From Flavobacterium lotistagni (GTDB taxonomy: Bacteria; Bacteroidota; Bacteroidia; Flavobacteriales; Flavobacteriaceae), in the NCBI RefSeq assembly GCF_011392125.1, contig NZ_JAAJBU010000009.1, positions 62,001 through 126,000 of the forward strand: DNA of 64,000 nucleotides. The letters run 5' to 3'. A program made the translations under genes and the position numbers. Shown here one piece after another: positions 1 to 64,000 of the stretch (position 1 is the first letter of the stretch; the number at the start of each line of letters is the position of its first letter). Under the pieces are notes generated by a model. The model ran no database searches. It worked only from the letters and a program-made list of their open reading frames with translations, and was not told the origin of the DNA.

Positions 1-1872
1 AAGTCCGGGCGCTAATCCGTCGTAATAATTGTAAGTCATCGAAGGCACAAAAACAATTTGGTTGTAATCGGGGTTCTCCAAATCCTTGAAGAAGTTGAAT
101 TTGTACGGACGATTGTTTCCCCAAAAGTTATCTATAGCTTTCCAGTTGTTGCGGCGGTTGAATTCAGGAACCTCGTTTTCGTAGTTGAGGGCAAGTTTGT
201 TTGCGTTTTGCCGTGAAATCGTATAAGAACTGTCTTTGGCAATATTCTCGAACCATTGTTTGAAAACGACTTGTTTTCCATTGAGCCCGTAAACCGGAAT
301 AGGCACGTTGGTACCAGTTTTATTTTTTATTGTAAAAGTGATGCTGTCTTTGGTGGTTTTTGCTTTTCCAAAAGTGTAATCTACAAGGTCGCGTTTGTCG
401 ATAATGGATTTGAAAAACCAATCGATATTTTTCGGCGTTTGCGTTTTGAGAAGGTTTTCAAAATCTTGCCCTTTGCGCTGTTGTTGGGCATTCATTTCAT
501 AAAACATACGAATGCTTTTGGGCACAATTGAATCGTTCAAATAACGGTCGAGGTATTTCAAACTCAAACCGGCGCGGTATTTTGAAGCGATTTTTTCGTT
601 GAAGCGAATCAGTTTGTCTTTGTCTTCACCTAAAGCTTGGTCCAGATTCTTGCGTGCCATCAACAAATAATAGTAACTGTATTGGTCGTTAAAATCGCGG
701 TTGATGATGTGCCAGCTTTTGAGCAAACGCATTTTAGACAAACCGCCCATCATTTTCATTTCCGGACGAAACTCGTCGATGTATTTCATCATCATATACA
801 CTTGTATTCCGTCGTAAATCCATTGGTCTTTTCGCGGATCTAAGTGCAAAGCGTTCTTGAGGTAATTGTTCAGGTAGGTTTTCAGGAATTTCAATTCATA
901 CACAAATTCATCCTGAAACACATTAATAAACGAAGGCAACTGATTCAATCCGTAAAACGGGTTCCGCTCATAATCAACTTCGGAAACCAGTAATTTTTCA
1001 TACGGATATTTGCCGATGTTTTCTTCTGTATAAGTCACGATTCGGTCAATTAGCAAGGCTTTTTGAATATCGTGTAAACCGTTGTCTTTTAGGTTGGTTA
1101 CTACTTCAATCTGATCTTTTTTGTAATTGTAAAACTGCGACTTGGGTTCGATATACAAGCTAAAATCCGTACGCTGTTTTCCCGATAAAGTAACGGTAGC
1201 TTGCTCGCCATTTTTTGTCTGACTAATTTGATTTAAATCAGAATGCAATCGGTAGTTTGCGGGCATCGAAACCGAAAGCTCATAATCGGTCAAACCATTA
1301 GCGATATCGTCTAAATCGGCATTGCTGTAGCGCACAAATTGATGGTTTTCATAGCGCGCCGGAGCCAAGAACCATTGCTTGAGCACAAAGCCTTTTTGGT
1401 CATCATAACCATAACGTGTAAAGCGGTCACTCGGGATTTTAACGGTATAAGTGAGCTGTAAAGTTCTTTTTTCGTTGGGTAAAATCGGTTGCGCTAACCG
1501 GATTTCAATTAAATCAATTTGATTTTCAACTCGCTGCCAATCAATAACTTTGTTTTGATTATCAGCAATAGCGATATTGCTCGTGCTGCCCAGTTCTTTC
1601 GCGGTCGCAAAATGAAAACTGCGGATGAACTCATCGGAAAACCGCTGGCCCAAATAAGAGTTCTTGTCTGAATAGGAATGGTTCCAATCGTTGAGCACCA
1701 AAACGGCAATGGTGTCTTGCGTCTGATTGAAAAAAGTAAGTTGTTGCGTTACCTGAATGGCGTTGTTCTGAACATCTAGTTGGGCCTGAATCTTACACTG
1801 ATGCTGCGCCAAAAGCCGGCCCGAAGCCAGCAATAGCATAAAAAACAATAAACTTTTAAAGTAAGATTTCAA
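1..1872 (-). CDS. M1-like (gluzincin) peptidase homologue, partial
   Basis: This is the N-terminal 624 codons of a large secreted protein; the 3' end lies beyond the left edge. An in-frame TAA immediately precedes TTG at 1872, so TTG is the first possible start and gives a clean signal peptide (hydrophobic LLFFMLLLASG, then a cleavage region ending LLAQ). ATG at 1839 would destroy it. The middle resembles the M1 aminopeptidase catalytic domain (YGLNQLPSF near 313-321, WIYDG at 351-355). Where M1 enzymes carry HExxH, this protein reads YELKF at 325-329, so zinc ligands are missing and it is probably not an ordinary metallopeptidase. Similar long proteins are, from memory, usual in Flavobacteriaceae. 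It follows the LOG gene by 53 bp and may be cotranscribed with it. Confidence 0.75.
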   Translation of the reverse strand, partial: MKSYFKSLLFFMLLLASGRLLAQHQCKIQAQLDVQNNAIQVTQQLTFFNQTQDTIAVLVLNDWNHSYSDKNSYLGQRFSDEFIRSFHFATAKELGSTSNIAIADNQNKVIDWQRVENQIDLIEIRLAQPILPNEKRTLQLTYTVKIPSDRFTRYGYDDQKGFVLKQWFLAPARYENHQFVRYSNADLDDIANGLTDYELSVSMPANYRLHSDLNQISQTKNGEQATVTLSGKQRTDFSLYIEPKSQFYNYKKDQIEVVTNLKDNGLHDIQKALLIDRIVTYTEENIGKYPYEKLLVSEVDYERNPFYGLNQLPSFINVFQDEFVYELKFLKTYLNNYLKNALHLDPRKDQWIYDGIQVYMMMKYIDEFRPEMKMMGGLSKMRLLKSWHIINRDFNDQYSYYYLLMARKNLDQALGEDKDKLIRFNEKIASKYRAGLSLKYLDRYLNDSIVPKSIRMFYEMNAQQQRKGQDFENLLKTQTPKNIDWFFKSIIDKRDLVDYTFGKAKTTKDSITFTIKNKTGTNVPIPVYGLNGKQVVFKQWFENIAKDSSYTISRQNANKLALNYENEVPEFNRRNNWKAIDNFWGNNRPYKFNFFKDLENPDYNQIVFVPSMTYNYYDGLAPGL

Positions 1873-1925
1873 TTATAACGGTTCAGTTTTGTGAGGTTCA
1901 TAACGAAATCTAACGAAAAATAGTA

Positions 1926-2654
1926 CTAAAAATTCGGGCTCAAATCGTATTTTTTGTAGAATTTATCCAATACGTCGAGTACTTCGTCTTCGGTATCGAC
2001 AATTTTGAACAAATCCAGGTCTTTCTCGCTGACGGTTTTCTCGCGCTCGATTAAGACGGTTTTGATCCACTCTACCAAGCCTGCCCAGAATTTAGTTCCT
2101 ACGAGAATGATCGGGAATTTAGCTATTTTCTTGGTCTGAATTAACGTCAAAGCTTCGAACATTTCATCCAATGTTCCGAAACCGCCCGGCATCACGACGA
2201 AACCTTGCGAGTATTTTACGAACATTACCTTGCGCACGAAAAAGTAGTCGAACTGCAAGTTCTTATCGCGGTCGATGTAAGGATTATAATGTTGCTCAAA
2301 AGGCAATTCGATATTCAAACCCACCGAAGTACCACCGCCGAAATGCGCGCCTTTATTGCTCGCTTCCATAATTCCCGGGCCGCCGCCGGTAATCACGCCG
2401 TAGCCCGCTTTACTGATTTTGAACGCGATTTTCTCGGCCAGCAAATAAAACGGATCGTCAGGTTGGGTGCGCGCCGAACCAAAAATAGAAACACAAGGGC
2501 CAATTCTTCCCATGGTTTCATAACCGTTCACAAACTCCGACATGATTTTAAAAATCGCCCAGCTGTCGTTGGTGCGAATCTCATTCCAAGTTTTTTGCTT
2601 GAGCTTATCTTGAATTACTTTGTCTTCGTCGTTGTCAAAATCTTGCAATCTCAT
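1926..2654 (-). CDS. LOG family (TIGR00730) Rossmann-fold protein
   Basis: A 242-residue protein of the LOG / lysine-decarboxylase-like family. Characterised members are phosphoribohydrolases that release the base from cytokinin riboside monophosphates or AMP-like nucleotides. The signature PGGFGTLDE is present, preceded by a Rossmann-type glycine run (GGGPGIMEAS) and SIFGSAR near the N-terminus of the fold. ATG at 2654 is preferred over TTG at 2663, because the TTG lies inside an AT-rich repeat that starts at 2661. The N-terminal ~50 residues are charged and precede the conserved fold, as in other long LOG variants. Substrate cannot be told from sequence; the family assignment is firm. Confidence 0.9.
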   Translation of the reverse strand: MRLQDFDNDEDKVIQDKLKQKTWNEIRTNDSWAIFKIMSEFVNGYETMGRIGPCVSIFGSARTQPDDPFYLLAEKIAFKISKAGYGVITGGGPGIMEASNKGAHFGGGTSVGLNIELPFEQHYNPYIDRDKNLQFDYFFVRKVMFVKYSQGFVVMPGGFGTLDEMFEALTLIQTKKIAKFPIILVGTKFWAGLVEWIKTVLIEREKTVSEKDLDLFKIVDTEDEVLDVLDKFYKKYDLSPNF

Positions 2655-2660
2655 GTTTTT

Positions 2661-2694
2661 CAATTAATAATGAATAATTAATAGTTAATAATTA
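2661..2694. repeat. AT-rich dispersed repeat, copy 1
   Basis: Contains ATTAATAATGAATAATTAAT. The same word family recurs at 5742-5770, 8661-8694, 8790-8816, 8833-8865 and 37500-37532, always touching gene ends or the palindromic repeats. Confidence 0.75.
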
Positions 2695-2714
2695 TTCGGG
2701 GTTGTATATTTTTT

Positions 2715-2784
2715 AGGAGCTGTTTCCCGCTATCCGCTGTAGTCCTCACTGCGTTCCGGGCTGCCGCTCCTATCGGGGCTAGGG
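2715..2784 (+). repeat. Dispersed palindromic intergenic repeat, copy 1
   Basis: Begins AGGAGCTGTTTCCCGCTATC and ends CTATCGGGGCTAGGG. It carries the GC-rich core type (AGTCCTC, then CCGGGCTGCC). Taken as forward orientation. It lies in the gap between the LOG gene and the alpha/beta hydrolase. Confidence 0.85.
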
Positions 2785-2789
2785 AATTT

Positions 2790-2850
2790 AGCTGTCAGCG
2801 GTTAGCGGTCAGCAGATAGCAGATACCTGATAGCTGATAGCTGATAGCTC
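2790..2850. repeat. Low-complexity AGCTGATAG-type tandem repeat
   Basis: A run of imperfect units around GCTGATAG/GCAGATAG; the last three (TAGCTGA) are perfect. It directly follows palindromic repeat copy 1. A degraded relative (AACAGCTAATGGCTGAGC...) lies near 5472-5503. Confidence 0.7.
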
Positions 2851-2910
2851 AAAATCCGCGGGCTAAATTAACGTTTTTTTCAAAAAAGCCACTATGCCAC
2901 TTCAGGAAGT

Positions 2911-3681
2911 TTAAGCTTGCTGCAAGTTCAGGATAAACTTTGCGGTTTCTTCGAGTACAATTTCGGGATTTTCTTTGTGCGGTGTGTGCCCGATTCCGGG
3001 AATGATCAGCGATTGGGCTTTTGGCGATTGAGAAATAATCCCATCCACTTGCGCCAGCGTTCCGAATTGATCCATTTCTCCTTGAATGATTAAAGCCGGG
3101 CATTGTATTTTGGGCAGAAAATGTTCAATATTCCAGCTACGGAAACTTTCCTTAATCCAGGTTTCAGTCCAAGCGCGGAACATCGTATCGGTTTTATCGC
3201 CGTGGTATTTGCTGAGTCTGGTTTTTAAATCGGTGGTTTCGTATTCCATCATTGCTGCCTTGATGCCGTCGAGGGTCAACTCTTCCACAAAAATATGGGC
3301 ACCTTCGGTGATAATTCCTATAATATTTTCAGGATATTTCGCCGCTGCAATCAGTGCAATCGAACCACCGTCGCTGTGACCGAACAAAATGGCTTGTTCT
3401 ATATTCCAATGTTGCAGCAAAGCGTTCAGAATGTCCGCTTCGTGTTCCACATAATCATTGTCGCGTTTTTCCGAGGTAAAACCACAAGATTTTCCGTAGC
3501 CTTGCCGGTCGTACAATAGCACGTTACAATTCGCAGCCTCGCCAAGTTGTTTCGGGAACTCGCGCCAGAGTTCGATGCAACCTAACGAATCGTGCAAGAA
3601 TATAATCGTCGGTTTTTCCGCATCGATTTCATAACAAACAAACGCTATTTTATCTATAGGAAAATCGGGCGTCAACTTCAT
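2911..3681 (-). CDS. Alpha/beta hydrolase
   Basis: A 256-residue cytoplasmic hydrolase of the alpha/beta fold, with no signal peptide. Visible elements in order are the oxyanion-hole FLHDSLG, the nucleophile elbow GHSDGG (Ser as nucleophile), an acid candidate in the strand QGEMDQFG, and the catalytic His in GIGHTPHKENP near the C-terminus. The triad therefore looks complete and the protein is likely active as an esterase, lactonase or peptidase; the substrate is unknown. Its ATG overlaps the stop of the upstream DUF1801 gene by one base (TAATG), so it is the third gene of a tight operon with the exonuclease gene. Confidence 0.88.
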   Translation of the reverse strand: MKLTPDFPIDKIAFVCYEIDAEKPTIIFLHDSLGCIELWREFPKQLGEAANCNVLLYDRQGYGKSCGFTSEKRDNDYVEHEADILNALLQHWNIEQAILFGHSDGGSIALIAAAKYPENIIGIITEGAHIFVEELTLDGIKAAMMEYETTDLKTRLSKYHGDKTDTMFRAWTETWIKESFRSWNIEHFLPKIQCPALIIQGEMDQFGTLAQVDGIISQSPKAQSLIIPGIGHTPHKENPEIVLEETAKFILNLQQA

Positions 3682-4049
3682 TATTTAGGTTGGTATTGCT
3701 GCTGGTTTTCTTTTACGCGGAACGTTACGATTTTTTCAATCAGCTCGTAAGGAATCGGCTCGCCAAATTGGAATTGCACCGAACCTTTTCCTTGTTTGAA
3801 CGGAGAAAGTTCTTTGGCAAATTCTGCATGTCCGCTGGGTGTGGCGTACAATCCGAGATGGTTTTTGAACGCCGCGAAATACACTAAGGGTTTTCCGTAA
3901 GTTTTGTAAGCAGGCATTCCGTAAGCAATACTTTCGGTAGCTTCAGGCGCCACTTGGAGAATGATTTGGCGTACTTTATCCAAAACCTGTCGCACGTTGT
4001 CGGGAAAGGTTTGAATGTATTGGTTGACGTTAGCATAATCTATTTTCAT
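3681..4049 (-). CDS. DUF1801 (YdhG-like) protein
   Basis: A 122-residue protein of the DUF1801 family, which includes proteins annotated as intracellular iron chaperones. The family pattern is visible: an N-terminal helical stretch, then SIAYGMPAYKTYGKPLVYFAAFKNH, and a C-terminal helix beginning PYELIEKIV. There is no signal peptide or membrane segment. Its ATG overlaps the stop of the upstream exonuclease gene by four bases (ATGA), and its own stop overlaps the start of the hydrolase gene, which suggests translational coupling of all three. Biochemical role is not established for this copy. Confidence 0.85.
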   Translation of the reverse strand: MKIDYANVNQYIQTFPDNVRQVLDKVRQIILQVAPEATESIAYGMPAYKTYGKPLVYFAAFKNHLGLYATPSGHAEFAKELSPFKQGKGSVQFQFGEPIPYELIEKIVTFRVKENQQQYQPK

Positions 4050-5407
4050 GGATGCAGAATTTTAGAAGGGTTTTTTTGCGCAAACGTCTCAATCAGTTGC
4101 CTGATATACTGATTGCTTTTGTATGGCGTGACGTGTTCTTTGAGTTCAGAAATTTCAGTAAATCCGATTGAAGCATCTACGTAACCCATGCCGTAAAAAT
4201 CACCATTTTCTACCCAAATGCAACTGCGTTCTTCGTGTGTTCGGCCTTTATCGACAATGGCAAAGCTTGGTTTGGCCTGATTGAGCGAATTCAGCGCACA
4301 TTTAACTTGTAAGTTGTGGCGTTTGGCATCCGGAAGTTCGCTCGTGTTGGTAGCCCGCAATTCGCCTTCCGCAACTGATCCGTAGATGCAGAAACGATGG
4401 TCGATTTCGAATTCTTCGGCTAGATTTCTGAGCAAATGAACCCCTTCATGCTGGGAATCGAAAGTTAAAATGCACTGCTGGAATTTCGTCACTTTACCCA
4501 CGGCCAAATATTGGTAACCGTTGCGCGCTTCGTATTGGTATAGCCCGAACTTGGGTTCAAAACGCTTAAGTGCGCGGTTATATGTGGGCCATAATTTTTT
4601 GATTTCAGAACATTCGAGCAATAGCGCCATGAGTTCCGTAGCACAAACTTCAAACGAAATCCCGTAGATGTCTCGCAGGAAGTTTTGTCTTTGCGAACTA
4701 GTGCTATGACCAGTAAAATGTGAAGCCACACGTTTTTTGATGTTAACCGCTTTCCCTACGTAAATCACTTTTTTTTGCTCATTATAGAAATAATAAACTC
4801 CGGGTTTTTCAGGCAATTTCGCAAAATCTTCAGGTGGTAGGTTCGGTGGAAGTCTTTGGTCTTGCGCGTTCTTTTTGATCATCTTGACGATTTCGCCGTT
4901 GTCATCCCATTCGATTAATTTTGAAAACAGGATAGCAGTGGCATCAGCGTCACCACCGGCTCTGTGGCGATTTTCTACTGGAATAGCAAGCGATGCACAA
5001 AGATTGCCTAAACTATAGGAACTCAATCCCGGCCTTATTTTTCGGGCAGCGCGAACCGTGCAAAGTTTTCTCGCGGTCCATTTGAAGCCGGATTTTTCGA
5101 GTTCATGACGCACGAAAGAATAATCAAAATTGACATTGTGCGCGACAAAAATGCGGTCGGTCAAAAGTTCCAAAACTTGTTCTGAAATGTCGTCGAAAGT
5201 AGGAGCGTGGCGCACCATTTCGTTGTTGATACCGGTTAAGGCAAAAATCGGAACGGGAATTTCCTGCTGCGGATTCACAAGCGTTTCCCAACGGTGGATG
5301 ACTTTCTCGCCATCATGAATCAGGATCGCGATTTCGGTAATGCGGCTGCCACTGGCGTTTCCTCCGGTGGTTTCGATATCGACGATAGCGAATTCCTGAC
5401 TTTTCAT
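4046..5407 (-). CDS. DnaQ-like exonuclease fused to GIY-YIG nuclease domain
   Basis: A 453-residue two-domain nuclease. The N-terminal ~170 residues are a DEDDh 3'-5' exonuclease of the DNA polymerase III epsilon type, with DIETTG, HNVNFDYSF and HRAGGDADA giving the acidic residues and the His. A GIY-YIG domain follows (PGVYYFYN...VIYVGKAVNIKKRV, about residues 205-235), as in UvrC and Cho. The C-terminal ~200 residues match no domain that I recognise. This architecture exists in other bacteria (YcgG/Cho-like epsilon fusions) and suggests DNA repair or processing. It is the first gene of an operon with DUF1801 and hydrolase genes; uvrA is the next transcription unit upstream. Confidence 0.88.
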   Translation of the reverse strand: MKSQEFAIVDIETTGGNASGSRITEIAILIHDGEKVIHRWETLVNPQQEIPVPIFALTGINNEMVRHAPTFDDISEQVLELLTDRIFVAHNVNFDYSFVRHELEKSGFKWTARKLCTVRAARKIRPGLSSYSLGNLCASLAIPVENRHRAGGDADATAILFSKLIEWDDNGEIVKMIKKNAQDQRLPPNLPPEDFAKLPEKPGVYYFYNEQKKVIYVGKAVNIKKRVASHFTGHSTSSQRQNFLRDIYGISFEVCATELMALLLECSEIKKLWPTYNRALKRFEPKFGLYQYEARNGYQYLAVGKVTKFQQCILTFDSQHEGVHLLRNLAEEFEIDHRFCIYGSVAEGELRATNTSELPDAKRHNLQVKCALNSLNQAKPSFAIVDKGRTHEERSCIWVENGDFYGMGYVDASIGFTEISELKEHVTPYKSNQYIRQLIETFAQKNPSKILHP

Positions 5408-5585
5408 TTTAAAAGGTGCTAAGGTACTGAGGTTCTAAGGTGCTCGGGCGTTAATACTTTGGTGTTTGGGCTAACAGCTAATGGCTGAGCGCTGAGAGCT
5501 GAACTCCCGAAAGCCCTAGCCCTGATAATTTGATATTAAGAGGAGACCCGAGGCGAAGCCGAATTGTATGTAGCGTAGCGGAATA

Positions 5586-5602
5586 AATGTCCAGTGGACA
5601 TT
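5586..5602. repeat. Perfect inverted repeat AATGTCC-AGT-GGACATT
   Basis: Seven-base arms with a three-base spacer inside the repeat-rich gap upstream of the exonuclease operon. It may be an operator or part of a decayed mobile element; no T-run follows, so it is not an obvious terminator. Confidence 0.5.
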
Positions 5603-5669
5603 CGGCACACTAAACGTTATTAGAATTATACATTTAATTTTGAAAACGATACTTCGTCTTTCAGGAAAG

Positions 5670-5740
5670 CCCTAGCCCTGATGGTAGCGGCAGCCCGCAG
5701 CTTGCGAGGACTATAGCGAACAGCAGGTTCCCGGCTCCTA
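5670..5740 (-). repeat. Dispersed palindromic intergenic repeat, copy 2
   Basis: Reverse orientation: starts CCCTAGCCCTGAT and ends CCCGGCTCCTA. The core is the GC-rich type, in which GCAGCTTGC forms a small hairpin. It lies immediately downstream of uvrA and touches an AT-rich repeat. Confidence 0.85.
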
Positions 5741-5741
5741 A

Positions 5742-5770
5742 TTATTACTTATTACTTATTCATTATCAAT
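5742..5770. repeat. AT-rich dispersed repeat overlapping the uvrA 3' end
   Basis: ATTACTTATTCATTATCAAT-type sequence. The uvrA stop (5756-5758) and its last codons lie inside it, so the repeat supplies the C-terminal residues of UvrA. Confidence 0.6.
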
Positions 5771-8602
5771 TAAAAAAAGTTCCTTTTTTAGAAACTCGGC
5801 GGTATAACTTTTTTTGTTTTTCGCGACTTCCTCGGGCGTTCCTTCGGCTACGATCGTGCCACCACCTTTGCCGCCTTCCGGGCCGATGTCGATGATATAA
5901 TCTGCCAGTTTGATTACGTCCATGTTGTGCTCGATGATCAAGATTGTGTTGCCTTTGTCGACAAGTTTGTTGATGACTTCCATGAGCACTCGGATGTCTT
6001 CGAAATGCAGACCGGTCGTGGGTTCGTCTAGGATGTAGAACGTGTTGCCGGTATCTTTTTTCGAGAGTTCGCCCGCGAGTTTAATGCGTTGTGCCTCGCC
6101 GCCGGAAAGTGTCGTGCTTTGTTGTCCGAGCGTGATGTAGCCCAAACCGACGTCTTGAATCGTCTTGATTTTCCGGTAAATTTTCGGAATGTTCTCGAAG
6201 AACGGCACGGCTTCATCGACGGTCATGTTCAAAACGTCTGAAATCGATTTGCCTTTGTAGCGGATTTCGAGCGTTTCGCGATTGAAGCGTTTGCCCTGGC
6301 AGGTTTCACATTCTACGTAAACATCCGGAAGGAAGTTCATTTCGATGGTTCGCACGCCTGATCCTTCGCAGGTTTCGCAGCGACCGCCTTTGACGTTGAA
6401 GCTAAATCTACCAGCTTTATAACCGCGGATCATGCTCTCTGAAGTCATGGTGAACAAGGTTCTGATTTCGGAAAATACTTCTGTGTAAGTCGCAGGATTG
6501 GATCGCGGCGTCCTACCGATCGGGCTTTGGTCGATGTCGATGACTTTGTCGATATGTTCGAGACCTTCGATTTTCTTGAACGGTTTCGGTTTTTTGACGC
6601 CGTTGAAATAATGTTCGTTTAGGATTGGATAGAGCGTTTCGTTGATTAATGTTGATTTCCCGCTACCAGAAACTCCGGTCACGCAGATCATTTTCCCAAG
6701 CGGCAAGTTAATCGTGACGTTTTTCAGGTTGTTGCCCGAAGCGCCGGAGAGTTTGAGGAATTTCCCATTGCCTTCACGACGTTTTTTCGGGACTTCGATC
6801 TTTTTCTCGCCGTTCAGGTATTGCGCGGTGAGCGTGTGGTGTTTCAGCGTTTCTGCCGGTGTGCCGAGGCTTATGATTTCGCCACCATATTTTCCCGCTC
6901 TTGGGCCGATATCCACTACATAATCTGCGCGCTCGATCATGTCTTTGTCGTGTTCGACGACAATCACCGAGTTGCCGATGTCGCGCAGTTGTTCGAGTGA
7001 ACGGATTAGTTTTTCGTTGTCGCGTTGGTGCAAGCCGATGCTGGGTTCATCTAGAATGTAAAGCACGCCCACCAGTTGTGAACCGATTTGAGTAGCCAGA
7101 CGAATGCGTTGTGCTTCGCCGCCCGAAAGCGATTTGGAACTGCGGTTGATTGACAAATAATCTAAGCCGACATTGACTAAAAAGTGCAGTCGGTCTTTGA
7201 TTTCCTTGATGACTTCGCTGGCGATCTGCATTTGTTTTTCCGACAGCGATTTTTCAAGTTGGTCGAACCAATGGGTCAAATCGGAAATGTCCATCGCCGA
7301 AAGTTCGTTGATGTTTTTCTCGTTGATGCGGAAATACAGTGCTTCTTTCTTGAGGCGCGAACCATCGCAAACCGGGCAAGTGATTTCGTCCATGAATTCT
7401 TTTGCCCAGCGCTTGATGCTGTTGGAGCCGCTTTCGTCGTGCTGGTTCTTGATAAAATGCGAAATACCTTCAAACTCAATTTTGTATTCTTTGGTGATGC
7501 CCATCGTTTTAGACTCGACCGCAAATTTTTCTTTGCCGCCGTGCAGGATGATGTTCATAGCTTCCTCGGAAATTTTTTCGATTGGGTCAGTAATCTTAAA
7601 ACCAAATTTTTCGCCGATGATTTCGAGTTGCTTGAAAATCCAGCTGTTTTTGTATTCGCCGAGCGGAACGAAACCACCGTTCTTAATAGACAATTTCGGA
7701 TTAGGGATGATTTTCTTGAGGTTGATTTCGTGTACGATGCCCAAACCATTGCAATGATCGCATGCGCCTTTAGGTGAATTAAAGGAAAATAGGTTCGGTT
7801 CCGGATTCTGATAAGAAATTCCAGTGGAAGGGCACATTAAATTCCGGCTGAAAAAACGGATTTCTTGTGAATCCTGGTCGAGCACCATGAGAATATTTTC
7901 CCCGTGGTACATCGCGGTTTGGATGCTTTCGGACAGGCGTTTTTCGGCTTCGGGCGTTTCTTCGACAAAAATGCGGTCGATCACGATTTCGATGTCGTGA
8001 GTTTTGTAGCGGTCGAGTTTCATGCCGGGCGTGATGTCTTTGATCTCGCCGTTGATGCGCACTTTAAGGAAACCTTGCTTGGCAATCTGCTGGAACAATT
8101 CGCCGTAATGCCCTTTTCTGGCGCGAATAACCGGAGCCAGAATATTGATGCGTTTGCCGACGAAATTCTGAATGATCAGTTCTTTGATCTGCTCGTCTGA
8201 ATACGAGACCATTTTCTCGTTGGTGTTATAACTGTAGGCATCGGCTGCACGCGCGTAAAGCAAACGAAGGAAATCGTAAATCTCGGTAATTGTGCCCACT
8301 GTGGAACGCGGGCTTTTGCTGGTGGTTTTCTGTTCGATGGAGATGACTGGTGACAAACCGTCGATTTTGTCTACATCAGGGCGTTCTAATCCGCCGAGGA
8401 ATTGTCTGGCATAAGCAGAGAAAGTTTCTACGTAGCGGCGTTGCCCTTCAGCATAAATGGTATCGAAAGCGAGCGATGATTTTCCGGAGCCCGAAAGCCC
8501 GGTAATGACCACTAGTTTCTCGCGTGGAATGGTAAGGTCGATGTTCTTGAGATTGTGGACGCGCGCGCCTAAAACCTCAATTGTATTTTCTGTATCTAGC
8601 AT
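5756..8602 (-). CDS. uvrA: Excinuclease ABC subunit A
   Basis: UvrA, 948 residues, is the damage-recognising ATPase of nucleotide excision repair and acts as a dimer with UvrB. It has both ABC modules: Walker [10 protein letters not shown] near residue 33 and GVSGSGKST near 646, two signature regions ([26 protein letters not shown]) and two ILDEP Walker B motifs. Zinc modules are [14 protein letters not shown] and CETCEGSG...CETCQGKRF. In the first zinc module the usual CPxC reads CPST, so one ligand is missing while the later CDHC remains; I believe this is common in Bacteroidota. A -7 box at 8646-8653 lies about 45 bp upstream of the ATG. Confidence 0.98.
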
Positions 8603-8645
8603 GTTTTTTTACTTCGTCAGTTCGCTGTGCTCGGGTGGCAAAGAG

Positions 8646-8653
8646 CAAAGATA
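8646..8653 (-). promoter_or_regulatory. Putative uvrA promoter -7 box
   Basis: TATCTTTG on the minus strand fits the Bacteroidota TAnnTTTG consensus and would give a leader of about 40 nt. I see no matching TTG at the -33 distance. Confidence 0.45.
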
Positions 8654-8660
8654 GATGATT

Positions 8661-8694
8661 CAATTAATAATGAATAGTTAATAATTAATAATGA
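8661..8694. repeat. AT-rich dispersed repeat
   Basis: ATTAATAATGAATAGTTAAT-type copy upstream of uvrA. With 8790-8816 it brackets the palindromic repeat at 8715-8785. Confidence 0.75.
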
Positions 8695-8714
8695 AAGTGA
8701 ACTTTGGCAGAAAT

Positions 8715-8785
8715 CCCTAGCCCTGATAGTAGCGGCAGCCCGGAGCTTGCGAGGACTATAGCGGATAGCAGGTTCCCGGCTCCTA
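8715..8785 (-). repeat. Dispersed palindromic intergenic repeat, copy 3
   Basis: Reverse orientation, CCCTAGCCCTGATAGTAGCG to GGTTCCCGGCTCCTA, and nearly identical to the copy at 5670-5740. AT-rich repeats lie on both sides. Confidence 0.85.
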
Positions 8786-8789
8786 GAAT

Positions 8790-8816
8790 CAATTAATAAT
8801 GAATAATTAATAATGA
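8790..8816. repeat. AT-rich dispersed repeat
   Basis: Contains ATTAATAATGAATAATTAAT; forms an inverted pair with the copy at 8833-8865. Confidence 0.75.
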
Positions 8817-8832
8817 ACAATGGGAGCTCCCT

Positions 8833-8865
8833 CAATTATTAACTATTAATTATTCATTATTAATT
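8833..8865. repeat. AT-rich dispersed repeat, inverted
   Basis: Reverse-orientation copy (ATTAATTATTCATTATTAAT). It ends exactly at the stop codon of the ClC channel gene and could pair with 8790-8816 in RNA. Confidence 0.75.
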
Positions 8866-10648
8866 ACTCAAACGTCATCGCTTTCAGTTTCTCGCGGTAC
8901 GCCTCGAGTGCGTTGGCTTTGGAAATGAACCCGTAGTACTTTCCGTTCTTGATGACCGGTAAATAATTCACGTTGGTTTTCTCGAATTTCTGCATCACGG
9001 TTTCCATGTTGTCGGTCGGGTACACAATGTCGATGGGCGGAATCATGACTTCTTCGACCGGTGTGTATTTGACTTTGAAATTGCTGAAAATAATCTCGCG
9101 GATATCGTTGAAATGGACGATGCCTAGCAGTTTTTTCTCCGAATCAATCACAGCAAAAATGACTTGGTTCGAATGGGAAATCAAATCGACTAGTTTCTCA
9201 AGGTTCGTGTCGAGCGTGATGGTCAGATAATCAGTTTGAATGATTTTCTCGGTTTCTAAAGTAGAAAGGATGTTGGTGTCTTTGTTGTGGGTAAAAGCAT
9301 TTCCTTTGCGGGCGAGTTGCTTTACATCGAGTGAATGGCGTTCAAAACCTCTGGAAATGGCGTAACTGATAGAGGAAACCATCATCAGTGGAATCATCAA
9401 ATCATAACCGCCTGTGATTTCGGCGATAAGGAAGATTGCCGTTAAAGGTGCATGGAAAATCCCGCTCAGGATTCCGGCCATTCCGACCATCGTGAAATTA
9501 CTAACGGGCAAATGCGTCAATCCAATTGTATTTAATGTTTTTGAAAAAAAGAAACCCGCGTAAGAACCTAAAAACAAAGAAGGTGCAAAATTACCTCCGT
9601 TTCCGCCGCTGCCTAAAGTAATTGCGGTGGCAAACACTTTGAGCATCATGGCTAAGCCGATAAAAGCAATCAGCATCCAAGTGCTGTGGCGGTAATTGCT
9701 GAATAAGGTGTTTTCGAGCAATTGGCCCGGATCGCTTTCTGACAAAGTTCGGATACTTTCGTAACCTTCGCCAAACAGCGTCGGAAAAACGAAAATAATG
9801 CAAGCCAATAAACCCGCGCCGAGCAAGGCTTTTTTGTACTGATTTATTCTTAAACGCTGGAAGAAATGCTCCACACGCTGGAAATTTCGCGAATAATACA
9901 CCGCAATAAAACCGGTGAATGTTCCGAGCAAAACATAGTACGGAATGTTGCGGTAATTGAAAGTTTGCTCCTGGCTGAAAGTAAGCAGCACCGTTTCGTC
10001 AAGCACGATAGCCGAAGTCAAAGCACCGGTAGCGGCAGCGATCATGATTGGCGTAAAGGCAGAAATGCTCACATCGACCAATAAAACCTCAATGGCAAAC
10101 AGAACTCCGGCAATCGGAGCGTTAAACGCAGCAGCAACACCAGCGGCCACGCCACAGCCAATTAGTAGCGTTCGGTCTTTATAACTGAGTTTGTAGCGTT
10201 GCGCATAATTAGAACCGAAAGCCGCTCCGGTAATCACAATCGGGCTTTCTAGACCAGCCGAACCACCAAGGCCGACCGTTAACGAGCTCGTAGCGATTTG
10301 CGCATACATTTGTTTTCTGGGAATGATACTGGCTTTTTTGGCTACGGCATAAAGAATTTGCGACGTGCCTTTTTCAATGGAACCGCCGAGCAATTTTCGC
10401 ACGACAATAACGGTAAGCAAAATCCCGATGATAGGCAAGATACTGTTGATGTAATTGAGTTTTAAAACGGCATTGACCGAAGTAGCAATCGAGAAAACTT
10501 TGTGTGCGAACGACTTCAGGATAATTACCGCAAAAGCCGCTGAAATTCCCACCAATACGCTCGACAAGAAAATAAATTGCTTACTGGTTAGCTTGGTTTG
10601 CGACCAGGCAACAATGCTTTCAATACGACGAATGGATTTTCTGAGCAT
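8864..10648 (-). CDS. ClC-family chloride channel/antiporter with CBS domains
   Basis: A 594-residue membrane protein. About the first 420 residues are a ClC core with multiple hydrophobic helices. The gate region reads GLGGSAGLESP, keeping the gating glutamate although GREGP is changed, and GGNGGNFAPSLFLG carries the GxFxP selectivity motif. The last ~150 residues hold two CBS domains (VIFAVIDSEKKLLGIVHFND and VNYLPVIKNGKYYGFIS), which in the family bind adenine nucleotides and tune gating. Whether it is a channel or a Cl-/H+ exchanger cannot be decided here. It is a single-gene unit; its stop sits in an AT-rich repeat. Confidence 0.93.
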   Translation of the reverse strand: MLRKSIRRIESIVAWSQTKLTSKQFIFLSSVLVGISAAFAVIILKSFAHKVFSIATSVNAVLKLNYINSILPIIGILLTVIVVRKLLGGSIEKGTSQILYAVAKKASIIPRKQMYAQIATSSLTVGLGGSAGLESPIVITGAAFGSNYAQRYKLSYKDRTLLIGCGVAAGVAAAFNAPIAGVLFAIEVLLVDVSISAFTPIMIAAATGALTSAIVLDETVLLTFSQEQTFNYRNIPYYVLLGTFTGFIAVYYSRNFQRVEHFFQRLRINQYKKALLGAGLLACIIFVFPTLFGEGYESIRTLSESDPGQLLENTLFSNYRHSTWMLIAFIGLAMMLKVFATAITLGSGGNGGNFAPSLFLGSYAGFFFSKTLNTIGLTHLPVSNFTMVGMAGILSGIFHAPLTAIFLIAEITGGYDLMIPLMMVSSISYAISRGFERHSLDVKQLARKGNAFTHNKDTNILSTLETEKIIQTDYLTITLDTNLEKLVDLISHSNQVIFAVIDSEKKLLGIVHFNDIREIIFSNFKVKYTPVEEVMIPPIDIVYPTDNMETVMQKFEKTNVNYLPVIKNGKYYGFISKANALEAYREKLKAMTFE

Positions 10649-10808
10649 GGTTCTTTTTTGGAATCGGCTAATTTACTACAATATATCGGCGCAGGCAAAA
10701 GCGAAAGGTTTAATGTTTTGTGAATTTTTCAGACTAGTTATTAGATCAATAGGTGGTACACTTGAGGTTCTGTTTTAGCTTGAGTTTATGAAGCCTTGAT
10801 TTTTTGTT

Positions 10809-10830
10809 TCTTTTGTATCAAGACAAAAGA
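10809..10830. other. Perfect hairpin TCTTTTGT-N6-ACAAAAGA
   Basis: Eight-base perfect arms with loop ATCAAG, just downstream of the gamma-glutamyltransferase gene on the minus strand. No T-run follows on that strand, so a terminator role is uncertain. Confidence 0.45.
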
Positions 10831-10844
10831 GAGAAGAAAGATAT

Positions 10845-12524
10845 TTAATAACCCACCGCCTTGTCATCGCCGCGATAGTCGGCACCAGCTTCATAAGTTC
10901 CGTCGGGAAGTTTCAGAATCGCATCGACTTTACCGATTACCGGAAGGTTTTTGACATTGATGTTATACTGCTTTTTTCTAAGATTTTCGAGTAATTCAGT
11001 TGAAAAACTATTCGGCTCAAAAACCACTTCGTCGGGCAGCCATTGGTGGTGAAAACGCGGTGCATTGACAGCTTGTTGCATATCCATTTTGAATTCGGAA
11101 ACATTCAAGATGGTTTGTAAAACAGAAGTGATAATGGCCGAACCGCCCGGAGAACCAAGTGCCATGAGAAACTTCCCGTTTTTTTCAACTACAGTCGGCG
11201 TCATTGAACTGAGCATTCTTTTTTGTGGCACGATACTGTTGGCTTCGGCGCCAATCAATCCGTAGAAATTAGGCGTTCCGGGTTTCGCGCTGAAATCGTC
11301 CATTTCATTGTTGAAGAAAAAACCAAGTTCGTCGCAATAGAGTTTTGAACCGTAAGCGCCGTTTAAAGTTGTTGTGACCGCGACGGAATTTCCTTCAGCG
11401 TCAACAATCGAGTAATGCGTGGTTTCGTTGCTTTCTGAAATTTCTATATTGCCGTGCGAAACTACTGCTGATGGTGTTGCCTTTTTCCAATCGAAATTTT
11501 TCATCCTTTGTTTGAGGTAGTTTTTATTAACCAATTGATTTTTAGGAATCGAAATAAAATCCGGATCGCCTAGAAAATAGTTTCGATCGGCGTAAGCGCG
11601 GCGTTCAGTTTCGGTAAGCAGTTGGATATATTTCTCGCTGTTATGGCCATATTTGTTGATTGGAAATCGCTCAATCATTTTCAAGATTTGCTGCAAAGTG
11701 ATTCCACCGGAAGACGGCGGCGGCATCGAAATAATAGTCAAATCTTTGTATCGGAAACGAATTGGTTCGCGCCATTTGACTTCGTATTTTGCTAAATCTT
11801 CCATCGAAATGATTCCGCCTTTTTGCTCAAGGAAAGCCACCATTTTTTGCGCGGTTTCACCTTTGTAAAATTCGTCCGGGCCGTTTTTTAAAATGCGTTC
11901 CAAAGTGGCTGCAAAAGCCGCATATTTGATTGTGTCGCCTGTTTTGAAAGGTTGGGCGTACAGCGTTTGTGCTCCGCTAATGGCGATGATGTCTTGCTGG
12001 TTGTCGCGTATTTGTTTTTCCTGTTTGGCCGTGACGATGATTCCTTTTCTGGCTAAGCTGATGACCGGTTGGATGATTTCGGACATCGGTAATTTTCCGA
12101 ATTTTTGGTGAACCGCATAAATCCCGGCGATGCTGCCCGGAACGCCAACGGCCAAAGCGCCATCAGTGCTCAGTTTCGGAATGACTTCTTTGTTTTGATC
12201 GAGGTACATTTCCTTATTCGATTTTAATGGTGCTTTCTCTCGGAAGTCAAGCGTGCCGGTTTCGCCATTGGCTTTCCGATAAACCATGAAACCGCCGCCG
12301 CCGATATTGCCCGCATAAGGATAAGCGACCGCCAAAGCCAATTGGGTCGCCACCATTGCATCGAACGCATTGCCGCCTTTTTTCAGGATTTCGACACCGA
12401 TTGCTGAAGCTTCCTCGCGCGCAGACACGACCATTGCTTCGGACGCGATTAAGCCTTTTTGGGCCATCGAATTCGATTGAAAAACAAGAAAAAGAGTGAC
12501 AATAAAAGCGAGTTTCAATTTCAT
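10845..12524 (-). CDS. ggt: Gamma-glutamyltransferase
   Basis: A 559-residue Ntn-hydrolase precursor that cleaves or transfers the gamma-glutamyl group of glutathione and related peptides. It has a signal peptide (KLAFIVTLFLVFQ, cleavage near MAQ), so it should be periplasmic. The autoprocessing site and N-terminal nucleophile of the small subunit is the Thr-Thr-His at 368-370 within SNETTHYS. NIGGGGFMVYR and the SSMTPTVV...GSPGGSAI region match substrate-binding parts. Length is normal for the family. Its ATG overlaps the stop of the upstream AcpH-like gene by four bases, so the two are cotranscribed. Confidence 0.95.
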   Translation of the reverse strand: MKLKLAFIVTLFLVFQSNSMAQKGLIASEAMVVSAREEASAIGVEILKKGGNAFDAMVATQLALAVAYPYAGNIGGGGFMVYRKANGETGTLDFREKAPLKSNKEMYLDQNKEVIPKLSTDGALAVGVPGSIAGIYAVHQKFGKLPMSEIIQPVISLARKGIIVTAKQEKQIRDNQQDIIAISGAQTLYAQPFKTGDTIKYAAFAATLERILKNGPDEFYKGETAQKMVAFLEQKGGIISMEDLAKYEVKWREPIRFRYKDLTIISMPPPSSGGITLQQILKMIERFPINKYGHNSEKYIQLLTETERRAYADRNYFLGDPDFISIPKNQLVNKNYLKQRMKNFDWKKATPSAVVSHGNIEISESNETTHYSIVDAEGNSVAVTTTLNGAYGSKLYCDELGFFFNNEMDDFSAKPGTPNFYGLIGAEANSIVPQKRMLSSMTPTVVEKNGKFLMALGSPGGSAIITSVLQTILNVSEFKMDMQQAVNAPRFHHQWLPDEVVFEPNSFSTELLENLRKKQYNINVKNLPVIGKVDAILKLPDGTYEAGADYRGDDKAVGY

Positions 12525-13105
12525 AGCTCCAGCATTTTTTGGGCGATGTGTTGTCTTAAATCAACAAAGAAAGTCGTGAACTCAGACTCGAATTCGGTAT
12601 AAAATTCTTCGAGTTCCGCCACTGAATATTGCATCTTGGAAACATTGTTCGTGCGGCGGTCCATTTGATAGAGAATCTTCGCGATGCCATCAACAGTTCT
12701 ATAACTCACGAGCCAATTGCGCTCAATCATATATGGCATCAGGCCTTTGGTTTTTTCTGTGAGCAAATCGTAATGGGTGGCTAACGATTGGTAGAAGCGC
12801 GCCACAAAATCTTCGAGTTTCTCGTCTGAATAATCGGCCCAATTCTTTGCCAGAAAGTGATCGTAAAATACATCGACGATTACGCCGGCGTAATGATGGT
12901 ATTTCGCATGGAGCCGTTGTGTGCTTTGCCTGAAAACCGGATGCGCATCGGTGTAAGTATCGATGGCGCGATGCAGAAAAATCCCATTGCGAATAGGCTC
13001 AGGCAAATGTTCATAGTGCTTTCCGCGAATACCGTCTGCCATGAAATTTCCGATCTTTACCAAATCGTCGTCGCCCGAAAGATAGATATGTGCTAGAAAG
13101 TTCAT
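12521..13105 (-). CDS. AcpH-like acyl carrier protein phosphodiesterase (DUF479)
   Basis: A 194-residue protein of the ACP phosphodiesterase family, which removes the 4'-phosphopantetheine arm from ACP. The N-terminus MNFLAHIYLSGDD, the following GNFMADGIRG and HRAIDTYTDAHPVF are the conserved metal/active-site blocks of this HD-like fold. YAGVIVDVFYDHFLAKNW is also typical. There is no signal peptide, so it is cytoplasmic. It is the upstream gene of a two-gene operon with ggt, joined by an ATGA overlap; the pairing has no obvious metabolic logic. Function is inferred from family membership only. Confidence 0.88.
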   Translation of the reverse strand: MNFLAHIYLSGDDDLVKIGNFMADGIRGKHYEHLPEPIRNGIFLHRAIDTYTDAHPVFRQSTQRLHAKYHHYAGVIVDVFYDHFLAKNWADYSDEKLEDFVARFYQSLATHYDLLTEKTKGLMPYMIERNWLVSYRTVDGIAKILYQMDRRTNNVSKMQYSVAELEEFYTEFESEFTTFFVDLRQHIAQKMLEL

Positions 13106-13235
13106 TTTTTTTGAGGTGCTAAGATGCTAAGGAGCAAAGGTTTTAAGTGGCTAAGTTGCCGAGGCTCTTCGGGTAAAAATAGGAATTATTTCTCAGCTGG
13201 GTGGAAAAACAAAGCCCGATTGCTGTTTTAAATTT

Positions 13236-13243
13236 TATATTTG
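13236..13243 (+). promoter_or_regulatory. Putative glmM promoter -7 box
   Basis: TATATTTG fits TAnnTTTG. The only nearby TTG (13220-13222) is just 13 bp upstream, too close for a normal -33 element, so the -33 is weak or absent. Confidence 0.45.
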
Positions 13244-13252
13244 CACGACATT

Positions 13253-13288
13253 TAACATTCAACATTCAACATACAACATACAACATTT
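13253..13288 (+). repeat. 7-bp tandem repeat in the glmM leader
   Basis: Five consecutive near-identical heptamers of the form (C/T)AACAT(T/A) lie between the -7 box and the glmM ATG, so they would be in the 5' untranslated region. Confidence 0.8.
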
Positions 13289-13301
13289 AAAATAATCTTA
13301 G

Positions 13302-14690
13302 ATGACTTTAATCAAATCTATATCAGGAATCCGCGGAACCATTGGCGGAAAAGTAGGCGATAACCTGACGCCGGTAGATGCCGTGAAATTTGCTTCGGCT
13401 TATGGCACGTTCATGAAACAAAATTCCAAAAAGGAAAAACTGACAGTAGTTATTGGTCGCGATGCCCGAATTTCAGGGCCAATGATTCACAATTTGGTGG
13501 TAAATACTTTGATCGGTTTGGGCATTGATGTGATTGATTTGGGTTTGTCCACAACACCAACAGTCGAAGTAGCCGTGCCGCTTGAGAAAGCCGATGGTGG
13601 AATTATCCTAACCGCTTCGCACAATCCGAAACAATGGAATGCCTTGAAATTACTCAACGAAAAAGGTGAATTTTTAAGCGGTGCCGATGGCGCTAAAATC
13701 CTTGAAATTGCTGAGGCCGAAGCGTTCGATTTCTCAGAAGTAGACGATTTAGGAACGGTTCATACCAACGACGCATACATGGATATTCACATCGATGAAG
13801 TTTTGAATTTACCTTTAGTGGATGCAGAAGCAGTGAAGCAAAGAAAGTTCAAAGTCGTGGTCGATGGCGTGAATTCTTCGGGCGGTATTATTATTCCGAA
13901 CTTACTAGAGCAAATGGGCGTTGAAGTCGTGAAATTGTATTGCGATCCGAACGGGCATTTTCCGCACAATCCGGAGCCGTTGAAAGAACATTTGGGCGAT
14001 ATCTGCCAATTGGTCGTAAAAGAAAAAGCCGATTTCGGAATCGTTGTCGATCCAGACGTAGACCGTTTGGCGTTTATTTCCAACGACGGCGAAATGTTCG
14101 GCGAAGAGTATACTTTGGTAGCTGTAGCCGATTACGTGCTGAGCAAAACGCCAGGCAATACCGTGTCGAATATGTCGTCTTCGAGAGCTTTGCGCGACAT
14201 TACCCAAAAGCACAACGGAAGTTATCAGGCCAGCGCTGTAGGCGAAGTCAACGTTGTAGAACTGATGAAGAAAACCAATGCTATTATTGGTGGCGAAGGC
14301 AACGGCGGAATTATCTACCCAGAATTGCATTACGGACGCGACAGCTTGGTCGGCGTGGCTTTATTCCTGACACATTTGGCCAATATGGATATGACTGTTG
14401 CACAATTAAGAGCCAGTTATCCACAATATTATATGAGCAAAAATAAAATCGAGCTTACGCCACAGATTGATGTAGATGCGATTCTAGAAGGCATGGCCGC
14501 GAAATACAAGAACGAAGATATTTCGACCATCGATGGAGTAAAGATTGATTTTGCGACCGAGTGGGTGCATTTGAGAAAATCCAACACCGAACCGATTATT
14601 AGAATTTATACTGAAGCGCCGACACAAGAAACCGCCGATGCTTTGGCAGTTAGAATTATAGATGAAATCAAAGCGGTTGCTGGGATTTAA
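13302..14690 (+). CDS. glmM: Phosphoglucosamine mutase
   Basis: A 462-residue alpha-D-phosphohexomutase, most likely GlmM, which converts glucosamine-6-phosphate to glucosamine-1-phosphate for UDP-GlcNAc and so peptidoglycan and LPS synthesis. The phosphoserine loop is TASHNP with Ser106, the Mg-binding loop is DPDVDR, the sugar-binding loop is GEGNGG and the C-terminal phosphate loop is RKSNTEPIIRIY. Bacteroidota often have one such mutase annotated as GlmM or as phosphoglucomutase/phosphomannomutase, so the exact sugar is inferred. It is monocistronic, with a terminator at 14719-14751. Confidence 0.9.
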   Translation: MTLIKSISGIRGTIGGKVGDNLTPVDAVKFASAYGTFMKQNSKKEKLTVVIGRDARISGPMIHNLVVNTLIGLGIDVIDLGLSTTPTVEVAVPLEKADGGIILTASHNPKQWNALKLLNEKGEFLSGADGAKILEIAEAEAFDFSEVDDLGTVHTNDAYMDIHIDEVLNLPLVDAEAVKQRKFKVVVDGVNSSGGIIIPNLLEQMGVEVVKLYCDPNGHFPHNPEPLKEHLGDICQLVVKEKADFGIVVDPDVDRLAFISNDGEMFGEEYTLVAVADYVLSKTPGNTVSNMSSSRALRDITQKHNGSYQASAVGEVNVVELMKKTNAIIGGEGNGGIIYPELHYGRDSLVGVALFLTHLANMDMTVAQLRASYPQYYMSKNKIELTPQIDVDAILEGMAAKYKNEDISTIDGVKIDFATEWVHLRKSNTEPIIRIYTEAPTQETADALAVRIIDEIKAVAGI

Positions 14691-14718
14691 TTGTAAGTTC
14701 AATTTCTTTTAAAATAGA

Positions 14719-14751
14719 AAAAGCGGTTTCGTAATGGAAGCCGCTTTTTTT
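14719..14751. terminator. Bidirectional terminator between glmM and outer-membrane gene
   Basis: Stem AAGCGGTTTC / GAAGCCGCTT (one G-U pair), loop GTAATG, with A-rich left flank and T-run at 14744-14751. It serves two convergent genes. Confidence 0.85.
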
Positions 14752-14775
14752 GATATGTCTGTCGTGTTTTATGTT

Positions 14776-15675
14776 TTAGAAAGCAGTTTTGTAGATAAGA
14801 CCAGCAGTAAACGAACGCGTTAAACCATCAGGCCGAACTTCCCGGACCACAAATGGCGTCGCGATACTCAACTCGATACTGTTTTTTTTGTTGAAGTGAT
14901 AAATACCAATGAGATTTCCGTTGAGCGTTAACCCATCAGAGCCGTCAATGTTTTCTCGTTTTCCGAAAATGGTTTCGTAGCTGTCTTCGCCCAAATGATA
15001 AATCAATAGAACGTTGGGTTTGAACGTCCATTTTTTATTCTGGGTTTGGTACGTGTAAGTGGTACGAAACAAAGCATCGGGCTTTCTTTCAAACAAATTC
15101 GTTGAAGGAAAATCATCCGTTCCCGAATATTCCTTGAAGTAAGAATTACGATTCAGATTATAAACCGGCAACTGTAAACCGGTATTGAAGTCCCAGCGTT
15201 TGTAATTCAAGTTCAAGCCTGTAATCAAATCGAAAGTTCCTAAGCTAGCTTGATAATCTAGAGGAAGCGAATAGCCATTGATTTTTAGATTCGACCTTGT
15301 GAAAGGAAATTTTCCACCTACAAGCAAGCTCCATTTTTTGGGTTTCTCGGTTTTGAAATGGTAGTTTCCAATTAAATAAGCGTCGCCAAATTGCCCGCGC
15401 TGGCCAAATTCTCCGCTCGCTTGAGAATAAGTGACTTTGACACTCATCGCAAATTGCGAATTGAATTGATAACTGTAAGTAAGATAGGGCGAAAAATACC
15501 GAACATCTGCTTCACCGGCGCCTAGAATGCTTCCGAACTCCAAGCCGTTTTTGTGTTCGTGCTCTTGGGTTTGAAAACTGTTTCCGGCCGAGCAAATTCC
15601 GGCATCGCTACAGCCTTGTGCTTGAATGGTGCTGTTCATCGAGAACAACAAAACGCATAAAAGAATTTTTTTCAT
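14776..15675 (-). CDS. Predicted outer-membrane beta-barrel protein
   Basis: A 299-residue secreted protein. ATG at 15675 is chosen because it gives a signal peptide (KKILLCVLLFSM, cleavage after IQAQ) and starts 2 bp after the stop of the DM13 gene; a longer reading from 15729 would overlap that gene. The mature N-terminus is Cys-rich (GCSDAGICSAG), followed by a His/Glu stretch (QEHEHKNG). After that come alternating amphipathic strands with many Tyr and Phe, and a C-terminal Phe (GLIYKTAF), typical of a small barrel. No substrate can be assigned; the Cys and His near the N-terminus could bind metal. Second gene of an operon with the DM13 lipoprotein. Confidence 0.75.
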   Translation of the reverse strand: MKKILLCVLLFSMNSTIQAQGCSDAGICSAGNSFQTQEHEHKNGLEFGSILGAGEADVRYFSPYLTYSYQFNSQFAMSVKVTYSQASGEFGQRGQFGDAYLIGNYHFKTEKPKKWSLLVGGKFPFTRSNLKINGYSLPLDYQASLGTFDLITGLNLNYKRWDFNTGLQLPVYNLNRNSYFKEYSGTDDFPSTNLFERKPDALFRTTYTYQTQNKKWTFKPNVLLIYHLGEDSYETIFGKRENIDGSDGLTLNGNLIGIYHFNKKNSIELSIATPFVVREVRPDGLTRSFTAGLIYKTAF

Positions 15676-15677
15676 AA

Positions 15678-16094
15678 TTAGTTCGAGGTTAGTGGCGCAA
15701 TTGCAAATAAGTGATTGTACTGTTGGCAATGGATTAGTATGTGGGAGTAGTCCATCGGGTTGACGCTTTGCGGAATATCGTAGATTGTTGCCGAAGTCAA
15801 GTTACCGAGATTGACGAATTCGCTAGGAGAAGCAGACTTTGAAAGATAAACTTTTAAATCTGGGCCGCTGGAAACACTAAAGCCTTCGAGTTGTACGCGG
15901 TATTTTGTGCCTTCGAGGTAAATTTTCGCTTGACCGCTAACATTGATTCCTGAAGTCGGTGAAAAATCTCCGGTGTAAACCAATACCGAGCTCGCTTCAA
16001 TAGGTGCAATCACTTTGTCGTGAGTGAGTTCGCCTTCTTCCTGACAAGCGCTAACGGTTAGCCAAGCCGTTGTGATTAAAATGATTTTTTTCAT
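15678..16094 (-). CDS. DM13-domain lipoprotein
   Basis: A 138-residue lipoprotein with lipobox VSAC at residues 14-17. The rest is a DM13 domain: YTGDFSPTSGINVSGQAKIY, then GPDLKVYLS, then the conserved Cys in HCQQYNHLFAIAPL near the C-terminus. DM13 domains have been proposed, from sequence studies of animal proteins, to act in electron transfer through that nearly invariant cysteine, which is kept here. It is anchored to a membrane and exposed to the periplasm or cell surface. It is the promoter-proximal gene of a two-gene unit with a predicted barrel protein 2 bp downstream; -7 box at 16111-16118. Confidence 0.85.
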   Translation of the reverse strand: MKKIILITTAWLTVSACQEEGELTHDKVIAPIEASSVLVYTGDFSPTSGINVSGQAKIYLEGTKYRVQLEGFSVSSGPDLKVYLSKSASPSEFVNLGNLTSATIYDIPQSVNPMDYSHILIHCQQYNHLFAIAPLTSN

Positions 16095-16110
16095 GAGACT
16101 GATTTTTTAT

Positions 16111-16118
16111 CAAATTTA
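16111..16118 (-). promoter_or_regulatory. Putative -7 box of the DM13/outer-membrane operon
   Basis: TAAATTTG on the minus strand, 16 bp before the DM13 ATG. No clear -33 TTG is visible. Confidence 0.4.
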
Positions 16119-16236
16119 TCTTGGCTTTACGCTCAGTATTGTCGGCTAGTTGACATTTTAACAAAAGTTTTTTGAGATTAGTTTTTTCATCGGTAAAATT
16201 CAAACGTTTTCGCCGGTGAAAAAAACTAAAAAAATG

Positions 16237-16244
16237 TATCTTTG
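16237..16244 (+). promoter_or_regulatory. Putative -7 box of the class V PLP enzyme gene
   Basis: TATCTTTG, 18 bp before the ATG at 16263. The in-frame TTG at 16242 lies inside this box, which argues against it as a start codon. Confidence 0.55.
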
Positions 16245-16262
16245 GCGCTTAATATTCAAGCT

Positions 16263-17762
16263 ATGAATGCCAACGCAACAGTGACTTTGCCGACTGAATT
16301 AGAACAGTATTTCAAGCAATTCCGCCAGAATATCATCGGAATCGACCAAGAATTCGTTTCGCCTTTCGGAAGCAAGAAAATTGTTTATACCGACTGGACT
16401 GCCAGTGGTCGTTTGTACCGCCCGATTGAGGAGAAAATGATGAACCAATTCGGCTCGTTTGTAGCCAATACACATACAGAGACTACCGCGACCGGAACGG
16501 TAATGACCTTGGCTTATCACCATGCTAGGCATATTATTAAGCACCATGTGAACGCCAGTGCAGACGATATCTTGATTACCGACGGTACCGGAATGACCGG
16601 AGTGGTCAATAAGTTTCAGCGGATTTTGGGATTGAAAGTGCCGGAAAACCTCAAACCTCACACCAACGTTCCTGAAAAAGACAAACCGATTGTGTTTATC
16701 TCGCACATGGAGCACCATTCAAATCAGACTTCATGGTTGGAAACCATTGCCGACGTAGTTGTGATTCCTGCTTGTGAAAAAGGGTTGTTCAATCTGGAGA
16801 CTTTTAAAAATTTGGTCCAGCAATACGAACATCGCCCCATTAAGATTGCGTCTATCACTTCTTGCTCGAATGTTACCGGAATCAAAACGCCTTATCATGA
16901 AGTGGCGAAAATTATGCATGACCACAACGGTTTGTGTTTTGTAGATTTCGCTTGTTCAGGGCCTTATGTGAAGATTGACATGCATCCGGCAGATCCTGAA
17001 TCTTACCTCGATGCGATTTTCTTTTCTCCGCATAAATTCTTGGGCGGTCCGGGCACTACGGGTGTTTTGGTGTTCAATAAAAAGTTGTACCGCAATATGG
17101 TTCCTGACAATCCGGGCGGTGGTACGGTTTCTTGGACGAATCCTTGGGGCGAACACAAATTCGTCGACAACATCGAAGATCGTGAAGACGGTGGAACTCC
17201 GGGTTTTCTGCAAGCGATTAAAACAGCACTCGCCATCCAACTCAAGGAGGAAATGGGTGTGGAGAACATCCTTAAAAGAGAACACGAACTCGTGGATTAT
17301 ATCTTTTCGGAACTCGGCAGTATCTCGAACATTAAGATTTTAGCTGGGCAACACCACGACCGTTTGGGCGTGATTTCATTCTATATCGATGAGTTGCATT
17401 TTAATTTGGGCGTAAAAATACTCAACGACCGTTTTGGCATCCAAACCCGCGGTGGTTGTAGTTGTGCCGGAACTTATGGGCATTATCTTTTGAATGTCGA
17501 TGTCGAGAAATCGCACCAACTGACTTGTCAGATTGATTCGGGCGAACTCATTGAAAAACCGGGTTGGATTAGAATGTCAATCCATCCGACAACAACCAAT
17601 GAAGAAATTCGCTTCGTTTGTGAAAGCATTAAAGCACTCGCGGCAAATCATGAAGTTTGGGGCAAGGAATACCAATACAATAAAAACTCGAACGAATTTG
17701 TTCACCATAATGCGCAACCCAGAGAAAAAGAAATGGTAGCGCGTTGGTTTAGTGAATTATAA
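16263..17762 (+). CDS. Class V-fold PLP-dependent aminotransferase / desulfurase-like
   Basis: A 499-residue PLP enzyme of fold type I, aminotransferase class V, related to cysteine desulfurases and selenocysteine lyases. The cofactor lysine is in FFSPHKFLGGPGTTG, the PLP-phosphate region is in DGTGMTG, and the Asp is in VDFACSGP. A Cys-Ser-Cys motif (RGGCSCAG) occupies the position where desulfurases place the loop with the persulfide cysteine, so a sulfur-transfer role is possible. It is longer than SufS (about 400 residues). The ATG at 16263 is preferred to TTG at 16242, which overlaps the promoter. No neighbouring suf or isc genes. Confidence 0.85.
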   Translation: MNANATVTLPTELEQYFKQFRQNIIGIDQEFVSPFGSKKIVYTDWTASGRLYRPIEEKMMNQFGSFVANTHTETTATGTVMTLAYHHARHIIKHHVNASADDILITDGTGMTGVVNKFQRILGLKVPENLKPHTNVPEKDKPIVFISHMEHHSNQTSWLETIADVVVIPACEKGLFNLETFKNLVQQYEHRPIKIASITSCSNVTGIKTPYHEVAKIMHDHNGLCFVDFACSGPYVKIDMHPADPESYLDAIFFSPHKFLGGPGTTGVLVFNKKLYRNMVPDNPGGGTVSWTNPWGEHKFVDNIEDREDGGTPGFLQAIKTALAIQLKEEMGVENILKREHELVDYIFSELGSISNIKILAGQHHDRLGVISFYIDELHFNLGVKILNDRFGIQTRGGCSCAGTYGHYLLNVDVEKSHQLTCQIDSGELIEKPGWIRMSIHPTTTNEEIRFVCESIKALAANHEVWGKEYQYNKNSNEFVHHNAQPREKEMVARWFSEL

Positions 17763-17783
17763 AAATCGAAAATAAACAGTAGA

Positions 17784-17814
17784 AAAAGTGTTTCAGCGGT
17801 GGAGCACTTTTTTT
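17784..17814. terminator. Bidirectional terminator
   Basis: Stem AAAAGTGTTTC / GGAGCACTTTT (with G-U pairs), T-run 17808-17814 and A-rich other side. It lies between the convergent PLP-enzyme and acyltransferase genes. Confidence 0.8.
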
Positions 17815-17820
17815 GTTGAA

Positions 17821-18693
17821 TTAACTTCTGCGGTGTTTCCAACGTTTGTGTGTCCAGAGGTAATATTCAGGCGCTTCGTAAATTTGTTGTTCTACTAATT
17901 TCAGGAATTGGTCGGTGATTTCATAATTAGGAACCGATTTGGCGTCGAGAGACAAAACCTCAAAACTGGCTTCATAAAATCCACGTTTAACCTTTCGCGT
18001 TCGCATGAAAATCACATTCATGTCGTATTTTTTGGCCAGCATTTCGGCGCCCGTATGTACCGGAACTTCAACGCCCATAAATTTTGCCCAATGAAACGCA
18101 GAGTTGAGTTTCGGTGATTGGTCTGAAGCGAAACCGTAGATGCTGAGCACTTTGTTCCGGTAGTTATGGCTGATGGTCGGAATCGTTTCTTTGGTGGTAA
18201 TCAAATAGGCTTTAAATCGCGAACGGATGTCGATTACCAATTTGTCAAAATACTTATTTCGAATGCGTTTGTAGATACCATAACTCTTGAAGTCTGTGTG
18301 AAAATTCATCGAGACGGCCCATTCGTAACTGGCGTAATGCGCACACATCAAAGCAATGCTTTTGTCTTTCTTTTCGAGTTCTTTATATACTTCCAAATTG
18401 CTAAAAGTGTAACGGCGCTCTATTTCTTTCTGTGAAATCGTCATCGTTTTGGCCATTTCGAGAAACAAGTCGCACATATGGTGGAAAAACTTCTTTTCGA
18501 TGGCCAAGCGTTCTTTTTCAGACAAATGCGGCAAGGCAATCGCCAGATTTTCGCGAACGGTTTTTTTGCGGTAGCCAATCAGGTAATAAACCACTGCGTA
18601 AATACAGTCAGAGAAGAAATAAAGCAGCCGGAAAGGCAACATTGACACCGACCAAAGTATAGGATAAATCAGAATGTAAATTAAAAATTGCAT
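17821..18693 (-). CDS. LpxL/HtrB-type lipid A acyltransferase
   Basis: A 290-residue inner-membrane lysophospholipid acyltransferase. An N-terminal hydrophobic helix (FLIYILIYPILW) anchors it and the HX4E catalytic motif is HYASYE, preceded by SIALMCA. The later block (RTRKVKRGFYEASFE) is also typical of the late acyltransferases that finish lipid A. The start is ATG 18693; TTG at 18711 lies inside the TATCTTTG promoter box (18709-18716) and would fall before the transcript start. The true acceptor (lipid A, ornithine lipid or another) cannot be told from sequence. Confidence 0.85.
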   Translation of the reverse strand: MQFLIYILIYPILWSVSMLPFRLLYFFSDCIYAVVYYLIGYRKKTVRENLAIALPHLSEKERLAIEKKFFHHMCDLFLEMAKTMTISQKEIERRYTFSNLEVYKELEKKDKSIALMCAHYASYEWAVSMNFHTDFKSYGIYKRIRNKYFDKLVIDIRSRFKAYLITTKETIPTISHNYRNKVLSIYGFASDQSPKLNSAFHWAKFMGVEVPVHTGAEMLAKKYDMNVIFMRTRKVKRGFYEASFEVLSLDAKSVPNYEITDQFLKLVEQQIYEAPEYYLWTHKRWKHRRS

Positions 18694-18708
18694 CCGCTCA
18701 AATTTGGG

Positions 18709-18716
18709 CAAAGATA
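18709..18716 (-). promoter_or_regulatory. Putative -7 box of the acyltransferase gene
   Basis: TATCTTTG on the minus strand, 15 bp before ATG 18693, implying a leader of about 10 nt. Confidence 0.5.
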
Positions 18717-18771
18717 CATTTTAAACGGTATTTTAAAAGTGTGCTTTAACATATGCTAGCAAAACTATTTC

Positions 18772-18779
18772 TATTTTTG
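18772..18779 (+). promoter_or_regulatory. Putative -7 box of the rhomboid gene
   Basis: TATTTTTG, 17 bp before the ATG at 18797. Divergent from the acyltransferase promoter; no clear -33 element. Confidence 0.45.
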
Positions 18780-18796
18780 CCGAAAATCTACGGTTT

Positions 18797-19438
18797 ATGA
18801 GTTATGTGCTTCTCTTGATTATTGTTGTCAACCTACTAGTGAGTTTTAAGGGTTTTGGCGATGAGTTTTTTTTCAGAAAATATGAGTTTCACATAGGAAG
18901 TATCCGCGCAGGCGAACACCTTCGAATGATTACTTCAGCTTTCTTGCATGTTGATATCGGGCATTTGTTTTTCAATATGTTTACCTTATATATGTTTGCG
19001 CCGGTGGTGATGGGTTGTTTAAACAATCTGTCTTTTTTGGTAATTTATTTCGGCAGTTTGGTTTTTGGCAGTTTGCTTACGCTGATTTTTCACAAAGATG
19101 AATACAGTTACAGAGCCGTTGGGGCTTCTGGTGCAGTAACAGGTGTTTTGTATTCGGCGATTTTGCTGCAGCCTGATATGAGTTTGTATTTGTTTTTCAT
19201 CCCAATCCCGATTCCCGCTTACCTTTTTGGTATTGGTTATTTGTTGTATTCGATTTACGGAATGAAAGCCAAGAACGACAACATCGGACATACGGCTCAT
19301 TTTGGCGGAGCTATTGGCGGTTACCTGATTACTATTCTCAAAGAACCTAGCATGATTACCGATAATACTTTTATGGTCGTTTTGCTGGCCATTCCGATTG
19401 TGATTTTATTTATTTTAGCAAAAACTGGAAAATTATAG
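18797..19438 (+). CDS. Rhomboid-family intramembrane serine protease
   Basis: A 213-residue polytopic membrane protein of the minimal six-helix rhomboid type. The HxxxN-like segment HVDIGHLFFNMFTLY sits in helix 2, the catalytic Ser is S111 in GASGAVTG, and the catalytic His is H168 in AHFGGAIGG. The dyad is complete, so it should cleave membrane-protein substrates within the bilayer. ATG at 18797 directly precedes the first helix. It stands alone, divergent from the acyltransferase gene, 49 bp before a SIMPL-protein gene. Substrates are unknown. Confidence 0.9.
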   Translation: MSYVLLLIIVVNLLVSFKGFGDEFFFRKYEFHIGSIRAGEHLRMITSAFLHVDIGHLFFNMFTLYMFAPVVMGCLNNLSFLVIYFGSLVFGSLLTLIFHKDEYSYRAVGASGAVTGVLYSAILLQPDMSLYLFFIPIPIPAYLFGIGYLLYSIYGMKAKNDNIGHTAHFGGAIGGYLITILKEPSMITDNTFMVVLLAIPIVILFILAKTGKL

Positions 19439-19487
19439 TGGCATGTGTTTTGGTAACCGAGCCACAAAATTTTAAAACCTAATAATC

Positions 19488-20183
19488 ATGAGAAAATCAG
19501 CTTTAATTCTATTCGCCGCGTTTAGTGGCCTGATGCAAGCCCAAGAAATCAAGCAAATCCCTACCGTAAATGTGTCAGGTGAGGGCAAAATAAAAGTAGC
19601 ACCGGACCAAGCGTCAATTTCAATTTCGGTTGAAACTAAAGGAGCAAAAGCTATCGATGTTAAAAAGGAAAACGACACCAAGATCGACGCAGTACTCAAA
19701 TACATCAAGAAAATGAACATCGCTAAGGAGGATTTCCAAACCCAGCGCGTTTCGATGTATCCTAATTACGATTATGAGAAAAAGAAAACCAGTTATATCG
19801 CTACCCAAACCGTAATTGTATTGCTCAAAGACCTTAACAAATACGATGCATTGATGGACGGATTAGTAGATTTAGGCATCAACCGAATTGACAACGTGGA
19901 ATTTAAATCGTCTAAAATAGACCAGTTGCAGTCCGATGCCCGAAAGCTCGCCATTAAAGATGCGAAAGCCAAAGCTGAAGATTTTGTTTCGGTGTTGAAC
20001 CAAAAAGTAGGGAAGGCGCTCACAATTTCTGACAATTCCCAAATCAATTATCCGCCAAGGCCCATGTATGAAATGAAAACCATGGCTATGGCTGATGGCG
20101 GTGGTGGCGCACCGAGAGAAACTTTAGCTACCGGAGAAATTGAATTGGTGGTCAATGTAAGTGTGAGTTTTGTGCTCGAATAG
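19488..20183 (+). CDS. SIMPL-domain (DUF541) secreted protein
   Basis: A 231-residue periplasmic protein of the SIMPL/DUF541 family. It has a signal peptide (SALILFAAFSGLM, cleavage after MQAQ), then the typical start of the domain, PTVNVSGEGKIKVAPDQASI, and a long mixed alpha/beta region with repeated Lys/Asp-rich helices. Family members form oligomeric rings and have been linked to outer-membrane or stress roles in some bacteria; the role here is unknown. A small Gly-rich stretch (ADGGGGAPRE) lies near the C-terminus. A strong terminator follows at 20205-20232. Confidence 0.88.
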   Translation: MRKSALILFAAFSGLMQAQEIKQIPTVNVSGEGKIKVAPDQASISISVETKGAKAIDVKKENDTKIDAVLKYIKKMNIAKEDFQTQRVSMYPNYDYEKKKTSYIATQTVIVLLKDLNKYDALMDGLVDLGINRIDNVEFKSSKIDQLQSDARKLAIKDAKAKAEDFVSVLNQKVGKALTISDNSQINYPPRPMYEMKTMAMADGGGGAPRETLATGEIELVVNVSVSFVLE

Positions 20184-20204
20184 CCCAAAGCAGTAAATAA
20201 CAAG

Positions 20205-20232
20205 AACCGTTTCTAAATGAAGCGGTTTTTTT
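20205..20232 (+). terminator. Rho-independent terminator
   Basis: AACCGTTTC - TAAAT - GAAGCGGTT stem (one G-U pair) followed by a 7-base T-run, just after the SIMPL gene. Confidence 0.85.
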
Positions 20233-20384
20233 ATGTCGATAAACGGCAGCATATTTCTTAAAAAATGCGCTTTAACGTTTTTATGGGTTAGTTGCAGAAG
20301 AAAAACGGTGGGTGATTCAGATGTGTATAATATTGTATCTGAATATCAAAGATCCCAAATCTAGATTTTTAAAATGCTTAACCT

Positions 20385-21260
20385 ATGAAAACAAAATTAT
20401 TTTTTGCCGCCTTTGGGCTTTTCCTATTTTCCCAATCTATTGCGGCCCAAGAGTATCATCCGATGCTTAACAATTCTTCGTGGATTTTACGCGACTATGT
20501 TTCTTGTTGCCGATTGCCTCAAACCTGGACTATACCAGCCGGTGAAGATGTTTTGGTCGGCGATCATACGTACAAAAAGTTTGTCAATAGCTCGTCTGCT
20601 TCTGGCAATGGTTCGTTTATTTACTTGAGAGAAGATGAAGATGCGAGAAAAGTTTATTCTTTGGTCAATAATACTGAAGTGGTGCTGTATGATTTTAGCT
20701 TATTGCCGGGCGATGTCTTTGAAGATTTTAATGTGTCTGTAGATTACGTCGAATTCAACGGACTTTCCCGCAAGAGAATTACCCTTACTCGTTACGATGA
20801 AAACTACAATATTAACCTGACACAAGTTTGGATTGAAGGCGTGGGCAGCCCAGCGCATCCTTTTAAACCTACTATTAATATGTACAACGCTTTATCTTCA
20901 AGTGGCGGAAGAAGTGTTAATTTAGTTTGCAGTTTCCAAGACGGACAGCATATTTATGGAGCTGACGATTGCGAAACTTTGCGGTTGGGAAACGATGAGT
21001 TTGACGTGATTGAAACTACAGAAATTCTCTTTGCACCAAATCCGGTGGAGAATGAACTAACGATCATCGCTTCAGTATCGTTGGAGAATGCTACCTTCAA
21101 GCTTTTTAACTCGCAAGGGCAGTTGGTTCGTGAGGTTCAACATATGGCTGGTTACCAAAACATCATATACAAAGACAAGCTCAGCAGCGGCTTTTATTTT
21201 GGGCAGTTGCTCGACAGCAGCGGAAATTTATTGAAAAGTGGAAAGATTCTTATAAAATAA
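20385..21260 (+). CDS. Secreted protein with T9SS type A sorting domain
   Basis: A 291-residue exported protein. It has a signal peptide (LFFAAFGLFLFSQS, cleavage after IAAQ), a middle region of about 190 residues with no domain that I recognise (two CC/C pairs, SCCRLPQTW), and a C-terminal type IX sorting domain of about 75 residues: APNPVENELTI, then FKLFNSQGQLV, then the final LLKSGKILIK. That domain directs passage through the type IX system and usually attachment at the surface. It is monocistronic; a long hairpin after it (21292-21349) terminates both this and the converging gene. Confidence 0.88.
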   Translation: MKTKLFFAAFGLFLFSQSIAAQEYHPMLNNSSWILRDYVSCCRLPQTWTIPAGEDVLVGDHTYKKFVNSSSASGNGSFIYLREDEDARKVYSLVNNTEVVLYDFSLLPGDVFEDFNVSVDYVEFNGLSRKRITLTRYDENYNINLTQVWIEGVGSPAHPFKPTINMYNALSSSGGRSVNLVCSFQDGQHIYGADDCETLRLGNDEFDVIETTEILFAPNPVENELTIIASVSLENATFKLFNSQGQLVREVQHMAGYQNIIYKDKLSSGFYFGQLLDSSGNLLKSGKILIK

Positions 21261-21291
21261 GGCTTTGTAACCTTTTACCATAACAAAATAT

Positions 21292-21349
21292 AAATGGTTC
21301 TTCTAAGAATTAACTCAATTATTAATTCTTGGAAAGGACCATTTTTTTA
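21292..21349. terminator. Long bidirectional terminator overlapping a 3' end
   Basis: Outer arms AAATGGTTC / GGACCATTT, inner arms AAGAATTAA / TTAATTCTT, T-run at 21343-21349. The right half lies inside the last codons of the converging minus-strand gene. Confidence 0.8.
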
Positions 21350-21702
21350 ATCCGTTCATTACTAATGTAGGGGTATTTTTTCTTGTGTACCTCAATAAAC
21401 TGACAAGGATAATCATCATCATAATCTGTAATGAATACGTTTATATTGTTGTAAAAAGAGTAACCTCTGTAACCTTCCGGAATTTCTTCAGCAGTTACCC
21501 ACTGGCCATCTTCTTTAAAATAGTAAATACTTTTATAAGTGTCGAAATAAGCCTCAAGGTTCGGAAAATAATAGTACCGCACATGGCATTTCGTTACCGG
21601 GTCTATTAGTGGCGTGGATTTGTTCTCGTATTTTGATTTTTGCGCAAAACCCGAAAAGCCCAACCCCAACACTAATATGATAATCGATAGTTTCGTTTTC
21701 AT
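21322..21702 (-). CDS. Small secreted protein of unknown function
   Basis: A 126-residue protein. The start ATG at 21702 gives a signal peptide (TKLSIIILVLGLGFSGF, cleavage after FAQ); the longer reading from 21759 puts 19 hydrophilic residues ahead of it and is less likely. The mature part is about 105 residues, rich in Tyr, Lys and Asp, with two cysteines (VTKCHVRYYY and YPCQFIEVH). I recognise no family. It is monocistronic and its 3' end overlaps a bidirectional terminator. Confidence 0.7.
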   Translation of the reverse strand: MKTKLSIIILVLGLGFSGFAQKSKYENKSTPLIDPVTKCHVRYYYFPNLEAYFDTYKSIYYFKEDGQWVTAEEIPEGYRGYSFYNNINVFITDYDDDYPCQFIEVHKKKYPYISNERIKKMVLSKN

Positions 21703-21922
21703 GATACTCGAATTTTGAATCTGCCAATTAAATGCGCGTTTCAATATCTCGTTTTTCATAACTCATTGATGGTGTAAATGTAAAAAAATGTTTTTAAAAA
21801 ATAGATTAAAGGTTAAAAAACATCGATAAAATGCATTTTTTTAGTTTAAAAGTAGTTTAAATATTACAATTATTTAGGTTTGTCAATACCGGTAATATTG
21901 GACTGCTTTGTTATGTTGGAAA

Positions 21923-22504
21923 TTAAAATTGCAGTAGTTTTTGGTACACTTTGTCTATTGGCAATCCCATTACGTTTGGGTACGATCCTTCGATTTTCGA
22001 CACGCCGATATATCCAATCCATTCTTGGATACCGTAACTTCCAGCTTTGTCGTAAGGATGGTATTGATTGAGATAGTATTTTATTTCATCATCTGATAAA
22101 TGGTGCATAATCACTTGGGTTTGCTCTGAAATGACTTCAGTGTGCGCCAATGTTTTGAAGCAAACAGAAGTAATTACCGTATGGGTTTTTCCCGATAACG
22201 ACCGAAGCATTCGAAACGCGTCTTCAAAGTCTTTTGGTTTCCCGAGCGCTTGATTCTCGTGCCAGACGATAGTGTCGCTAGTAATCAAAATTTCATTTTC
22301 AGCCAATTCGCCCTCGAAAGCAGTACTTTTTAAAACCGCCAAATAATTGGTAATTGCTTCTGCTTTGAGTTCGGGCGGGTAAATTTCTTCGACTTCCTTA
22401 AGCCTGATTTCAAAATCGACATTGAGGTCTTTCAGAAACTGCTGCCTGCGTGGCGAACCCGAAGCCAAAATCAGTTTATGGTTTTTAAGTTTTTCTTTAA
22501 GCAT
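21923..22504 (-). CDS. maf: Maf-family nucleotide pyrophosphatase
   Basis: A 193-residue house-cleaning pyrophosphatase that hydrolyses non-canonical or modified nucleoside triphosphates such as dTTP/UTP analogues. The N-terminal LILASGSPRRQQFL is the phosphate-binding motif, followed by SDTIVWHENQALGKP and the late block YDKAGSYGIQEWIG. It is the last gene of a four-gene minus operon (DUF2520, KdsC-like, UbiA, Maf) and overlaps the UbiA gene by 8 bp. Which Maf subfamily (YhdE-like or YceF-like) it belongs to is not certain; the SYGIQ motif suggests the dTTPase/UTPase type. Confidence 0.93.
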   Translation of the reverse strand: MLKEKLKNHKLILASGSPRRQQFLKDLNVDFEIRLKEVEEIYPPELKAEAITNYLAVLKSTAFEGELAENEILITSDTIVWHENQALGKPKDFEDAFRMLRSLSGKTHTVITSVCFKTLAHTEVISEQTQVIMHHLSDDEIKYYLNQYHPYDKAGSYGIQEWIGYIGVSKIEGSYPNVMGLPIDKVYQKLLQF

Positions 22505-23429
22505 GGTGTTTTATATTGTAAGCCACTATTGCTATAGACAATATTCCAAATAGTAAAACCAATTTCAAAACATTGCTCAAATGTCCAAAATCTTTAGTGT
22601 TTTTCGCCGTCCATAACTTAATAGTGAAATAGAGTAGAGGGCCAACTACAAAGAGCAAAGTGTAGCCCATTGTAAGGTATAATTTACTCACAGCGAAATA
22701 CTCATTAGTATAGTAAAGCAAAATGGCAATCGGAATGAAACTCAATGCAAATACGACTTTTGAAGTTCTGGCCACACCTAAAACTATTGGAAGTGTGCTC
22801 ATGCCTTGGTTGTAATCGCCATTAACATCTTGTAAATCTTTTACAATTTCGCGAATGAAATTAACGATGAAAGCAAAAATCGCATAATCGAGCAAGATCG
22901 AAAACAGCACCGCCATTTCCTTCTGATTGCCTTCGTATGTGGCTGGGTATAAATCAAAAATCCCGATGATAATCACACTGAACGAAAGCAGCATGGCAAC
23001 AATTACGTTTCCGACGAGTAAGGTTTGTTTCAGACTTGTCGCATACAAATAAAGTAGGGCTGCAATCAAAATGAAAATCGTTGCAAAACCAGGCTTCATA
23101 ATTACATTCGACAAATAAAAACCAATACCTACTCCAACAATATTGAGCGCCACATAAATGTTATACGCGGTAGCTTCTGAAATCGATTGCCCGATCATTA
23201 CGCGTTGCGGCTTGTTCTCGGCATCAGTCTGTTGGTCAAAAATGTCGTTAATTACATAACCACCTGCTGCAATGAGCACTGTCGAAAACACCAACAAAAT
23301 ATATTGCCAATCGGCCAATGACAAAGGCACATTTTGCCATTTCAGAAATCCGTAGCGGAAAATGAGTTGCATCAAAGCCAGCATTAATAAATTCTGGTAG
23401 CGAATCAGTTTAAAAAAGGAAATTATCAA
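22497..23429 (-). CDS. UbiA-family prenyltransferase (GGGP geranylgeranyltransferase-like)
   Basis: A 310-residue integral membrane protein with about eight or nine helices. It carries both Asp motifs of the UbiA superfamily: NDIFDQQTDAENKPQ near residue 62 and DLQDVNGDYNQG near residue 195. Flavobacterial members are usually annotated as geranylgeranylglycerol-phosphate geranylgeranyltransferase; the substrate here is inferred from that. The start must be TTG at 23429 (or ATT next to it): an in-frame TAG stands two codons upstream and no ATG fits. It overlaps maf by 8 bp and follows the phosphatase gene by 25 bp. Confidence 0.85.
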   Translation of the reverse strand: MIISFFKLIRYQNLLMLALMQLIFRYGFLKWQNVPLSLADWQYILLVFSTVLIAAGGYVINDIFDQQTDAENKPQRVMIGQSISEATAYNIYVALNIVGVGIGFYLSNVIMKPGFATIFILIAALLYLYATSLKQTLLVGNVIVAMLLSFSVIIIGIFDLYPATYEGNQKEMAVLFSILLDYAIFAFIVNFIREIVKDLQDVNGDYNQGMSTLPIVLGVARTSKVVFALSFIPIAILLYYTNEYFAVSKLYLTMGYTLLFVVGPLLYFTIKLWTAKNTKDFGHLSNVLKLVLLFGILSIAIVAYNIKHHA

Positions 23430-23454
23430 AATCTAAAAATATTAATGAAAGTTA

Positions 23455-23982
23455 CTAATCGTGTTTCCCGTTGTAGTACAAATGCCATTTCCCTTGTACT
23501 TTCATGACTTGCTCAATCACTTCGCGAACTGCGCCTCGGCCACCATTTTTGTGCGAAACATATTTAGAAATCGCTTTGATTTCCGGACTCGCATCTTGTG
23601 GACAAACCGGCAAACCAACCAATTGCATCACGTGATAATCCGGAATGTCATCGCCCATATACAAAACTTGTTCAGGTTGAATGTGATAGAGTTCAATATA
23701 TTCCTTGAAGGTTTCTACTTTGTCGGGTGAAGCCAAATGAATGTCGGTCACGCCCAAATTCCTGAGCCTGATGCGCACGCCTTCGTTATTGCCACCCGAA
23801 ATAATGCAAACATGATAACCACTTTCGAGCGCGGCTTTAATGGCAAAACCGTCGCGGATGTTCATAATGCGCAACATTTCTCCTGTTGGAGTAACATGAA
23901 CCGAACTATCGGTAAGTACACCATCTACATCAAGGATGAAAGTCGTGATTTGGTTCAGGATTTCTTTATAATTTTTATTCAT
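23455..23982 (-). CDS. KdsC-like HAD phosphatase
   Basis: A 175-residue HAD-superfamily phosphatase of the cap-less KdsC type, which removes phosphate from 3-deoxy-D-manno-octulosonate 8-phosphate in LPS core synthesis. Motif I is DVDGVLTDSS (nucleophile Asp and acid/base Asp), motif II Ser is in IISGGN, and motif IV is in YMGDDIPDYHVM. The short length and the GVLTD form favour KdsC over other HAD enzymes, but no kdsA or kdsD is nearby. It overlaps the DUF2520 gene by 8 bp in the same operon. Confidence 0.87.
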   Translation of the reverse strand: MNKNYKEILNQITTFILDVDGVLTDSSVHVTPTGEMLRIMNIRDGFAIKAALESGYHVCIISGGNNEGVRIRLRNLGVTDIHLASPDKVETFKEYIELYHIQPEQVLYMGDDIPDYHVMQLVGLPVCPQDASPEIKAISKYVSHKNGGRGAVREVIEQVMKVQGKWHLYYNGKHD

Positions 23983-24724
23983 GCGTTTGAATGGATTTGG
24001 TCAGTAAGGAATAAATAGCCTTTTGCGATCCGTCGAGGATTTCTAAATGGCTGTCGATGGTTTGCTGGTCGTTGCGTTTGGCCGGCCCAGTTTGCGCTTG
24101 CGAAGGTGTAAGTACTTTAATCTTGGCTGCGGTTTCTTCAATTAACGGTTTTAAAATATCGAACGGTAATTGATGTTGCTCGCAAATATCTGCACCAATT
24201 TGATACAGATGGTTGGTAAAATTGCAAACAAAAACTGCCGCTACATGCAGTGCTTTTCGCTGCTCCGAATTGATTTCGAATACCTGATTAGATATGGCGC
24301 CAGCCACTTTCTTGACTATCGCAGCATCTTTTTGGCGCTGGGTTTCTACGCCGATAGGAACACTTTTAAAATCAACAGGTTTTCCTTTTGTGAAAGTCTG
24401 CAGCGGATAGAACACGGCTTTGCGATGTTTGTCAGCCAGTAGATTCATGGCCACGCTTCCCGATGTATGTGCTACAAGTTGTTCTTGTAAAGGAATTTGC
24501 GCAGCAACTTCTGCAATCGCTTGATCGGTTACAGCAATAATGAAAAGGTCAACGGCTTGTAGTTGGTGATAATCAGAGATGATTTGATTGTCAGCCAGTT
24601 CGCAAGACAATGATGCTTTACGGCGAACCAGCACCTGAACCAACTCAATATCAGCGGATTTTGTGAACGCCGAAACCAAGTGTTGTGCGACATTTCCCGA
24701 ACCAATGATGCTCACTCTAATCAT
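23975..24724 (-). CDS. Rossmann-like / DUF2520 oxidoreductase-like protein
   Basis: A 249-residue protein with an N-terminal NAD(P)-binding Rossmann fold (VSIIGSGNVAQHL) and a C-terminal helical DUF2520 domain (HVAAVFVCNFTNHLYQIG, then LPFDILKPLIEETA). It resembles pyrroline-5-carboxylate reductase and 6-phosphogluconate dehydrogenase folds, but its reaction is not known. It leads the operon with the KdsC-like, UbiA and Maf genes. The promoter at 24729-24757 sits so close that the mRNA probably begins at or within a base or two of this ATG. Confidence 0.88.
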   Translation of the reverse strand: MIRVSIIGSGNVAQHLVSAFTKSADIELVQVLVRRKASLSCELADNQIISDYHQLQAVDLFIIAVTDQAIAEVAAQIPLQEQLVAHTSGSVAMNLLADKHRKAVFYPLQTFTKGKPVDFKSVPIGVETQRQKDAAIVKKVAGAISNQVFEINSEQRKALHVAAVFVCNFTNHLYQIGADICEQHQLPFDILKPLIEETAAKIKVLTPSQAQTGPAKRNDQQTIDSHLEILDGSQKAIYSLLTKSIQTHE

Positions 24725-24728
24725 GCCG

Positions 24729-24757
24729 CAAAATTATTCAAAAAACCCAGCAATCAA
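24729..24757 (-). promoter_or_regulatory. Promoter of the DUF2520-kdsC-ubiA-maf operon
   Basis: Minus strand TTG (24755-24757), 18-bp spacer, TAATTTTG (24729-24736). Both elements fit the Bacteroidota consensus. Only 4 bp separate the -7 box from the ATG, so the transcript should be leaderless. Confidence 0.65.
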
Positions 24758-24861
24758 AAGCAATTTGGTAATAAACTTTGAGGTTTGTCATCGGCTTCCA
24801 TAATTCATAAAAATCACTTAAAATCTACAGTCTATCGAAAGTAAAAACCAACATTTTTGCC

Positions 24862-24869
24862 TACTTTTG
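24862..24869 (+). promoter_or_regulatory. Putative -7 box of the ResB-CcsA gene
   Basis: TACTTTTG, 32 bp before ATG 24902. An in-frame TTG at 24857 is upstream of this box and is therefore not the start. Confidence 0.5.
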
Positions 24870-24901
24870 GCCTGACTTTTTTTAAATGCAAATTCCCACT
24901 G

Positions 24902-27900
24902 ATGGAAAAAAAAATACTTTCCTTTTTGTTCTCGACCCGATTGATGGCCGTTTTGTTTCTGTCTTATGCTGTGGCGATGGCTACCGGAACTTTTATCGAA
25001 AGCGAGTACAACACTGATACTGCGAGAATACTGATATACAACACCAAATGGTTTGAAGCCATTCACGTTTTTTTTCTGATTAATTTTTTCGGGAATATTA
25101 AAAAATACCAGCTTTACAAAAAAGAAAAATGGGCCACTTTGCTGCTGCATTTGTCTTTCATTTTTATCATTATCGGCGCGGCCATTACTCGTTATATCAG
25201 TTACGAAGGCATGATGCCCATTCGCGAAGGCGCTACCGAGAACAAATTTTATTCAGACCGTACTTATTTATCTGTTTTTGTTGATGGTGAATACAAAGGC
25301 GCAACCAAACGCCGCATTTTTGAAAACCCGCTTTTACTTTCACCGGTTACCGACAACCATTTCAGTCTTCGAAAAGATTTTGCCGACATACCGTTTGAAA
25401 TCAGTTACAAAAATTATCTCATGGGCGCAACCGAAACCATTCAGCCCAATGAGAAAGGAAGGGTTCACTTGAAAATGGTCGAATCCGGTGGCGGACAAAG
25501 ACACGAGCATTTTCTGGTGGAAGGCCAAATTGCGAACATCCACAACCTGCTTTTTAGCCTGAATAAATTTGTGAAAGGCGCGATTAATATTACCACGAGC
25601 GGTGATCAATATACCATTCAATCGCCCTTCGAAGGACAATTCATGCGCATGGCTGATAAAATGCAAGGCAAAGTAGCTAAAGATACTGCCCAACCGTTAA
25701 TGTTGCGCTCATTGTATAATGTGGGCGGACAACAATTCGTTTTTCCAGAAGCGCCAATTAAAGGTTTTAAAGCCTACAAATCCAATAATGATTTCAAAGC
25801 CAAAAAACACGACGATGCTTTGATTGTTACAGTCAAATCGCAAGGCCAGGAGAAAGAAATTACGCTTTTAGGTTCGAAAGGTAAGTCTGGCGAACCACAA
25901 ATATTTACCATCGGCAAACTTGATTTCACCTTGAGTTTCGGCAGCAAAGTATACGAATTGCCGTTCCAAATTAGGCTCAATGATTTTATCGCGTCTAAAT
26001 ATCCGGGTACTGATAAAAGTTATTCGGCCTTCGAAAGCCAAGTCACGGTTTTAGATAAGAACAAGCAAACCGACGCCCGAATCTACATGAATCACATCCT
26101 GGATTTTGAAGGTTATCGGTTTTTTCAATCTTCGTTCGATCCGGATGAAAGAGGCACAGTACTGTCGGTGAACCACGATTTCTGGGGAACCAATATTACT
26201 TATCTAGGTTACTTTTTGCTATTCTTTTCACTCATGGCGATTCTGTTTACCAAACATTCGCGTTTCGCCGATTTGAAGCGCAAACTCGAAGATGTGAAAA
26301 CAAAGAAATCCCAATTTTTAACGGTATTGCTGTTGCTGTTGGGTGTGTCCGCTTTTTCTCAAGATCACGCTCGTCATGCACCAAGCATCCAGCAAATCGA
26401 CTCGTTAATCTTTAGCCATAAAATTACTGAAGCGCACGCAGGCAAATTTGGCCGTTTGGTAGTGCAGGATGAAGGCGGACGAATGAAACCGGTCAATACG
26501 TTTTCGTCTGAATTGTTGCGTAAGGTCAGCAAGAGCGATACCTACAAAGGCATGAACTCGGATCAGGTGTTTTTGTCGATGGTACAATTTCCGCGCATTT
26601 GGTTCGAAGTGCCGTTGATTTACATCAAGAACGGAAACGACAGTATTCGCAAAATCATCGGTTTAGATCCGAAAGAAAAATATGCCCCTTTTATTAAATT
26701 CTTCGACAATCGCGGTAACTACAAACTTTCGCCTTATTTGGATGAAGCCTACAAAGCTGCCAATCCGGACCAATTTCAAAAAGACTTTATCGAAACCGAC
26801 CGCAAAGTCAATTTGTTGAATTCAGCATTGACAGGAAGTATTTTAAGAATATTTCCCGTTCCGAACGATCCGAACAACAAATGGATTTCTTATCTCGAAT
26901 TGGATCAGGCCAACATTCACGGCATCGATTCGACTTTTACCAAAAATATTTTACCGCTCTACATGAGTGTTTTAGATAGTGCTGCTCTCGGCAAGAATTA
27001 TGTCAACGCCGATTTTTATTTGCAAAGCATAGAGAATTACCAGAAGAAGTTCGGAAAGACTGTGCGTCCGAGCGACGACAAAATCGATTCGGAAATCACT
27101 TATAACAAGTACGATATTTTCAAGAAGCTCTATTACTTATATATGCTTACTGGCGTGTTGATGCTGATTTTTACTATCGTCAATATCTTTTTTGAGAAAA
27201 AATTCATACGCTGGGTAATCAACGGTTTTCACATTCTAATTGGGCTTTTGTTTTTGTTGCATACGGCCGGACTTGCCGCGCGTTGGTATATTTCGGGTCA
27301 TGCGCCGTGGAGTGATGCATACGAAAGTATGATTTATGTGGCTTGGGCAACGATGTTCTTTACGCTGGCTTTCGATATCAAATCGAAGTTGACTGTGGCT
27401 TCTGGTACTTTTGTGGCCTCGATGATTCTGATGATCGCGCACTGGAACTGGATGGATCCGTCGATTGCGAACCTACAACCGGTTTTGAATTCCTATTGGC
27501 TGATGATTCACGTGGCGGTTATCGTTGCGAGTTACGGTCCGTTTACGCTAGCAATGGTGCTTGGCGTAGTATCTTTGATTCTGATGTTGTTCACCAATGA
27601 GAAAAACAAAACCAAAATGGATTTGAACATCAAGGAAATCACTTACATCAACGAAATGGCTTTAACAATTGGTTTAGTGATGCTCACCATCGGGAACTTC
27701 TTGGGCGGGCAATGGGCCAACGAAAGCTGGGGCCGTTATTGGGGTTGGGATCCGAAAGAAACTTGGGCGCTGATTAGTATTATGATTTACGCGTTCGTCA
27801 TTCACGCCCGATTTGTACCGAGTTTGCGCGGCAAATGGATTTTCAATTTGATGAGTATTGTTGCTTTCTATTCTATTTTAATGACTTATTTCGGAGTGAA

Positions 27901-28039
27901 TTTTTACCTAACCGGAATGCATTCCTACGCTAGCGGCGATAAAGTAGTGACGCCGGCTTTTGTTTATTATTCCGTTGGATGCGTGGTGTTGTTAGGCTTG
28001 GCTTCGTATTTCAGTTACCGCAGGCATTGGAAGAAATAG
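24902..28039 (+). CDS. ccsA: Cytochrome c biogenesis protein, ResB (CcsB)-CcsA fusion
   Basis: A 1045-residue membrane protein that joins the two parts of system II cytochrome c synthetase, which delivers and attaches haem to apocytochromes on the periplasmic side. About the first 470 residues are ResB/CcsB-like: membrane helices near the start, a long periplasmic domain and a helix before LFTKHSRF. A second signal-like helix (FLTVLLLLLGVSAFSQ) precedes a periplasmic linker. The C-terminal ~300 residues are CcsA, with the WWD-type haem motif NESWGRYWGWDPKETWAL and conserved His residues (HTAGLAARWY, MIHVAVI). The start is ATG 24902, because TTG 24857 is upstream of the promoter box. Confidence 0.92.
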   Translation: MEKKILSFLFSTRLMAVLFLSYAVAMATGTFIESEYNTDTARILIYNTKWFEAIHVFFLINFFGNIKKYQLYKKEKWATLLLHLSFIFIIIGAAITRYISYEGMMPIREGATENKFYSDRTYLSVFVDGEYKGATKRRIFENPLLLSPVTDNHFSLRKDFADIPFEISYKNYLMGATETIQPNEKGRVHLKMVESGGGQRHEHFLVEGQIANIHNLLFSLNKFVKGAINITTSGDQYTIQSPFEGQFMRMADKMQGKVAKDTAQPLMLRSLYNVGGQQFVFPEAPIKGFKAYKSNNDFKAKKHDDALIVTVKSQGQEKEITLLGSKGKSGEPQIFTIGKLDFTLSFGSKVYELPFQIRLNDFIASKYPGTDKSYSAFESQVTVLDKNKQTDARIYMNHILDFEGYRFFQSSFDPDERGTVLSVNHDFWGTNITYLGYFLLFFSLMAILFTKHSRFADLKRKLEDVKTKKSQFLTVLLLLLGVSAFSQDHARHAPSIQQIDSLIFSHKITEAHAGKFGRLVVQDEGGRMKPVNTFSSELLRKVSKSDTYKGMNSDQVFLSMVQFPRIWFEVPLIYIKNGNDSIRKIIGLDPKEKYAPFIKFFDNRGNYKLSPYLDEAYKAANPDQFQKDFIETDRKVNLLNSALTGSILRIFPVPNDPNNKWISYLELDQANIHGIDSTFTKNILPLYMSVLDSAALGKNYVNADFYLQSIENYQKKFGKTVRPSDDKIDSEITYNKYDIFKKLYYLYMLTGVLMLIFTIVNIFFEKKFIRWVINGFHILIGLLFLLHTAGLAARWYISGHAPWSDAYESMIYVAWATMFFTLAFDIKSKLTVASGTFVASMILMIAHWNWMDPSIANLQPVLNSYWLMIHVAVIVASYGPFTLAMVLGVVSLILMLFTNEKNKTKMDLNIKEITYINEMALTIGLVMLTIGNFLGGQWANESWGRYWGWDPKETWALISIMIYAFVIHARFVPSLRGKWIFNLMSIVAFYSILMTYFGVNFYLTGMHSYASGDKVVTPAFVYYSVGCVVLLGLASYFSYRRHWKK

Positions 28040-28096
28040 TCGTTACAATTGTCGGTTCTGTCAATAGGTTTTATAACTAACTTTAAAAGATTTGTC

Positions 28097-28687
28097 ATGA
28101 GAAATTTATTTTTAGTCTTGTTTGGTTCCTTGCTACTGAGTTGTCAAGGCCAATCGAAGAAAGTTGATCCAACCAACAACAATAGTAACACAACAAAAAC
28201 TATGGAAAAGCAAAACATTTATCAATTCAAAGTCGAGACGCTTTCCGGCGATACATTTGACTTTAGCAGTTTGAAAGGCAAAAAGATTTTAGTAGTCAAC
28301 ACAGCATCAAAATGCGGATTGACGCCACAATATAAAGAACTCGAAGCTTTATATAAAAAGTACAAAGACCGCAATTTGGTAATCGTTGGTTTTCCGGCAA
28401 ACAATTTCGGACAGCAAGAACCGGGTACGAATGCCGAAATCAGTACTTTCTGCGAACGCAACTACGGCGTAACTTTTCCTATGATGGCTAAAATTTCGGT
28501 CAAAGGAAACGACATGCATCCGCTGTATCAATTCCTGACGCAAAAGGCGAAAAACGGAGTACAGGATTCTGAAGTAGAATGGAATTTTCAGAAGTATTTA
28601 ATCAATGAAAATGGCGAACTAGATCAAGTCATTTCCCCGCAAGTATTGCCCAATGACAGTTCAATCACGAGTTGGATTGAAAAATAA
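28097..28687 (+). CDS. Glutathione peroxidase-family lipoprotein
   Basis: A 196-residue thiol peroxidase of the GPx family. ATG 28097 gives a lipoprotein signal (NLFLVLFGSLLLSCQG, lipobox LLSC), so the enzyme should be membrane-anchored outside the cytoplasm. The catalytic part keeps the peroxidatic Cys in NTASKCGLTP, the Gln in FPANNFGQQEPG and the Trp/Asn in WNFQKYL; a second Cys (STFCERNYG) suggests a thioredoxin-type cycle rather than glutathione. An internal ATG at 28202 could start a cytoplasmic form. It converges with the GNAT gene with a 2-bp gap. Confidence 0.88.
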   Translation: MRNLFLVLFGSLLLSCQGQSKKVDPTNNNSNTTKTMEKQNIYQFKVETLSGDTFDFSSLKGKKILVVNTASKCGLTPQYKELEALYKKYKDRNLVIVGFPANNFGQQEPGTNAEISTFCERNYGVTFPMMAKISVKGNDMHPLYQFLTQKAKNGVQDSEVEWNFQKYLINENGELDQVISPQVLPNDSSITSWIEK

Positions 28688-28689
28688 AC

Positions 28690-29187
28690 CTATTTCAAAA
28701 TCAGTTGCATCAACTGCAAGTCAAGCCATTTGCCGAACTTGAAACCGACTTCTTTTAAAATTCCGTTTTCAGTAAAGCCGAATTTTTTATGAAAGGCAAT
28801 GCTCTCGTGGTTGGCTGCGTCTATTCCACCAATCATAACGTGATAACCTTCTGATTTGGCCAAAGCGATAAGCTCGGTGAGCAACAAACTGCCGATGCCT
28901 TTTCCGATACAATTTTCTGCTACATAAACCGAATGTTCCACCGTGAACTGATAGCCGATTTTTTCGCGAAAGGTACCGTAAGTACCAAAACCAACTACTT
29001 TTTGGTCCAAAATTGCTACAACAATCGGAAAATTTTTGGATTGTTTTTCTTCGAACCACTTTAGTTGTTCTTCTAAGGTAATGTCGTCGTATAAGTAATT
29101 AGCGGTGCTATTGCGAATCGCGTGGTTAACAATCGACAGAATTTCAGGTATATCAGCGGCTTTGGCTTTTCTAAGTTGGGCTTTCAT
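28690..29187 (-). CDS. GNAT N-acetyltransferase (phosphinothricin acetyltransferase-like)
   Basis: A 165-residue acetyl-CoA-dependent N-acetyltransferase. The N-terminal block AKAADIPEILSIVNHAIRN and the VEHSVYVAENCIGKGIGSLLL segment, which forms the acetyl-CoA pyrophosphate loop (Q/RxxGxG/A-like KGIGS), are typical of the Pat/Bar-like branch, as is HESIAFHKKFGF near the end. The natural amine substrate is not known; in this branch it can be methionine sulfone/sulfoximine or a similar amino acid. It lies 6 bp downstream of the thioredoxin-like gene and is probably cotranscribed. Confidence 0.85.
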   Translation of the reverse strand: MKAQLRKAKAADIPEILSIVNHAIRNSTANYLYDDITLEEQLKWFEEKQSKNFPIVVAILDQKVVGFGTYGTFREKIGYQFTVEHSVYVAENCIGKGIGSLLLTELIALAKSEGYHVMIGGIDAANHESIAFHKKFGFTENGILKEVGFKFGKWLDLQLMQLILK

Positions 29188-29193
29188 CTCGAT

Positions 29194-30381
29194 TTATTTT
29201 TGGCCGAGCGCCAATAAAATTTCATCTGCTTCCTTGGTTTTCCAGCCCATCGCGGCATTTCTGTTTTTGGCCTTGGTTGCCCATGCGATGGCTTCAGACT
29301 TGTTTTGGATTTTTTGGTACAACTTCGAAAGAAGGATTTGTGAGTCGTAAGTTTCGTTGAGTTTGGCCGATTGTAAAGCCCAATCAATGGCGTATTTCAA
29401 ACTTTCGGTGTCGGCCACGTATTTCAAATAATTGCTGGCAATATCTTCTAACGCGCGCGCATTTTTACTCAGGAATTTATCGGTTGAAGCCAAAGTTACC
29501 GCTTTGTATTTCTTCCAGTTTTTAGTTTTCTCTGCCATCTTCATATCGAAATCGAAAAGTAAAGAATCGTTTTTGACCGTATTAATTTTTTGCGCGATTC
29601 GCCTTTTTTTCTCGTAAGTGATGGTGTCGCGCATTTCAAAGGCTGGTGTTAGCATTTCGGTAACGATGTTTTCCATTTTGCGCTGGATGCGTTTGGCCGA
29701 TGCAACAGCTTCAAATTCCTTTTGATGTGCCATGACATACTGAAATTCTCGCGATTGGATATCGGTTACGCCGTTGGCAATAATCTTCCAGTTGATGCTC
29801 GATACGAGTTGTGCTTCAGTTTGCGTTGCCAAGTATTTGTGTGCAATAGGTGAGAGCAGGCTGCGGTCACGGCCTTTGTTGAGTGCGGAAAGATAAGCGA
29901 GGCATTTGTCGGGATTGCTTACGTCGGACAGAAATTCTTTTTCGAGATATGGAAGCTGCTTTTCTTTGGTCAGCGCGTTTTTGGCTTCGGCAATAAAATG
30001 CTCTGATTTGTATTCGCCGCTGATGTTATAAAGTTCGTTACCGTCTTGATCAATGAAAACAAAAGTCGGGAAGAATTTCACACCATATTTCTTTTTGAAC
30101 ATTTCGCCTTCTCCTTTTTCGATATCTTGGCCGGCAACGACAAAGTTCTTGTTCATGAAATGAATCACCAGCGTATCGGTAAAAACCTCTTTCTTCATTT
30201 TGTTGCAATGCGTACACCAAGTCGCATATAGCATATAAAAAATGGGTTTGTGCTCTTTTTTAGACCGTTGCAAGACCGATTGATAACCGCTTTCGTCTAA
30301 TTCCAGATACGGTTGAGCGCTGAGTCGGGCCGAGAAATTCATGGCGAACAACGTCAAGAAAATAGCGAATTTTATTTTCAT
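29194..30381 (-). CDS. Periplasmic thioredoxin-fold protein
   Basis: A 395-residue exported protein. ATG 30381 gives the signal peptide (KIKFAIFLTLFAMNF, cleavage near LSAQ). Residues ~25-140 are a thioredoxin fold of the DUF255/DsbD-gamma kind, with the redox site WCTHCNKM and the cis-Pro region KFFPTFVFID. The remaining ~250 residues are helical and Lys-rich, resembling a TPR-like array (YAIDWALQSAKLN...IAWATKAKN). Likely a thiol-disulfide exchange or chaperone role in the periplasm. -7 box TATATTTG at 30422-30429. Confidence 0.83.
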   Translation of the reverse strand: MKIKFAIFLTLFAMNFSARLSAQPYLELDESGYQSVLQRSKKEHKPIFYMLYATWCTHCNKMKKEVFTDTLVIHFMNKNFVVAGQDIEKGEGEMFKKKYGVKFFPTFVFIDQDGNELYNISGEYKSEHFIAEAKNALTKEKQLPYLEKEFLSDVSNPDKCLAYLSALNKGRDRSLLSPIAHKYLATQTEAQLVSSINWKIIANGVTDIQSREFQYVMAHQKEFEAVASAKRIQRKMENIVTEMLTPAFEMRDTITYEKKRRIAQKINTVKNDSLLFDFDMKMAEKTKNWKKYKAVTLASTDKFLSKNARALEDIASNYLKYVADTESLKYAIDWALQSAKLNETYDSQILLSKLYQKIQNKSEAIAWATKAKNRNAAMGWKTKEADEILLALGQK

Positions 30382-30421
30382 CCGAAACAAATTTTAAGCT
30401 ACGGCAGCGGTTTGTTACGGG

Positions 30422-30429
30422 CAAATATA
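30422..30429 (-). promoter_or_regulatory. Putative -7 box of the thioredoxin-like/GNAT unit
   Basis: TATATTTG on the minus strand, about 40 bp before ATG 30381 and divergent from the menD promoter. Confidence 0.45.
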
Positions 30430-30484
30430 TTCGGTTTTTTTAGAAATTAGCTCTTAAAGAAGTGCTAAATTAGCGGCCAAGTCG

Positions 30485-30492
30485 TAAATTTG
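30485..30492 (+). promoter_or_regulatory. Putative menD promoter -7 box
   Basis: TAAATTTG, 18 bp before ATG 30511. The in-frame TTG at 30490 lies inside the box and cannot be the start of a transcript made from it. Confidence 0.5.
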
Positions 30493-30510
30493 CCTTTCAC
30501 TTCCAACCAA

Positions 30511-32172
30511 ATGAATTATCCGAAAATTCCTTTAGCGCAGAGCATCATCCAGATTTGTTTGGCCAAAGGCGTCACGCAAATTGTGATTTCTCCTGGCTCA
30601 CGCAACGCACCGCTAACATTGGGTTTTGCGAGTCATCCGAAGTTTACTTGTTATAGTATTGCCGACGAACGTTGTGCCGGATTTTTCGCCTTGGGAATTG
30701 CCCAACAAACCAATAAACCGGTGGCACTCGTTTGTACTTCGGGTTCGGCCGTGCTGAATTATTATCCTGCGGTGGCAGAAGCTTTTTATAGTCAGATTCC
30801 GCTCGTGGTGATTTCTGCCGATCGTCCTTTGAATAAGATTGATATTGGTGATGGACAAACCATTCGCCAGATGAATGTGTTGCTGAATCACTCGTTGTAT
30901 AATGCCAATTTGACCGAAGTAGCTTCAGCCGAAAACGACTTTAAAATCAACGAAGCAATCACAGTGGCACATACCAGAAAAGGCCCGACACACATCAACG
31001 CTCCGTTTGAGGAACCGTTGTATCAGATGGTCAAAAAACCTTCGGTCGACCCGACGATTTCTGCTTTTTTAAAGGTTTTTAGAAGTATTTCCATTGAAGA
31101 CATTATCGCTTGCACCAACATCTGGAACTCAGCCAAAAAGAAATTGATTTTAGTAGGCGTCAATCCGCCGAATGATATTGAGCAGAAGATTATCAACATC
31201 GTGGCTGCCGATCCGTCGGTAGTAGTCATGACCGAATCGACTTCGAACTTACACCATCCGACTTTTGTTAATCATATCGATACACTTATTACACCTTTTA
31301 AAGAGAAAGATTTTTTGGCTTTCCAACCTGAAATCCTGATTACTTTTGGCGGTATGATTGTTTCTAAACGCATCAAAACGTTGCTTAGAACTTACCGACC
31401 GGAACACCATTGGCATATTGATCCGCTCAGGGCTTACAATACTTTTGGTGCTTTGGCCCATCATTTTGAAGTGCATCCGAATGATTTTTTTCATCAGATA
31501 TTGCCGTTTACTAAAATTGTGAAAAGCGATTATGCCGAGAAAATTCAACGTATCAAAAAGGCGAGAGAACTCAAGCACCAGCAATATTTGTCGAAGATTC
31601 CTTTTTCCGATTTAAAGGTTTTCGATTTGATTTTGCCTTCATTGCCTAAAAATTCCCAACTGCAAATCAGCAATAGTGCAGCGATTCGCTATGCGTTATT
31701 GTTCGACATCGACTCCAGTATTTCGGTATTTTGCAATCGTGGTACCAGCGGCATTGACGGCAGTACATCAACCGCTATCGGTGCGGCCGTAGCAAGTTCG
31801 AAACCCACAACATTAATTACGGGCGACATTGGATTTTTATACGATAGCAATGCGCTTTGGAACCAATACATCCCGAAAAATTTTAAGATAATCATTATCA
31901 ACAACGGCGGTGGCGGTATTTTCAGGATTCTGCCCGGGCATCAGGAAAATAAGCTGTTCAACACTTTTTTCGAAACCTCACATTGTCTAACAGCAGCGCA
32001 TTTGGCTCAAATGTACGGCTTTGAATACCATATTGCCAGCGACGAAAGCAGTTTGAAATCGGGAATGGAGTCGCTTTACAGTCAGGATATGAAACCAGCC
32101 ATTTTGGAGATTTTTACCCCAACCTTAGACAACGACAAGATTTTATTGCAGTACTTCAAGGAATTGGTTTAA
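30511..32172 (+). CDS. menD: SEPHCHC synthase MenD
   Basis: A 553-residue thiamine-diphosphate enzyme that joins isochorismate and 2-oxoglutarate, the first committed step of menaquinone synthesis. The N-terminal VISPGSRNAPL and DERCAGFFALG are typical of MenD, CTSGSAVLNYYPAVAEAF follows, and the ThDP/Mg motif is GDIGFLYDSNALWN...NNGGGGIF. Length matches the family. ATG 30511 is chosen because TTG 30490 overlaps the promoter. No menF or menH homologue is beside it. An S1-domain gene follows after 33 bp, with its own -7 box. Confidence 0.97.
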   Translation: MNYPKIPLAQSIIQICLAKGVTQIVISPGSRNAPLTLGFASHPKFTCYSIADERCAGFFALGIAQQTNKPVALVCTSGSAVLNYYPAVAEAFYSQIPLVVISADRPLNKIDIGDGQTIRQMNVLLNHSLYNANLTEVASAENDFKINEAITVAHTRKGPTHINAPFEEPLYQMVKKPSVDPTISAFLKVFRSISIEDIIACTNIWNSAKKKLILVGVNPPNDIEQKIINIVAADPSVVVMTESTSNLHHPTFVNHIDTLITPFKEKDFLAFQPEILITFGGMIVSKRIKTLLRTYRPEHHWHIDPLRAYNTFGALAHHFEVHPNDFFHQILPFTKIVKSDYAEKIQRIKKARELKHQQYLSKIPFSDLKVFDLILPSLPKNSQLQISNSAAIRYALLFDIDSSISVFCNRGTSGIDGSTSTAIGAAVASSKPTTLITGDIGFLYDSNALWNQYIPKNFKIIIINNGGGGIFRILPGHQENKLFNTFFETSHCLTAAHLAQMYGFEYHIASDESSLKSGMESLYSQDMKPAILEIFTPTLDNDKILLQYFKELV

Positions 32173-32180
32173 AGGCTTCG

Positions 32181-32188
32181 TACTTTTG
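32181..32188 (+). promoter_or_regulatory. Putative -7 box of the S1-domain gene
   Basis: TACTTTTG, 17 bp before the ATG at 32206. A TTG at 32165-32167 is only 13 bp away, shorter than the usual spacer. Confidence 0.4.
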
Positions 32189-32205
32189 CCCAACAATCCA
32201 GCAAC

Positions 32206-33066
32206 ATGATCCAGATAGGAAGATACAATACCCTGACCATTTTACGCGATACTAAAATTGGGCTTTATTTAGGAAACCCGGAAGAAGATCCTGAAGGAAA
32301 ACACGACATTTTATTGCCGAATAAATATGTTCCCGAGCAGTTTCAAATTGGGGAAGAAATGGCAGTTTTTGTGTATCTCGATCACGAAGAAAGACCGGTA
32401 GCTACCACTTTGGAGCCTTACATTCTTTTGCATGAATTTGCTTTACTTCGCGTGAATTACGTGAATCAAGTAGGTGCTTTTCTCGATTGGGGTTTGGAGA
32501 AAGACCTTTTCGTTCCTTTCAAAGAACAAGCTCGGCCGATGGAGAAAGGAAAACGCTATTTGGTGTTTTTGTATATTGACGAGAAAACCAATCGCCTTGT
32601 AGCTTCGAGTAAAACCAATCAATTTTTGTCAAACGAAAACCTCGTGATTAAGAAAGGTGATGAAGTAGACTTAATTGTTTCGCACATTACCGATGTCGGA
32701 ATCAATGTTATTATCAATGAAGTGCATAAAGGTTTGGTCTATCGCGATGAAGTTTACGATGATTCGATTCGCACCGGCGACCGCATGATAGGTTATATCA
32801 AACAAATTCGCCCTGATCACAAAATTGACGTTTCCTTGCAAAAGCTCGGTTACGAAAATATAGAACCCAACGCTCAAAAGATTTTAGACGAACTAAAAGC
32901 CAGTCGAGGTTTCCTTCGTTTGAACGACAACAGCCATCCGGAGGACATCAAAACCGTTTTGCAGATGAGCAAGAAGACATTCAAAAAAGCCATTGGAGCG
33001 CTGTATAAAGACCGTTTGATTGAAATCAAAGAGGATGGTATTTACCTGATTCCAACCCAAAACTAA
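32206..33066 (+). CDS. CvfB/YitL-like S1 RNA-binding protein
   Basis: A 286-residue cytoplasmic protein of the CvfB family: tandem S1-like OB folds followed by a winged-helix-like C-terminus. The N-terminal GRYNTLTILRDTKIGLYLG, the S1 strand YVNQVGAFLDWGLEKDLFVP, a later repeat ISHITDVGINV-like segment and the terminal DIKTVLQMSKKTFKKAIGALY with its helix-turn-helix look all fit. In staphylococci CvfB affects virulence gene expression through RNA binding; here the target is unknown. Its position just after menD is, from memory, common in Flavobacteriia. Confidence 0.87.
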   Translation: MIQIGRYNTLTILRDTKIGLYLGNPEEDPEGKHDILLPNKYVPEQFQIGEEMAVFVYLDHEERPVATTLEPYILLHEFALLRVNYVNQVGAFLDWGLEKDLFVPFKEQARPMEKGKRYLVFLYIDEKTNRLVASSKTNQFLSNENLVIKKGDEVDLIVSHITDVGINVIINEVHKGLVYRDEVYDDSIRTGDRMIGYIKQIRPDHKIDVSLQKLGYENIEPNAQKILDELKASRGFLRLNDNSHPEDIKTVLQMSKKTFKKAIGALYKDRLIEIKEDGIYLIPTQN

Positions 33067-33089
33067 TTTTTATTTCTTGATTGATGTAG

Positions 33090-33118
33090 TTGCGGTCTGA
33101 ACTATAGTTTTATATTTG
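33090..33118 (+). promoter_or_regulatory. Promoter of the dioxygenase gene
   Basis: TTG (33090-33092), 18-bp spacer, TATATTTG (33111-33118). The -7 box is half covered by the palindrome at 33114-33129. Confidence 0.65.
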
Positions 33119-33129
33119 TATATACAAAT
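33114..33129. promoter_or_regulatory. Candidate operator, perfect 16-bp palindrome
   Basis: ATTTGTATATACAAAT is a perfect inverted repeat that overlaps the last five bases of the -7 box and the expected transcription start. This is the classic position for a repressor site. Confidence 0.55.
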
Positions 33130-33132
33130 GTT

Positions 33133-34020
33133 TTGATTTTGAAAAGGAAAGAATTTATAAAAACAATAGTAGGAGGAATGGCCATGGCATCATTACAACC
33201 GTTTTACAACTGGAGTCGGGATTTAAAAGAAACCGATATAAAGCTTCCCGTTTTGTTTATCGGTCATGGTTCTCCAATGAATGGAATTCAAGACAATGCG
33301 TTTTCGAGAACGTGGTCAAAATTCGGAAAGGAAATTCCCAGACCTAAAGCAGTTTTAGTCGTGTCGGCACATTGGCTTACCAATGGAACCCATATCACGG
33401 CAATGGCCCAACCGAAAACCATTCACGATTTTGGAGGATTCCCACAAGCGTTGTTCGACGTGCAATATCCGGCAAAAGGCCATCCGGAATTGGCAAAATT
33501 TACCACAAGTTTGATTACTTCAACAAAAGTAGGTTTGGATCATGATTGGGGTTTAGACCACGGCACTTGGACCATTGTGCGCCACATGTATCCCAATGCC
33601 GATATTCCCGTACTGCAGCTAAGTATCGATTACAATAAGCCGGCCCAGTATCATTTCGAACTCGCCAAAGAATTGTATTCACTACGAAGTAAAGGTGTGC
33701 TGATCATAGGTAGCGGCAATATGGTGCATAACCTTTCGATGGTGGCTTGGGATAAACTAAACGAACCCGAATACGGATATGATTGGGCTGTTGAAATGAA
33801 CGAACTGTTTAAAGAAAAAATCAGCAACCGAGATTTTAAATCATTAATTGATTACGAAAAACTTAATTCAGCCGCTAAGCTGGCCATTCCGAGTCCAGAC
33901 CATTATTATCCGCTATTGTATGCTTCAGCATTACAGGATTCAAAAGATGAGATTTCGTTTTTCAACGATAAAGCCGTCGGAGGTTCGCTAACAATGACTT
34001 CAGTAAAATGGGGCGTTTAA
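33133..34020 (+). CDS. ygiD: 4,5-DOPA dioxygenase extradiol-like protein
   Basis: A 295-residue member of the DODA/YgiD family (LigB-type extradiol ring cleavage, or oxidoreductase). The metal-binding region is visible in FIGHGSPMN, VVSAHW, LDHGTW and GSGNMVHNLS. No ATG fits: the nearby ATG at 33128 is out of frame and stops at once, and the first in-frame ATG (33178) is late. TTG at 33133 or 33139 must therefore start it, which gives an N-terminal KRKEFIKTIVGG stretch that looks like a weak Tat or Sec export signal. It converges with a PH-domain gene; the two stops share TTAA. Confidence 0.85.
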   Translation: MILKRKEFIKTIVGGMAMASLQPFYNWSRDLKETDIKLPVLFIGHGSPMNGIQDNAFSRTWSKFGKEIPRPKAVLVVSAHWLTNGTHITAMAQPKTIHDFGGFPQALFDVQYPAKGHPELAKFTTSLITSTKVGLDHDWGLDHGTWTIVRHMYPNADIPVLQLSIDYNKPAQYHFELAKELYSLRSKGVLIIGSGNMVHNLSMVAWDKLNEPEYGYDWAVEMNELFKEKISNRDFKSLIDYEKLNSAAKLAIPSPDHYYPLLYASALQDSKDEISFFNDKAVGGSLTMTSVKWGV

Positions 34021-34445
34021 TTAGAAACCTCGATATTCGGGTTAATTTTTAAAAGCTCTGATAGAAATACTTCACTTTTGGCAGGCGAAACGTAAACGTC
34101 TTCGAACTTGTTATAAGTAATGATAAAGCCCTTTGTGTCGAGCGCCGGTTTCATTGTTACCGGTACATACAAGCCCGAGAAGTACTTGATTTTTTGGATT
34201 TTATCGATGTCAATTCTGCCTCTAAAAGGGCCCGAACGATACAACAGGAAATGTTGTTTAATCACGTAGCGAGTGTCGAGTAAAGTCCAGACTACCAATG
34301 CAATGACTAATGATAAAATCACAATCGGCAAGGTAGCGAGATGTTCTTTTTTAAGCCCGATAGCTAATAGGGCAATCATACCGATGACAATAAACCAAAG
34401 AATAGCAACGGTATAACTGTTTTTGGTAGAAAGAAATCGATTCAT
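34017..34445 (-). CDS. PH-domain membrane protein (bPH_4-like)
   Basis: A 142-residue protein with two N-terminal membrane helices (AILWFIVIGMIALLAIG and LPIVILSLVIALVVWTLL), followed by a short C-terminal bacterial PH-like domain (YVIKQHFLLYRSGPFRGRIDI, then KIKYFSGLY, ending VFLSELLKINP). ATG 34445 is chosen over TTG 34472, which adds only a charged tail. The family has no firm function. It is the first of three PH-domain genes within 3.5 kb and faces the dioxygenase gene, sharing four bases with its end. Confidence 0.78.
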   Translation of the reverse strand: MNRFLSTKNSYTVAILWFIVIGMIALLAIGLKKEHLATLPIVILSLVIALVVWTLLDTRYVIKQHFLLYRSGPFRGRIDIDKIQKIKYFSGLYVPVTMKPALDTKGFIITYNKFEDVYVSPAKSEVFLSELLKINPNIEVSN

Positions 34446-34561
34446 TGGGCGAGGCTTCTTTAGGATGAACAATCAGTTTTGGGGCGACTTTTAAATTTTA
34501 ATAATCAGGTTCAAATATAAAAATTCCTTTATTTTTACGCTAAATTAATACAAATACCAAT

Positions 34562-35398
34562 ATGATTCACTGGAAGACCGCAAAAGAATTCGAAGACATC
34601 ACTTATAAAAAATGCAATGGCGTAGCGAGAATTGCCTTCAATAGGCCGAATGTTCGCAACGCTTTCCGCCCAAAAACTACTTCAGAACTTTATCAAGCTT
34701 TTTACGATGCGCAAGAAGATACCTCTATCGGTGTGGTGCTACTTTCTGCAGAAGGGCCATCTGCTAAAGATGGCGTTTATTCTTTTTGCAGCGGCGGCGA
34801 TCAGAACACTCGTGGGCACCAAGGTTACGTTGGAGACGATGGCCAACACCGACTTAACATTCTCGAAGTACAGCGTTTAATCCGGTTCATGCCTAAAGTA
34901 GTAATTGCTGTTGTTCCTGGATGGGCTGTTGGTGGCGGACACAGCCTACATGTGGTTTGTGACATGACTTTAGCCAGTAAAGAACATGCGATTTTCAAGC
35001 AAACCGACGCCGATGTAACGAGTTTTGATGGTGGTTATGGGTCTGCCTATTTGGCGAAAATGGTGGGGCAGAAAAAAGCCCGTGAAATTTTCTTTTTAGG
35101 AAGGAATTATTCAGCCCAAGAAGCCTTTGAAATGGGTATGGTCAACGCCGTGATTCCGCATGACGAACTAGAAGATACCGCTTTTGAGTGGGCACAAGAG
35201 ATTTTACAGAAATCTCCAACATCAATTAAGATGCTCAAATTCGCTATGAACCTCACTGATGACGGTATGGTCGGACAACAAGTTTTTGCCGGCGAAGCTA
35301 CACGCTTGGCCTACATGACTGAAGAAGCCAAAGAAGGTCGCAATGCATTTTTAGAAAAGCGCAAACCCAATTTTGGAGAAAACAAATGGCTGCCATAA
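34562..35398 (+). CDS. menB: 1,4-dihydroxy-2-naphthoyl-CoA synthase MenB
   Basis: A 278-residue crotonase-fold enzyme that closes the second ring of the menaquinone head group from o-succinylbenzoyl-CoA. Characteristic blocks are FNRPNVRNAFRPKT, the oxyanion-hole CSGGDQNTRG, VVPGWAVGGGHSLHVVCDM, and the Asp/Tyr region TDADVTSFDGGYGSAYLAK. The C-terminus FLEKRKPNF is typical of MenB. The upstream sequence has only an imperfect -7 box (TATTTTTA at 34530-34537). It is separated from menA by two PH-domain genes, and no menE follows. Confidence 0.97.
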   Translation: MIHWKTAKEFEDITYKKCNGVARIAFNRPNVRNAFRPKTTSELYQAFYDAQEDTSIGVVLLSAEGPSAKDGVYSFCSGGDQNTRGHQGYVGDDGQHRLNILEVQRLIRFMPKVVIAVVPGWAVGGGHSLHVVCDMTLASKEHAIFKQTDADVTSFDGGYGSAYLAKMVGQKKAREIFFLGRNYSAQEAFEMGMVNAVIPHDELEDTAFEWAQEILQKSPTSIKMLKFAMNLTDDGMVGQQVFAGEATRLAYMTEEAKEGRNAFLEKRKPNFGENKWLP

Positions 35399-35478
35399 AA
35401 TAAATTATTCTTGGTTGGATGAAGACGTAAATTTGTTTAAATTCGTCAGAAAGCCAGCTACTATTTTGATTTCTCGGT

Positions 35479-35994
35479 ATGGAAAACTTCACCAACGAAA
35501 CGATTGATATTACACAGCTTCCCAAGTTTGAAGCGGTTACTTTTACAAAACTCCATCCGTCATATTGGATGATTAACCTAATTCAAATCGGGATTGCATT
35601 TGCTTTGGTGAACTTGGGCTATGCGGTTATTGTTCTTAACTCAGCGGAAGTCGCATCACATCAAGTGCCTATTGGACTTGGAATTTTTGCGTTTTTTCTG
35701 CTGGTTGTTTTCTTTTCAAGAATTGCTTTTAAGAAAAAAGGATTTGCCTTTCGCCAGCATGACGTGTTGTTTCGTCATGGCATTATTGCTACCAACACTT
35801 TAGTAATTCCTTATAACAGAATCCAGCACGTAGCCCTGCACGAAGGCGTTTTTTCGAGAATTTATTCGTTGGCTAAAATCGAGATTTTTACCGCCGGAGG
35901 TAGCGCCAGTGACATTGAAATTCCGGGAATCGAAAAACAGCAGGCCGAAAACATCAAACAACTATTGATGGGAAAAATCCAAAAAGAACTTTAG
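35479..35994 (+). CDS. PH-domain membrane protein (YdbS-like)
   Basis: A 171-residue protein with two membrane helices (IQIGIAFALVNLGYAVIVL and GLGIFAFFLLVVFFSRI), followed by a bPH_2/DUF304 domain: FAFRQHDVLFRHGIIATNTLVIPYNRIQHV and the terminal IEIFTAGGSASDIEIPGI. It corresponds to YdbS of Bacillus. The next gene, a YdbT-like protein, starts immediately after its stop, so they form a pair as in Firmicutes. In Bacillus the pair helps resistance to certain bacteriocins and class I antimicrobial peptides; here the role is only inferred. Confidence 0.85.
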   Translation: MENFTNETIDITQLPKFEAVTFTKLHPSYWMINLIQIGIAFALVNLGYAVIVLNSAEVASHQVPIGLGIFAFFLLVVFFSRIAFKKKGFAFRQHDVLFRHGIIATNTLVIPYNRIQHVALHEGVFSRIYSLAKIEIFTAGGSASDIEIPGIEKQQAENIKQLLMGKIQKEL

Positions 35995-37497
35995 ATGGAG
36001 CAGTTTCGTTCGCCACAAAGACAATCTTCCATCGGGATTTTAGTACTGTTTTTTGACACTTTAAGACAGTACTTTCGCGCCTTGTGGCCCATTTTGGTGG
36101 TTTGGTTTTTTAAATACAATCATGGCGAATTCCTTTATGTTGTTTTAGGAATTGTATTGATTGTTGTATTGGTTGGCGTGGTGGCTTATCTGAAATACAT
36201 CAATTTTACTTTTTATCTCGATCCGGATAAAGAAGAGTTTATTATTCACGAAGGCATTTGGAACAAAACCCGAACAACCATACAACTTCACAAAATTCAG
36301 CAGGTGAACATTACCCAATCGCTTGTTCAACGGCTCATAGGCGTTTATGCGCTCAATGTAGATACTGCCGGAAGTTCAGACAAAGAAGGCCATATCAAAG
36401 CGATATCTCATGAACTAGCACTGGAACTAAAGTCAAAGTTGTTGCACAATGAACGAAAGAAGTTGGCAATCACCCCAGATTCAAACGAGCATACAAGCAA
36501 TCAAGCTGAACCGAATCACCCTTTTATCAGTATCAGTTTTTTGAGTCTGGTCAAGATGGGAATCACTTCGAATTACGTCAGAAGTTTTTCTTTGTTGCTG
36601 CTTTTTTTCTTTACAATCATTGACTACGCAGACAAATTGCTCAATGTTAATCTTTGGGAAAATGAAGGTATTGAAAATTACGTCGATACCCAACGCCTCG
36701 TCCGAAGTATTTTTGTCATTGTCTTAATTCTCTTCGGTATTGTCATCGCGTTGAATTTGTCTCGAATGATTATCAAGTATTTTGATTACAAAATCACGCG
36801 ACAGAAAGGTTCGTTGCTACTTTCTTTCGGGTTGCTCAACACAAAAAGCACCATTATCAAACCTGAGAAAGTACAGATTACTTCAGTTTCGCAGAATTAC
36901 TTCCAGAAAAAAATGGACATTCTGCAACTCAAAATCAAGCAAGCCGCCCACAACGAAAAAGAAGAACGAAAGACCGGTATCGAAATTCCGGGTTGCAACC
37001 AGCAGGAAAAAGAGGCTATTTTTAACTTGCTTTTTCAAAAAATACCACAGAAAGGATTCAGGCTCAAACCCAATTATAGAAAGCTCGGATTCGCCGTTTT
37101 TCTTACGATAGTACTGCCTTTGCTTGGCTATTTCTTTTTTCGAAACAATATTCCAACCTTTAATAAACAATACGACTACATCGCCGGGATTTATGTTATT
37201 TTTGTTGGGCTGGTTCAGTATTTCAAATTCCGTAACAGTCGTTTGTTCATTCACGATGATTTTATCATTTTGCAAAGCGGCGCTTGGGACATCAGTCACG
37301 AAATTATTGAGCCCAGTAAAATACAAGCCATTACAACTTCGCAATTGTTTTGGCACAAAAGCATTGACGTTGGTTCGCTGATTTTGCATACCGCCGGAGG
37401 AAATATTGCTTTTCAATTGGGCAATTTCACTACGATTAAGAGTTATGTTAACCTTTGGTTGTATGAACTTGAAAGGTCCGACAGTAATTGGATGTGA
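35995..37497 (+). CDS. PH-domain membrane protein (YdbT-like)
   Basis: A 500-residue membrane protein with about six helices and three bPH_2 domains: one near residues 65-145 (EEFIIHEGIWNKTRTTIQLHKIQQV), one near 260-345 (KGSLLLSFGLLNTKSTIIKPEKVQI), and one near 410-495 (FIILQSGAWDISHEIIEPSKIQAI). The three share the pattern of a basic strand, then KIQ. Its start abuts the stop of the YdbS-like gene, so translation is probably coupled. It ends 3 bp before an AT-rich repeat that leads into menA. Confidence 0.87.
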   Translation: MEQFRSPQRQSSIGILVLFFDTLRQYFRALWPILVVWFFKYNHGEFLYVVLGIVLIVVLVGVVAYLKYINFTFYLDPDKEEFIIHEGIWNKTRTTIQLHKIQQVNITQSLVQRLIGVYALNVDTAGSSDKEGHIKAISHELALELKSKLLHNERKKLAITPDSNEHTSNQAEPNHPFISISFLSLVKMGITSNYVRSFSLLLLFFFTIIDYADKLLNVNLWENEGIENYVDTQRLVRSIFVIVLILFGIVIALNLSRMIIKYFDYKITRQKGSLLLSFGLLNTKSTIIKPEKVQITSVSQNYFQKKMDILQLKIKQAAHNEKEERKTGIEIPGCNQQEKEAIFNLLFQKIPQKGFRLKPNYRKLGFAVFLTIVLPLLGYFFFRNNIPTFNKQYDYIAGIYVIFVGLVQYFKFRNSRLFIHDDFIILQSGAWDISHEIIEPSKIQAITTSQLFWHKSIDVGSLILHTAGGNIAFQLGNFTTIKSYVNLWLYELERSDSNWM

Positions 37498-37499
37498 TT

Positions 37500-37532
37500 C
37501 AATTAATAATGAATAATTAATAATGAATAATT
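37500..37532. repeat. AT-rich dispersed repeat in the menA start region
   Basis: ATTAATAATGAATAATTAAT-type unit that runs up to the menA ATG (37533) and so forms its translation start region. Confidence 0.75.
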
Positions 37533-38507
37533 ATGAAGCATTGGATTGAGGCTGCTCGCGTGAGAACATTACCACTTTCAGTATCGGGAATAATTTTAGG
37601 TTGCTTTTATGCCATGTCACAGGCGCGTCCGAATTGGAAGATTTTCACTTTCGCTATGACCACGACATTGTTATTGCAGATTTTGTCCAACTTTGCCAAT
37701 GATTATGGCGATGGTATTAAAGGCACCGACAACGAAGATCGAGTAGGGCCAAAACGCGCCATTCAAAGCGGCAGTATTTCGGCAGAAGCGATGAAACGCG
37801 CAATGATTATTACTAGTTTACTGACTTTACTTTCAGCAATAACCTTGATTTATTTTTCTTTCAAAGGTGCCCATTTGTGGTTTTCACTGTTTTTTCTTGT
37901 ACTCGGGATATTGGCGATTGCTTCGGCAATTCGTTACACGGTAGGAAATACGGCTTATGGTTACCGCGGTTACGGCGACTTGTTCGTTTTTATCTTTTTT
38001 GGATGGGTGAGTACGTTGGGCGTGAGTTTTATGTATTTAAAAGAGATAGACCCATTATTGATTTTGCCCGCATCGGCGATTGGTTTGCTCAGTGTGGGCG
38101 TGCTGAATCTCAATAACATGCGCGACGAAGTTTCGGATAAAAAAGCCGGAAAGAATACTATAGTGGTAAAAATTGGCGGAGCGAAAGCCAAAACCTACCA
38201 TTACTTTTTAGTGGTTTCCGCGATGGTTTTAATGCTTGTTTTTGCGCTGTTGTTCGACTGGTACAAAGACAGCGACCCAGAAGAGTTCAACTTCAACACC
38301 TATTTATTTCTCATCGCTTATATTCCGCTGGTCAAACATTTGAAAACTGTTTACAATAACAAAGAACCGCGCTTGCTCGATCCAGAACTTAAAAAGCTTG
38401 CCATCAGCACTTTTTTGGTTTCCATACTGATTTCGCAATCCTTGATTTATTTCTTGAGTGATCTCGTCGTTCAGATTGTCAACGCAACTATTATCCATTT
38501 TAAATAA
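37533..38507 (+). CDS. menA: 1,4-dihydroxy-2-naphthoate prenyltransferase MenA
   Basis: A 324-residue UbiA-superfamily membrane enzyme that attaches the polyprenyl chain to 1,4-dihydroxy-2-naphthoate. The first Asp-rich motif is NDYGDGIKGTDNEDRVGPKR at about residues 56-75, and the second is NNMRDEVSDKKAGKNTI near 192-208. About eight hydrophobic helices are visible. The N-terminal WIEAARVRTLPLSVSGIILG is typical of MenA rather than UbiA. The ATG lies at the end of an AT-rich repeat. A UPF0173 hydrolase gene follows 5 bp after its stop. Confidence 0.96.
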   Translation: MKHWIEAARVRTLPLSVSGIILGCFYAMSQARPNWKIFTFAMTTTLLLQILSNFANDYGDGIKGTDNEDRVGPKRAIQSGSISAEAMKRAMIITSLLTLLSAITLIYFSFKGAHLWFSLFFLVLGILAIASAIRYTVGNTAYGYRGYGDLFVFIFFGWVSTLGVSFMYLKEIDPLLILPASAIGLLSVGVLNLNNMRDEVSDKKAGKNTIVVKIGGAKAKTYHYFLVVSAMVLMLVFALLFDWYKDSDPEEFNFNTYLFLIAYIPLVKHLKTVYNNKEPRLLDPELKKLAISTFLVSILISQSLIYFLSDLVVQIVNATIIHFK

Positions 38508-38512
38508 GAGTT

Positions 38513-39193
38513 ATGAAAATTACCTTTTACGGCCATGCATCGCTCAAAATTGAGGTTAGTGGCAAAACCATATTGGTCGATCCGTTTATTTCTGCGAACC
38601 CCAAGGCAGCGCATATCAATATTAACGAATTGCGTTTTGATTACTTGTTTTTAACGCACGCGCACCAAGACCATACACTCGATGTAGAGCATCTGATGCA
38701 GTTCAACCCTGAAGCAGTGATTGTTTCCAACGCAGAAATCGTTACTTACTATATGCAAAAAGGTTTCAAAGCACACATGATGAACCACGGCGGCAGTTGG
38801 CAGTTCGATTTCGGAAAAGTTAAATACGTCAACGCAGTTCATTCCAGTTCGTTTGCAGACGGTTCCTACGGCGGTAATCCGGGCGGTTTCGTGATCGAAG
38901 GCGAGCACAAGAACATTTACATTGCCGGCGATACGGCGCTTACTTATGACATGAAACTGATTCCGATGCGCACCAGATTAGATTTGGCGATTTTGCCCAT
39001 CGGTAGCAACTTCACGATGGATGTTGAAGATGCCATCATTGCTTCAGATTTTCTAGAGTGCGACAAAGTGCTCGGTTACCATTACGATACTTTCGGTTAT
39101 ATTGAAATCAACCATGAGCAGGCCATTCGCAAGTTCTTCAACAAAGGCAAAGACTTGATGTTGCTCGATATCGGCGCAAGTATTGAGTTGTAA
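38513..39193 (+). CDS. Metal-dependent hydrolase, UPF0173 (MBL fold)
   Basis: A 226-residue metallo-beta-lactamase-fold protein of the UPF0173 group. Metal ligands are in FLTHAHQDHTLDVE (HxHxDH-like), AVHSSSFADG, GDTALTYDM and the late His in LGYHYDTFG. There is no signal peptide. The substrate of UPF0173 proteins is unknown. Position directly after menA (5-bp gap) is reminiscent of other Flavobacterium genomes and suggests cotranscription. A palindromic repeat (39198-39278) follows the gene. Confidence 0.9.
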   Translation: MKITFYGHASLKIEVSGKTILVDPFISANPKAAHININELRFDYLFLTHAHQDHTLDVEHLMQFNPEAVIVSNAEIVTYYMQKGFKAHMMNHGGSWQFDFGKVKYVNAVHSSSFADGSYGGNPGGFVIEGEHKNIYIAGDTALTYDMKLIPMRTRLDLAILPIGSNFTMDVEDAIIASDFLECDKVLGYHYDTFGYIEINHEQAIRKFFNKGKDLMLLDIGASIEL

Positions 39194-39197
39194 TTTC

Positions 39198-39278
39198 AGA
39201 AGCTGATCCGGCTGTCCGCTCTATCTTTTCCTGCTTAAAGAAAGCAGCAAAAGGATGCCGCTGCTATCCGGGCTAGGG
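39198..39278 (+). repeat. Dispersed palindromic intergenic repeat, copy 4
   Basis: AGAAGCTGATCCGGCTGTCC to CTATCCGGGCTAGGG. The core is of the CTTTT/AAAAG type, here CTTTTCCTGCTT / AAGCAGCAAAAG (one mismatch). It lies between the UPF0173 and TPR genes. Confidence 0.85.
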
Positions 39279-39337
39279 CTGTTGGTTGTGTTAGCGACAC
39301 CGTTTTTAATATTACTATTTACCCAACAAATCATTTT

Positions 39338-40552
39338 ATGCCTTTACTCAAAAATAGGTTGCGATATTCAATTGTCTCTTTCTTATTGGTTTTCCAATGC
39401 GTTTTCGCCCAAACCGACGGCTACTGGGACAAAGACCGCGCAACTTCACGTCAAGTAACCGTCAGCGCCGGCGAACGGATAGTAATTCCTGTAGAAACTT
39501 TGCCCGAAGGCACCACAGAAATAGTTTACAGAATCACATTGCTCGACGAGAACCAGCAACTTTCAAATAGTTTGGTTTCCATCTTAAAAGCGATTCCCGA
39601 TCCAACAGGTATTAGTCAAGGTTCGGCCGGAGCGGTTTTTCTGCTTTCTAAAATCTCCGGCGACGACAAATGCAAATATGCCATCTTCAACAACAAAGAA
39701 CTAGCACTCGATTATAAAAAAGAAGGTAACGTCGAAAAGGCTTGTTTGTACCAAAACAATCCAATAAATAAAGATGCCAAACGACTTTCGGTAAAAACTT
39801 CTACTTGTCTAAAAAACAGTCAAATGTGGTTTGGTTTTGAAAGTAAAAACTGGATCATGAACCAACGCATAGTGCTTGAAGTCGTTCCTTGGATTGATGT
39901 CAAACTAAGTCGTGGTTGGAGCGTTGAGAATCGCAAAGAAATTCTTCGCATCTGCAAATCGACTGATTTGGCAAAAAAACTTCCCGAAGCCCAAAGTGAT
40001 GATTATTGCGTTTGCGTGCTCGATAAAATCCAAAACCAATACAAATTCAACGAATACCAGAGCCTGCTCGCGGCAGAAAAAACCAAGGCTTTTAAAGATG
40101 GCGGCTTGGCTTGTTATAACGAAACCCATGCGTCAGCAACGATTTACGATAACCATCGCGCTGCTGCTGTAGCGTTTTTCGCAGACGGAAAGTATGGTCA
40201 GGCTATTGGTAAATTGCTTCCGATTGTTGAAGAAAAAAAAGCCAAAGTTTCAGATTACGACCTGCTCGGTTTGAATTATCTCTACACCAAGCAATACGAT
40301 AAAGCTTTGAAATACCTTGAAATCGGGCAACAGCTTGATGCTACAGAGTTGTCTTTGCAATTGCATTTGGCACACGCTCATTTACTCAAAGGGAATTTCG
40401 GTGCCGCCAAATCCATTTATAAAAAATACCAAAACCAGAATATCTCTGATTCGATGAGTTGGAAAGATCAGGTAAAAACCGATTTTACTTCGTTTGAAAA
40501 AGCCGGTTTACCAAACACAAACTTCGACCGCATTTTGAATCTTCTCAAATGA
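39338..40552 (+). CDS. TPR-containing exported protein
   Basis: A 404-residue protein with a signal peptide (YSIVSFLLVFQCVF, cleavage after FAQ). The N-terminal part is beta-rich (VTVSAGERIVIPVETLPEG) and the middle has several cysteines (DKCKYAIF, KACLYQNN, DDYCVCVLD). The last ~130 residues are tetratricopeptide repeats (AVAFFADGKYGQAIGKLLPI, DYDLLGLNYLYTKQYDKALKYLEIG, LHLAHAHLLKGNFGAAKSIYKKY). It therefore probably serves as a periplasmic protein-protein contact; partner unknown. It overlaps menC by four bases, so the two are translationally coupled, which is odd for a cytosolic pathway enzyme. Confidence 0.82.
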   Translation: MPLLKNRLRYSIVSFLLVFQCVFAQTDGYWDKDRATSRQVTVSAGERIVIPVETLPEGTTEIVYRITLLDENQQLSNSLVSILKAIPDPTGISQGSAGAVFLLSKISGDDKCKYAIFNNKELALDYKKEGNVEKACLYQNNPINKDAKRLSVKTSTCLKNSQMWFGFESKNWIMNQRIVLEVVPWIDVKLSRGWSVENRKEILRICKSTDLAKKLPEAQSDDYCVCVLDKIQNQYKFNEYQSLLAAEKTKAFKDGGLACYNETHASATIYDNHRAAAVAFFADGKYGQAIGKLLPIVEEKKAKVSDYDLLGLNYLYTKQYDKALKYLEIGQQLDATELSLQLHLAHAHLLKGNFGAAKSIYKKYQNQNISDSMSWKDQVKTDFTSFEKAGLPNTNFDRILNLLK

Positions 40553-41583
40553 AAGCGCGCTATTTTCCCTATTATCTTCAGTTTAAGCAGCCGGCAGGAA
40601 CGTCTCGCGGTGTTCTGACTCGAAAGGAAACCTGGTTTTTGGTGCTTGAAGAAAACGGCAAAAAGGGAATAGGCGAGTGTGGTTTACTCCGAGGGCTCAG
40701 TGCAGACGACCGGCCTGATTACGAAGAAAAACTCAGTTGGGTTTGTGCTAATATTCATCTTGGGAAAGATGCGCTTTGGAAAAACTTAATGGAATTTCCG
40801 TCAATCCAGTTCGGTATCGAAATGGCTTTTGCTTCCTTAGAGGCTGAAAATCCGTTTGAGTTGTTTCCGTCTGAGTTTACAAAAGGTTTGAAAAGTATTC
40901 CAATTAACGGCTTGGTTTGGATGGGCGATGAAGCTTTTATGAAGCAACAAATCGAAGAAAAACTCGCCTCCGGATTTCATTGCATCAAACTCAAAATTGG
41001 TGCTATAGATTTCAATCGAGAACTGCAATTATTGGAGTTTATTCGCGGCAACTACAACGAACAACAAATCGAAATTCGAGTCGATGCAAACGGCGCTTTT
41101 TTATCAAAAGAAGCTTTATTTAAAATAAACCAATTAACTGGTTTTAAAATACATAGCATCGAACAGCCTATTGCAAAAAATCAGCATGACAGGATGGCAG
41201 AACTGTGCAAAACCACACCAATTCCTATTGCGCTCGATGAAGAGCTTATCGGGGTTTTTACGTTGGAAGACAAAGAAGCTTTATTGCAAAAAATCAAGCC
41301 GCAATACCTGATTTTCAAGCCGAGTTTTATTGGTGGTTTTCGCGGCACCCAAGAATGGATTTCACTCGCTCAAAAGTATAACATCGGTTGGTGGATTACC
41401 TCGGCACTCGAAAGTAACATCGGTCTGAATGCTATTGCACAGTTCACTTATTTGCAAAATAACAAAATACCTCAAGGTTTGGGAACTGGCGCATTGTATA
41501 CCAACAATTTTGAATCGCCATTGACCGTACAAAATGGACAACTTTGGTATAGCAAAAATAAGTGGGATTTCAATTTGTGGTAA
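40549..41583 (+). CDS. menC: o-Succinylbenzoate synthase MenC
   Basis: A 344-residue enolase-superfamily enzyme that dehydrates SHCHC to o-succinylbenzoate in menaquinone synthesis. Expected residues are visible in order: the Lys in CIKLKIGA, the metal ligands in RVDANGAF, EQPI and DEEL, and the second Lys in IFKPSFIGG. The N-terminal capping domain begins RYFPYYLQFKQPAGTSRG. It overlaps the TPR gene by four bases. The gene usually next in line in related genomes, menE, is not present after it; nadC is there instead, 53 bp on. Confidence 0.93.
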   Translation: MKARYFPYYLQFKQPAGTSRGVLTRKETWFLVLEENGKKGIGECGLLRGLSADDRPDYEEKLSWVCANIHLGKDALWKNLMEFPSIQFGIEMAFASLEAENPFELFPSEFTKGLKSIPINGLVWMGDEAFMKQQIEEKLASGFHCIKLKIGAIDFNRELQLLEFIRGNYNEQQIEIRVDANGAFLSKEALFKINQLTGFKIHSIEQPIAKNQHDRMAELCKTTPIPIALDEELIGVFTLEDKEALLQKIKPQYLIFKPSFIGGFRGTQEWISLAQKYNIGWWITSALESNIGLNAIAQFTYLQNNKIPQGLGTGALYTNNFESPLTVQNGQLWYSKNKWDFNLW

Positions 41584-41636
41584 ACGTTTTCAAATCCGCA
41601 AAATAAATTTTACATTAGCCCGTCAATTCCAATCCT

Positions 41637-42494
41637 ATGATTTCTGAAGCGCAGTTTCAAAACGAGTTAAAACGCATTATCGAGAACGGTATTCGCGAAG
41701 ACATCGGTCCGGGCGACTATAGTTCGTTGGCCTGTATTCCCGATGCTGCCCAAGGCAAAGCTAAGTTGTTAGTGAAAGACCAAGGAATTATTGCCGGCGT
41801 TGCATTCGCTCGTATGATTTTTCAGCATGTCGACCCGAACTTGCAAGTAGAAACTTTTATCGAGGATGGCGCTGAAGTTAAATACGGCGATGTGGTTTTT
41901 CATGTTTCTGGCAGCTCACAATCTATTTTAAAAGCTGAACGTTTGGTTTTGAATTCGATGCAGCGAATGTCGGCAATTGCCACGAAAACCAACAGTTATG
42001 TCAGGTTGCTCGACGGAACCAAAACCAAAGTGCTCGACACGCGCAAAACTACGCCGGGTTTCCGTGCTGCAGAAAAATGGGCGGTCAAAATCGGTGGCGG
42101 TGAAAACCATCGTTTTGCGCTATACGACATGATTATGCTCAAAGACAACCATAACGACTTCGCCGGCGGAATTACCAAAGCCATTGAAAAAACCAAATTG
42201 TATTTAGCCGAAAATAAGCTCGACCTTCAAATTGTTGTGGAAGCGAGAACCCTAGATGAAATTCACGAAATTCTTAAAAACGAAGGGGTGTATCGCATCT
42301 TGATTGACAATTTTAATTACCAAGACACTAAAGAAGCAGTGCGGCTTATCGGTAATCAATGCCTCACAGAATCATCGGGCAACATTAATGAAAAAACCAT
42401 CCGAAATTATGCTGAATGTGGCGTAGATTATATTTCTTCGGGAGCGCTTACGCACTCAGTTTACAACATGGATTTAAGCCTTAAAGCGTTTTAA
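41637..42494 (+). CDS. nadC: Nicotinate-nucleotide pyrophosphorylase (carboxylating)
   Basis: A 285-residue quinolinate phosphoribosyltransferase that converts quinolinate and PRPP to nicotinate mononucleotide in de novo NAD synthesis. Typical blocks are the N-terminal REDIGPGDYSS, LNSMQRMSAIATKT, LDTRKTTPGFRAAEKWAVKI (PRPP and quinolinate contacts), HNDF, VVVEARTLDE and the C-terminal ESSGNINEKTIRNYAECGVD, SSGALTHS. Length is normal. nadA and nadB are not in the window. The BrkB-family gene starts one base after its stop. Confidence 0.97.
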   Translation: MISEAQFQNELKRIIENGIREDIGPGDYSSLACIPDAAQGKAKLLVKDQGIIAGVAFARMIFQHVDPNLQVETFIEDGAEVKYGDVVFHVSGSSQSILKAERLVLNSMQRMSAIATKTNSYVRLLDGTKTKVLDTRKTTPGFRAAEKWAVKIGGGENHRFALYDMIMLKDNHNDFAGGITKAIEKTKLYLAENKLDLQIVVEARTLDEIHEILKNEGVYRILIDNFNYQDTKEAVRLIGNQCLTESSGNINEKTIRNYAECGVDYISSGALTHSVYNMDLSLKAF

Positions 42495-42495
42495 T

Positions 42496-43434
42496 ATGAG
42501 CAAGGAAATTGAAGCTTACATTGCTAAAATACCGCTGGTTCGCAGTGTGGTGATTGCCTTGAAACGAGTGAAATTGCCTTGGTTACATGGTTTTTCACTT
42601 TACGATTTATTGGAGTTGTATATCATCGGTGTTACAGAAGGTGCTGTTTCTTATCGTGCCGGAGCGATTGCTTTCAGTTTCTTTATGGCTTTGTTTCCTT
42701 TTGCGCTATTTATACTGAACCTGATTCCGTATATTCCAATTGAAGGTTTTCAAGATGATTTTATGCAGTTTCTTTCTGAAGGTGTTCCGCCAAAAACCTT
42801 TGAAGCCATTGCGTCGATTCTCAATGATATTCTGCACAACAGTCACTCCGGGCTGCTTTCCACGGGGATTATTATGGCTATCATTCTGATGGCCAACGGC
42901 ATGAACGCCATTATGGGCGGTTTTGAGACTTCGAATCATATTATCATCAAGCGGGGTTTTTTTAGGCAATATGCGGTGGCAATTGGCATCTCATTAATTC
43001 TTTCCATTTTGCTTTTGGTAACTGTAGCTATGATTGTTGTTTTTGAGGTGTTTATCCAAAAAACCATTATTCAAGATGTGCTCAGCGATCGTATTCCACT
43101 GATTATTCTTGGCCGCTATGCATTTGTAATTTTGATGATATTGCTTACCACGTCGATTTTGTTTAAATTCGGAATCAAATCAGACAAACACAGAAAATTC
43201 ATTTCAATTGGTTCGGTTTTCACCACAATTTTGATTATCCTTTCGTCATACGGTTTCGGCATTTGGGTCGTTCGGTTCTCAAAATACAATCAGTTGTACG
43301 GTTCAATAGGAACGTTGCTGATTATGATGTTTTACATCTGGATCAATTGCATGATTTTACTGCTCGGGTTCGAACTCGACGCACTAATCAACAAGATAAA
43401 AAGGGAAAAACAAAAGGAACAATTGGGTTCTTGA
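42496..43434 (+). CDS. YihY/BrkB-family membrane protein
   Basis: A 312-residue inner-membrane protein with about six helices and the family hallmark segments: GAVSYRAGAIAFSFFMALFP, GLLSTGIIMAIILMANGMNA, and the last helix GTLLIMMFYIWINCMILLLG. The family was once named ribonuclease BN or serum-resistance BrkB, but its real function is unsettled (transport has been suggested). The C-terminal tail is short and basic. It begins one base after the nadC stop and is probably cotranscribed with it. A palindromic repeat follows. Confidence 0.9.
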   Translation: MSKEIEAYIAKIPLVRSVVIALKRVKLPWLHGFSLYDLLELYIIGVTEGAVSYRAGAIAFSFFMALFPFALFILNLIPYIPIEGFQDDFMQFLSEGVPPKTFEAIASILNDILHNSHSGLLSTGIIMAIILMANGMNAIMGGFETSNHIIIKRGFFRQYAVAIGISLILSILLLVTVAMIVVFEVFIQKTIIQDVLSDRIPLIILGRYAFVILMILLTTSILFKFGIKSDKHRKFISIGSVFTTILIILSSYGFGIWVVRFSKYNQLYGSIGTLLIMMFYIWINCMILLLGFELDALINKIKREKQKEQLGS

Positions 43435-43447
43435 TTTTTGTTTTTTT

Positions 43448-43527
43448 AGAAGCTGTTTCCCGCTATCCGCTATATCTTTTGCTCCGCTGTGCTGCACAAA
43501 AGGATGTCGCTGCTATCGGGGCTAAGG
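43448..43527 (+). repeat. Dispersed palindromic intergenic repeat, copy 5
   Basis: AGAAGCTGTTTCCCGCTATC to TATCGGGGCTAAGG. The core is ATCTTTTGCTCCGC / TGCACAAAAGGAT. It fills the gap between the BrkB-family and DUF2147 genes. Confidence 0.85.
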
Positions 43528-43541
43528 CTAAAGGTCAAACC

Positions 43542-43976
43542 ATGAAAAATATACTGAGTTTCGTATTTGTCTTCGTCTTCAGCACTGTGCTTTCAGCGCA
43601 AAATCCGGTTATTGTAGGTAAATGGAAAACCATCGATGACGAAACCGGAAAACCTTTGTCGGTCATAGAAATTTTCGAGAAGCACAACAAAATCTACGGC
43701 AAAGTCATAGAAATCTTCAATCCGAAAAACAAAAAAATCCCCAAATGCGAGAAATGCGAAGGCGAAGACCGCAACAAGCCCATCCTCGGATTGATTGTAA
43801 TTAAAGGCTTAAGCTGGGAAAAGAACGAATATACCAACGGCAAAATTCTCGATCCGAAACACGGCAAACTATACAAGTGTTCTATTTCGTTTGAAAACAA
43901 AGACAAACTCAAAGTTCGCGGCTACATAGGCGTCGAATTGCTCGGTCGCACACAATACTGGGAAAGATTAAAATAA
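43542..43976 (+). CDS. DUF2147-domain secreted protein
   Basis: A 144-residue protein. The ATG at 43542 gives a signal peptide (ILSFVFVFVFSTVL, cleavage after LSAQ). The mature part is a DUF2147 domain: VGKWKTIDDETGKPLSVIEI near the start, a CEKCEG motif, GLSWEKNEYTNGKILDPKHGKLY, and LKVRGYIGVELLGRTQYW at the end. The fold is a small lipocalin-like barrel; function unknown. A longer reading from 43263 would run through the BrkB-family gene and the repeat and is rejected. Confidence 0.88.
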   Translation: MKNILSFVFVFVFSTVLSAQNPVIVGKWKTIDDETGKPLSVIEIFEKHNKIYGKVIEIFNPKNKKIPKCEKCEGEDRNKPILGLIVIKGLSWEKNEYTNGKILDPKHGKLYKCSISFENKDKLKVRGYIGVELLGRTQYWERLK

Positions 43977-44012
43977 AGCCCAAAATTTCCAATTCAAAAA
44001 TCAAATCTGACA

Positions 44013-46460
44013 ATGTTTTTCGCCGAAGTCATTTTGCCACTTTCGCTTTCTAAGACTTTTACCTACAGCGTTTCTGAGGCAGAGTTTCATTACCTTAAAA
44101 AAGGAATGCGCGTGACGGTGCCTTTTGGGAAAAGCAAGATTTACACGGCTTTAGTAATCGACTTGCACCAAAATACACCGCAATTGTACCAAGCCAAAGA
44201 AATTCATCAGATTTTAGATGAACAGCCACTGGTCAATGAAATTCAAATCGAGCATTGGCAATGGATAGCGCAATATTATATGTGTGCTATTGGTGATGTT
44301 TATCGAGGTGCTATGCCCAGTGCTTTTTTGCTCGAAAGTGAAACTGTCATTGTAAAAAAGGCCGATGTTTACATCAATCAGCATGAGCTTTCAGACGATG
44401 AATATTTGGTTTATCAGGCATTGCAACACCAATCTTCTTTAAAGGTTCATGATATTATTTCCATACTGAACAAGAAAAATGTTTTTCCGACTTTGCATAA
44501 GCTCATCGACCGGAACGTTTTGGTTTTGCAAGAAGAAGTTGCCGAAGTCTATAAGCCAAAGTTGGTGCGCTACATCAGGTTGCATCCGGACTATCAAACA
44601 AATGAAAAGCTGAACGACTTACTCACTACCTTAAAAGGTGCCAAGCAAACAGAAATCATACTGCAATATTTTCAACTCAATGCTTCAGAGAAAAAGCCAA
44701 TTTCAGTCAAACATCTTGCTCAAGCCGCGAATGGTGCTTCATCATCGATTAAAACATTAATTGAGAAAAACATTTTTGAAGAATACTACCTGCAGCATGA
44801 CCGAGTTGATTTTCACGGCCAGGCCAACGAGAACGATTTAATGCTCAGCAATGCGCAACAACTGGCGCTGAATCAAATTCAAGAGCAATTTTCCTCAAAA
44901 GAAGTTTGTTTGTTGCACGGCGTAACATCGAGCGGGAAAACAGAAATTTACATTCGTCTCATTGAAGACTATTTGAAACGGGAAAAGCAAGTCCTTTATT
45001 TATTGCCTGAAATTGCGCTGACCACACAATTGGTCGAAAGATTAAGAAGTCATTTTGGCAATAAGGTGGCTGTTTACCATTCTAAATACAGCAACAATGA
45101 ACGGGTAGAAGTTTGGAGACAAGTTTTGGCTCAATCCGAAAAAGCGCAAATAGTCATTGGAGCGCGATCGGCTTTGTTTCTGCCTTTTTCAAATCTGGGT
45201 TTAATGATTGTCGACGAAGAGCATGAGCAAACGTTCAAGCAGCAAGATCCTTCGCCACGTTATCATGCGCGTGATGCAGCTATCGTTTTGGCCGGAAAGC
45301 ATCAATCAAAAGTGCTTTTAGGTTCTGCTACGCCGAGTATAGAAACTTATTTTAATGCCCAAAGTGGGAAATTCGGTTGGGCGGAAATTACCGAACGCTA
45401 TCAAAAAGTGCCGCTGCCCGAAATTGTGCTGGTCGACTTGAAAGACAAATACTTTCGCAAGCAGATGACCGGACATTTCAGCGACACGTTGACTGAAGAA
45501 ATCGCTTCAGCAATCTCTTTAGGAGAACAAGTAATTTTATTTCAGAATCGACGCGGTTATTCGCCGGTTGTAGAATGTTTGACTTGTGGTCATGTGCCGC
45601 AATGCCCTCAATGCGATGTGAGCTTGACCTTTCATAAATTAAAAAGTCAGTTGCGTTGCCATTATTGCGGCTATTCTATGGCGAATCCCACACATTGCCA
45701 CAGTTGTTCGAGTGTTCATTTAACGACGAAAGGTTTTGGAACTGAGCAAATCCAGCAAGAGTTAGAACAGCTTTTCCCAAAGGCTAAAGTTGGCCGTATG
45801 GATCAAGACACTACGCGCGGGAAATTCGCTTTTGAAAAAATTATCGACAGTTTCAAGAATAGGGAAATTGATATTTTAGTAGGTACTCAAATGTTGGCTA
45901 AAGGTTTAGATTTCGACAACGTTAGTTTGGTAGGTATTATGAATGCCGATAATATGTTGTATCATCCGGATTTCCGGGCTTTTGAAAGAAGTTATCAAAT
46001 GATGACGCAAGTCGCCGGTCGTTCGGGTCGTTCTGAAAAAAGAGGTAAGGTAATTATCCAAACTTACAACCCGAATCACAATATTATACAGCAAGTTACC
46101 CATAATGATTATGCAGGAATGTATGCTGAACAATTGTACGAGCGAAAAATTTACCAATATCCACCTTATTTCAGGTTGATTAGGCTGACGCTCAAACATC
46201 GCGATTTTGAAAAAGTCAAAGAAGGGTCGCAATGGTTGTTTCAGGTGTTGCAACAAAACTTGAAAGTTCCGGTGCTAGGTCCTGAAGAACCACCAATCGG
46301 GCGAATTCGCAACGAATACATCAGAACCATTCTTATCAAAATCCCGCACGACCAGCCGTTACAAAGCACAAAAAAAACTATCCAGAAAATACTAGATAGT
46401 TTTGATGCGGTTTCGCAATATCGGGCTATCAAAGTAGCCGTCAATGTCGATTTTTATTAA
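44013..46460 (+). CDS. priA: Primosomal protein N' (replication restart helicase)
   Basis: An 815-residue 3'-5' DNA helicase that reloads the replisome at stalled forks. The N-terminal DNA-binding domain (EVILPLSLSKTFTYSV) is followed by Walker A HGVTSSGKTE, the DEEH Walker B in MIVDEEHEQTF, and QDPSPRYHARDAA. The Zn-binding insertion has eight Cys (CLTCGHVPQCPQC, CHYCGYSMANPTHCHSC). Then come motif V/VI parts VGTQMLAKGLDF and QVAGRSGRSEKRG. The length is a little above E. coli PriA (732). It converges with the LytTR regulator gene; both stops lie within TTAA. Confidence 0.97.
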   Translation: MFFAEVILPLSLSKTFTYSVSEAEFHYLKKGMRVTVPFGKSKIYTALVIDLHQNTPQLYQAKEIHQILDEQPLVNEIQIEHWQWIAQYYMCAIGDVYRGAMPSAFLLESETVIVKKADVYINQHELSDDEYLVYQALQHQSSLKVHDIISILNKKNVFPTLHKLIDRNVLVLQEEVAEVYKPKLVRYIRLHPDYQTNEKLNDLLTTLKGAKQTEIILQYFQLNASEKKPISVKHLAQAANGASSSIKTLIEKNIFEEYYLQHDRVDFHGQANENDLMLSNAQQLALNQIQEQFSSKEVCLLHGVTSSGKTEIYIRLIEDYLKREKQVLYLLPEIALTTQLVERLRSHFGNKVAVYHSKYSNNERVEVWRQVLAQSEKAQIVIGARSALFLPFSNLGLMIVDEEHEQTFKQQDPSPRYHARDAAIVLAGKHQSKVLLGSATPSIETYFNAQSGKFGWAEITERYQKVPLPEIVLVDLKDKYFRKQMTGHFSDTLTEEIASAISLGEQVILFQNRRGYSPVVECLTCGHVPQCPQCDVSLTFHKLKSQLRCHYCGYSMANPTHCHSCSSVHLTTKGFGTEQIQQELEQLFPKAKVGRMDQDTTRGKFAFEKIIDSFKNREIDILVGTQMLAKGLDFDNVSLVGIMNADNMLYHPDFRAFERSYQMMTQVAGRSGRSEKRGKVIIQTYNPNHNIIQQVTHNDYAGMYAEQLYERKIYQYPPYFRLIRLTLKHRDFEKVKEGSQWLFQVLQQNLKVPVLGPEEPPIGRIRNEYIRTILIKIPHDQPLQSTKKTIQKILDSFDAVSQYRAIKVAVNVDFY

Positions 46461-47152
46461 GCAATTGCTAGCGCCCTGACAAGATCTTCTTTCTTGTTGC
46501 GGCTTAAAGGTATTTTTGTTATTCCGATCTCGGCAAATTTACTGTTGAATCGCTCTACTTTGTCAATATTAATGATGTAAGACTTGTGTACTCTGATGAA
46601 TTTGTCTTTAGAAAGATCTTTCTCAAAAGACTTCATCGTTGAAAGTACCAAGTTGCTATCTTCTTCGGTGACTACTTTTACATAGTCGCCAAAAGCTTCA
46701 ATCCATTTGATTTTTGAAGTGAACACTTTGAGTTTTTTCAGATTACTCTTAATAAAGATATGTTCTCCGTCTTCTTCTTGGTTTTCCTTTTTCAATAGAT
46801 GGAAATCCATCGCGCGTTTCACTGATGCATTGAAGCGATCTAGTGCGATTGGCTTCTGTAAGTAATCTGTCGCATCATAATCGAAAGCTTTCATAGCATA
46901 TTCTGCTTTCGAAGTGATGAAAATAATCTGAGGCTTGGTCTTTAAACCATCAAGAAAATCAAAACCACTGATGACCGGCATCTCGATATCCAAGAAGATG
47001 AGATCAACGGTGTGAACCGACATGCAATTTTTTGCTTCGATTGCATTTGAAAAATCACCAATTAAGTGTAAGTTTGGATGATTATTCACTAACTTTGCGA
47101 TGATCATCCTTTGGATTGACGAGTCATCTACAACAACACAATTTAGTTTCAT
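46457..47152 (-). CDS. LytTR-family response regulator
   Basis: A 231-residue two-component regulator. Receiver domain residues ~1-120: acidic pair DD at 9-10, phosphoacceptor D55 in LIFLDIEMP, Thr/Ser in FITSKAEYAMKAF with the conserved Lys. The C-terminal ~100 residues are a LytTR DNA-binding domain (IKWIEAFGDYVKVVTEEDSNLV, FIRVHKSYIINIDKVERF). No histidine kinase is adjacent, so it is an orphan in this window. It has a weak promoter at 47182-47208 and converges with priA. Confidence 0.93.
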   Translation of the reverse strand: MKLNCVVVDDSSIQRMIIAKLVNNHPNLHLIGDFSNAIEAKNCMSVHTVDLIFLDIEMPVISGFDFLDGLKTKPQIIFITSKAEYAMKAFDYDATDYLQKPIALDRFNASVKRAMDFHLLKKENQEEDGEHIFIKSNLKKLKVFTSKIKWIEAFGDYVKVVTEEDSNLVLSTMKSFEKDLSKDKFIRVHKSYIINIDKVERFNSKFAEIGITKIPLSRNKKEDLVRALAIA

Positions 47153-47181
47153 AATATTTATTTATTATAGATTTGGTAGGA

Positions 47182-47208
47182 CGAAAGTAAAATGTTTTTT
47201 CTTACCAA
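47182..47208 (-). promoter_or_regulatory. Weak candidate promoter of the LytTR regulator gene
   Basis: Minus strand TTG (47206-47208), 16-bp spacer, TACTTTCG (47182-47189; one mismatch to TAnnTTTG). Confidence 0.35.
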
Positions 47209-47260
47209 CCTAATCTTTATCGGCTTTTTTTGCTTTTTAACGATAAAAAATTCATTTTTC

Positions 47261-47290
47261 TTGTTTATTTAAATTAAATGATTACTTTTG
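47261..47290 (+). promoter_or_regulatory. Promoter of the rpsF-rpsR-rplI operon
   Basis: TTG (47261-47263), 19-bp spacer, TACTTTTG (47283-47290): the best match to the Bacteroidota -33/-7 pattern in this window. The surrounding DNA is very AT-rich, as expected for a strong ribosomal promoter. The leader would be about 28 nt. Confidence 0.75.
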
Positions 47291-47321
47291 CAAAAATTTA
47301 CAAATTTTAAAAAATTTATTT

Positions 47322-47666
47322 ATGAATCATTATGAAACTGTTTTCATTTTAAATCCCGTTTTATCTGATGTTCAGGTAAAGGAAACAGTGAGCAAGTTCG
47401 AAGAATTTCTTACGTCCAGAGGAGCAGAAATGATATCAAAAGAGGATTGGGGCCTGAAAAAAATGGCTTACGAAATCCAAAACAAGAAAAGTGGTTTTTA
47501 CCATTTATTTGAATTTAAGGTAGCGCCAGAGGTTTTGCTAGCTTTCGAAACCGAATTCAGACGTGACGAAAGAGTGATGCGTTTTCTAACAGTAAGCTTA
47601 GACAAACACGCTATTGCTTGGGCAGAAAGAAGAAGAACTAAATTAAAAGCAGCTAAAGCGAACTAA
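47322..47666 (+). CDS. rpsF: 30S ribosomal protein bS6
   Basis: A 114-residue bS6: [15 protein letters not shown] at the N-terminus, [22 protein letters not shown] in the middle, and the basic tail [13 protein letters not shown]. It binds bS18 and the platform of the small subunit. In F. johnsoniae ribosomes, bS6, bS18 and bS21 together enclose the 16S 3' end (published structure; general knowledge). First gene of the rpsF-rpsR-rplI operon; rpsR starts 2 bp after its stop. Confidence 0.98.
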
Positions 47667-47668
47667 TC

Positions 47669-47965
47669 ATGGCAAATCTACAACAATCCGCTTCAGGAAA
47701 GAAAGATGGTGATATCAGATATCTTACACCTTTAAATATAGAAACGAATAAAACCAAAAAATACTGCCGTTTCAAAAAGTCAGGTATTAAGTACGTAGAC
47801 TACAAAGACGCAGATTTCCTTTTGAAATTCGTAAACGAGCAAGGTAAAATTTTACCACGTCGTTTGACTGGAACTTCTTTAAAGTACCAGAGAAAAGTGT
47901 CTGTAGCTGTAAAAAGAGCAAGACATTTAGCGTTAATGCCATATGTGGCTGATTTACTAAAATAA
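47669..47965 (+). CDS. rpsR: 30S ribosomal protein bS18
   Basis: A 98-residue bS18, longer than the E. coli form (75) through an N-terminal extension ([20 protein letters not shown]). The core is conserved: [58 protein letters not shown]. It partners bS6 on the 30S platform. The first bases of its reading are AUG GCA AAU with no SD. The rplI gene follows after 16 bp that include AAGGAGG. Confidence 0.98.
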
Positions 47966-47966
47966 T

Positions 47967-47973
47967 AAGGAGG
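47967..47973 (+). promoter_or_regulatory. Perfect Shine-Dalgarno sequence before rplI
   Basis: AAGGAGG, 8 bp before the rplI ATG (47982). Strong SD sequences are rare in this phylum, and I see no comparable one before the other starts that I examined here. Confidence 0.8.
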
Positions 47974-47981
47974 CAGAAATT

Positions 47982-48425
47982 ATGGAAATTATATTAAAGA
48001 AAGACGTACAGAATTTAGGCTTCAAAGATGATGTAGTATCAGTAAAGCCGGGTTACGGCCGCAACTACTTGATTCCACAAGGTTATGCTCAAATGGCTAC
48101 ACCTTCTGCAAAAAAAGTACTTGCTGAGAACCTAAAGCAAAAAGCACATAAAGAAGCTAAAATCGTAAGCGATGCTAAAGCATTGGCTGAAACCTTAAAA
48201 GCTATCGAAATCAAAATCGCTGCAAAAGCAGGTGGTGAGAAACTTTTCGGATCAATCACCAACATTGATATCGCAGAAGCTTTAGAGAAAGCGGGTCAAA
48301 ACATCGACAGAAAATTCATCACTAGCGGTATCGTAAAAAGAACTGGTAAATATACTGCCAGCGTTCGTTTGCACCGCGATGTAATCGTTGAATTGCCTTA
48401 CGAAATTGTAGCTGAAAAAGCTTAA
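47982..48425 (+). CDS. rplI: 50S ribosomal protein bL9
   Basis: A 147-residue bL9: the N-terminal domain MEIILKKDVQNLGFKDDVV, the GYGRNYLIPQGYAQMA loop, the long connecting helix (KKVLAENLKQKAHKEAKIV) and the C-terminal domain with GGEKLFGSITN and IELPYEIV-like end. It is the last gene of the ribosomal operon; a strong terminator begins 20 bp after the stop. Its start is preceded by a perfect AAGGAGG, unlike rpsF and rpsR. Confidence 0.98.
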   Translation: MEIILKKDVQNLGFKDDVVSVKPGYGRNYLIPQGYAQMATPSAKKVLAENLKQKAHKEAKIVSDAKALAETLKAIEIKIAAKAGGEKLFGSITNIDIAEALEKAGQNIDRKFITSGIVKRTGKYTASVRLHRDVIVELPYEIVAEKA

Positions 48426-48445
48426 TCAACAAAAGCAATATCCAG

Positions 48446-48474
48446 AATCCCGATGAAAGTCGGGATTTTTTTTT
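48446..48474 (+). terminator. Rho-independent terminator after rplI
   Basis: Perfect stem AATCCCGA / TCGGGATT, loop TGAAAG, followed by a run of nine T. Confidence 0.9.
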
Positions 48475-48482
48475 CTTTGTTC

Positions 48483-48563
48483 AGAAGCTGATCCGGCTAT
48501 CCATTGCAATCTTTTGCGCCGAACCCCGGCACAAAAGGATTTCCATTACTATCCGGGCTAGGG
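48483..48563 (+). repeat. Dispersed palindromic intergenic repeat, copy 6
   Basis: AGAAGCTGATCCGGCTATCC to CTATCCGGGCTAGGG. The core ATCTTTTG / CAAAAGGAT surrounds a GC-rich loop. It follows the rplI terminator. Confidence 0.85.
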
Positions 48564-48640
48564 CATACGTATATGTTGCACTTTTATCTCAGTCAGTATT
48601 ATACAAACTCAATAAATGAGTTCCGGATGTCTCGATTGCT

Positions 48641-48664
48641 CAGGCACTCAGGCACTCAGGCACT
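48641..48664 (+). repeat. Tandem repeat, three perfect CAGGCACT units
   Basis: Three exact 8-bp units end 5 bp before the ATG of the DUF6495 gene, so copy-number change would alter its translation start region. Confidence 0.9.
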
Positions 48665-48669
48665 CAAAA

Positions 48670-49143
48670 ATGAAATACACACGTCTCACCAAAGAACAAT
48701 TTGAAGAACTCCACCCGGAATTCATCAACTTCCTCGCGACCCAATCCATCGACAAAGCCGAATGGGATAAAATCAAAACCGAAAACCCCGAAATCGCCGA
48801 ACAAGAACTCGACGTATTCTCAGACCTAATTTGGGAAGGCGTTCTATCTCGCACTTTGTATCTAGAGCATTTTTCCACGAATCATATTTTCCTATTTCAT
48901 TGTTTCGAGCAGCACATCGAGTCCATTATTCTCAAGTCGCTTGTTCCCGAAACCGACTTTCTTACCAAAGAAGGCTTGCAATGGCTCAGCGACAATATGT
49001 TCACCGAAAATATCGAAATGAAAGTCGGTAATCGTGAATATGCGGAGGAACGTAACCAAGCCATTTTCAGTCTGATTCAACAAGGCGCTTTCCTTAGCGA
49101 TGGTCAACTGTACCAACAAATCGATACAATTATTAAGTCTTAA
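48670..49143 (+). CDS. DUF6495-family protein
   Basis: A 157-residue cytoplasmic protein, acidic, starting KYTRLTKEQFEELHPEFINF. From memory it matches the DUF6495 family of Flavobacteriia, which has no known role. There is no signal peptide, membrane helix or recognisable catalytic motif; it is mostly helical (EWDKIKTENPEIAEQELDVF). ATG 48670 directly follows three CAGGCACT units; a longer reading from 48616 runs through those repeats and is unlikely. The gene stands alone between rplI and ligA. Confidence 0.75.
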   Translation: MKYTRLTKEQFEELHPEFINFLATQSIDKAEWDKIKTENPEIAEQELDVFSDLIWEGVLSRTLYLEHFSTNHIFLFHCFEQHIESIILKSLVPETDFLTKEGLQWLSDNMFTENIEMKVGNREYAEERNQAIFSLIQQGAFLSDGQLYQQIDTIIKS

Positions 49144-49162
49144 ATCGGTAGGTTTCATATAG

Positions 49163-51884
<2,722 letters not shown>

Positions 51885-51954
51885 GCTCATATTAATAGGA
51901 TTATTCAAATTTTAGTTTAAATTTAGGCGTCCTTAAGCTGCATCGAATTAAATT

Positions 51955-52674
51955 ATGAAGAACAAGTACTTGAGTTTTAAGTCTAATAAATTGCTAAAAC
52001 CCCTCGTCGCTTTCTATTTTTTTATCGGATTTGTAGAAGTTATTGCAGAACTTTTCAAAGACAACTTTTTTATAATGGTTTCCAAACCTTTGCTCATGCC
52101 GATTCTAATAGGTATTTATTGGTTGTCATCTAAAAGCAGAAATAAGGTTTTTATCTTGAGCCTGCTATTTGTCTGGATTGCCAATATTTTATTTATTTCC
52201 AACTCAGTTTTGTGCTTTACCATCGGTACGCTTTTCTTTCTAGTGTATCGAAGTCTGATCATTTATTTGGTGCTCAAAACCATTAAGTTTCCGGGGTATA
52301 TTCCCATGGTTATCGGAGCTTTACCTTTTTTGTTCATTTACCTTTTTGTGGCCAATCTTTCTTATAACGAATTGGGCTATCGCTTTTTTTTGTTTATCGT
52401 TCAAGGTTTGTTCATGATCTTTTTTGGAAGTTTGTGTCTGGGAAATTATATCATCAAATCGAATACATCAAATACTTATCTGCTAATTAGTACCATGCTT
52501 TTCACGGTCATTCAATTTGTATTGGTTTTAAAAATGTTTTACACAGATTATAATATTTTCCGACCTATTGCGATGTTGCTTTATATCTTTGCACAATATT
52601 TATTGTATCTTTTCGTACTCATTGAGGAAAAAAAGAAAAGACGCTATCAGATTATCAACAAAATCGAAAGCTAG
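51955..52674 (+). CDS. YhhN-like membrane protein, copy 2 (divergent)
   Basis: A 239-residue relative of copy 1 with the same helix pattern and motif (VSKPLLMPILIGIYWLSSK). The first Asp is Asn (N77 in FVWIANILF) and the second site, in YLLISTMLFTVIQF, is Gln. A basic tail (EEKKKRRYQIINKIES) ends it. It lies 70 bp after copy 1. It is probably not a lysoplasmalogenase; a structural or regulatory membrane role is possible. Confidence 0.72.
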   Translation: MKNKYLSFKSNKLLKPLVAFYFFIGFVEVIAELFKDNFFIMVSKPLLMPILIGIYWLSSKSRNKVFILSLLFVWIANILFISNSVLCFTIGTLFFLVYRSLIIYLVLKTIKFPGYIPMVIGALPFLFIYLFVANLSYNELGYRFFLFIVQGLFMIFFGSLCLGNYIIKSNTSNTYLLISTMLFTVIQFVLVLKMFYTDYNIFRPIAMLLYIFAQYLLYLFVLIEEKKKRRYQIINKIES

Positions 52675-52697
52675 GCTTTGCCAATTCTATAACTCTT

Positions 52698-53393
52698 ATG
52701 TCAGCAACCAAAAGCGAGAACCGAGCTAAAATTTCTAGTGCACTGAATATTGCTTATTTCGGATTGGCTTTTGTGCAGATTCTAACTGAGCTTTTTGATT
52801 TTTTTACAGCCACAACTGCCCTCAGGATTGTATCGCCAATTTTGCTCTTGTTTCTTTATTTGAATCATGAATCGAAAAAGGAAATACTGTTTTATTTGAC
52901 AATGATTTTACTGCTGTTAAGCAATTTATTTTGTTATTGTGACGGCAGATTGTTCTTTCTTTGGTGGATTGTTGTTTTTATATTGCTGCGAATGGTCACT
53001 TTAGCTTTGATCTTAAAGTTAACAGTCAATAAAAATTATTTGCACATCATAGTGGCTTCGTTCCCGTTTTTGGTCATTTTCTTCTACCTAATATCTGCCA
53101 CAACCGAAATTCCAGAATACGAGTTCAATCTATTGATACTTATCACCATTCTGATTTCATTGCTCGGCGGCGTTTCTGCGGTGAATTATTTTAAAAACGA
53201 CAACCGCAAGCATTCTTGGCTGCTCATTAGCACTTTGCTTTTTGTAGGCTATTATTTTATTATACTCATCGAGCATTATTTCACTTCGAACCTTGATTTA
53301 ATGATCTACAAACCGATTGAAATTGTGCTTAATATATTCGCATTTTACACTTTTTACAAATATGTAACCGCCGCTGAAACTGATACTCATTAA
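52698..53393 (+). CDS. YhhN-like membrane protein, copy 3 (divergent)
   Basis: A 231-residue third copy, more divergent: the KP motif is SP (RIVSPILLLFLYL), the first Asp is Asn (LLLLSNLFCYCD) and the second site, in WLLISTLLFVGYYF, is Tyr. It shares WLLISTLLF with copies 2 and 4, which shows that these three are closer to one another than to copy 1. It is 23 bp after copy 2. Confidence 0.68.
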   Translation: MSATKSENRAKISSALNIAYFGLAFVQILTELFDFFTATTALRIVSPILLLFLYLNHESKKEILFYLTMILLLLSNLFCYCDGRLFFLWWIVVFILLRMVTLALILKLTVNKNYLHIIVASFPFLVIFFYLISATTEIPEYEFNLLILITILISLLGGVSAVNYFKNDNRKHSWLLISTLLFVGYYFIILIEHYFTSNLDLMIYKPIEIVLNIFAFYTFYKYVTAAETDTH

Positions 53394-53409
53394 GTAAATC
53401 AAGCAAGCG

Positions 53410-54093
53410 ATGAACCGTGAAACTAAAATTACGGCCTTAACCTTTTCGTACTTCGCTTTGGCATTGGTGCTTTGCGTGGCCGAATATTTTAAAATCACCA
53501 ATATTCTTCTGGTCTGCAAACCGTTGCTAATGCCTTTACTCGCGATTTTGTATCTGTTGAGTACCAAAAAAAATTGCCTTTGGTATTTGGTGTCGCTGGT
53601 GTTCGCCTTTTTTTCAAATGTTTTCTTCCTGTTTACCGATTCTAAGTTGTTGCTTTACGGCATCATAGCATTCTTGTTTTACCGAATCGCCACCATTATT
53701 ACCGTTCTCAAAAAAGGCGATCCAATAGATTGGCTTCCGTTAACCTTGGCTACGGTACCTTTTCTGTTTATTTTCTCTTACTTGATTTATGTTATGGTAA
53801 GCCCTTCAAACCCGAGCTTTTATCCAACGATTATTAACGATTTGATTATATCTATTTTCAGCGGAATGGGGCTGGCGAGTTACGTCATGAACGACAACAA
53901 AAAGAATTCATGGCTCATTATCAGCACCTTGTTGTTTACGTTTCTGGTAATTATTTTTATGACCGAGAATTTTTATTTTCCCAATGAAGTTTTCAAACCA
54001 CTATCGGCAGTAGTTTTTGCCTTGGCGCATTACGCGTTTTACTTATTCGTTATCGAAGCCGATGAAGATCAAACCACAATCGATTTGCCTTGA
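53410..54093 (+). CDS. YhhN-like membrane protein, copy 4 (divergent)
   Basis: A 227-residue fourth copy: motif VCKPLLMPLLAILYLLSTKK, first Asp site Asn (FAFFSNVFFLFTD), second site, in WLIISTLLFTFLVI, Val. The YRIATIITVLKKGDP segment fits the family well. Starts 16 bp after copy 3 and overlaps the converging metallophosphatase gene by 25 bp. The three divergent copies are likely cotranscribed. Confidence 0.72.
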   Translation: MNRETKITALTFSYFALALVLCVAEYFKITNILLVCKPLLMPLLAILYLLSTKKNCLWYLVSLVFAFFSNVFFLFTDSKLLLYGIIAFLFYRIATIITVLKKGDPIDWLPLTLATVPFLFIFSYLIYVMVSPSNPSFYPTIINDLIISIFSGMGLASYVMNDNKKNSWLIISTLLFTFLVIIFMTENFYFPNEVFKPLSAVVFALAHYAFYLFVIEADEDQTTIDLP

Positions 54094-54977
54094 GCCAATT
54101 TTTCTTTATCGCTTTCGAAGTAAAAATCCACACGACCCAGATTCACGCCATAGCAACCCACTTGATTGACCAAAACATCTTGACCAACGGCGTTTTTCAG
54201 TACCGTAGGTTTGTCTAAGAAAGTATGCGTATGTCCGCCAATAATCAAATCAATGTCTTGCGTCAGCGCAGCCAATTTCACATCACAAATTTTATCCGGC
54301 TCATTTTTATATTGGTAACCGATATGCGAAAGACAAATGACCAAGTCGCATTTTTGTTCATGTTTGAGTAACCGAGCCATATCTTGGGCCACGCCCACCG
54401 GATCGTTATAAATCGTTTCCTTGTAGTTTTTCTTATCCACCAATCCTTCCAGTGCAATGCCCAAACCGAAAATACCCACCTTGATTCCGTCTTTATTGAA
54501 AATTTTGTAAGGCAGAACCAAACCATTCAATACAGTATTTCTGAAGTCATAATTCGATGAAACAAAATCAAACTTTGCATGCGGCAATTGGGCGTGAAAA
54601 CCGTCGATACCATTGTCAAAATCGTGGTTGCCCATCGTCGCCAAATCATATTTCATCAGGCTCATCAGTTTGAATTCTAGCTCGCCACCATAATAATTAA
54701 AGTAAGGCGTTCCCTGAAAAATATCGCCCGCGTCCAAGAGCAGTACGTTCGGATTTTCCTTACGAATACTTTCAATTAAAGCCGCCCGTCTGGCCACGCC
54801 GCCCATGCTCGGATTCTTCGGATGCGTCGGCGGAAACGGGTCAATATAACTGTGCACATCATTGGTATGCAAAATCGTCAAGTGTTTGCTCGCGCTTTTA
54901 AAACTGCTCATCGATAAGCCCAAGCCTACAAGTGCCGTGGTGGCTGCCGTTTTTTCAATAAATTCCCGTCTTTTCAT
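54069..54977 (-). CDS. 5'-Nucleotidase catalytic (metallophosphatase) subunit
   Basis: A 302-residue calcineurin-like phosphoesterase that matches only the catalytic half of UshA-type 5'-nucleotidases. It begins with a Tat-type signal (KRREFIEKTAATTALVG, twin Arg). Metal-binding motifs are all present: HTNDVHSYIDP, DAGDIFQG, MGNHDFDNG, VICLSHIG and GGHTHTF. The substrate-binding C-terminal domain is missing from this chain and is encoded by the upstream gene (55077-55856). It converges with YhhN-like copy 4. Confidence 0.9.
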   Translation of the reverse strand: MKRREFIEKTAATTALVGLGLSMSSFKSASKHLTILHTNDVHSYIDPFPPTHPKNPSMGGVARRAALIESIRKENPNVLLLDAGDIFQGTPYFNYYGGELEFKLMSLMKYDLATMGNHDFDNGIDGFHAQLPHAKFDFVSSNYDFRNTVLNGLVLPYKIFNKDGIKVGIFGLGIALEGLVDKKNYKETIYNDPVGVAQDMARLLKHEQKCDLVICLSHIGYQYKNEPDKICDVKLAALTQDIDLIIGGHTHTFLDKPTVLKNAVGQDVLVNQVGCYGVNLGRVDFYFESDKEKLAQGKSIVV

Positions 54978-54990
54978 TCTTTGTTTTTTT

Positions 54991-55069
54991 AGAAGCTGTT
55001 CCGGCTTTCCGCTATATCTTTTGCTCTGCTGCGCGCCGCAAAAGGATGTCGCTTCAATCCGGGCTAGGG
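54991..55069 (+). repeat. Dispersed palindromic intergenic repeat, copy 7
   Basis: AGAAGCTGTTCCGGCTTTCC to ATCCGGGCTAGGG. The core ATCTTTTGCTC / CGCAAAAGGAT is of the CTTTTG type. It separates the two halves of the 5'-nucleotidase. Confidence 0.85.
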
Positions 55070-55076
55070 CTGTGGT

Positions 55077-55856
55077 CTACTTTTCAACATTAATCCTAAT
55101 ATCACTAATGATGGGCACCACATCAACATCTTTGAAATAGTCGATTAAAATGTTGCGCAACTTATACTCAAGGTCAAACTTATAAATACCTTTCTTGAAA
55201 AAGTTCATATTGTCGCCGCCATTAGCAAGGTAATCATTTGTGCCTACATAATAAATCTGGCTGGGCAAAAACGGCTTGCCTTGAATCAGAATGTCTTTGG
55301 GTTTGTTGTCTTTCCCGATGGTGAAAGTCAATCCGCTAATAGGGTGCGCTTTTTTTTCGGTAATGATATAATCAAGCATTTCTATAATCTGTTCGCCTTT
55401 GAGCGCAATCACCACCAAACTATTCTCGAAAGGCATGATTTCATAAGCAGTTCTTGCCGTGACATCACCTTGTGGAATAATCGACCTTATGCCGCCAAAG
55501 TTCAACAAAACAATATCCATTGACTTTTTCTCGCGTGAGAGGAATATCGGATTTCCTTTGAGCATGACTGCATCAGAAAATAAATTACCCATAGTGGTTT
55601 GCCATTGTCCGTTCTTGTCCAGCGTTTGTGGAGCTGTCGCCAAAACTGCACTCAAATCCTGATCAATATGGTCGCGGTAGGGTTTAATAAAAGCTTCAAT
55701 GGTAGTGTCTTGCGGTTGCTCTTTAACAATTCCGATTTCCTTTCCTTCAATGCGGCTCACAAACAGTTTTTGCTGCTTACAGGAAACCGTCGCTAGAAAT
55801 GTTAAGAATAAAACAAAATAAGATACCGAAACGTTATAGTTTTTTAGTTTTACCAT
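55077..55856 (-). CDS. 5'-Nucleotidase C-terminal-domain lipoprotein
   Basis: A 259-residue lipoprotein (lipobox ATVSC near residue 26) made only of the UshA C-terminal, substrate-binding domain: MGNLFSDAVML, NFGGIRSIIPQGDVTARTAYEI and PFENSLVVIALKGEQI, then YYVGTNDYLANGGDNM. It has no catalytic metal site. The catalytic chain is the next gene downstream, separated by a repeat. The two proteins probably act together on nucleotides or related phosphoesters outside the cytoplasm. Divergent from the DUF6913 gene, with only 49 bp between. Confidence 0.88.
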   Translation of the reverse strand: MVKLKNYNVSVSYFVLFLTFLATVSCKQQKLFVSRIEGKEIGIVKEQPQDTTIEAFIKPYRDHIDQDLSAVLATAPQTLDKNGQWQTTMGNLFSDAVMLKGNPIFLSREKKSMDIVLLNFGGIRSIIPQGDVTARTAYEIMPFENSLVVIALKGEQIIEMLDYIITEKKAHPISGLTFTIGKDNKPKDILIQGKPFLPSQIYYVGTNDYLANGGDNMNFFKKGIYKFDLEYKLRNILIDYFKDVDVVPIISDIRINVEK

Positions 55857-55878
55857 CCGAAATAGAAACTTATTTAAG

Positions 55879-55886
55879 TAAATTTG
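55879..55886 (+). promoter_or_regulatory. Putative -7 box of the DUF6913-dapA unit
   Basis: TAAATTTG, 19 bp before ATG 55906, in the short divergent gap. No clear -33 TTG. Confidence 0.45.
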
Positions 55887-55905
55887 TAATCCTAGTAAAA
55901 GTAGT

Positions 55906-56424
55906 ATGTTTTTAAATTATTTGAAGAATTTTTTTACACAAAAAACCGTAAAGAAAAGTCTGTCTAATGTAAAACATACCCCTTCGCAATCCGCAATAGC
56001 TACCGTTGGGATTATTTTTGACGAAAGCTATTTTCACGAAAGAGAGGCCTTAGTGCAAGAACTCATCGGGAAAGGCATCGAAGAGAACAATATCAAAGTG
56101 TTGGTTTTTAAAGATAAAATTAAAAAGAATGAACATTTTGATTATCCGGTTTTCTCGCACAAAGATTTAAGTTGGACGGCTACTTTCAACAAATCGGAAG
56201 TCAAAGATTTTACTTCGCAAAAGTTCGATTTGCTCATTAATTATTACGATACGGAAAAAGCAGCTTTGTTATTGGTATCGAACCAGTCTAAGGCTCATTT
56301 CAAAGTAGGTTTCGCTTCCATCGACAAAAAGCTGAACCATTTCATGATCAACACCAACGCTGAAAATTATAAGGTTTTCATCGGCGAACTCTTCAAATAT
56401 TTAAGAATATTAAACAAAATATAG
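55906..56424 (+). CDS. DUF6913-family protein
   Basis: A 172-residue cytoplasmic protein with a Rossmann-like alternation of strands and helices ([58 protein letters not shown]). From memory it matches DUF6913 of Flavobacteriia, a family without an assigned role that usually precedes dapA. There are no obvious catalytic motifs. dapA begins one base after its stop, so the two are translationally linked, which hints at a role near lysine/peptidoglycan precursor supply. Confidence 0.78.
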
Positions 56425-56425
56425 T

Positions 56426-57307
56426 ATGCAAGCATTAGTAGGAACTGGAGTAGCCCTGATTACACCTTTCAAAAAAGATTTTTCAGTAGATGTTGAAGCT
56501 TTGAAGCGAATCGTCGATTTCCAAATTGATAACGGTATCGAATATTTAGTAGTTTTGGGCACCACAGCCGAGAATGTTACCTTATCAGAAGCAGAGAAAA
56601 ACTTGGTCATACAAACCGTTGTTGAAGCCAATAATAACAGATTGCCTTTAGTGCTTGGCGTTGGCGGCAACAATACCGCAAATGTTATTGAGGAACTCAA
56701 AACCAAGGATTTGTCTGCTTTTACTGCGATTCTTTCGGTTTCTCCTTACTACAATAAACCTACACAAGAAGGCATTTATCAACATTTTAAAGCCATTGCT
56801 GAAGCTTCTCCGATTCCGGTGATTTTATACAATGTTCCAGGTAGAACCGGAAGCAATATGCAACCGGCTACTGTCATTCGTTTGGCGCAAGATTTCAAGA
56901 ACATAGTAGCGATTAAAGAAGCCGCTGGAGATATGGTTCAAGCCATGCAACTCATCCAAAACAAACCCAAAGATTTCTTAGTGATTTCAGGCGATGACAT
57001 GATTGCTTTGCCGATGGTTTTAGCAGGCGGAAGCGGTGTTATTTCCGTGATTGGTGAAGGTTTGCCCCAAATATTTTCCGATATGATTCGTTTGGGTTTA
57101 CAACGGAAAGTGGACCAAGCATACCAGTTGCATTACAAAGTGGCCGATTTGATTGATATGATTTTTGAGCAAGGCAATCCAGCTGGTATCAAAGAAGTAT
57201 TTAAAAGCCTGGGTTTGTGTGAAAATACTGTGCGTTTGCCACTAGTAAATACCGATGCTTCGCTAGCTCAGAGAATTGAAAAAGCTATGAAAAATCTTGA
57301 GCAATGA
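56426..57307 (+). CDS. dapA: 4-Hydroxy-tetrahydrodipicolinate synthase
   Basis: A 293-residue TIM-barrel aldolase that condenses pyruvate with aspartate semialdehyde at the start of the lysine/diaminopimelate branch. The GTTAEN loop (45-50), Tyr135 in [10 protein letters not shown], Arg140 and the Schiff-base Lys164 in VAIKEAAGD are all present. Length is normal. It follows the DUF6913 gene by one base. No lysine riboswitch is visible upstream. Confidence 0.97.
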
Positions 57308-57347
57308 ACTCTTATTCATTGAGGTTTTATAAGCCCGAAAAAATATT

Positions 57348-57376
57348 TTGTAGTGTGTAATTAATAACTAAATTTG
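57348..57376 (+). promoter_or_regulatory. Promoter of the bamD-rpoZ-coaBC-DUF4835-recN operon
   Basis: TTG (57348-57350), 18-bp spacer, TAAATTTG (57369-57376). The leader to the bamD ATG is about 52 nt. Confidence 0.65.
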
Positions 57377-57432
57377 CAGTTCGTTTTCAAAGCAGGCATT
57401 GCCCTGTAAATCAAGAAGACCGCCCGAAAATA

Positions 57433-58230
57433 ATGAACAAATTTTTATACTTTTTATTGGTAACTGTTTTGCTGGCCTCATGCAGTCCTTATCAGAAAGC
57501 CTTGAAGTCAGATGATGTTGCGGTCAAATACGCCGAAGCGGAAAAGAAATACGAAGCCAAAAAGTACAACAAAGCAATTCGTCTTTTCGAGCAAATGGCA
57601 CCGGCTTTCCGCGGAAAACCACAATCAGAAAAAATGTTCTACATGTTCGCTCAGTCTTATTTTAAAACCGAGCAATATTATTTAGCGGGTTATCAATTCG
57701 AGAGTTTTGTGTCGAGTTATCCGAAAAGCGAGAAATTAGAAGAAGCTGCTTACCTTGAAGGCAAATCCTATTCAATGCTTTCTCCACCATACAGTTTGGA
57801 TCAAATCGATACCGTAAAAGCCATAGATAAACTACAAACGTTTATCGATACTTACCCTAATTCAGTTTATTTGCCAGAGGCCAATGCTACGCTAAAAGGG
57901 TTGACTGATAAATTAGAAAAGAAATATTACGAAATCGCTAAGCAATACAACACCATTTCAGATCACAAAGCTGCGTTAGTGGCACTTGATAATTTCATTA
58001 GCGAATATCCCGGAACCAAATACAAAGAAGCGGCATTGTATTACCGATTGGATTCTGCCTACAAACTGGCCATCAATAGTATTCCGGCAAAAATGGAAGA
58101 ACGACTTCACAATGCTAAAATCGCCTACACAAATTTGATGAAGTTCAAGGCAGATACCAGTTACAAAGAAAAAGCCGATGATATGTTGGCAAGAATTGAT
58201 AAAGATTTACAACAATACTCAAATAAATAA
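57433..58230 (+). CDS. bamD: Outer membrane assembly lipoprotein BamD
   Basis: A 265-residue lipoprotein (lipobox LLASC near residue 17, then SPYQKALKS) with a BamD/YfiO-type tetratricopeptide array: YAEAEKKYEAKKYNKAIRLFEQMAP, FAQSYFKTEQYYLAGYQFESFVSSYPKSE and HKAALVALDNFISEYPGTKYKEAA. It belongs to the BAM complex that inserts beta-barrel proteins in the outer membrane. The longer SMLSPPYSLDQIDTVKAIDKLQ insertion is usual for Bacteroidota. First gene of the operon; rpoZ starts 3 bp after its stop. Confidence 0.93.
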   Translation: MNKFLYFLLVTVLLASCSPYQKALKSDDVAVKYAEAEKKYEAKKYNKAIRLFEQMAPAFRGKPQSEKMFYMFAQSYFKTEQYYLAGYQFESFVSSYPKSEKLEEAAYLEGKSYSMLSPPYSLDQIDTVKAIDKLQTFIDTYPNSVYLPEANATLKGLTDKLEKKYYEIAKQYNTISDHKAALVALDNFISEYPGTKYKEAALYYRLDSAYKLAINSIPAKMEERLHNAKIAYTNLMKFKADTSYKEKADDMLARIDKDLQQYSNK

Positions 58231-58233
58231 ATC

Positions 58234-58557
58234 ATGGATTTAAAAAAGACGACTGCACCGGTAAACACCATCACCTATAACAAAAGCCTTATAGAGGAAC
58301 CGACCGGCAATGTGTATGAGGCCATCACCATCATGGCGAAAAGAGCCAACCAAATCAATTCTGAAATCAAAAAAGAATTGACTGAAAAGCTCGAAGAGTT
58401 TGCTACCTACAATGACAGCCTAGAGGAAGTTTTTGAGAACAAAGAGCAAATCGAGGTTTCTAAATTCTATGAGAAATTGCCTAAGCCACATGCTTTAGCG
58501 GTTCAAGAATGGCTCGACAGCAAAATCTATTTCAGAACAGAGAGTAACTCTAAATAA
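58234..58557 (+). CDS. rpoZ: RNA polymerase omega subunit, Bacteroidota type
   Basis: A 107-residue protein with the omega-like segment GNVYEAITIMAKRANQINSEIKKELTEKLEE, preceded by KKTTAPVNTITYNKSLIEEP. In this phylum the protein is longer and more divergent than E. coli omega (91), but its place between bamD and coaBC supports the call. Omega helps assembly of the beta' subunit. It is 3 bp from bamD and 6 bp from coaBC. Confidence 0.85.
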   Translation: MDLKKTTAPVNTITYNKSLIEEPTGNVYEAITIMAKRANQINSEIKKELTEKLEEFATYNDSLEEVFENKEQIEVSKFYEKLPKPHALAVQEWLDSKIYFRTESNSK

Positions 58558-58563
58558 AGTAAG

Positions 58564-59775
58564 ATGTCTGTTTTAAGCGGTAAAAAAATATTGCTCGGTA
58601 TTTCCGCAGGAATAGCCGCTTACAAAACGGCCCATTTGGTTAGACTTTTTATCAAAGCCGGCGCCCGTGTCCAAGTGGTCATGACGCCGGCTTCGAAGGA
58701 TTTTATTACTCCGCTTACCTTATCGACGTTGTCTAAAAATCCGGTGCATTCCGGGTTTTACGACCACGATCAGGAAAACGCCCAATGGAACAACCACGTC
58801 GAATTGGCGCTCTGGGCCGATTTGATGCTCATTGCTCCGGCCACGGCCAACACGCTTTCTAAAATGGCCAACGGCAATTGCGACAACCTCTTAGTGGCCA
58901 CTTATCTTTCCGCCAAATGCCCAGTTTACTTTGCTCCAGCCATGGATTTGGATATGTACAAGCATCCGTCAACATTGGCCAGTTTCAATGCTTTGCATCA
59001 ATTTGGCAATACGATGATTCCGGCAGAAAGTGGCGAGCTTGCCAGCGGTTTATCAGGTGAAGGTAGAATGGCAGAACCTGAAAACATCGTTGCTTTTCTC
59101 GAAGCCGATCTTGAAAGTAAGTTACCGCTTAAAGGAAAAAAGATCCTTGTGACTGCGGGCCCAACTTATGAAGCCATCGATCCGGTTCGCTTTATAGGCA
59201 ATCATTCTACTGGGAAAATGGGTTTTGATATCGCTGAATGTGCTGCCAAACTTGGAGCCGAAGTGACTTTGATTTCCGGACCGAGTCATTTGACCCTCAA
59301 AAATCAAGCTGTTGCAATTATTCGTGTAGTTAGTGCCGAAGAGATGTATCAGGCTGCGCACCAATATTTTCCAGATGCCGACGTTGCTATTTGTGCCGCA
59401 GCTGTGGCCGATTATCGTCCGAGTCAAGTAGCCAATCAGAAGATAAAAAAGAGCGAGGCGCAATTCACCATTACCCTTGAAAAGACGAAAGACATTTTGG
59501 CCTCTTTGGGTGAAATAAAAAAACAACAGTATTTGATTGGTTTTGCTTTAGAAACCGAAAATGAAATTGAGAACGCGAAGTTGAAAATCAAGAAAAAAAA
59601 CTTAGATTTGATTGTTTTAAATTCGTTGCAAGATGCTGGTGCTGGTTTTGGACATCCGACCAATAAGGTTACCTTAATCGATAGTGAAGGTCGCATCGAA
59701 AATATGGAACTGAAATCAAAAGAGGCTGTTGCCGCCGATATCATTAACAAAATAATTGGGTATTATCATGCATAA
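58564..59775 (+). CDS. coaBC: Bifunctional CoaBC (phosphopantothenoylcysteine synthetase/decarboxylase)
   Basis: A 403-residue coenzyme A enzyme. The N-terminal CoaC half has the flavoprotein fold: GISAGIAAYKT, active-site His78 in NNHVELALWAD, APATANTLSKMANG and APAMDLDM. The conserved ACGD-type Cys of the CoaC clamp (E. coli) reads ASGL here, with Ser161. The CoaB half has the VTAGPTYEAIDPVRFIGNHS region and the CTP-site IKKS and ALETENEIENAKLKIKKKNLD segments. The gene is in the bamD operon, and its stop overlaps the DUF4835 ATG by 8 bp. Confidence 0.95.
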   Translation: MSVLSGKKILLGISAGIAAYKTAHLVRLFIKAGARVQVVMTPASKDFITPLTLSTLSKNPVHSGFYDHDQENAQWNNHVELALWADLMLIAPATANTLSKMANGNCDNLLVATYLSAKCPVYFAPAMDLDMYKHPSTLASFNALHQFGNTMIPAESGELASGLSGEGRMAEPENIVAFLEADLESKLPLKGKKILVTAGPTYEAIDPVRFIGNHSTGKMGFDIAECAAKLGAEVTLISGPSHLTLKNQAVAIIRVVSAEEMYQAAHQYFPDADVAICAAAVADYRPSQVANQKIKKSEAQFTITLEKTKDILASLGEIKKQQYLIGFALETENEIENAKLKIKKKNLDLIVLNSLQDAGAGFGHPTNKVTLIDSEGRIENMELKSKEAVAADIINKIIGYYHA

Positions 59776-60655
59776 AATTCTAACCATTCTCACAGTGTTT
59801 CTCTTCGGAACTGCTCAAGCACAAGAGCTGAATTGCACGGTAAAAGTCAATGCAGAACAGGTGGCGGGCAATAATTTGCAAGTTTTTAAAACACTAGAAC
59901 GGGCTTTGGCAGATTTTGTCAATAAAACCAACTGGACTACGCAGAAAGTCAATGCCAATGAGCGAATCAACTGCTCGATGTTTATCAATATCAACGAGTT
60001 TGCGGGAAATCAGTTTAAGGCATCTATTCAAGTAGAATCTTCAAGACCGGTTTACAATTCTACCTATTCTTCGCCGGTTTTCAATTACAATGACAAGGAT
60101 TTTAATTTCAACTACACGGAGTTCCAAAATTTAAATTATAATCCAGCAACCTTTGATTCTAATTTAGTATCGGTGATCGCTTTTTACAGTATGATCATTA
60201 TCGGCTTAGATGCAGACACTTTCAAACAAGACGGCGGTATTCCTTATTATGAAGTTGCTCAGGAAATTGCAACCGTGGCGCAGTCAAGTGGTTACGCAGG
60301 TTGGAGTCAGGGTGATAGCAACCAGAACCGCTACTTTTTGGTGAATAACTTGCTTTCAAATATGTACAGTCAGTACCGTGATGCGCTTTATTTTTACCAT
60401 TATGAAGGCATGGATCTAATGCACAAAGACCAGAAAACAGCGAAGGAAAAAATCATCTATGCCATTACGCAATTGTCTTATATGGAAGCCAACAAGCCCA
60501 ATTCCTTTTTGACCCGAGTGTTTTTTGACGCCAAGTCAGACGAAATCGTTTCAATTTTTACCGGCGGCCCAACGGTAGATAACGCAACACTGCTCGACAA
60601 ACTCTTTGCAATATCGCCAATGAATTCCAGTAAATGGACCGAAATAAAACTCTAA
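59768..60655 (+). CDS. DUF4835-family secreted protein
   Basis: A 295-residue exported protein. ATG 59768 gives the signal peptide (KILTILTVFLFGTA, cleavage after AQAQ); the TTG at 59756 is not needed. The mature part starts ELNCTVKVNAEQVAGNN and is rich in Asn, Tyr and Phe. It matches DUF4835 (some databases link the family to type IX secretion as PorD; I am not sure of this). It overlaps coaBC by 8 bp and precedes recN. Confidence 0.85.
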   Translation: MHKILTILTVFLFGTAQAQELNCTVKVNAEQVAGNNLQVFKTLERALADFVNKTNWTTQKVNANERINCSMFININEFAGNQFKASIQVESSRPVYNSTYSSPVFNYNDKDFNFNYTEFQNLNYNPATFDSNLVSVIAFYSMIIIGLDADTFKQDGGIPYYEVAQEIATVAQSSGYAGWSQGDSNQNRYFLVNNLLSNMYSQYRDALYFYHYEGMDLMHKDQKTAKEKIIYAITQLSYMEANKPNSFLTRVFFDAKSDEIVSIFTGGPTVDNATLLDKLFAISPMNSSKWTEIKL

Positions 60656-60683
60656 GCGGCCCTGTTCAATTGCTTCATTTTTT

Positions 60684-62336
60684 ATGATACAATCGCTTTC
60701 CATCCAAAATTTCGCGCTGATTGAGAAAATGTCAGTCGATTTTTCGGGTGGATTTTCGATTATTACCGGAGAAACCGGAGCCGGAAAGTCAATATTGCTG
60801 GGCGCTTTGGGTTTGGTTCTTGGAAAACGAGCCGACCTTTCATCGCTCAAAAACAAAGAAGAAAAGTGCGTCATCGAAGCCCAATTCGATTTAGCTGCCT
60901 ATAGACTAGAGCCCTTTTTTGAAACCAACGACCTAGATTACGAGCCCATCACCATTTTAAGACGCGAGATATTACCTTCCGGAAAATCGCGTGCATTTGT
61001 CAACGATACGCCTGTTAATTTGCAAGAACTGCAAGACTTGAGCGAGTTTCTAATCGACGTACATTCTCAGCATCAAACCCGTGAATTGTCTGAGAACCAG
61101 TTTCAATTTCAGATTATCGACGCCGTGGCTGATAATAATTTGTTAGTCGGTTCCTATCAAAAAATCCTCAAGCAATACAAGCATCAGCTTGGTAAATTGG
61201 AAGATTTGAAGATCCAATTGCAGCAATCATTAAAAGAACAAGACTACAACACATTTTTATTGAATGAGCTTCAAACCATTTCGTTGGCCCATCTCGATCA
61301 AGCAGCCTTAGAAGCAGAATTCGAGCAATTGAACAACGTTGAATTCATTAAAGAGAACTTGCACAAAGCACTCAGTGTGGCTACTGACGAACAATATGGC
61401 GTGGTTCATTTGCTAAACGAAATTAAAAGCAGTTTGCAAAAAATTGCCGGTTTCGGTGAAAATTACCAATCTATTTTTGAGCGCATCAACAGCACGGCTA
61501 TCGAAATGCACGACATCAATCGAGAGTTGGAAAAGTTTTCAGAAGGTTTAATTTACGATCCGACGAAACTGGAGTTGATTCAGCAGCAATTGCAATCGTT
61601 ATACACTTTACAGAAAAAGCACCAAGTTAATTCTGTTTCTGAACTTTTGGAAATTCAAAATGAACTGGAGCAACAAGTGGATGGCATTTCTCAGATTGAA
61701 AGTAGCATACAAGCAATCGAAAATGTTTTAAAAGATTTAGTAGTAGAACTAGACGAATTGGCATTGAAAATCCAAGACAACAGAGTCAAAGCAGTACCAA
61801 ACTTAACCCAACAATGGACCGAAATCTTGGCACAATTAGGAATGCCGAACGTTCGATTTAAAATTGAGTTTACACCAGTGAACCAATACCTGAACAACGG
61901 AAAATCTGAAATGGAGTTTTGGTTTGCAGCCAACCTAGGAAGTGATTTCGGATTGCTCAAAAAAGTAGCTTCTGGTGGAGAATTGTCTAGAATCATGTTG
62001 GCAACCAAAGCAATTTTAGCGCAATACTCAAAGCTGCCCACGATTATTTTCGACGAAATTGACACCGGAGTATCGGGTGAAATCGCCAGTAAAATGGCCG
62101 AGATTATGAAAAGTATGAGCCGAAATATGCAGGTATTTGCCATTACCCATTTGCCGCAGATTGCAGCCAAAGGCGATATTCATTTCAAGGTGTATAAATC
62201 CGTTCAAGGCGGTGATACGCTCAGTGAACTCAAGCAATTGACTGAGGCTGAAAGGGTAGAGGAGATTGCCCAAATGCTTTCAGGCGCGCAGGTTTCCGAG
62301 TCGGCTTTAAATCACGCTAGAGCATTGCTGAACTAA
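60684..62336 (+). CDS. recN: DNA repair protein RecN
   Basis: A 550-residue SMC-like ATPase for double-strand-break repair. The head domain is split: Walker A GETGAGKSILLG near 31-42, then a coiled-coil arm (long charged helices around residues 155-350, e.g. EIQNELEQQVDGISQIESS), and the ABC signature VASGGELSRIMLA with Walker B IIFDEIDTGVSGE near 440-465. Ends with QMLSGAQVSESALNHA. Last gene of the bamD operon; the fabV promoter -33 lies inside its 3' end. Confidence 0.96.
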   Translation: MIQSLSIQNFALIEKMSVDFSGGFSIITGETGAGKSILLGALGLVLGKRADLSSLKNKEEKCVIEAQFDLAAYRLEPFFETNDLDYEPITILRREILPSGKSRAFVNDTPVNLQELQDLSEFLIDVHSQHQTRELSENQFQFQIIDAVADNNLLVGSYQKILKQYKHQLGKLEDLKIQLQQSLKEQDYNTFLLNELQTISLAHLDQAALEAEFEQLNNVEFIKENLHKALSVATDEQYGVVHLLNEIKSSLQKIAGFGENYQSIFERINSTAIEMHDINRELEKFSEGLIYDPTKLELIQQQLQSLYTLQKKHQVNSVSELLEIQNELEQQVDGISQIESSIQAIENVLKDLVVELDELALKIQDNRVKAVPNLTQQWTEILAQLGMPNVRFKIEFTPVNQYLNNGKSEMEFWFAANLGSDFGLLKKVASGGELSRIMLATKAILAQYSKLPTIIFDEIDTGVSGEIASKMAEIMKSMSRNMQVFAITHLPQIAAKGDIHFKVYKSVQGGDTLSELKQLTEAERVEEIAQMLSGAQVSESALNHARALLN

Positions 62337-62355
62337 TTATTTTGCCCTATATTTG
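62325..62355 (+). promoter_or_regulatory. Promoter of fabV
   Basis: TTG (62325-62327, inside recN), 20-bp spacer, TATATTTG (62348-62355). The leader to ATG 62411 is about 52 nt. Confidence 0.6.
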
Positions 62356-62410
62356 TTCGACTTTTAAGCAAAAAAACATCATCAATTATCCATAGAAACA
62401 CCCAACTAGT

Positions 62411-63601
62411 ATGATTATAGAACCAAGAATGCGAGGCTTTATTTGTTTGACGGCACACCCAACCGGCTGCGAGCAAAACGTTAAAAATCAAATCCAATAC
62501 GTCAAGTCTAAAGGAGAAATTGCCGGTGCGAAACGTGTTTTGGTTATCGGTGCTTCTACTGGTTTTGGACTGGCTTCAAGAATTACAAGCGCTTTTGGTT
62601 CTGGAGCTTCAACTATCGGTGTCTTTTTCGAAAAGCCTGCTACTGAAGGAAAAACGGCTTCTCCGGGTTGGTACAATTCTGCGGCTTTTGAACGAGAAGC
62701 ACACAAGGCTGGTTTATATGCTAAAAGTATTAATGGCGACGCGTTCTCTAAAGAAGTGAAACAGCAAACCATCGACATGATCAAAGCAGATTTAGGCCAA
62801 GTCGATTTAGTGATTTACAGTTTGGCTTCTCCAGTGCGAATGCATCCGGAAACAGGTGTTTTGCATCGTTCCGTACTCAAGCCGATCGGCAATACGTTTT
62901 CGAATAAAACCGTGGATTTCCATACCGGAAATGTGAGCCAAGTTTCCATTGAGCCGGCTAATGAAGAAGACATCAAAAACACGATAGTGGTTATGGGCGG
63001 CGAAGATTGGTCGATGTGGATTGATGCGATGAAAGACGCCGGAGTTTTAGCCGATGGCGCTACGACAATTGCCTATTCCTACATTGGGCCGGCCGTGACT
63101 GAAGCGGTTTACAGAAAAGGAACCATTGGTCGGGCCAAAGACGATCTAGAAGCGACTGCATTCAAAATTACAGACAAACTTAAGTCAATCTCAGGAAAGG
63201 CTTATGTTTCAGTAAATAAGGCGCTGGTCACTCAAGCCAGTTCTGCTATTCCGGTGATTCCATTGTATATTTCTCTGTTGTATAAAATCATGAAAGCAGA
63301 AGGAATCCATGAAGGATGCATCGAGCAAATTGAGCGATTGTTTAGTCAACGATTGTATACCGGAAACGAAGTCCCAACTGATGCGCAAGGCCGTATCCGT
63401 ATTGACGATTGGGAAATGCGCCAAGACGTGCAAGACCAAGTGTCTAAATTATGGGCAGAAGCTACCACGGAAACCTTGCCTACTTTAGGTGATTTGGCCG
63501 GCTATAAACAAGACTTTTTAAATTTGTTCGGATTCGGTTTTGACGGTGTAGATTATAACGCCGATACCAACGAAATGGTCGAGATAGACAGTATCAAATA
63601 G
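62411..63601 (+). CDS. fabV: Trans-2-enoyl-ACP/CoA reductase FabV
   Basis: A 396-residue NADH-dependent enoyl reductase of the FabV type, the last reductive step of fatty-acid elongation. The cofactor motif is GASTGFGLASR (48-58), followed by SGASTIGVFFEKP, and the active-site pair Y-x8-K is Tyr234 and Lys243 in the VYRKGTIGRAK block. The N-terminal MIIEPRMRGFICLTAHP is diagnostic. FabV enzymes are known to be less sensitive to triclosan than FabI. Monocistronic, with its own promoter; converges with the next gene with no gap. Confidence 0.96.
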   Translation: MIIEPRMRGFICLTAHPTGCEQNVKNQIQYVKSKGEIAGAKRVLVIGASTGFGLASRITSAFGSGASTIGVFFEKPATEGKTASPGWYNSAAFEREAHKAGLYAKSINGDAFSKEVKQQTIDMIKADLGQVDLVIYSLASPVRMHPETGVLHRSVLKPIGNTFSNKTVDFHTGNVSQVSIEPANEEDIKNTIVVMGGEDWSMWIDAMKDAGVLADGATTIAYSYIGPAVTEAVYRKGTIGRAKDDLEATAFKITDKLKSISGKAYVSVNKALVTQASSAIPVIPLYISLLYKIMKAEGIHEGCIEQIERLFSQRLYTGNEVPTDAQGRIRIDDWEMRQDVQDQVSKLWAEATTETLPTLGDLAGYKQDFLNLFGFGFDGVDYNADTNEMVEIDSIK

Positions 63602-64000
63602 TTATTTTTCTATTAAACCGTTGTAGCTGTCGTAACGACTTAGTAATTTTCCGGTGTACACGTCGAGTTCCACGATTTCCATTTCCGTCACTTTTTTGTT
63701 GGCGGCGTGAATTTTATTGGCGACCGTGTAAACGTATTTTCCGTTTTTCTTTAAATATTGCAGTTGCGGCTCGGTGATTTCATCGCCTTTTTGGCTAAAC
63801 GCTTTAATTGCCATCTCGCGGGCAGCATTCTTGGAAATAAAATTCATCGGGCTGTCTTGAATGAGAAATTCCGGCACTGCGCTCAGATTCGGTTCCTCTA
63901 AAAGTTGAAGATTGGCGTCCAGTTTAATCCAAATGCCGGAGCGAATTCCGTCGATTTTAGTGTAATTGAAATGGTACATCACCCAAATCTCGGCAATGTT
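63602..64000 (-). CDS. C-terminal part of an unknown protein, PepSY-like end
   Basis: The last ~132 residues of a protein that continues beyond the right edge: the reading frame stays open to base 64000 (NIAEIWVMMYHF...), so GTG 63982 and ATG 63979 are probably internal. The part seen has a segment KNAAREMAIKAFSQKGDEIT, a later KYVYTVANK and the end VELDVYTGKLLSRYDSYNG, which resembles a PepSY repeat. That is only a weak match and I cannot name the protein. The stop is adjacent to the fabV stop. Confidence 0.55.
   Translation of the reverse strand, partial: NIAEIWVMYHFNYTKIDGIRSGIWIKLDANLQLLEEPNLSAVPEFLIQDSPMNFISKNAAREMAIKAFSQKGDEITEPQLQYLKKNGKYVYTVANKIHAANKKVTEMEIVELDVYTGKLLSRYDSYNGLIEK

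Follow-up and report, generated by a model that had tools for sequence, protein, structure and literature searches.

Flavo-1 hairpins of Flavobacterium as candidate folded DNA sites: a conserved stem, variable tips and fixed intergenic addresses

The Flavo-1 family, hairpins of about 80 bases, was identified as an RNA motif through the comparison of genomes (PMC2864571) and is listed in Rfam as RF01705 with the type 'Gene; sRNA'. In the transcriptome of F. psychrophilum, Flavo-1 matches occur in sense or antisense indistinctly and many of them lie outside transcribed regions, although several 5' transcribed regions coincide with matches (PMC9723704). Two other described systems are comparable, namely the REP elements associated with RAYT transposases, which are dispersed intergenic hairpins with interrupted stems, and the attC sites of integrons, palindromes that are recognised as one folded DNA strand (PMC6006769, PMC2727003). 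The subclass 2.6 TnpAREP genes of Bacteroidetes have been reported to possess 'atypical' repeats (PMC6006769), and a survey for the detection of REPs gives REP counts for two Flavobacterium species, with or without Flavo-1 among them (PMC12306157). While the Flavo-1 family is known, tip exchange, modular tips, fixed addresses (positional conservation), strand evidence and a DNA role were not found in the passages covered, which included those of PMC2864571, PMC9723704 and PMC9029176.

Flavo-1 copies in the window, the genome and the genus

The window, i.e., the whole 64-kb stretch of DNA that was analysed, contains seven copies of a palindromic repeat, each at the position given by the initial annotation. 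The repeat is not a new one, as all seven copies belong to the catalogued family RF01705; five of them reach the curated cut-off of 42 bits (43-74 bits) and two score 39.2-39.3. The copy at 2718..2784 (minus strand, 43.3 bits) has a GAGGACT-type tip and is located in sense orientation 63 bp upstream of a LOG/lysine-decarboxylase-like gene, beside which copies are also found in other Flavobacterium species; three genes now lie between this copy and uvrA. The copies at 5670..5735 (plus, 39.2 bits, 57.1 with the sequence profile described below) and 8715..8780 (plus, 39.3 bits, profile 58.2) share a GAGGACT-type tip and a CCCGGC tail. Both are antisense, the former 20 bp from the stop of uvrA and the latter upstream of this gene, and they are indeed the two reversed copies that had been described as flanking uvrA, in which UvrA domains were detected. 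The copy at 39200..39278 (minus, 67.6 bits) carries a TTTCTTTAA tip and is antisense, with the stop of an MBL-fold hydrolase gene 6 bp before it. Two copies are of the ATCC-TTTT type: 43451..43527 (minus, 64.4 bits), antisense and separated by 16 bp from the stop of the preceding BrkB-family gene, and 54993..55069 (minus, 62.3 bits), sense and 7 bp after a gene with a 5'-nucleotidase C-terminal domain. The copy at 48485..48563 (minus, 74.4 bits), with a GGGGTTC tip, follows the gene of ribosomal protein L9 in antisense orientation.

All copies had been described as intergenic, and six of the seven are free of predicted genes, whereas the 43451 copy overlaps the called start of the next gene (43479) by 49 bases; it would be intergenic only if this gene starts, as is likely, at the ATG at 43542. 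The 5' module attributed to the family holds its position in all copies, but its exact string fits only 2718 and 43451 (with up to three mismatches) and the letters differ elsewhere. The 3' module is common to the copies, with eight matches at up to three mismatches compared with 0.38 expected by chance. The two core types were also found where they had been reported, CTTTTG..CAAAAGGAT in the copies starting at 39198, 43448, 48483 and 54991, and CCTC..GGGCTGCC in those starting at 2715, 5670 and 8715.

The eighth match to the 3' module is a fragment at 5514..5528 (plus strand, two mismatches) that represents a single Flavo-1 outer arm and adjoins another palindromic repeat; the sequence profile detected no full copy there. 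This palindrome (GTCCACTGGAC, TTCGGCTTCGCC), which together with the lone arm occupies 5514-5640, resembles by eye a stretch in locus L241, and the whole looks like a nested or decayed Flavo-1 copy. AT-rich repeats of the form TCAATTAATAATGAATAATTAATAGTTAATAATT were observed at 2653, 8653, 8782, 8825 and 37492, four of the five adjoining Flavo-1 copies, and degenerate runs of AGCTGATAGC or TCAGC-type words at 2790-2850 and about 5500, beside two Flavo-1 copies.

The source genome (3.34 Mb in 51 contigs) holds at least 149 RF01705 matches over the cut-off (150 of 885 candidates scored); the 2718 copy, over the cut-off in the window search, is absent among the genome matches listed. From this genome 156 candidates were parsed, of which two were later dropped as spurious, leaving 154 copies. 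A sequence profile trained on 36 copies, which scores sequence and not pairing, detected 31 copies in 464 kb of contiguous source sequence with a lowest score of 25.0, and in the reversed-sequence control no score exceeded 15.4. Extrapolation from this density gives a genome total near 220 copies. At its cut-off, Rfam recovers at least 24 of the 31 profile copies (19 in C1 among the matches listed, and 5 in the window), and its lowest scores belong to the short GAGGACT tips. The source copies from elsewhere in the genome were retrieved around Rfam matches, so that the sample favours paired copies. Of the 40 genomes searched, the source genome included, 25 carry Flavo-1 over the cut-off. The congeners G018 and G020 gave no match over it among 89 scored candidates each, and Flavo-1 therefore seems dispensable for the genus.

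Stem pairing and genomic addresses

The stem begins with an outer helix CCNG : CN'GG, followed by an A.G mismatch, a T x : x' A segment and a loop G y A / G z A, beyond which come a 2-bp helix, a second purine loop, a helix of 3-4 bp, a bulge and then the tip. Among the 156 source candidates, the outer free pair N is TA in 73, CG in 40, GC in 40, AT in 2 and other in 1, i.e., all four Watson-Crick types occur, 155 candidates are paired and G.T is absent. The inner free pair x is paired in 150 (GC 75, AT 46, TA 18, CG 11, other 6). Of the 156 candidates, 152 retain the A.G mismatch, and the G.A pairs of the loop are retained in 149 and 151, respectively, with variable middle bases y and z. Such G.A pairs are usually sheared, and those of the GNA/GNA loop probably are as well. 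A 3' A-tract is also conserved (62% A at positions 6-15 after the arm compared with 34% further out).

Pairing was assessed in three sets of copies chosen by the non-pairing profile and hence without selection for structure. Paired cells amounted to 244 of 248 in the 31 contiguous copies, 221 of 232 in 29 copies of the LOG locus (12 of which come from named records found via uvrA) and 138 of 144 in 18 copies of the MBL locus. Each of the three variable pairs tested beats all 1000 partner shuffles in each set. Selection on the hairpin, which had been suggested at the outset, is supported at sites chosen by the neighbouring gene, where Watson-Crick pairing at the free positions is far more frequent than with shuffled partners. 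Correction of one arm by the other as the sole cause was rejected because it would erase the G.A mismatches, which nearly all copies keep. As a separate observation, the GAT-G motif of the Flavo-1 arms is interrupted in L339, L342 and L263 by the insertion of a further small palindromic repeat of the TTACTTCAC..GTTCAGTGAA type, which in L339 is present in both arms.

Addresses were compared with G010, a single-contig congener. The 40 stretches fetched from it contain 50 of its 55 places that exceed the cut-off, and 42 elements were parsed from them with the profile. For 21 of these, both neighbouring genes lie at most 8 kb apart in the source sequence compared; a source copy has the matching orientation in 16 cases and the opposite one in a single case (L008), and is lacking in four. 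In the stricter set, in which the source gap contains no predicted gene (17), the respective numbers are 13, 1 and 3. Contiguous source sequence alone gives 7 of 9 shared addresses, strictly 5 of 6, all in the same orientation, and this is the fairer figure since the other source sequence was partly fetched around copies. The window copies 39200, 43451 and 54993 occupy the same gap in the same orientation in G010, and the 2718 copy lies beside the same LOG-like gene, all four with different arms and tips; counterparts of the 54993 copy are found at the same locus in G003, G007 and G010.

Two loci were followed in 30 genomes each, the best protein matches with the source genome included. At the MBL-hydrolase locus (39200 copy), a copy is present in 21 of the 30 fetched genomes, 2-47 bp after the stop and always antisense. 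At the LOG-like locus (2718 copy), an upstream copy is present in 18 of 30 and in 4 of 20 further fetched genomes, always sense, and each of ten named records from the uvrA search that contain the LOG gene likewise has a sense copy upstream of it. The site is empty at LOG in 28 of 50 and at MBL in 9 of 30 fetched genomes; two of the locus copies score low on the profile (L328 18.5, L362 21.6).

Strand, molecule and mobility

Where one strand has a G.T wobble, its complement has an A.C clash, and the count of both was used to identify the strand whose fold is kept. In the source genome and G010 together, the Flavo-1 strand has 89 G.T and 18 A.C; because the copies are related, these counts are not independent and no safe p-value can be attached to the asymmetry. 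By context, the counts are 52 and 6 in antisense, 15 and 4 in divergent, 13 and 3 in convergent and 6 and 3 in sense copies, and in the 48 sense copies the asymmetry is not clear. The excess in antisense copies indicates that the kept fold belongs to the strand absent from the mRNA of the flanking genes. With DNA folding parameters, the Flavo-1 strand is the more stable one in 138 source copies versus 12 (36 versus 1 in G010), with RNA parameters in 85 versus 63 (26 versus 11 in G010), whereas shuffled copies have no clear strand bias in folding energy. As a preference for the Flavo-1 strand is seen in G010 with the RNA parameters as well, the argument for DNA is one of degree. Single window copies fold no better than shuffles with RNA parameters, and with DNA parameters only one of six window copies, 48481 (listed above as 48485..48563), clearly beats its shuffles (z -2.7). 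Judged from these sequence comparisons, we consider it an even matter whether Flavo-1 is a folded single-stranded DNA site rather than an RNA.

The Rfam reading, in which Flavo-1 would be a transcribed structured RNA, either an sRNA gene or an untranslated-region element acting on its own transcript, is the best of the alternatives but appears unlikely. It accords with the discovery of the motif, its Rfam type and the coinciding 5' transcribed regions of F. psychrophilum, as well as with the LOG-locus copies, all sense and upstream of a gene. However, between codirectional genes antisense copies are commoner than sense copies (65 versus 36 in the source genome, 18 versus 12 in G010), and they lie close to the upstream stop (median 31 bp); the remaining source copies are between divergent (28) or convergent (19) genes or at edges (6). 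The wobble count in antisense copies supports the non-coding strand, the MBL-locus copies are antisense in 21 of 21 cases, and a genome holds at least 149 copies. An intrinsic terminator was rejected, since in antisense copies, read on the mRNA side, the T-rich flanks come before the hairpin and not after it, and the Flavo-1 strand runs into A, not T. A replication-strand element was not supported either: the complete genome G010 has no such bias (31 plus, 24 minus; 384 of 500 shuffles split as well).

Less probable still, and in our opinion rather doubtful, is a REP- or MITE-like mobile hairpin that was once moved by a transposase and is now simply inherited, its A-tract being a target preference. 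Flavo-1 is dispersed and almost wholly intergenic: with a simple gene caller, 146 of the 154 source copies touch no predicted gene, 5 overlap one by at most 25 bases and 3 by more (window 43451, L027 and L038), and none lies wholly inside a gene. The conserved A-tract, the seeming absence from some congeners, the tail and tip families that differ between genomes and the 'atypical' repeats of subclass 2.6 (PMC6006769) would also suit a mobile element. The search for a RAYT gene proposed initially, however, gave no Y1_Tnp (PF01797) gene in the source genome (0 matches among 5 candidates scored), while 5 of 14 control genomes gave matches. Nor is there an excess of Flavo-1 around the Y1_Tnp genes of relatives, since an element is present in 2 of the 50 stretches fetched (157 kb, with at least three places represented twice), and subclass 2.6 as a partner, suggested by PMC6006769, is unsupported by these stretches. 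No clear target-site duplication was detected; with approximate ends, the best of about 1500 offsets tried has a z of 3.9 (6 of 152 source copies) and 2.7 in G010. Moreover, simple inheritance would hardly keep both pairing and orientation between genomes whose DNA identity at one shared locus is 68%.

The motif GT[AG]G is rare at the foot of the hairpin, at the 3' foot of the other strand (10 of 152) as well as at the 5' foot (6 of 152). The R-box of attC sites reads GTTRRRY, and such a box was found near the ends of only 5 of 152 copies. The Y1_Tnp genes of the genus are of two kinds, strong matches near 155 aa, among them L135 and L153 with a YIxNQxxHH motif, and weak matches, often near 190-210 aa, among them L158 with a YIHNNP motif.

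Tips, their exchange and comparison with known systems

The 'cores' of the initial annotation correspond to the hairpin tip of Flavo-1. Genome-wide comparison of the source copies revealed many tip classes instead of the two proposed. Assigned by crude patterns in 152 source copies, these are GGNGTTC tips (42), other short hairpins (36), long tips (25), AGCGGAGC tips (21), nested AAACCT palindromes (12), GAGGACT tips, the second core of the annotation (10), and TTTCTTTAA tips (6). Three source and two G010 copies have a tip, perhaps branched, that is about 100 bases long and contains ACCNNNGGAAGC. In several species a tip of CCCACGCTTTTTTGCGTGG or near it replaces the usual T-run tip, as in L288, L299 and L304 of G010 (nearly also in L268) and in L064, L340 and L366; such tips were counted in 4 of 42 G010 copies and in 0 of 154 source copies.

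Mutual information indicates only loose linkage among tip, inner stem and outer arm. The observed value was reached by 790 of 1000 shuffles for x13-core, 885 for tail-stem, 454 for N9-stem, 62 for x13-stem, 9 for x13-tail, 1 for N9-core and none for N9-tail, N9-x13, tail-core and stem-core. Seven of the ten tips of at least 20 bases that were found more than once occur on two or more arm combinations. Within both the LOG and the MBL site, tip classes differ between species, the GAGGACT tip of the source genome among them, which agrees with the proposal of a modular palindrome whose ends are fixed and whose cores can be exchanged. The switch of tip type between species beside the LOG-like gene, together with the recurrence of identical tips of 25-43 bases on different arms, supports an exchange of cores at fixed sites. 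Gene conversion, template switching and the insertion of other hairpins are candidate routes for it. That there was no exchange at all, tips and arms drifting by stepwise compensating changes and shared tips reflecting chance or old relatedness, is very improbable: drift alone could suffice for the free pairs, which are saturated between G010 and the source genome (orthologues are no more alike than random copies, 0.224 versus 0.228), but it is contradicted by these identical tips, by whole inner stems of different type within one site among Flavobacterium species and by the CCCGGC tail, present on 56 of 154 source copies, on 0 of 42 in G010 and on 4 of 16 shared sites. The 16 same-orientation pairs of G010 and the source genome comprise 128 pair cells; 88 of these are identical, 34 differ on both sides but remain paired, and 6 fall in neither category. 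The lack of closer similarity between orthologues would also suit full concerted evolution, but drift could saturate the same pairs at such deep divergence.

The loops of 24 long-tip copies, 21-36 bases long and unlike in sequence, had no near-perfect match but themselves in about 1 Mb of source sequence, and a guide or spacer role was rejected on the lack of such targets in this part of the 3.34-Mb genome. Weak non-self matches are commoner than for shuffled loops (266 matches in five shuffled sets). The loops do not fold beyond shuffles (mean z -0.35), and a weak consensus by position is common to the 19 loops that are 31-36 bases long (9.4 bits versus 5.6 shuffled), so that they look like a diverged domain and not like captured spacers.

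With moderate confidence, we propose from the sequence evidence that every Flavo-1 element acts as a DNA site and is recognised as a folded single strand. This strand would form a purine-loop stem capped by a replaceable tip and followed by the 3' A-tract. A putative host protein would grip the stem and ignore the tip, so that the stem would be conserved while tips are exchanged. The stem would be kept by compensating double changes, and the tips would be exchanged between copies or nested with other hairpins. The data show the family membership, the lower bound on copy number, the covariation, the fixed addresses and orientations, the tip differences at these addresses and the wobble asymmetry; DNA as the acting molecule, the binding protein and recombination as the exchange route are what we infer. 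Against this DNA-site explanation we count that no candidate protein binding Flavo-1 was found in this analysis, the weak folding of single copies, the unclear wobble in sense copies, the lack of replication-strand bias in G010, the absence of matches in G018 and G020 and the empty LOG and MBL sites of some genomes.

Databases list this abundant family as an sRNA without assigned function; should it be a DNA site, many annotations would be of the wrong kind. On the DNA-site reading, a large bacterial family should also possess a host protein able to recognise folded single-stranded DNA. Flavo-1 constitutes a natural experiment on hairpin evolution, with the same address, the same fold and swapped tips in many species.

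Among the known systems, the Rfam entry RF01705 has the same stem interruptions, the same distribution in Flavobacteria and many copies, but is listed as sRNA, whereas the evidence presented here leans to DNA. Flavo-1 shares with the REP elements its dispersed intergenic hairpins with interrupted stems; it differs from them in the rarity of GT[AG]G at the 5' foot, in the lack of a Y1_Tnp gene in the source genome and in having addresses common to distant congeners. Unlike attC sites, Flavo-1 elements occur as single dispersed copies and not as cassette borders. The attC sites possess a conserved basal stem with strand-marking interruptions and a terminal structure that varies from a few bases to a branched fold (PMC2727003), and the sequence evidence on the Flavo-1 stem and tip agrees with such an architecture; recognition as one folded strand, established for attC, would apply to Flavo-1 by analogy. 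We tentatively suggest that Flavo-1 might be a new kind of chromosomal DNA site, a strand-specific purine-loop stem with a swappable terminal module, located at many fixed intergenic addresses across the genus, read by a host protein in folded single-stranded form and mended or re-tipped by recombination between copies, i.e., an attC-like site outside integrons.
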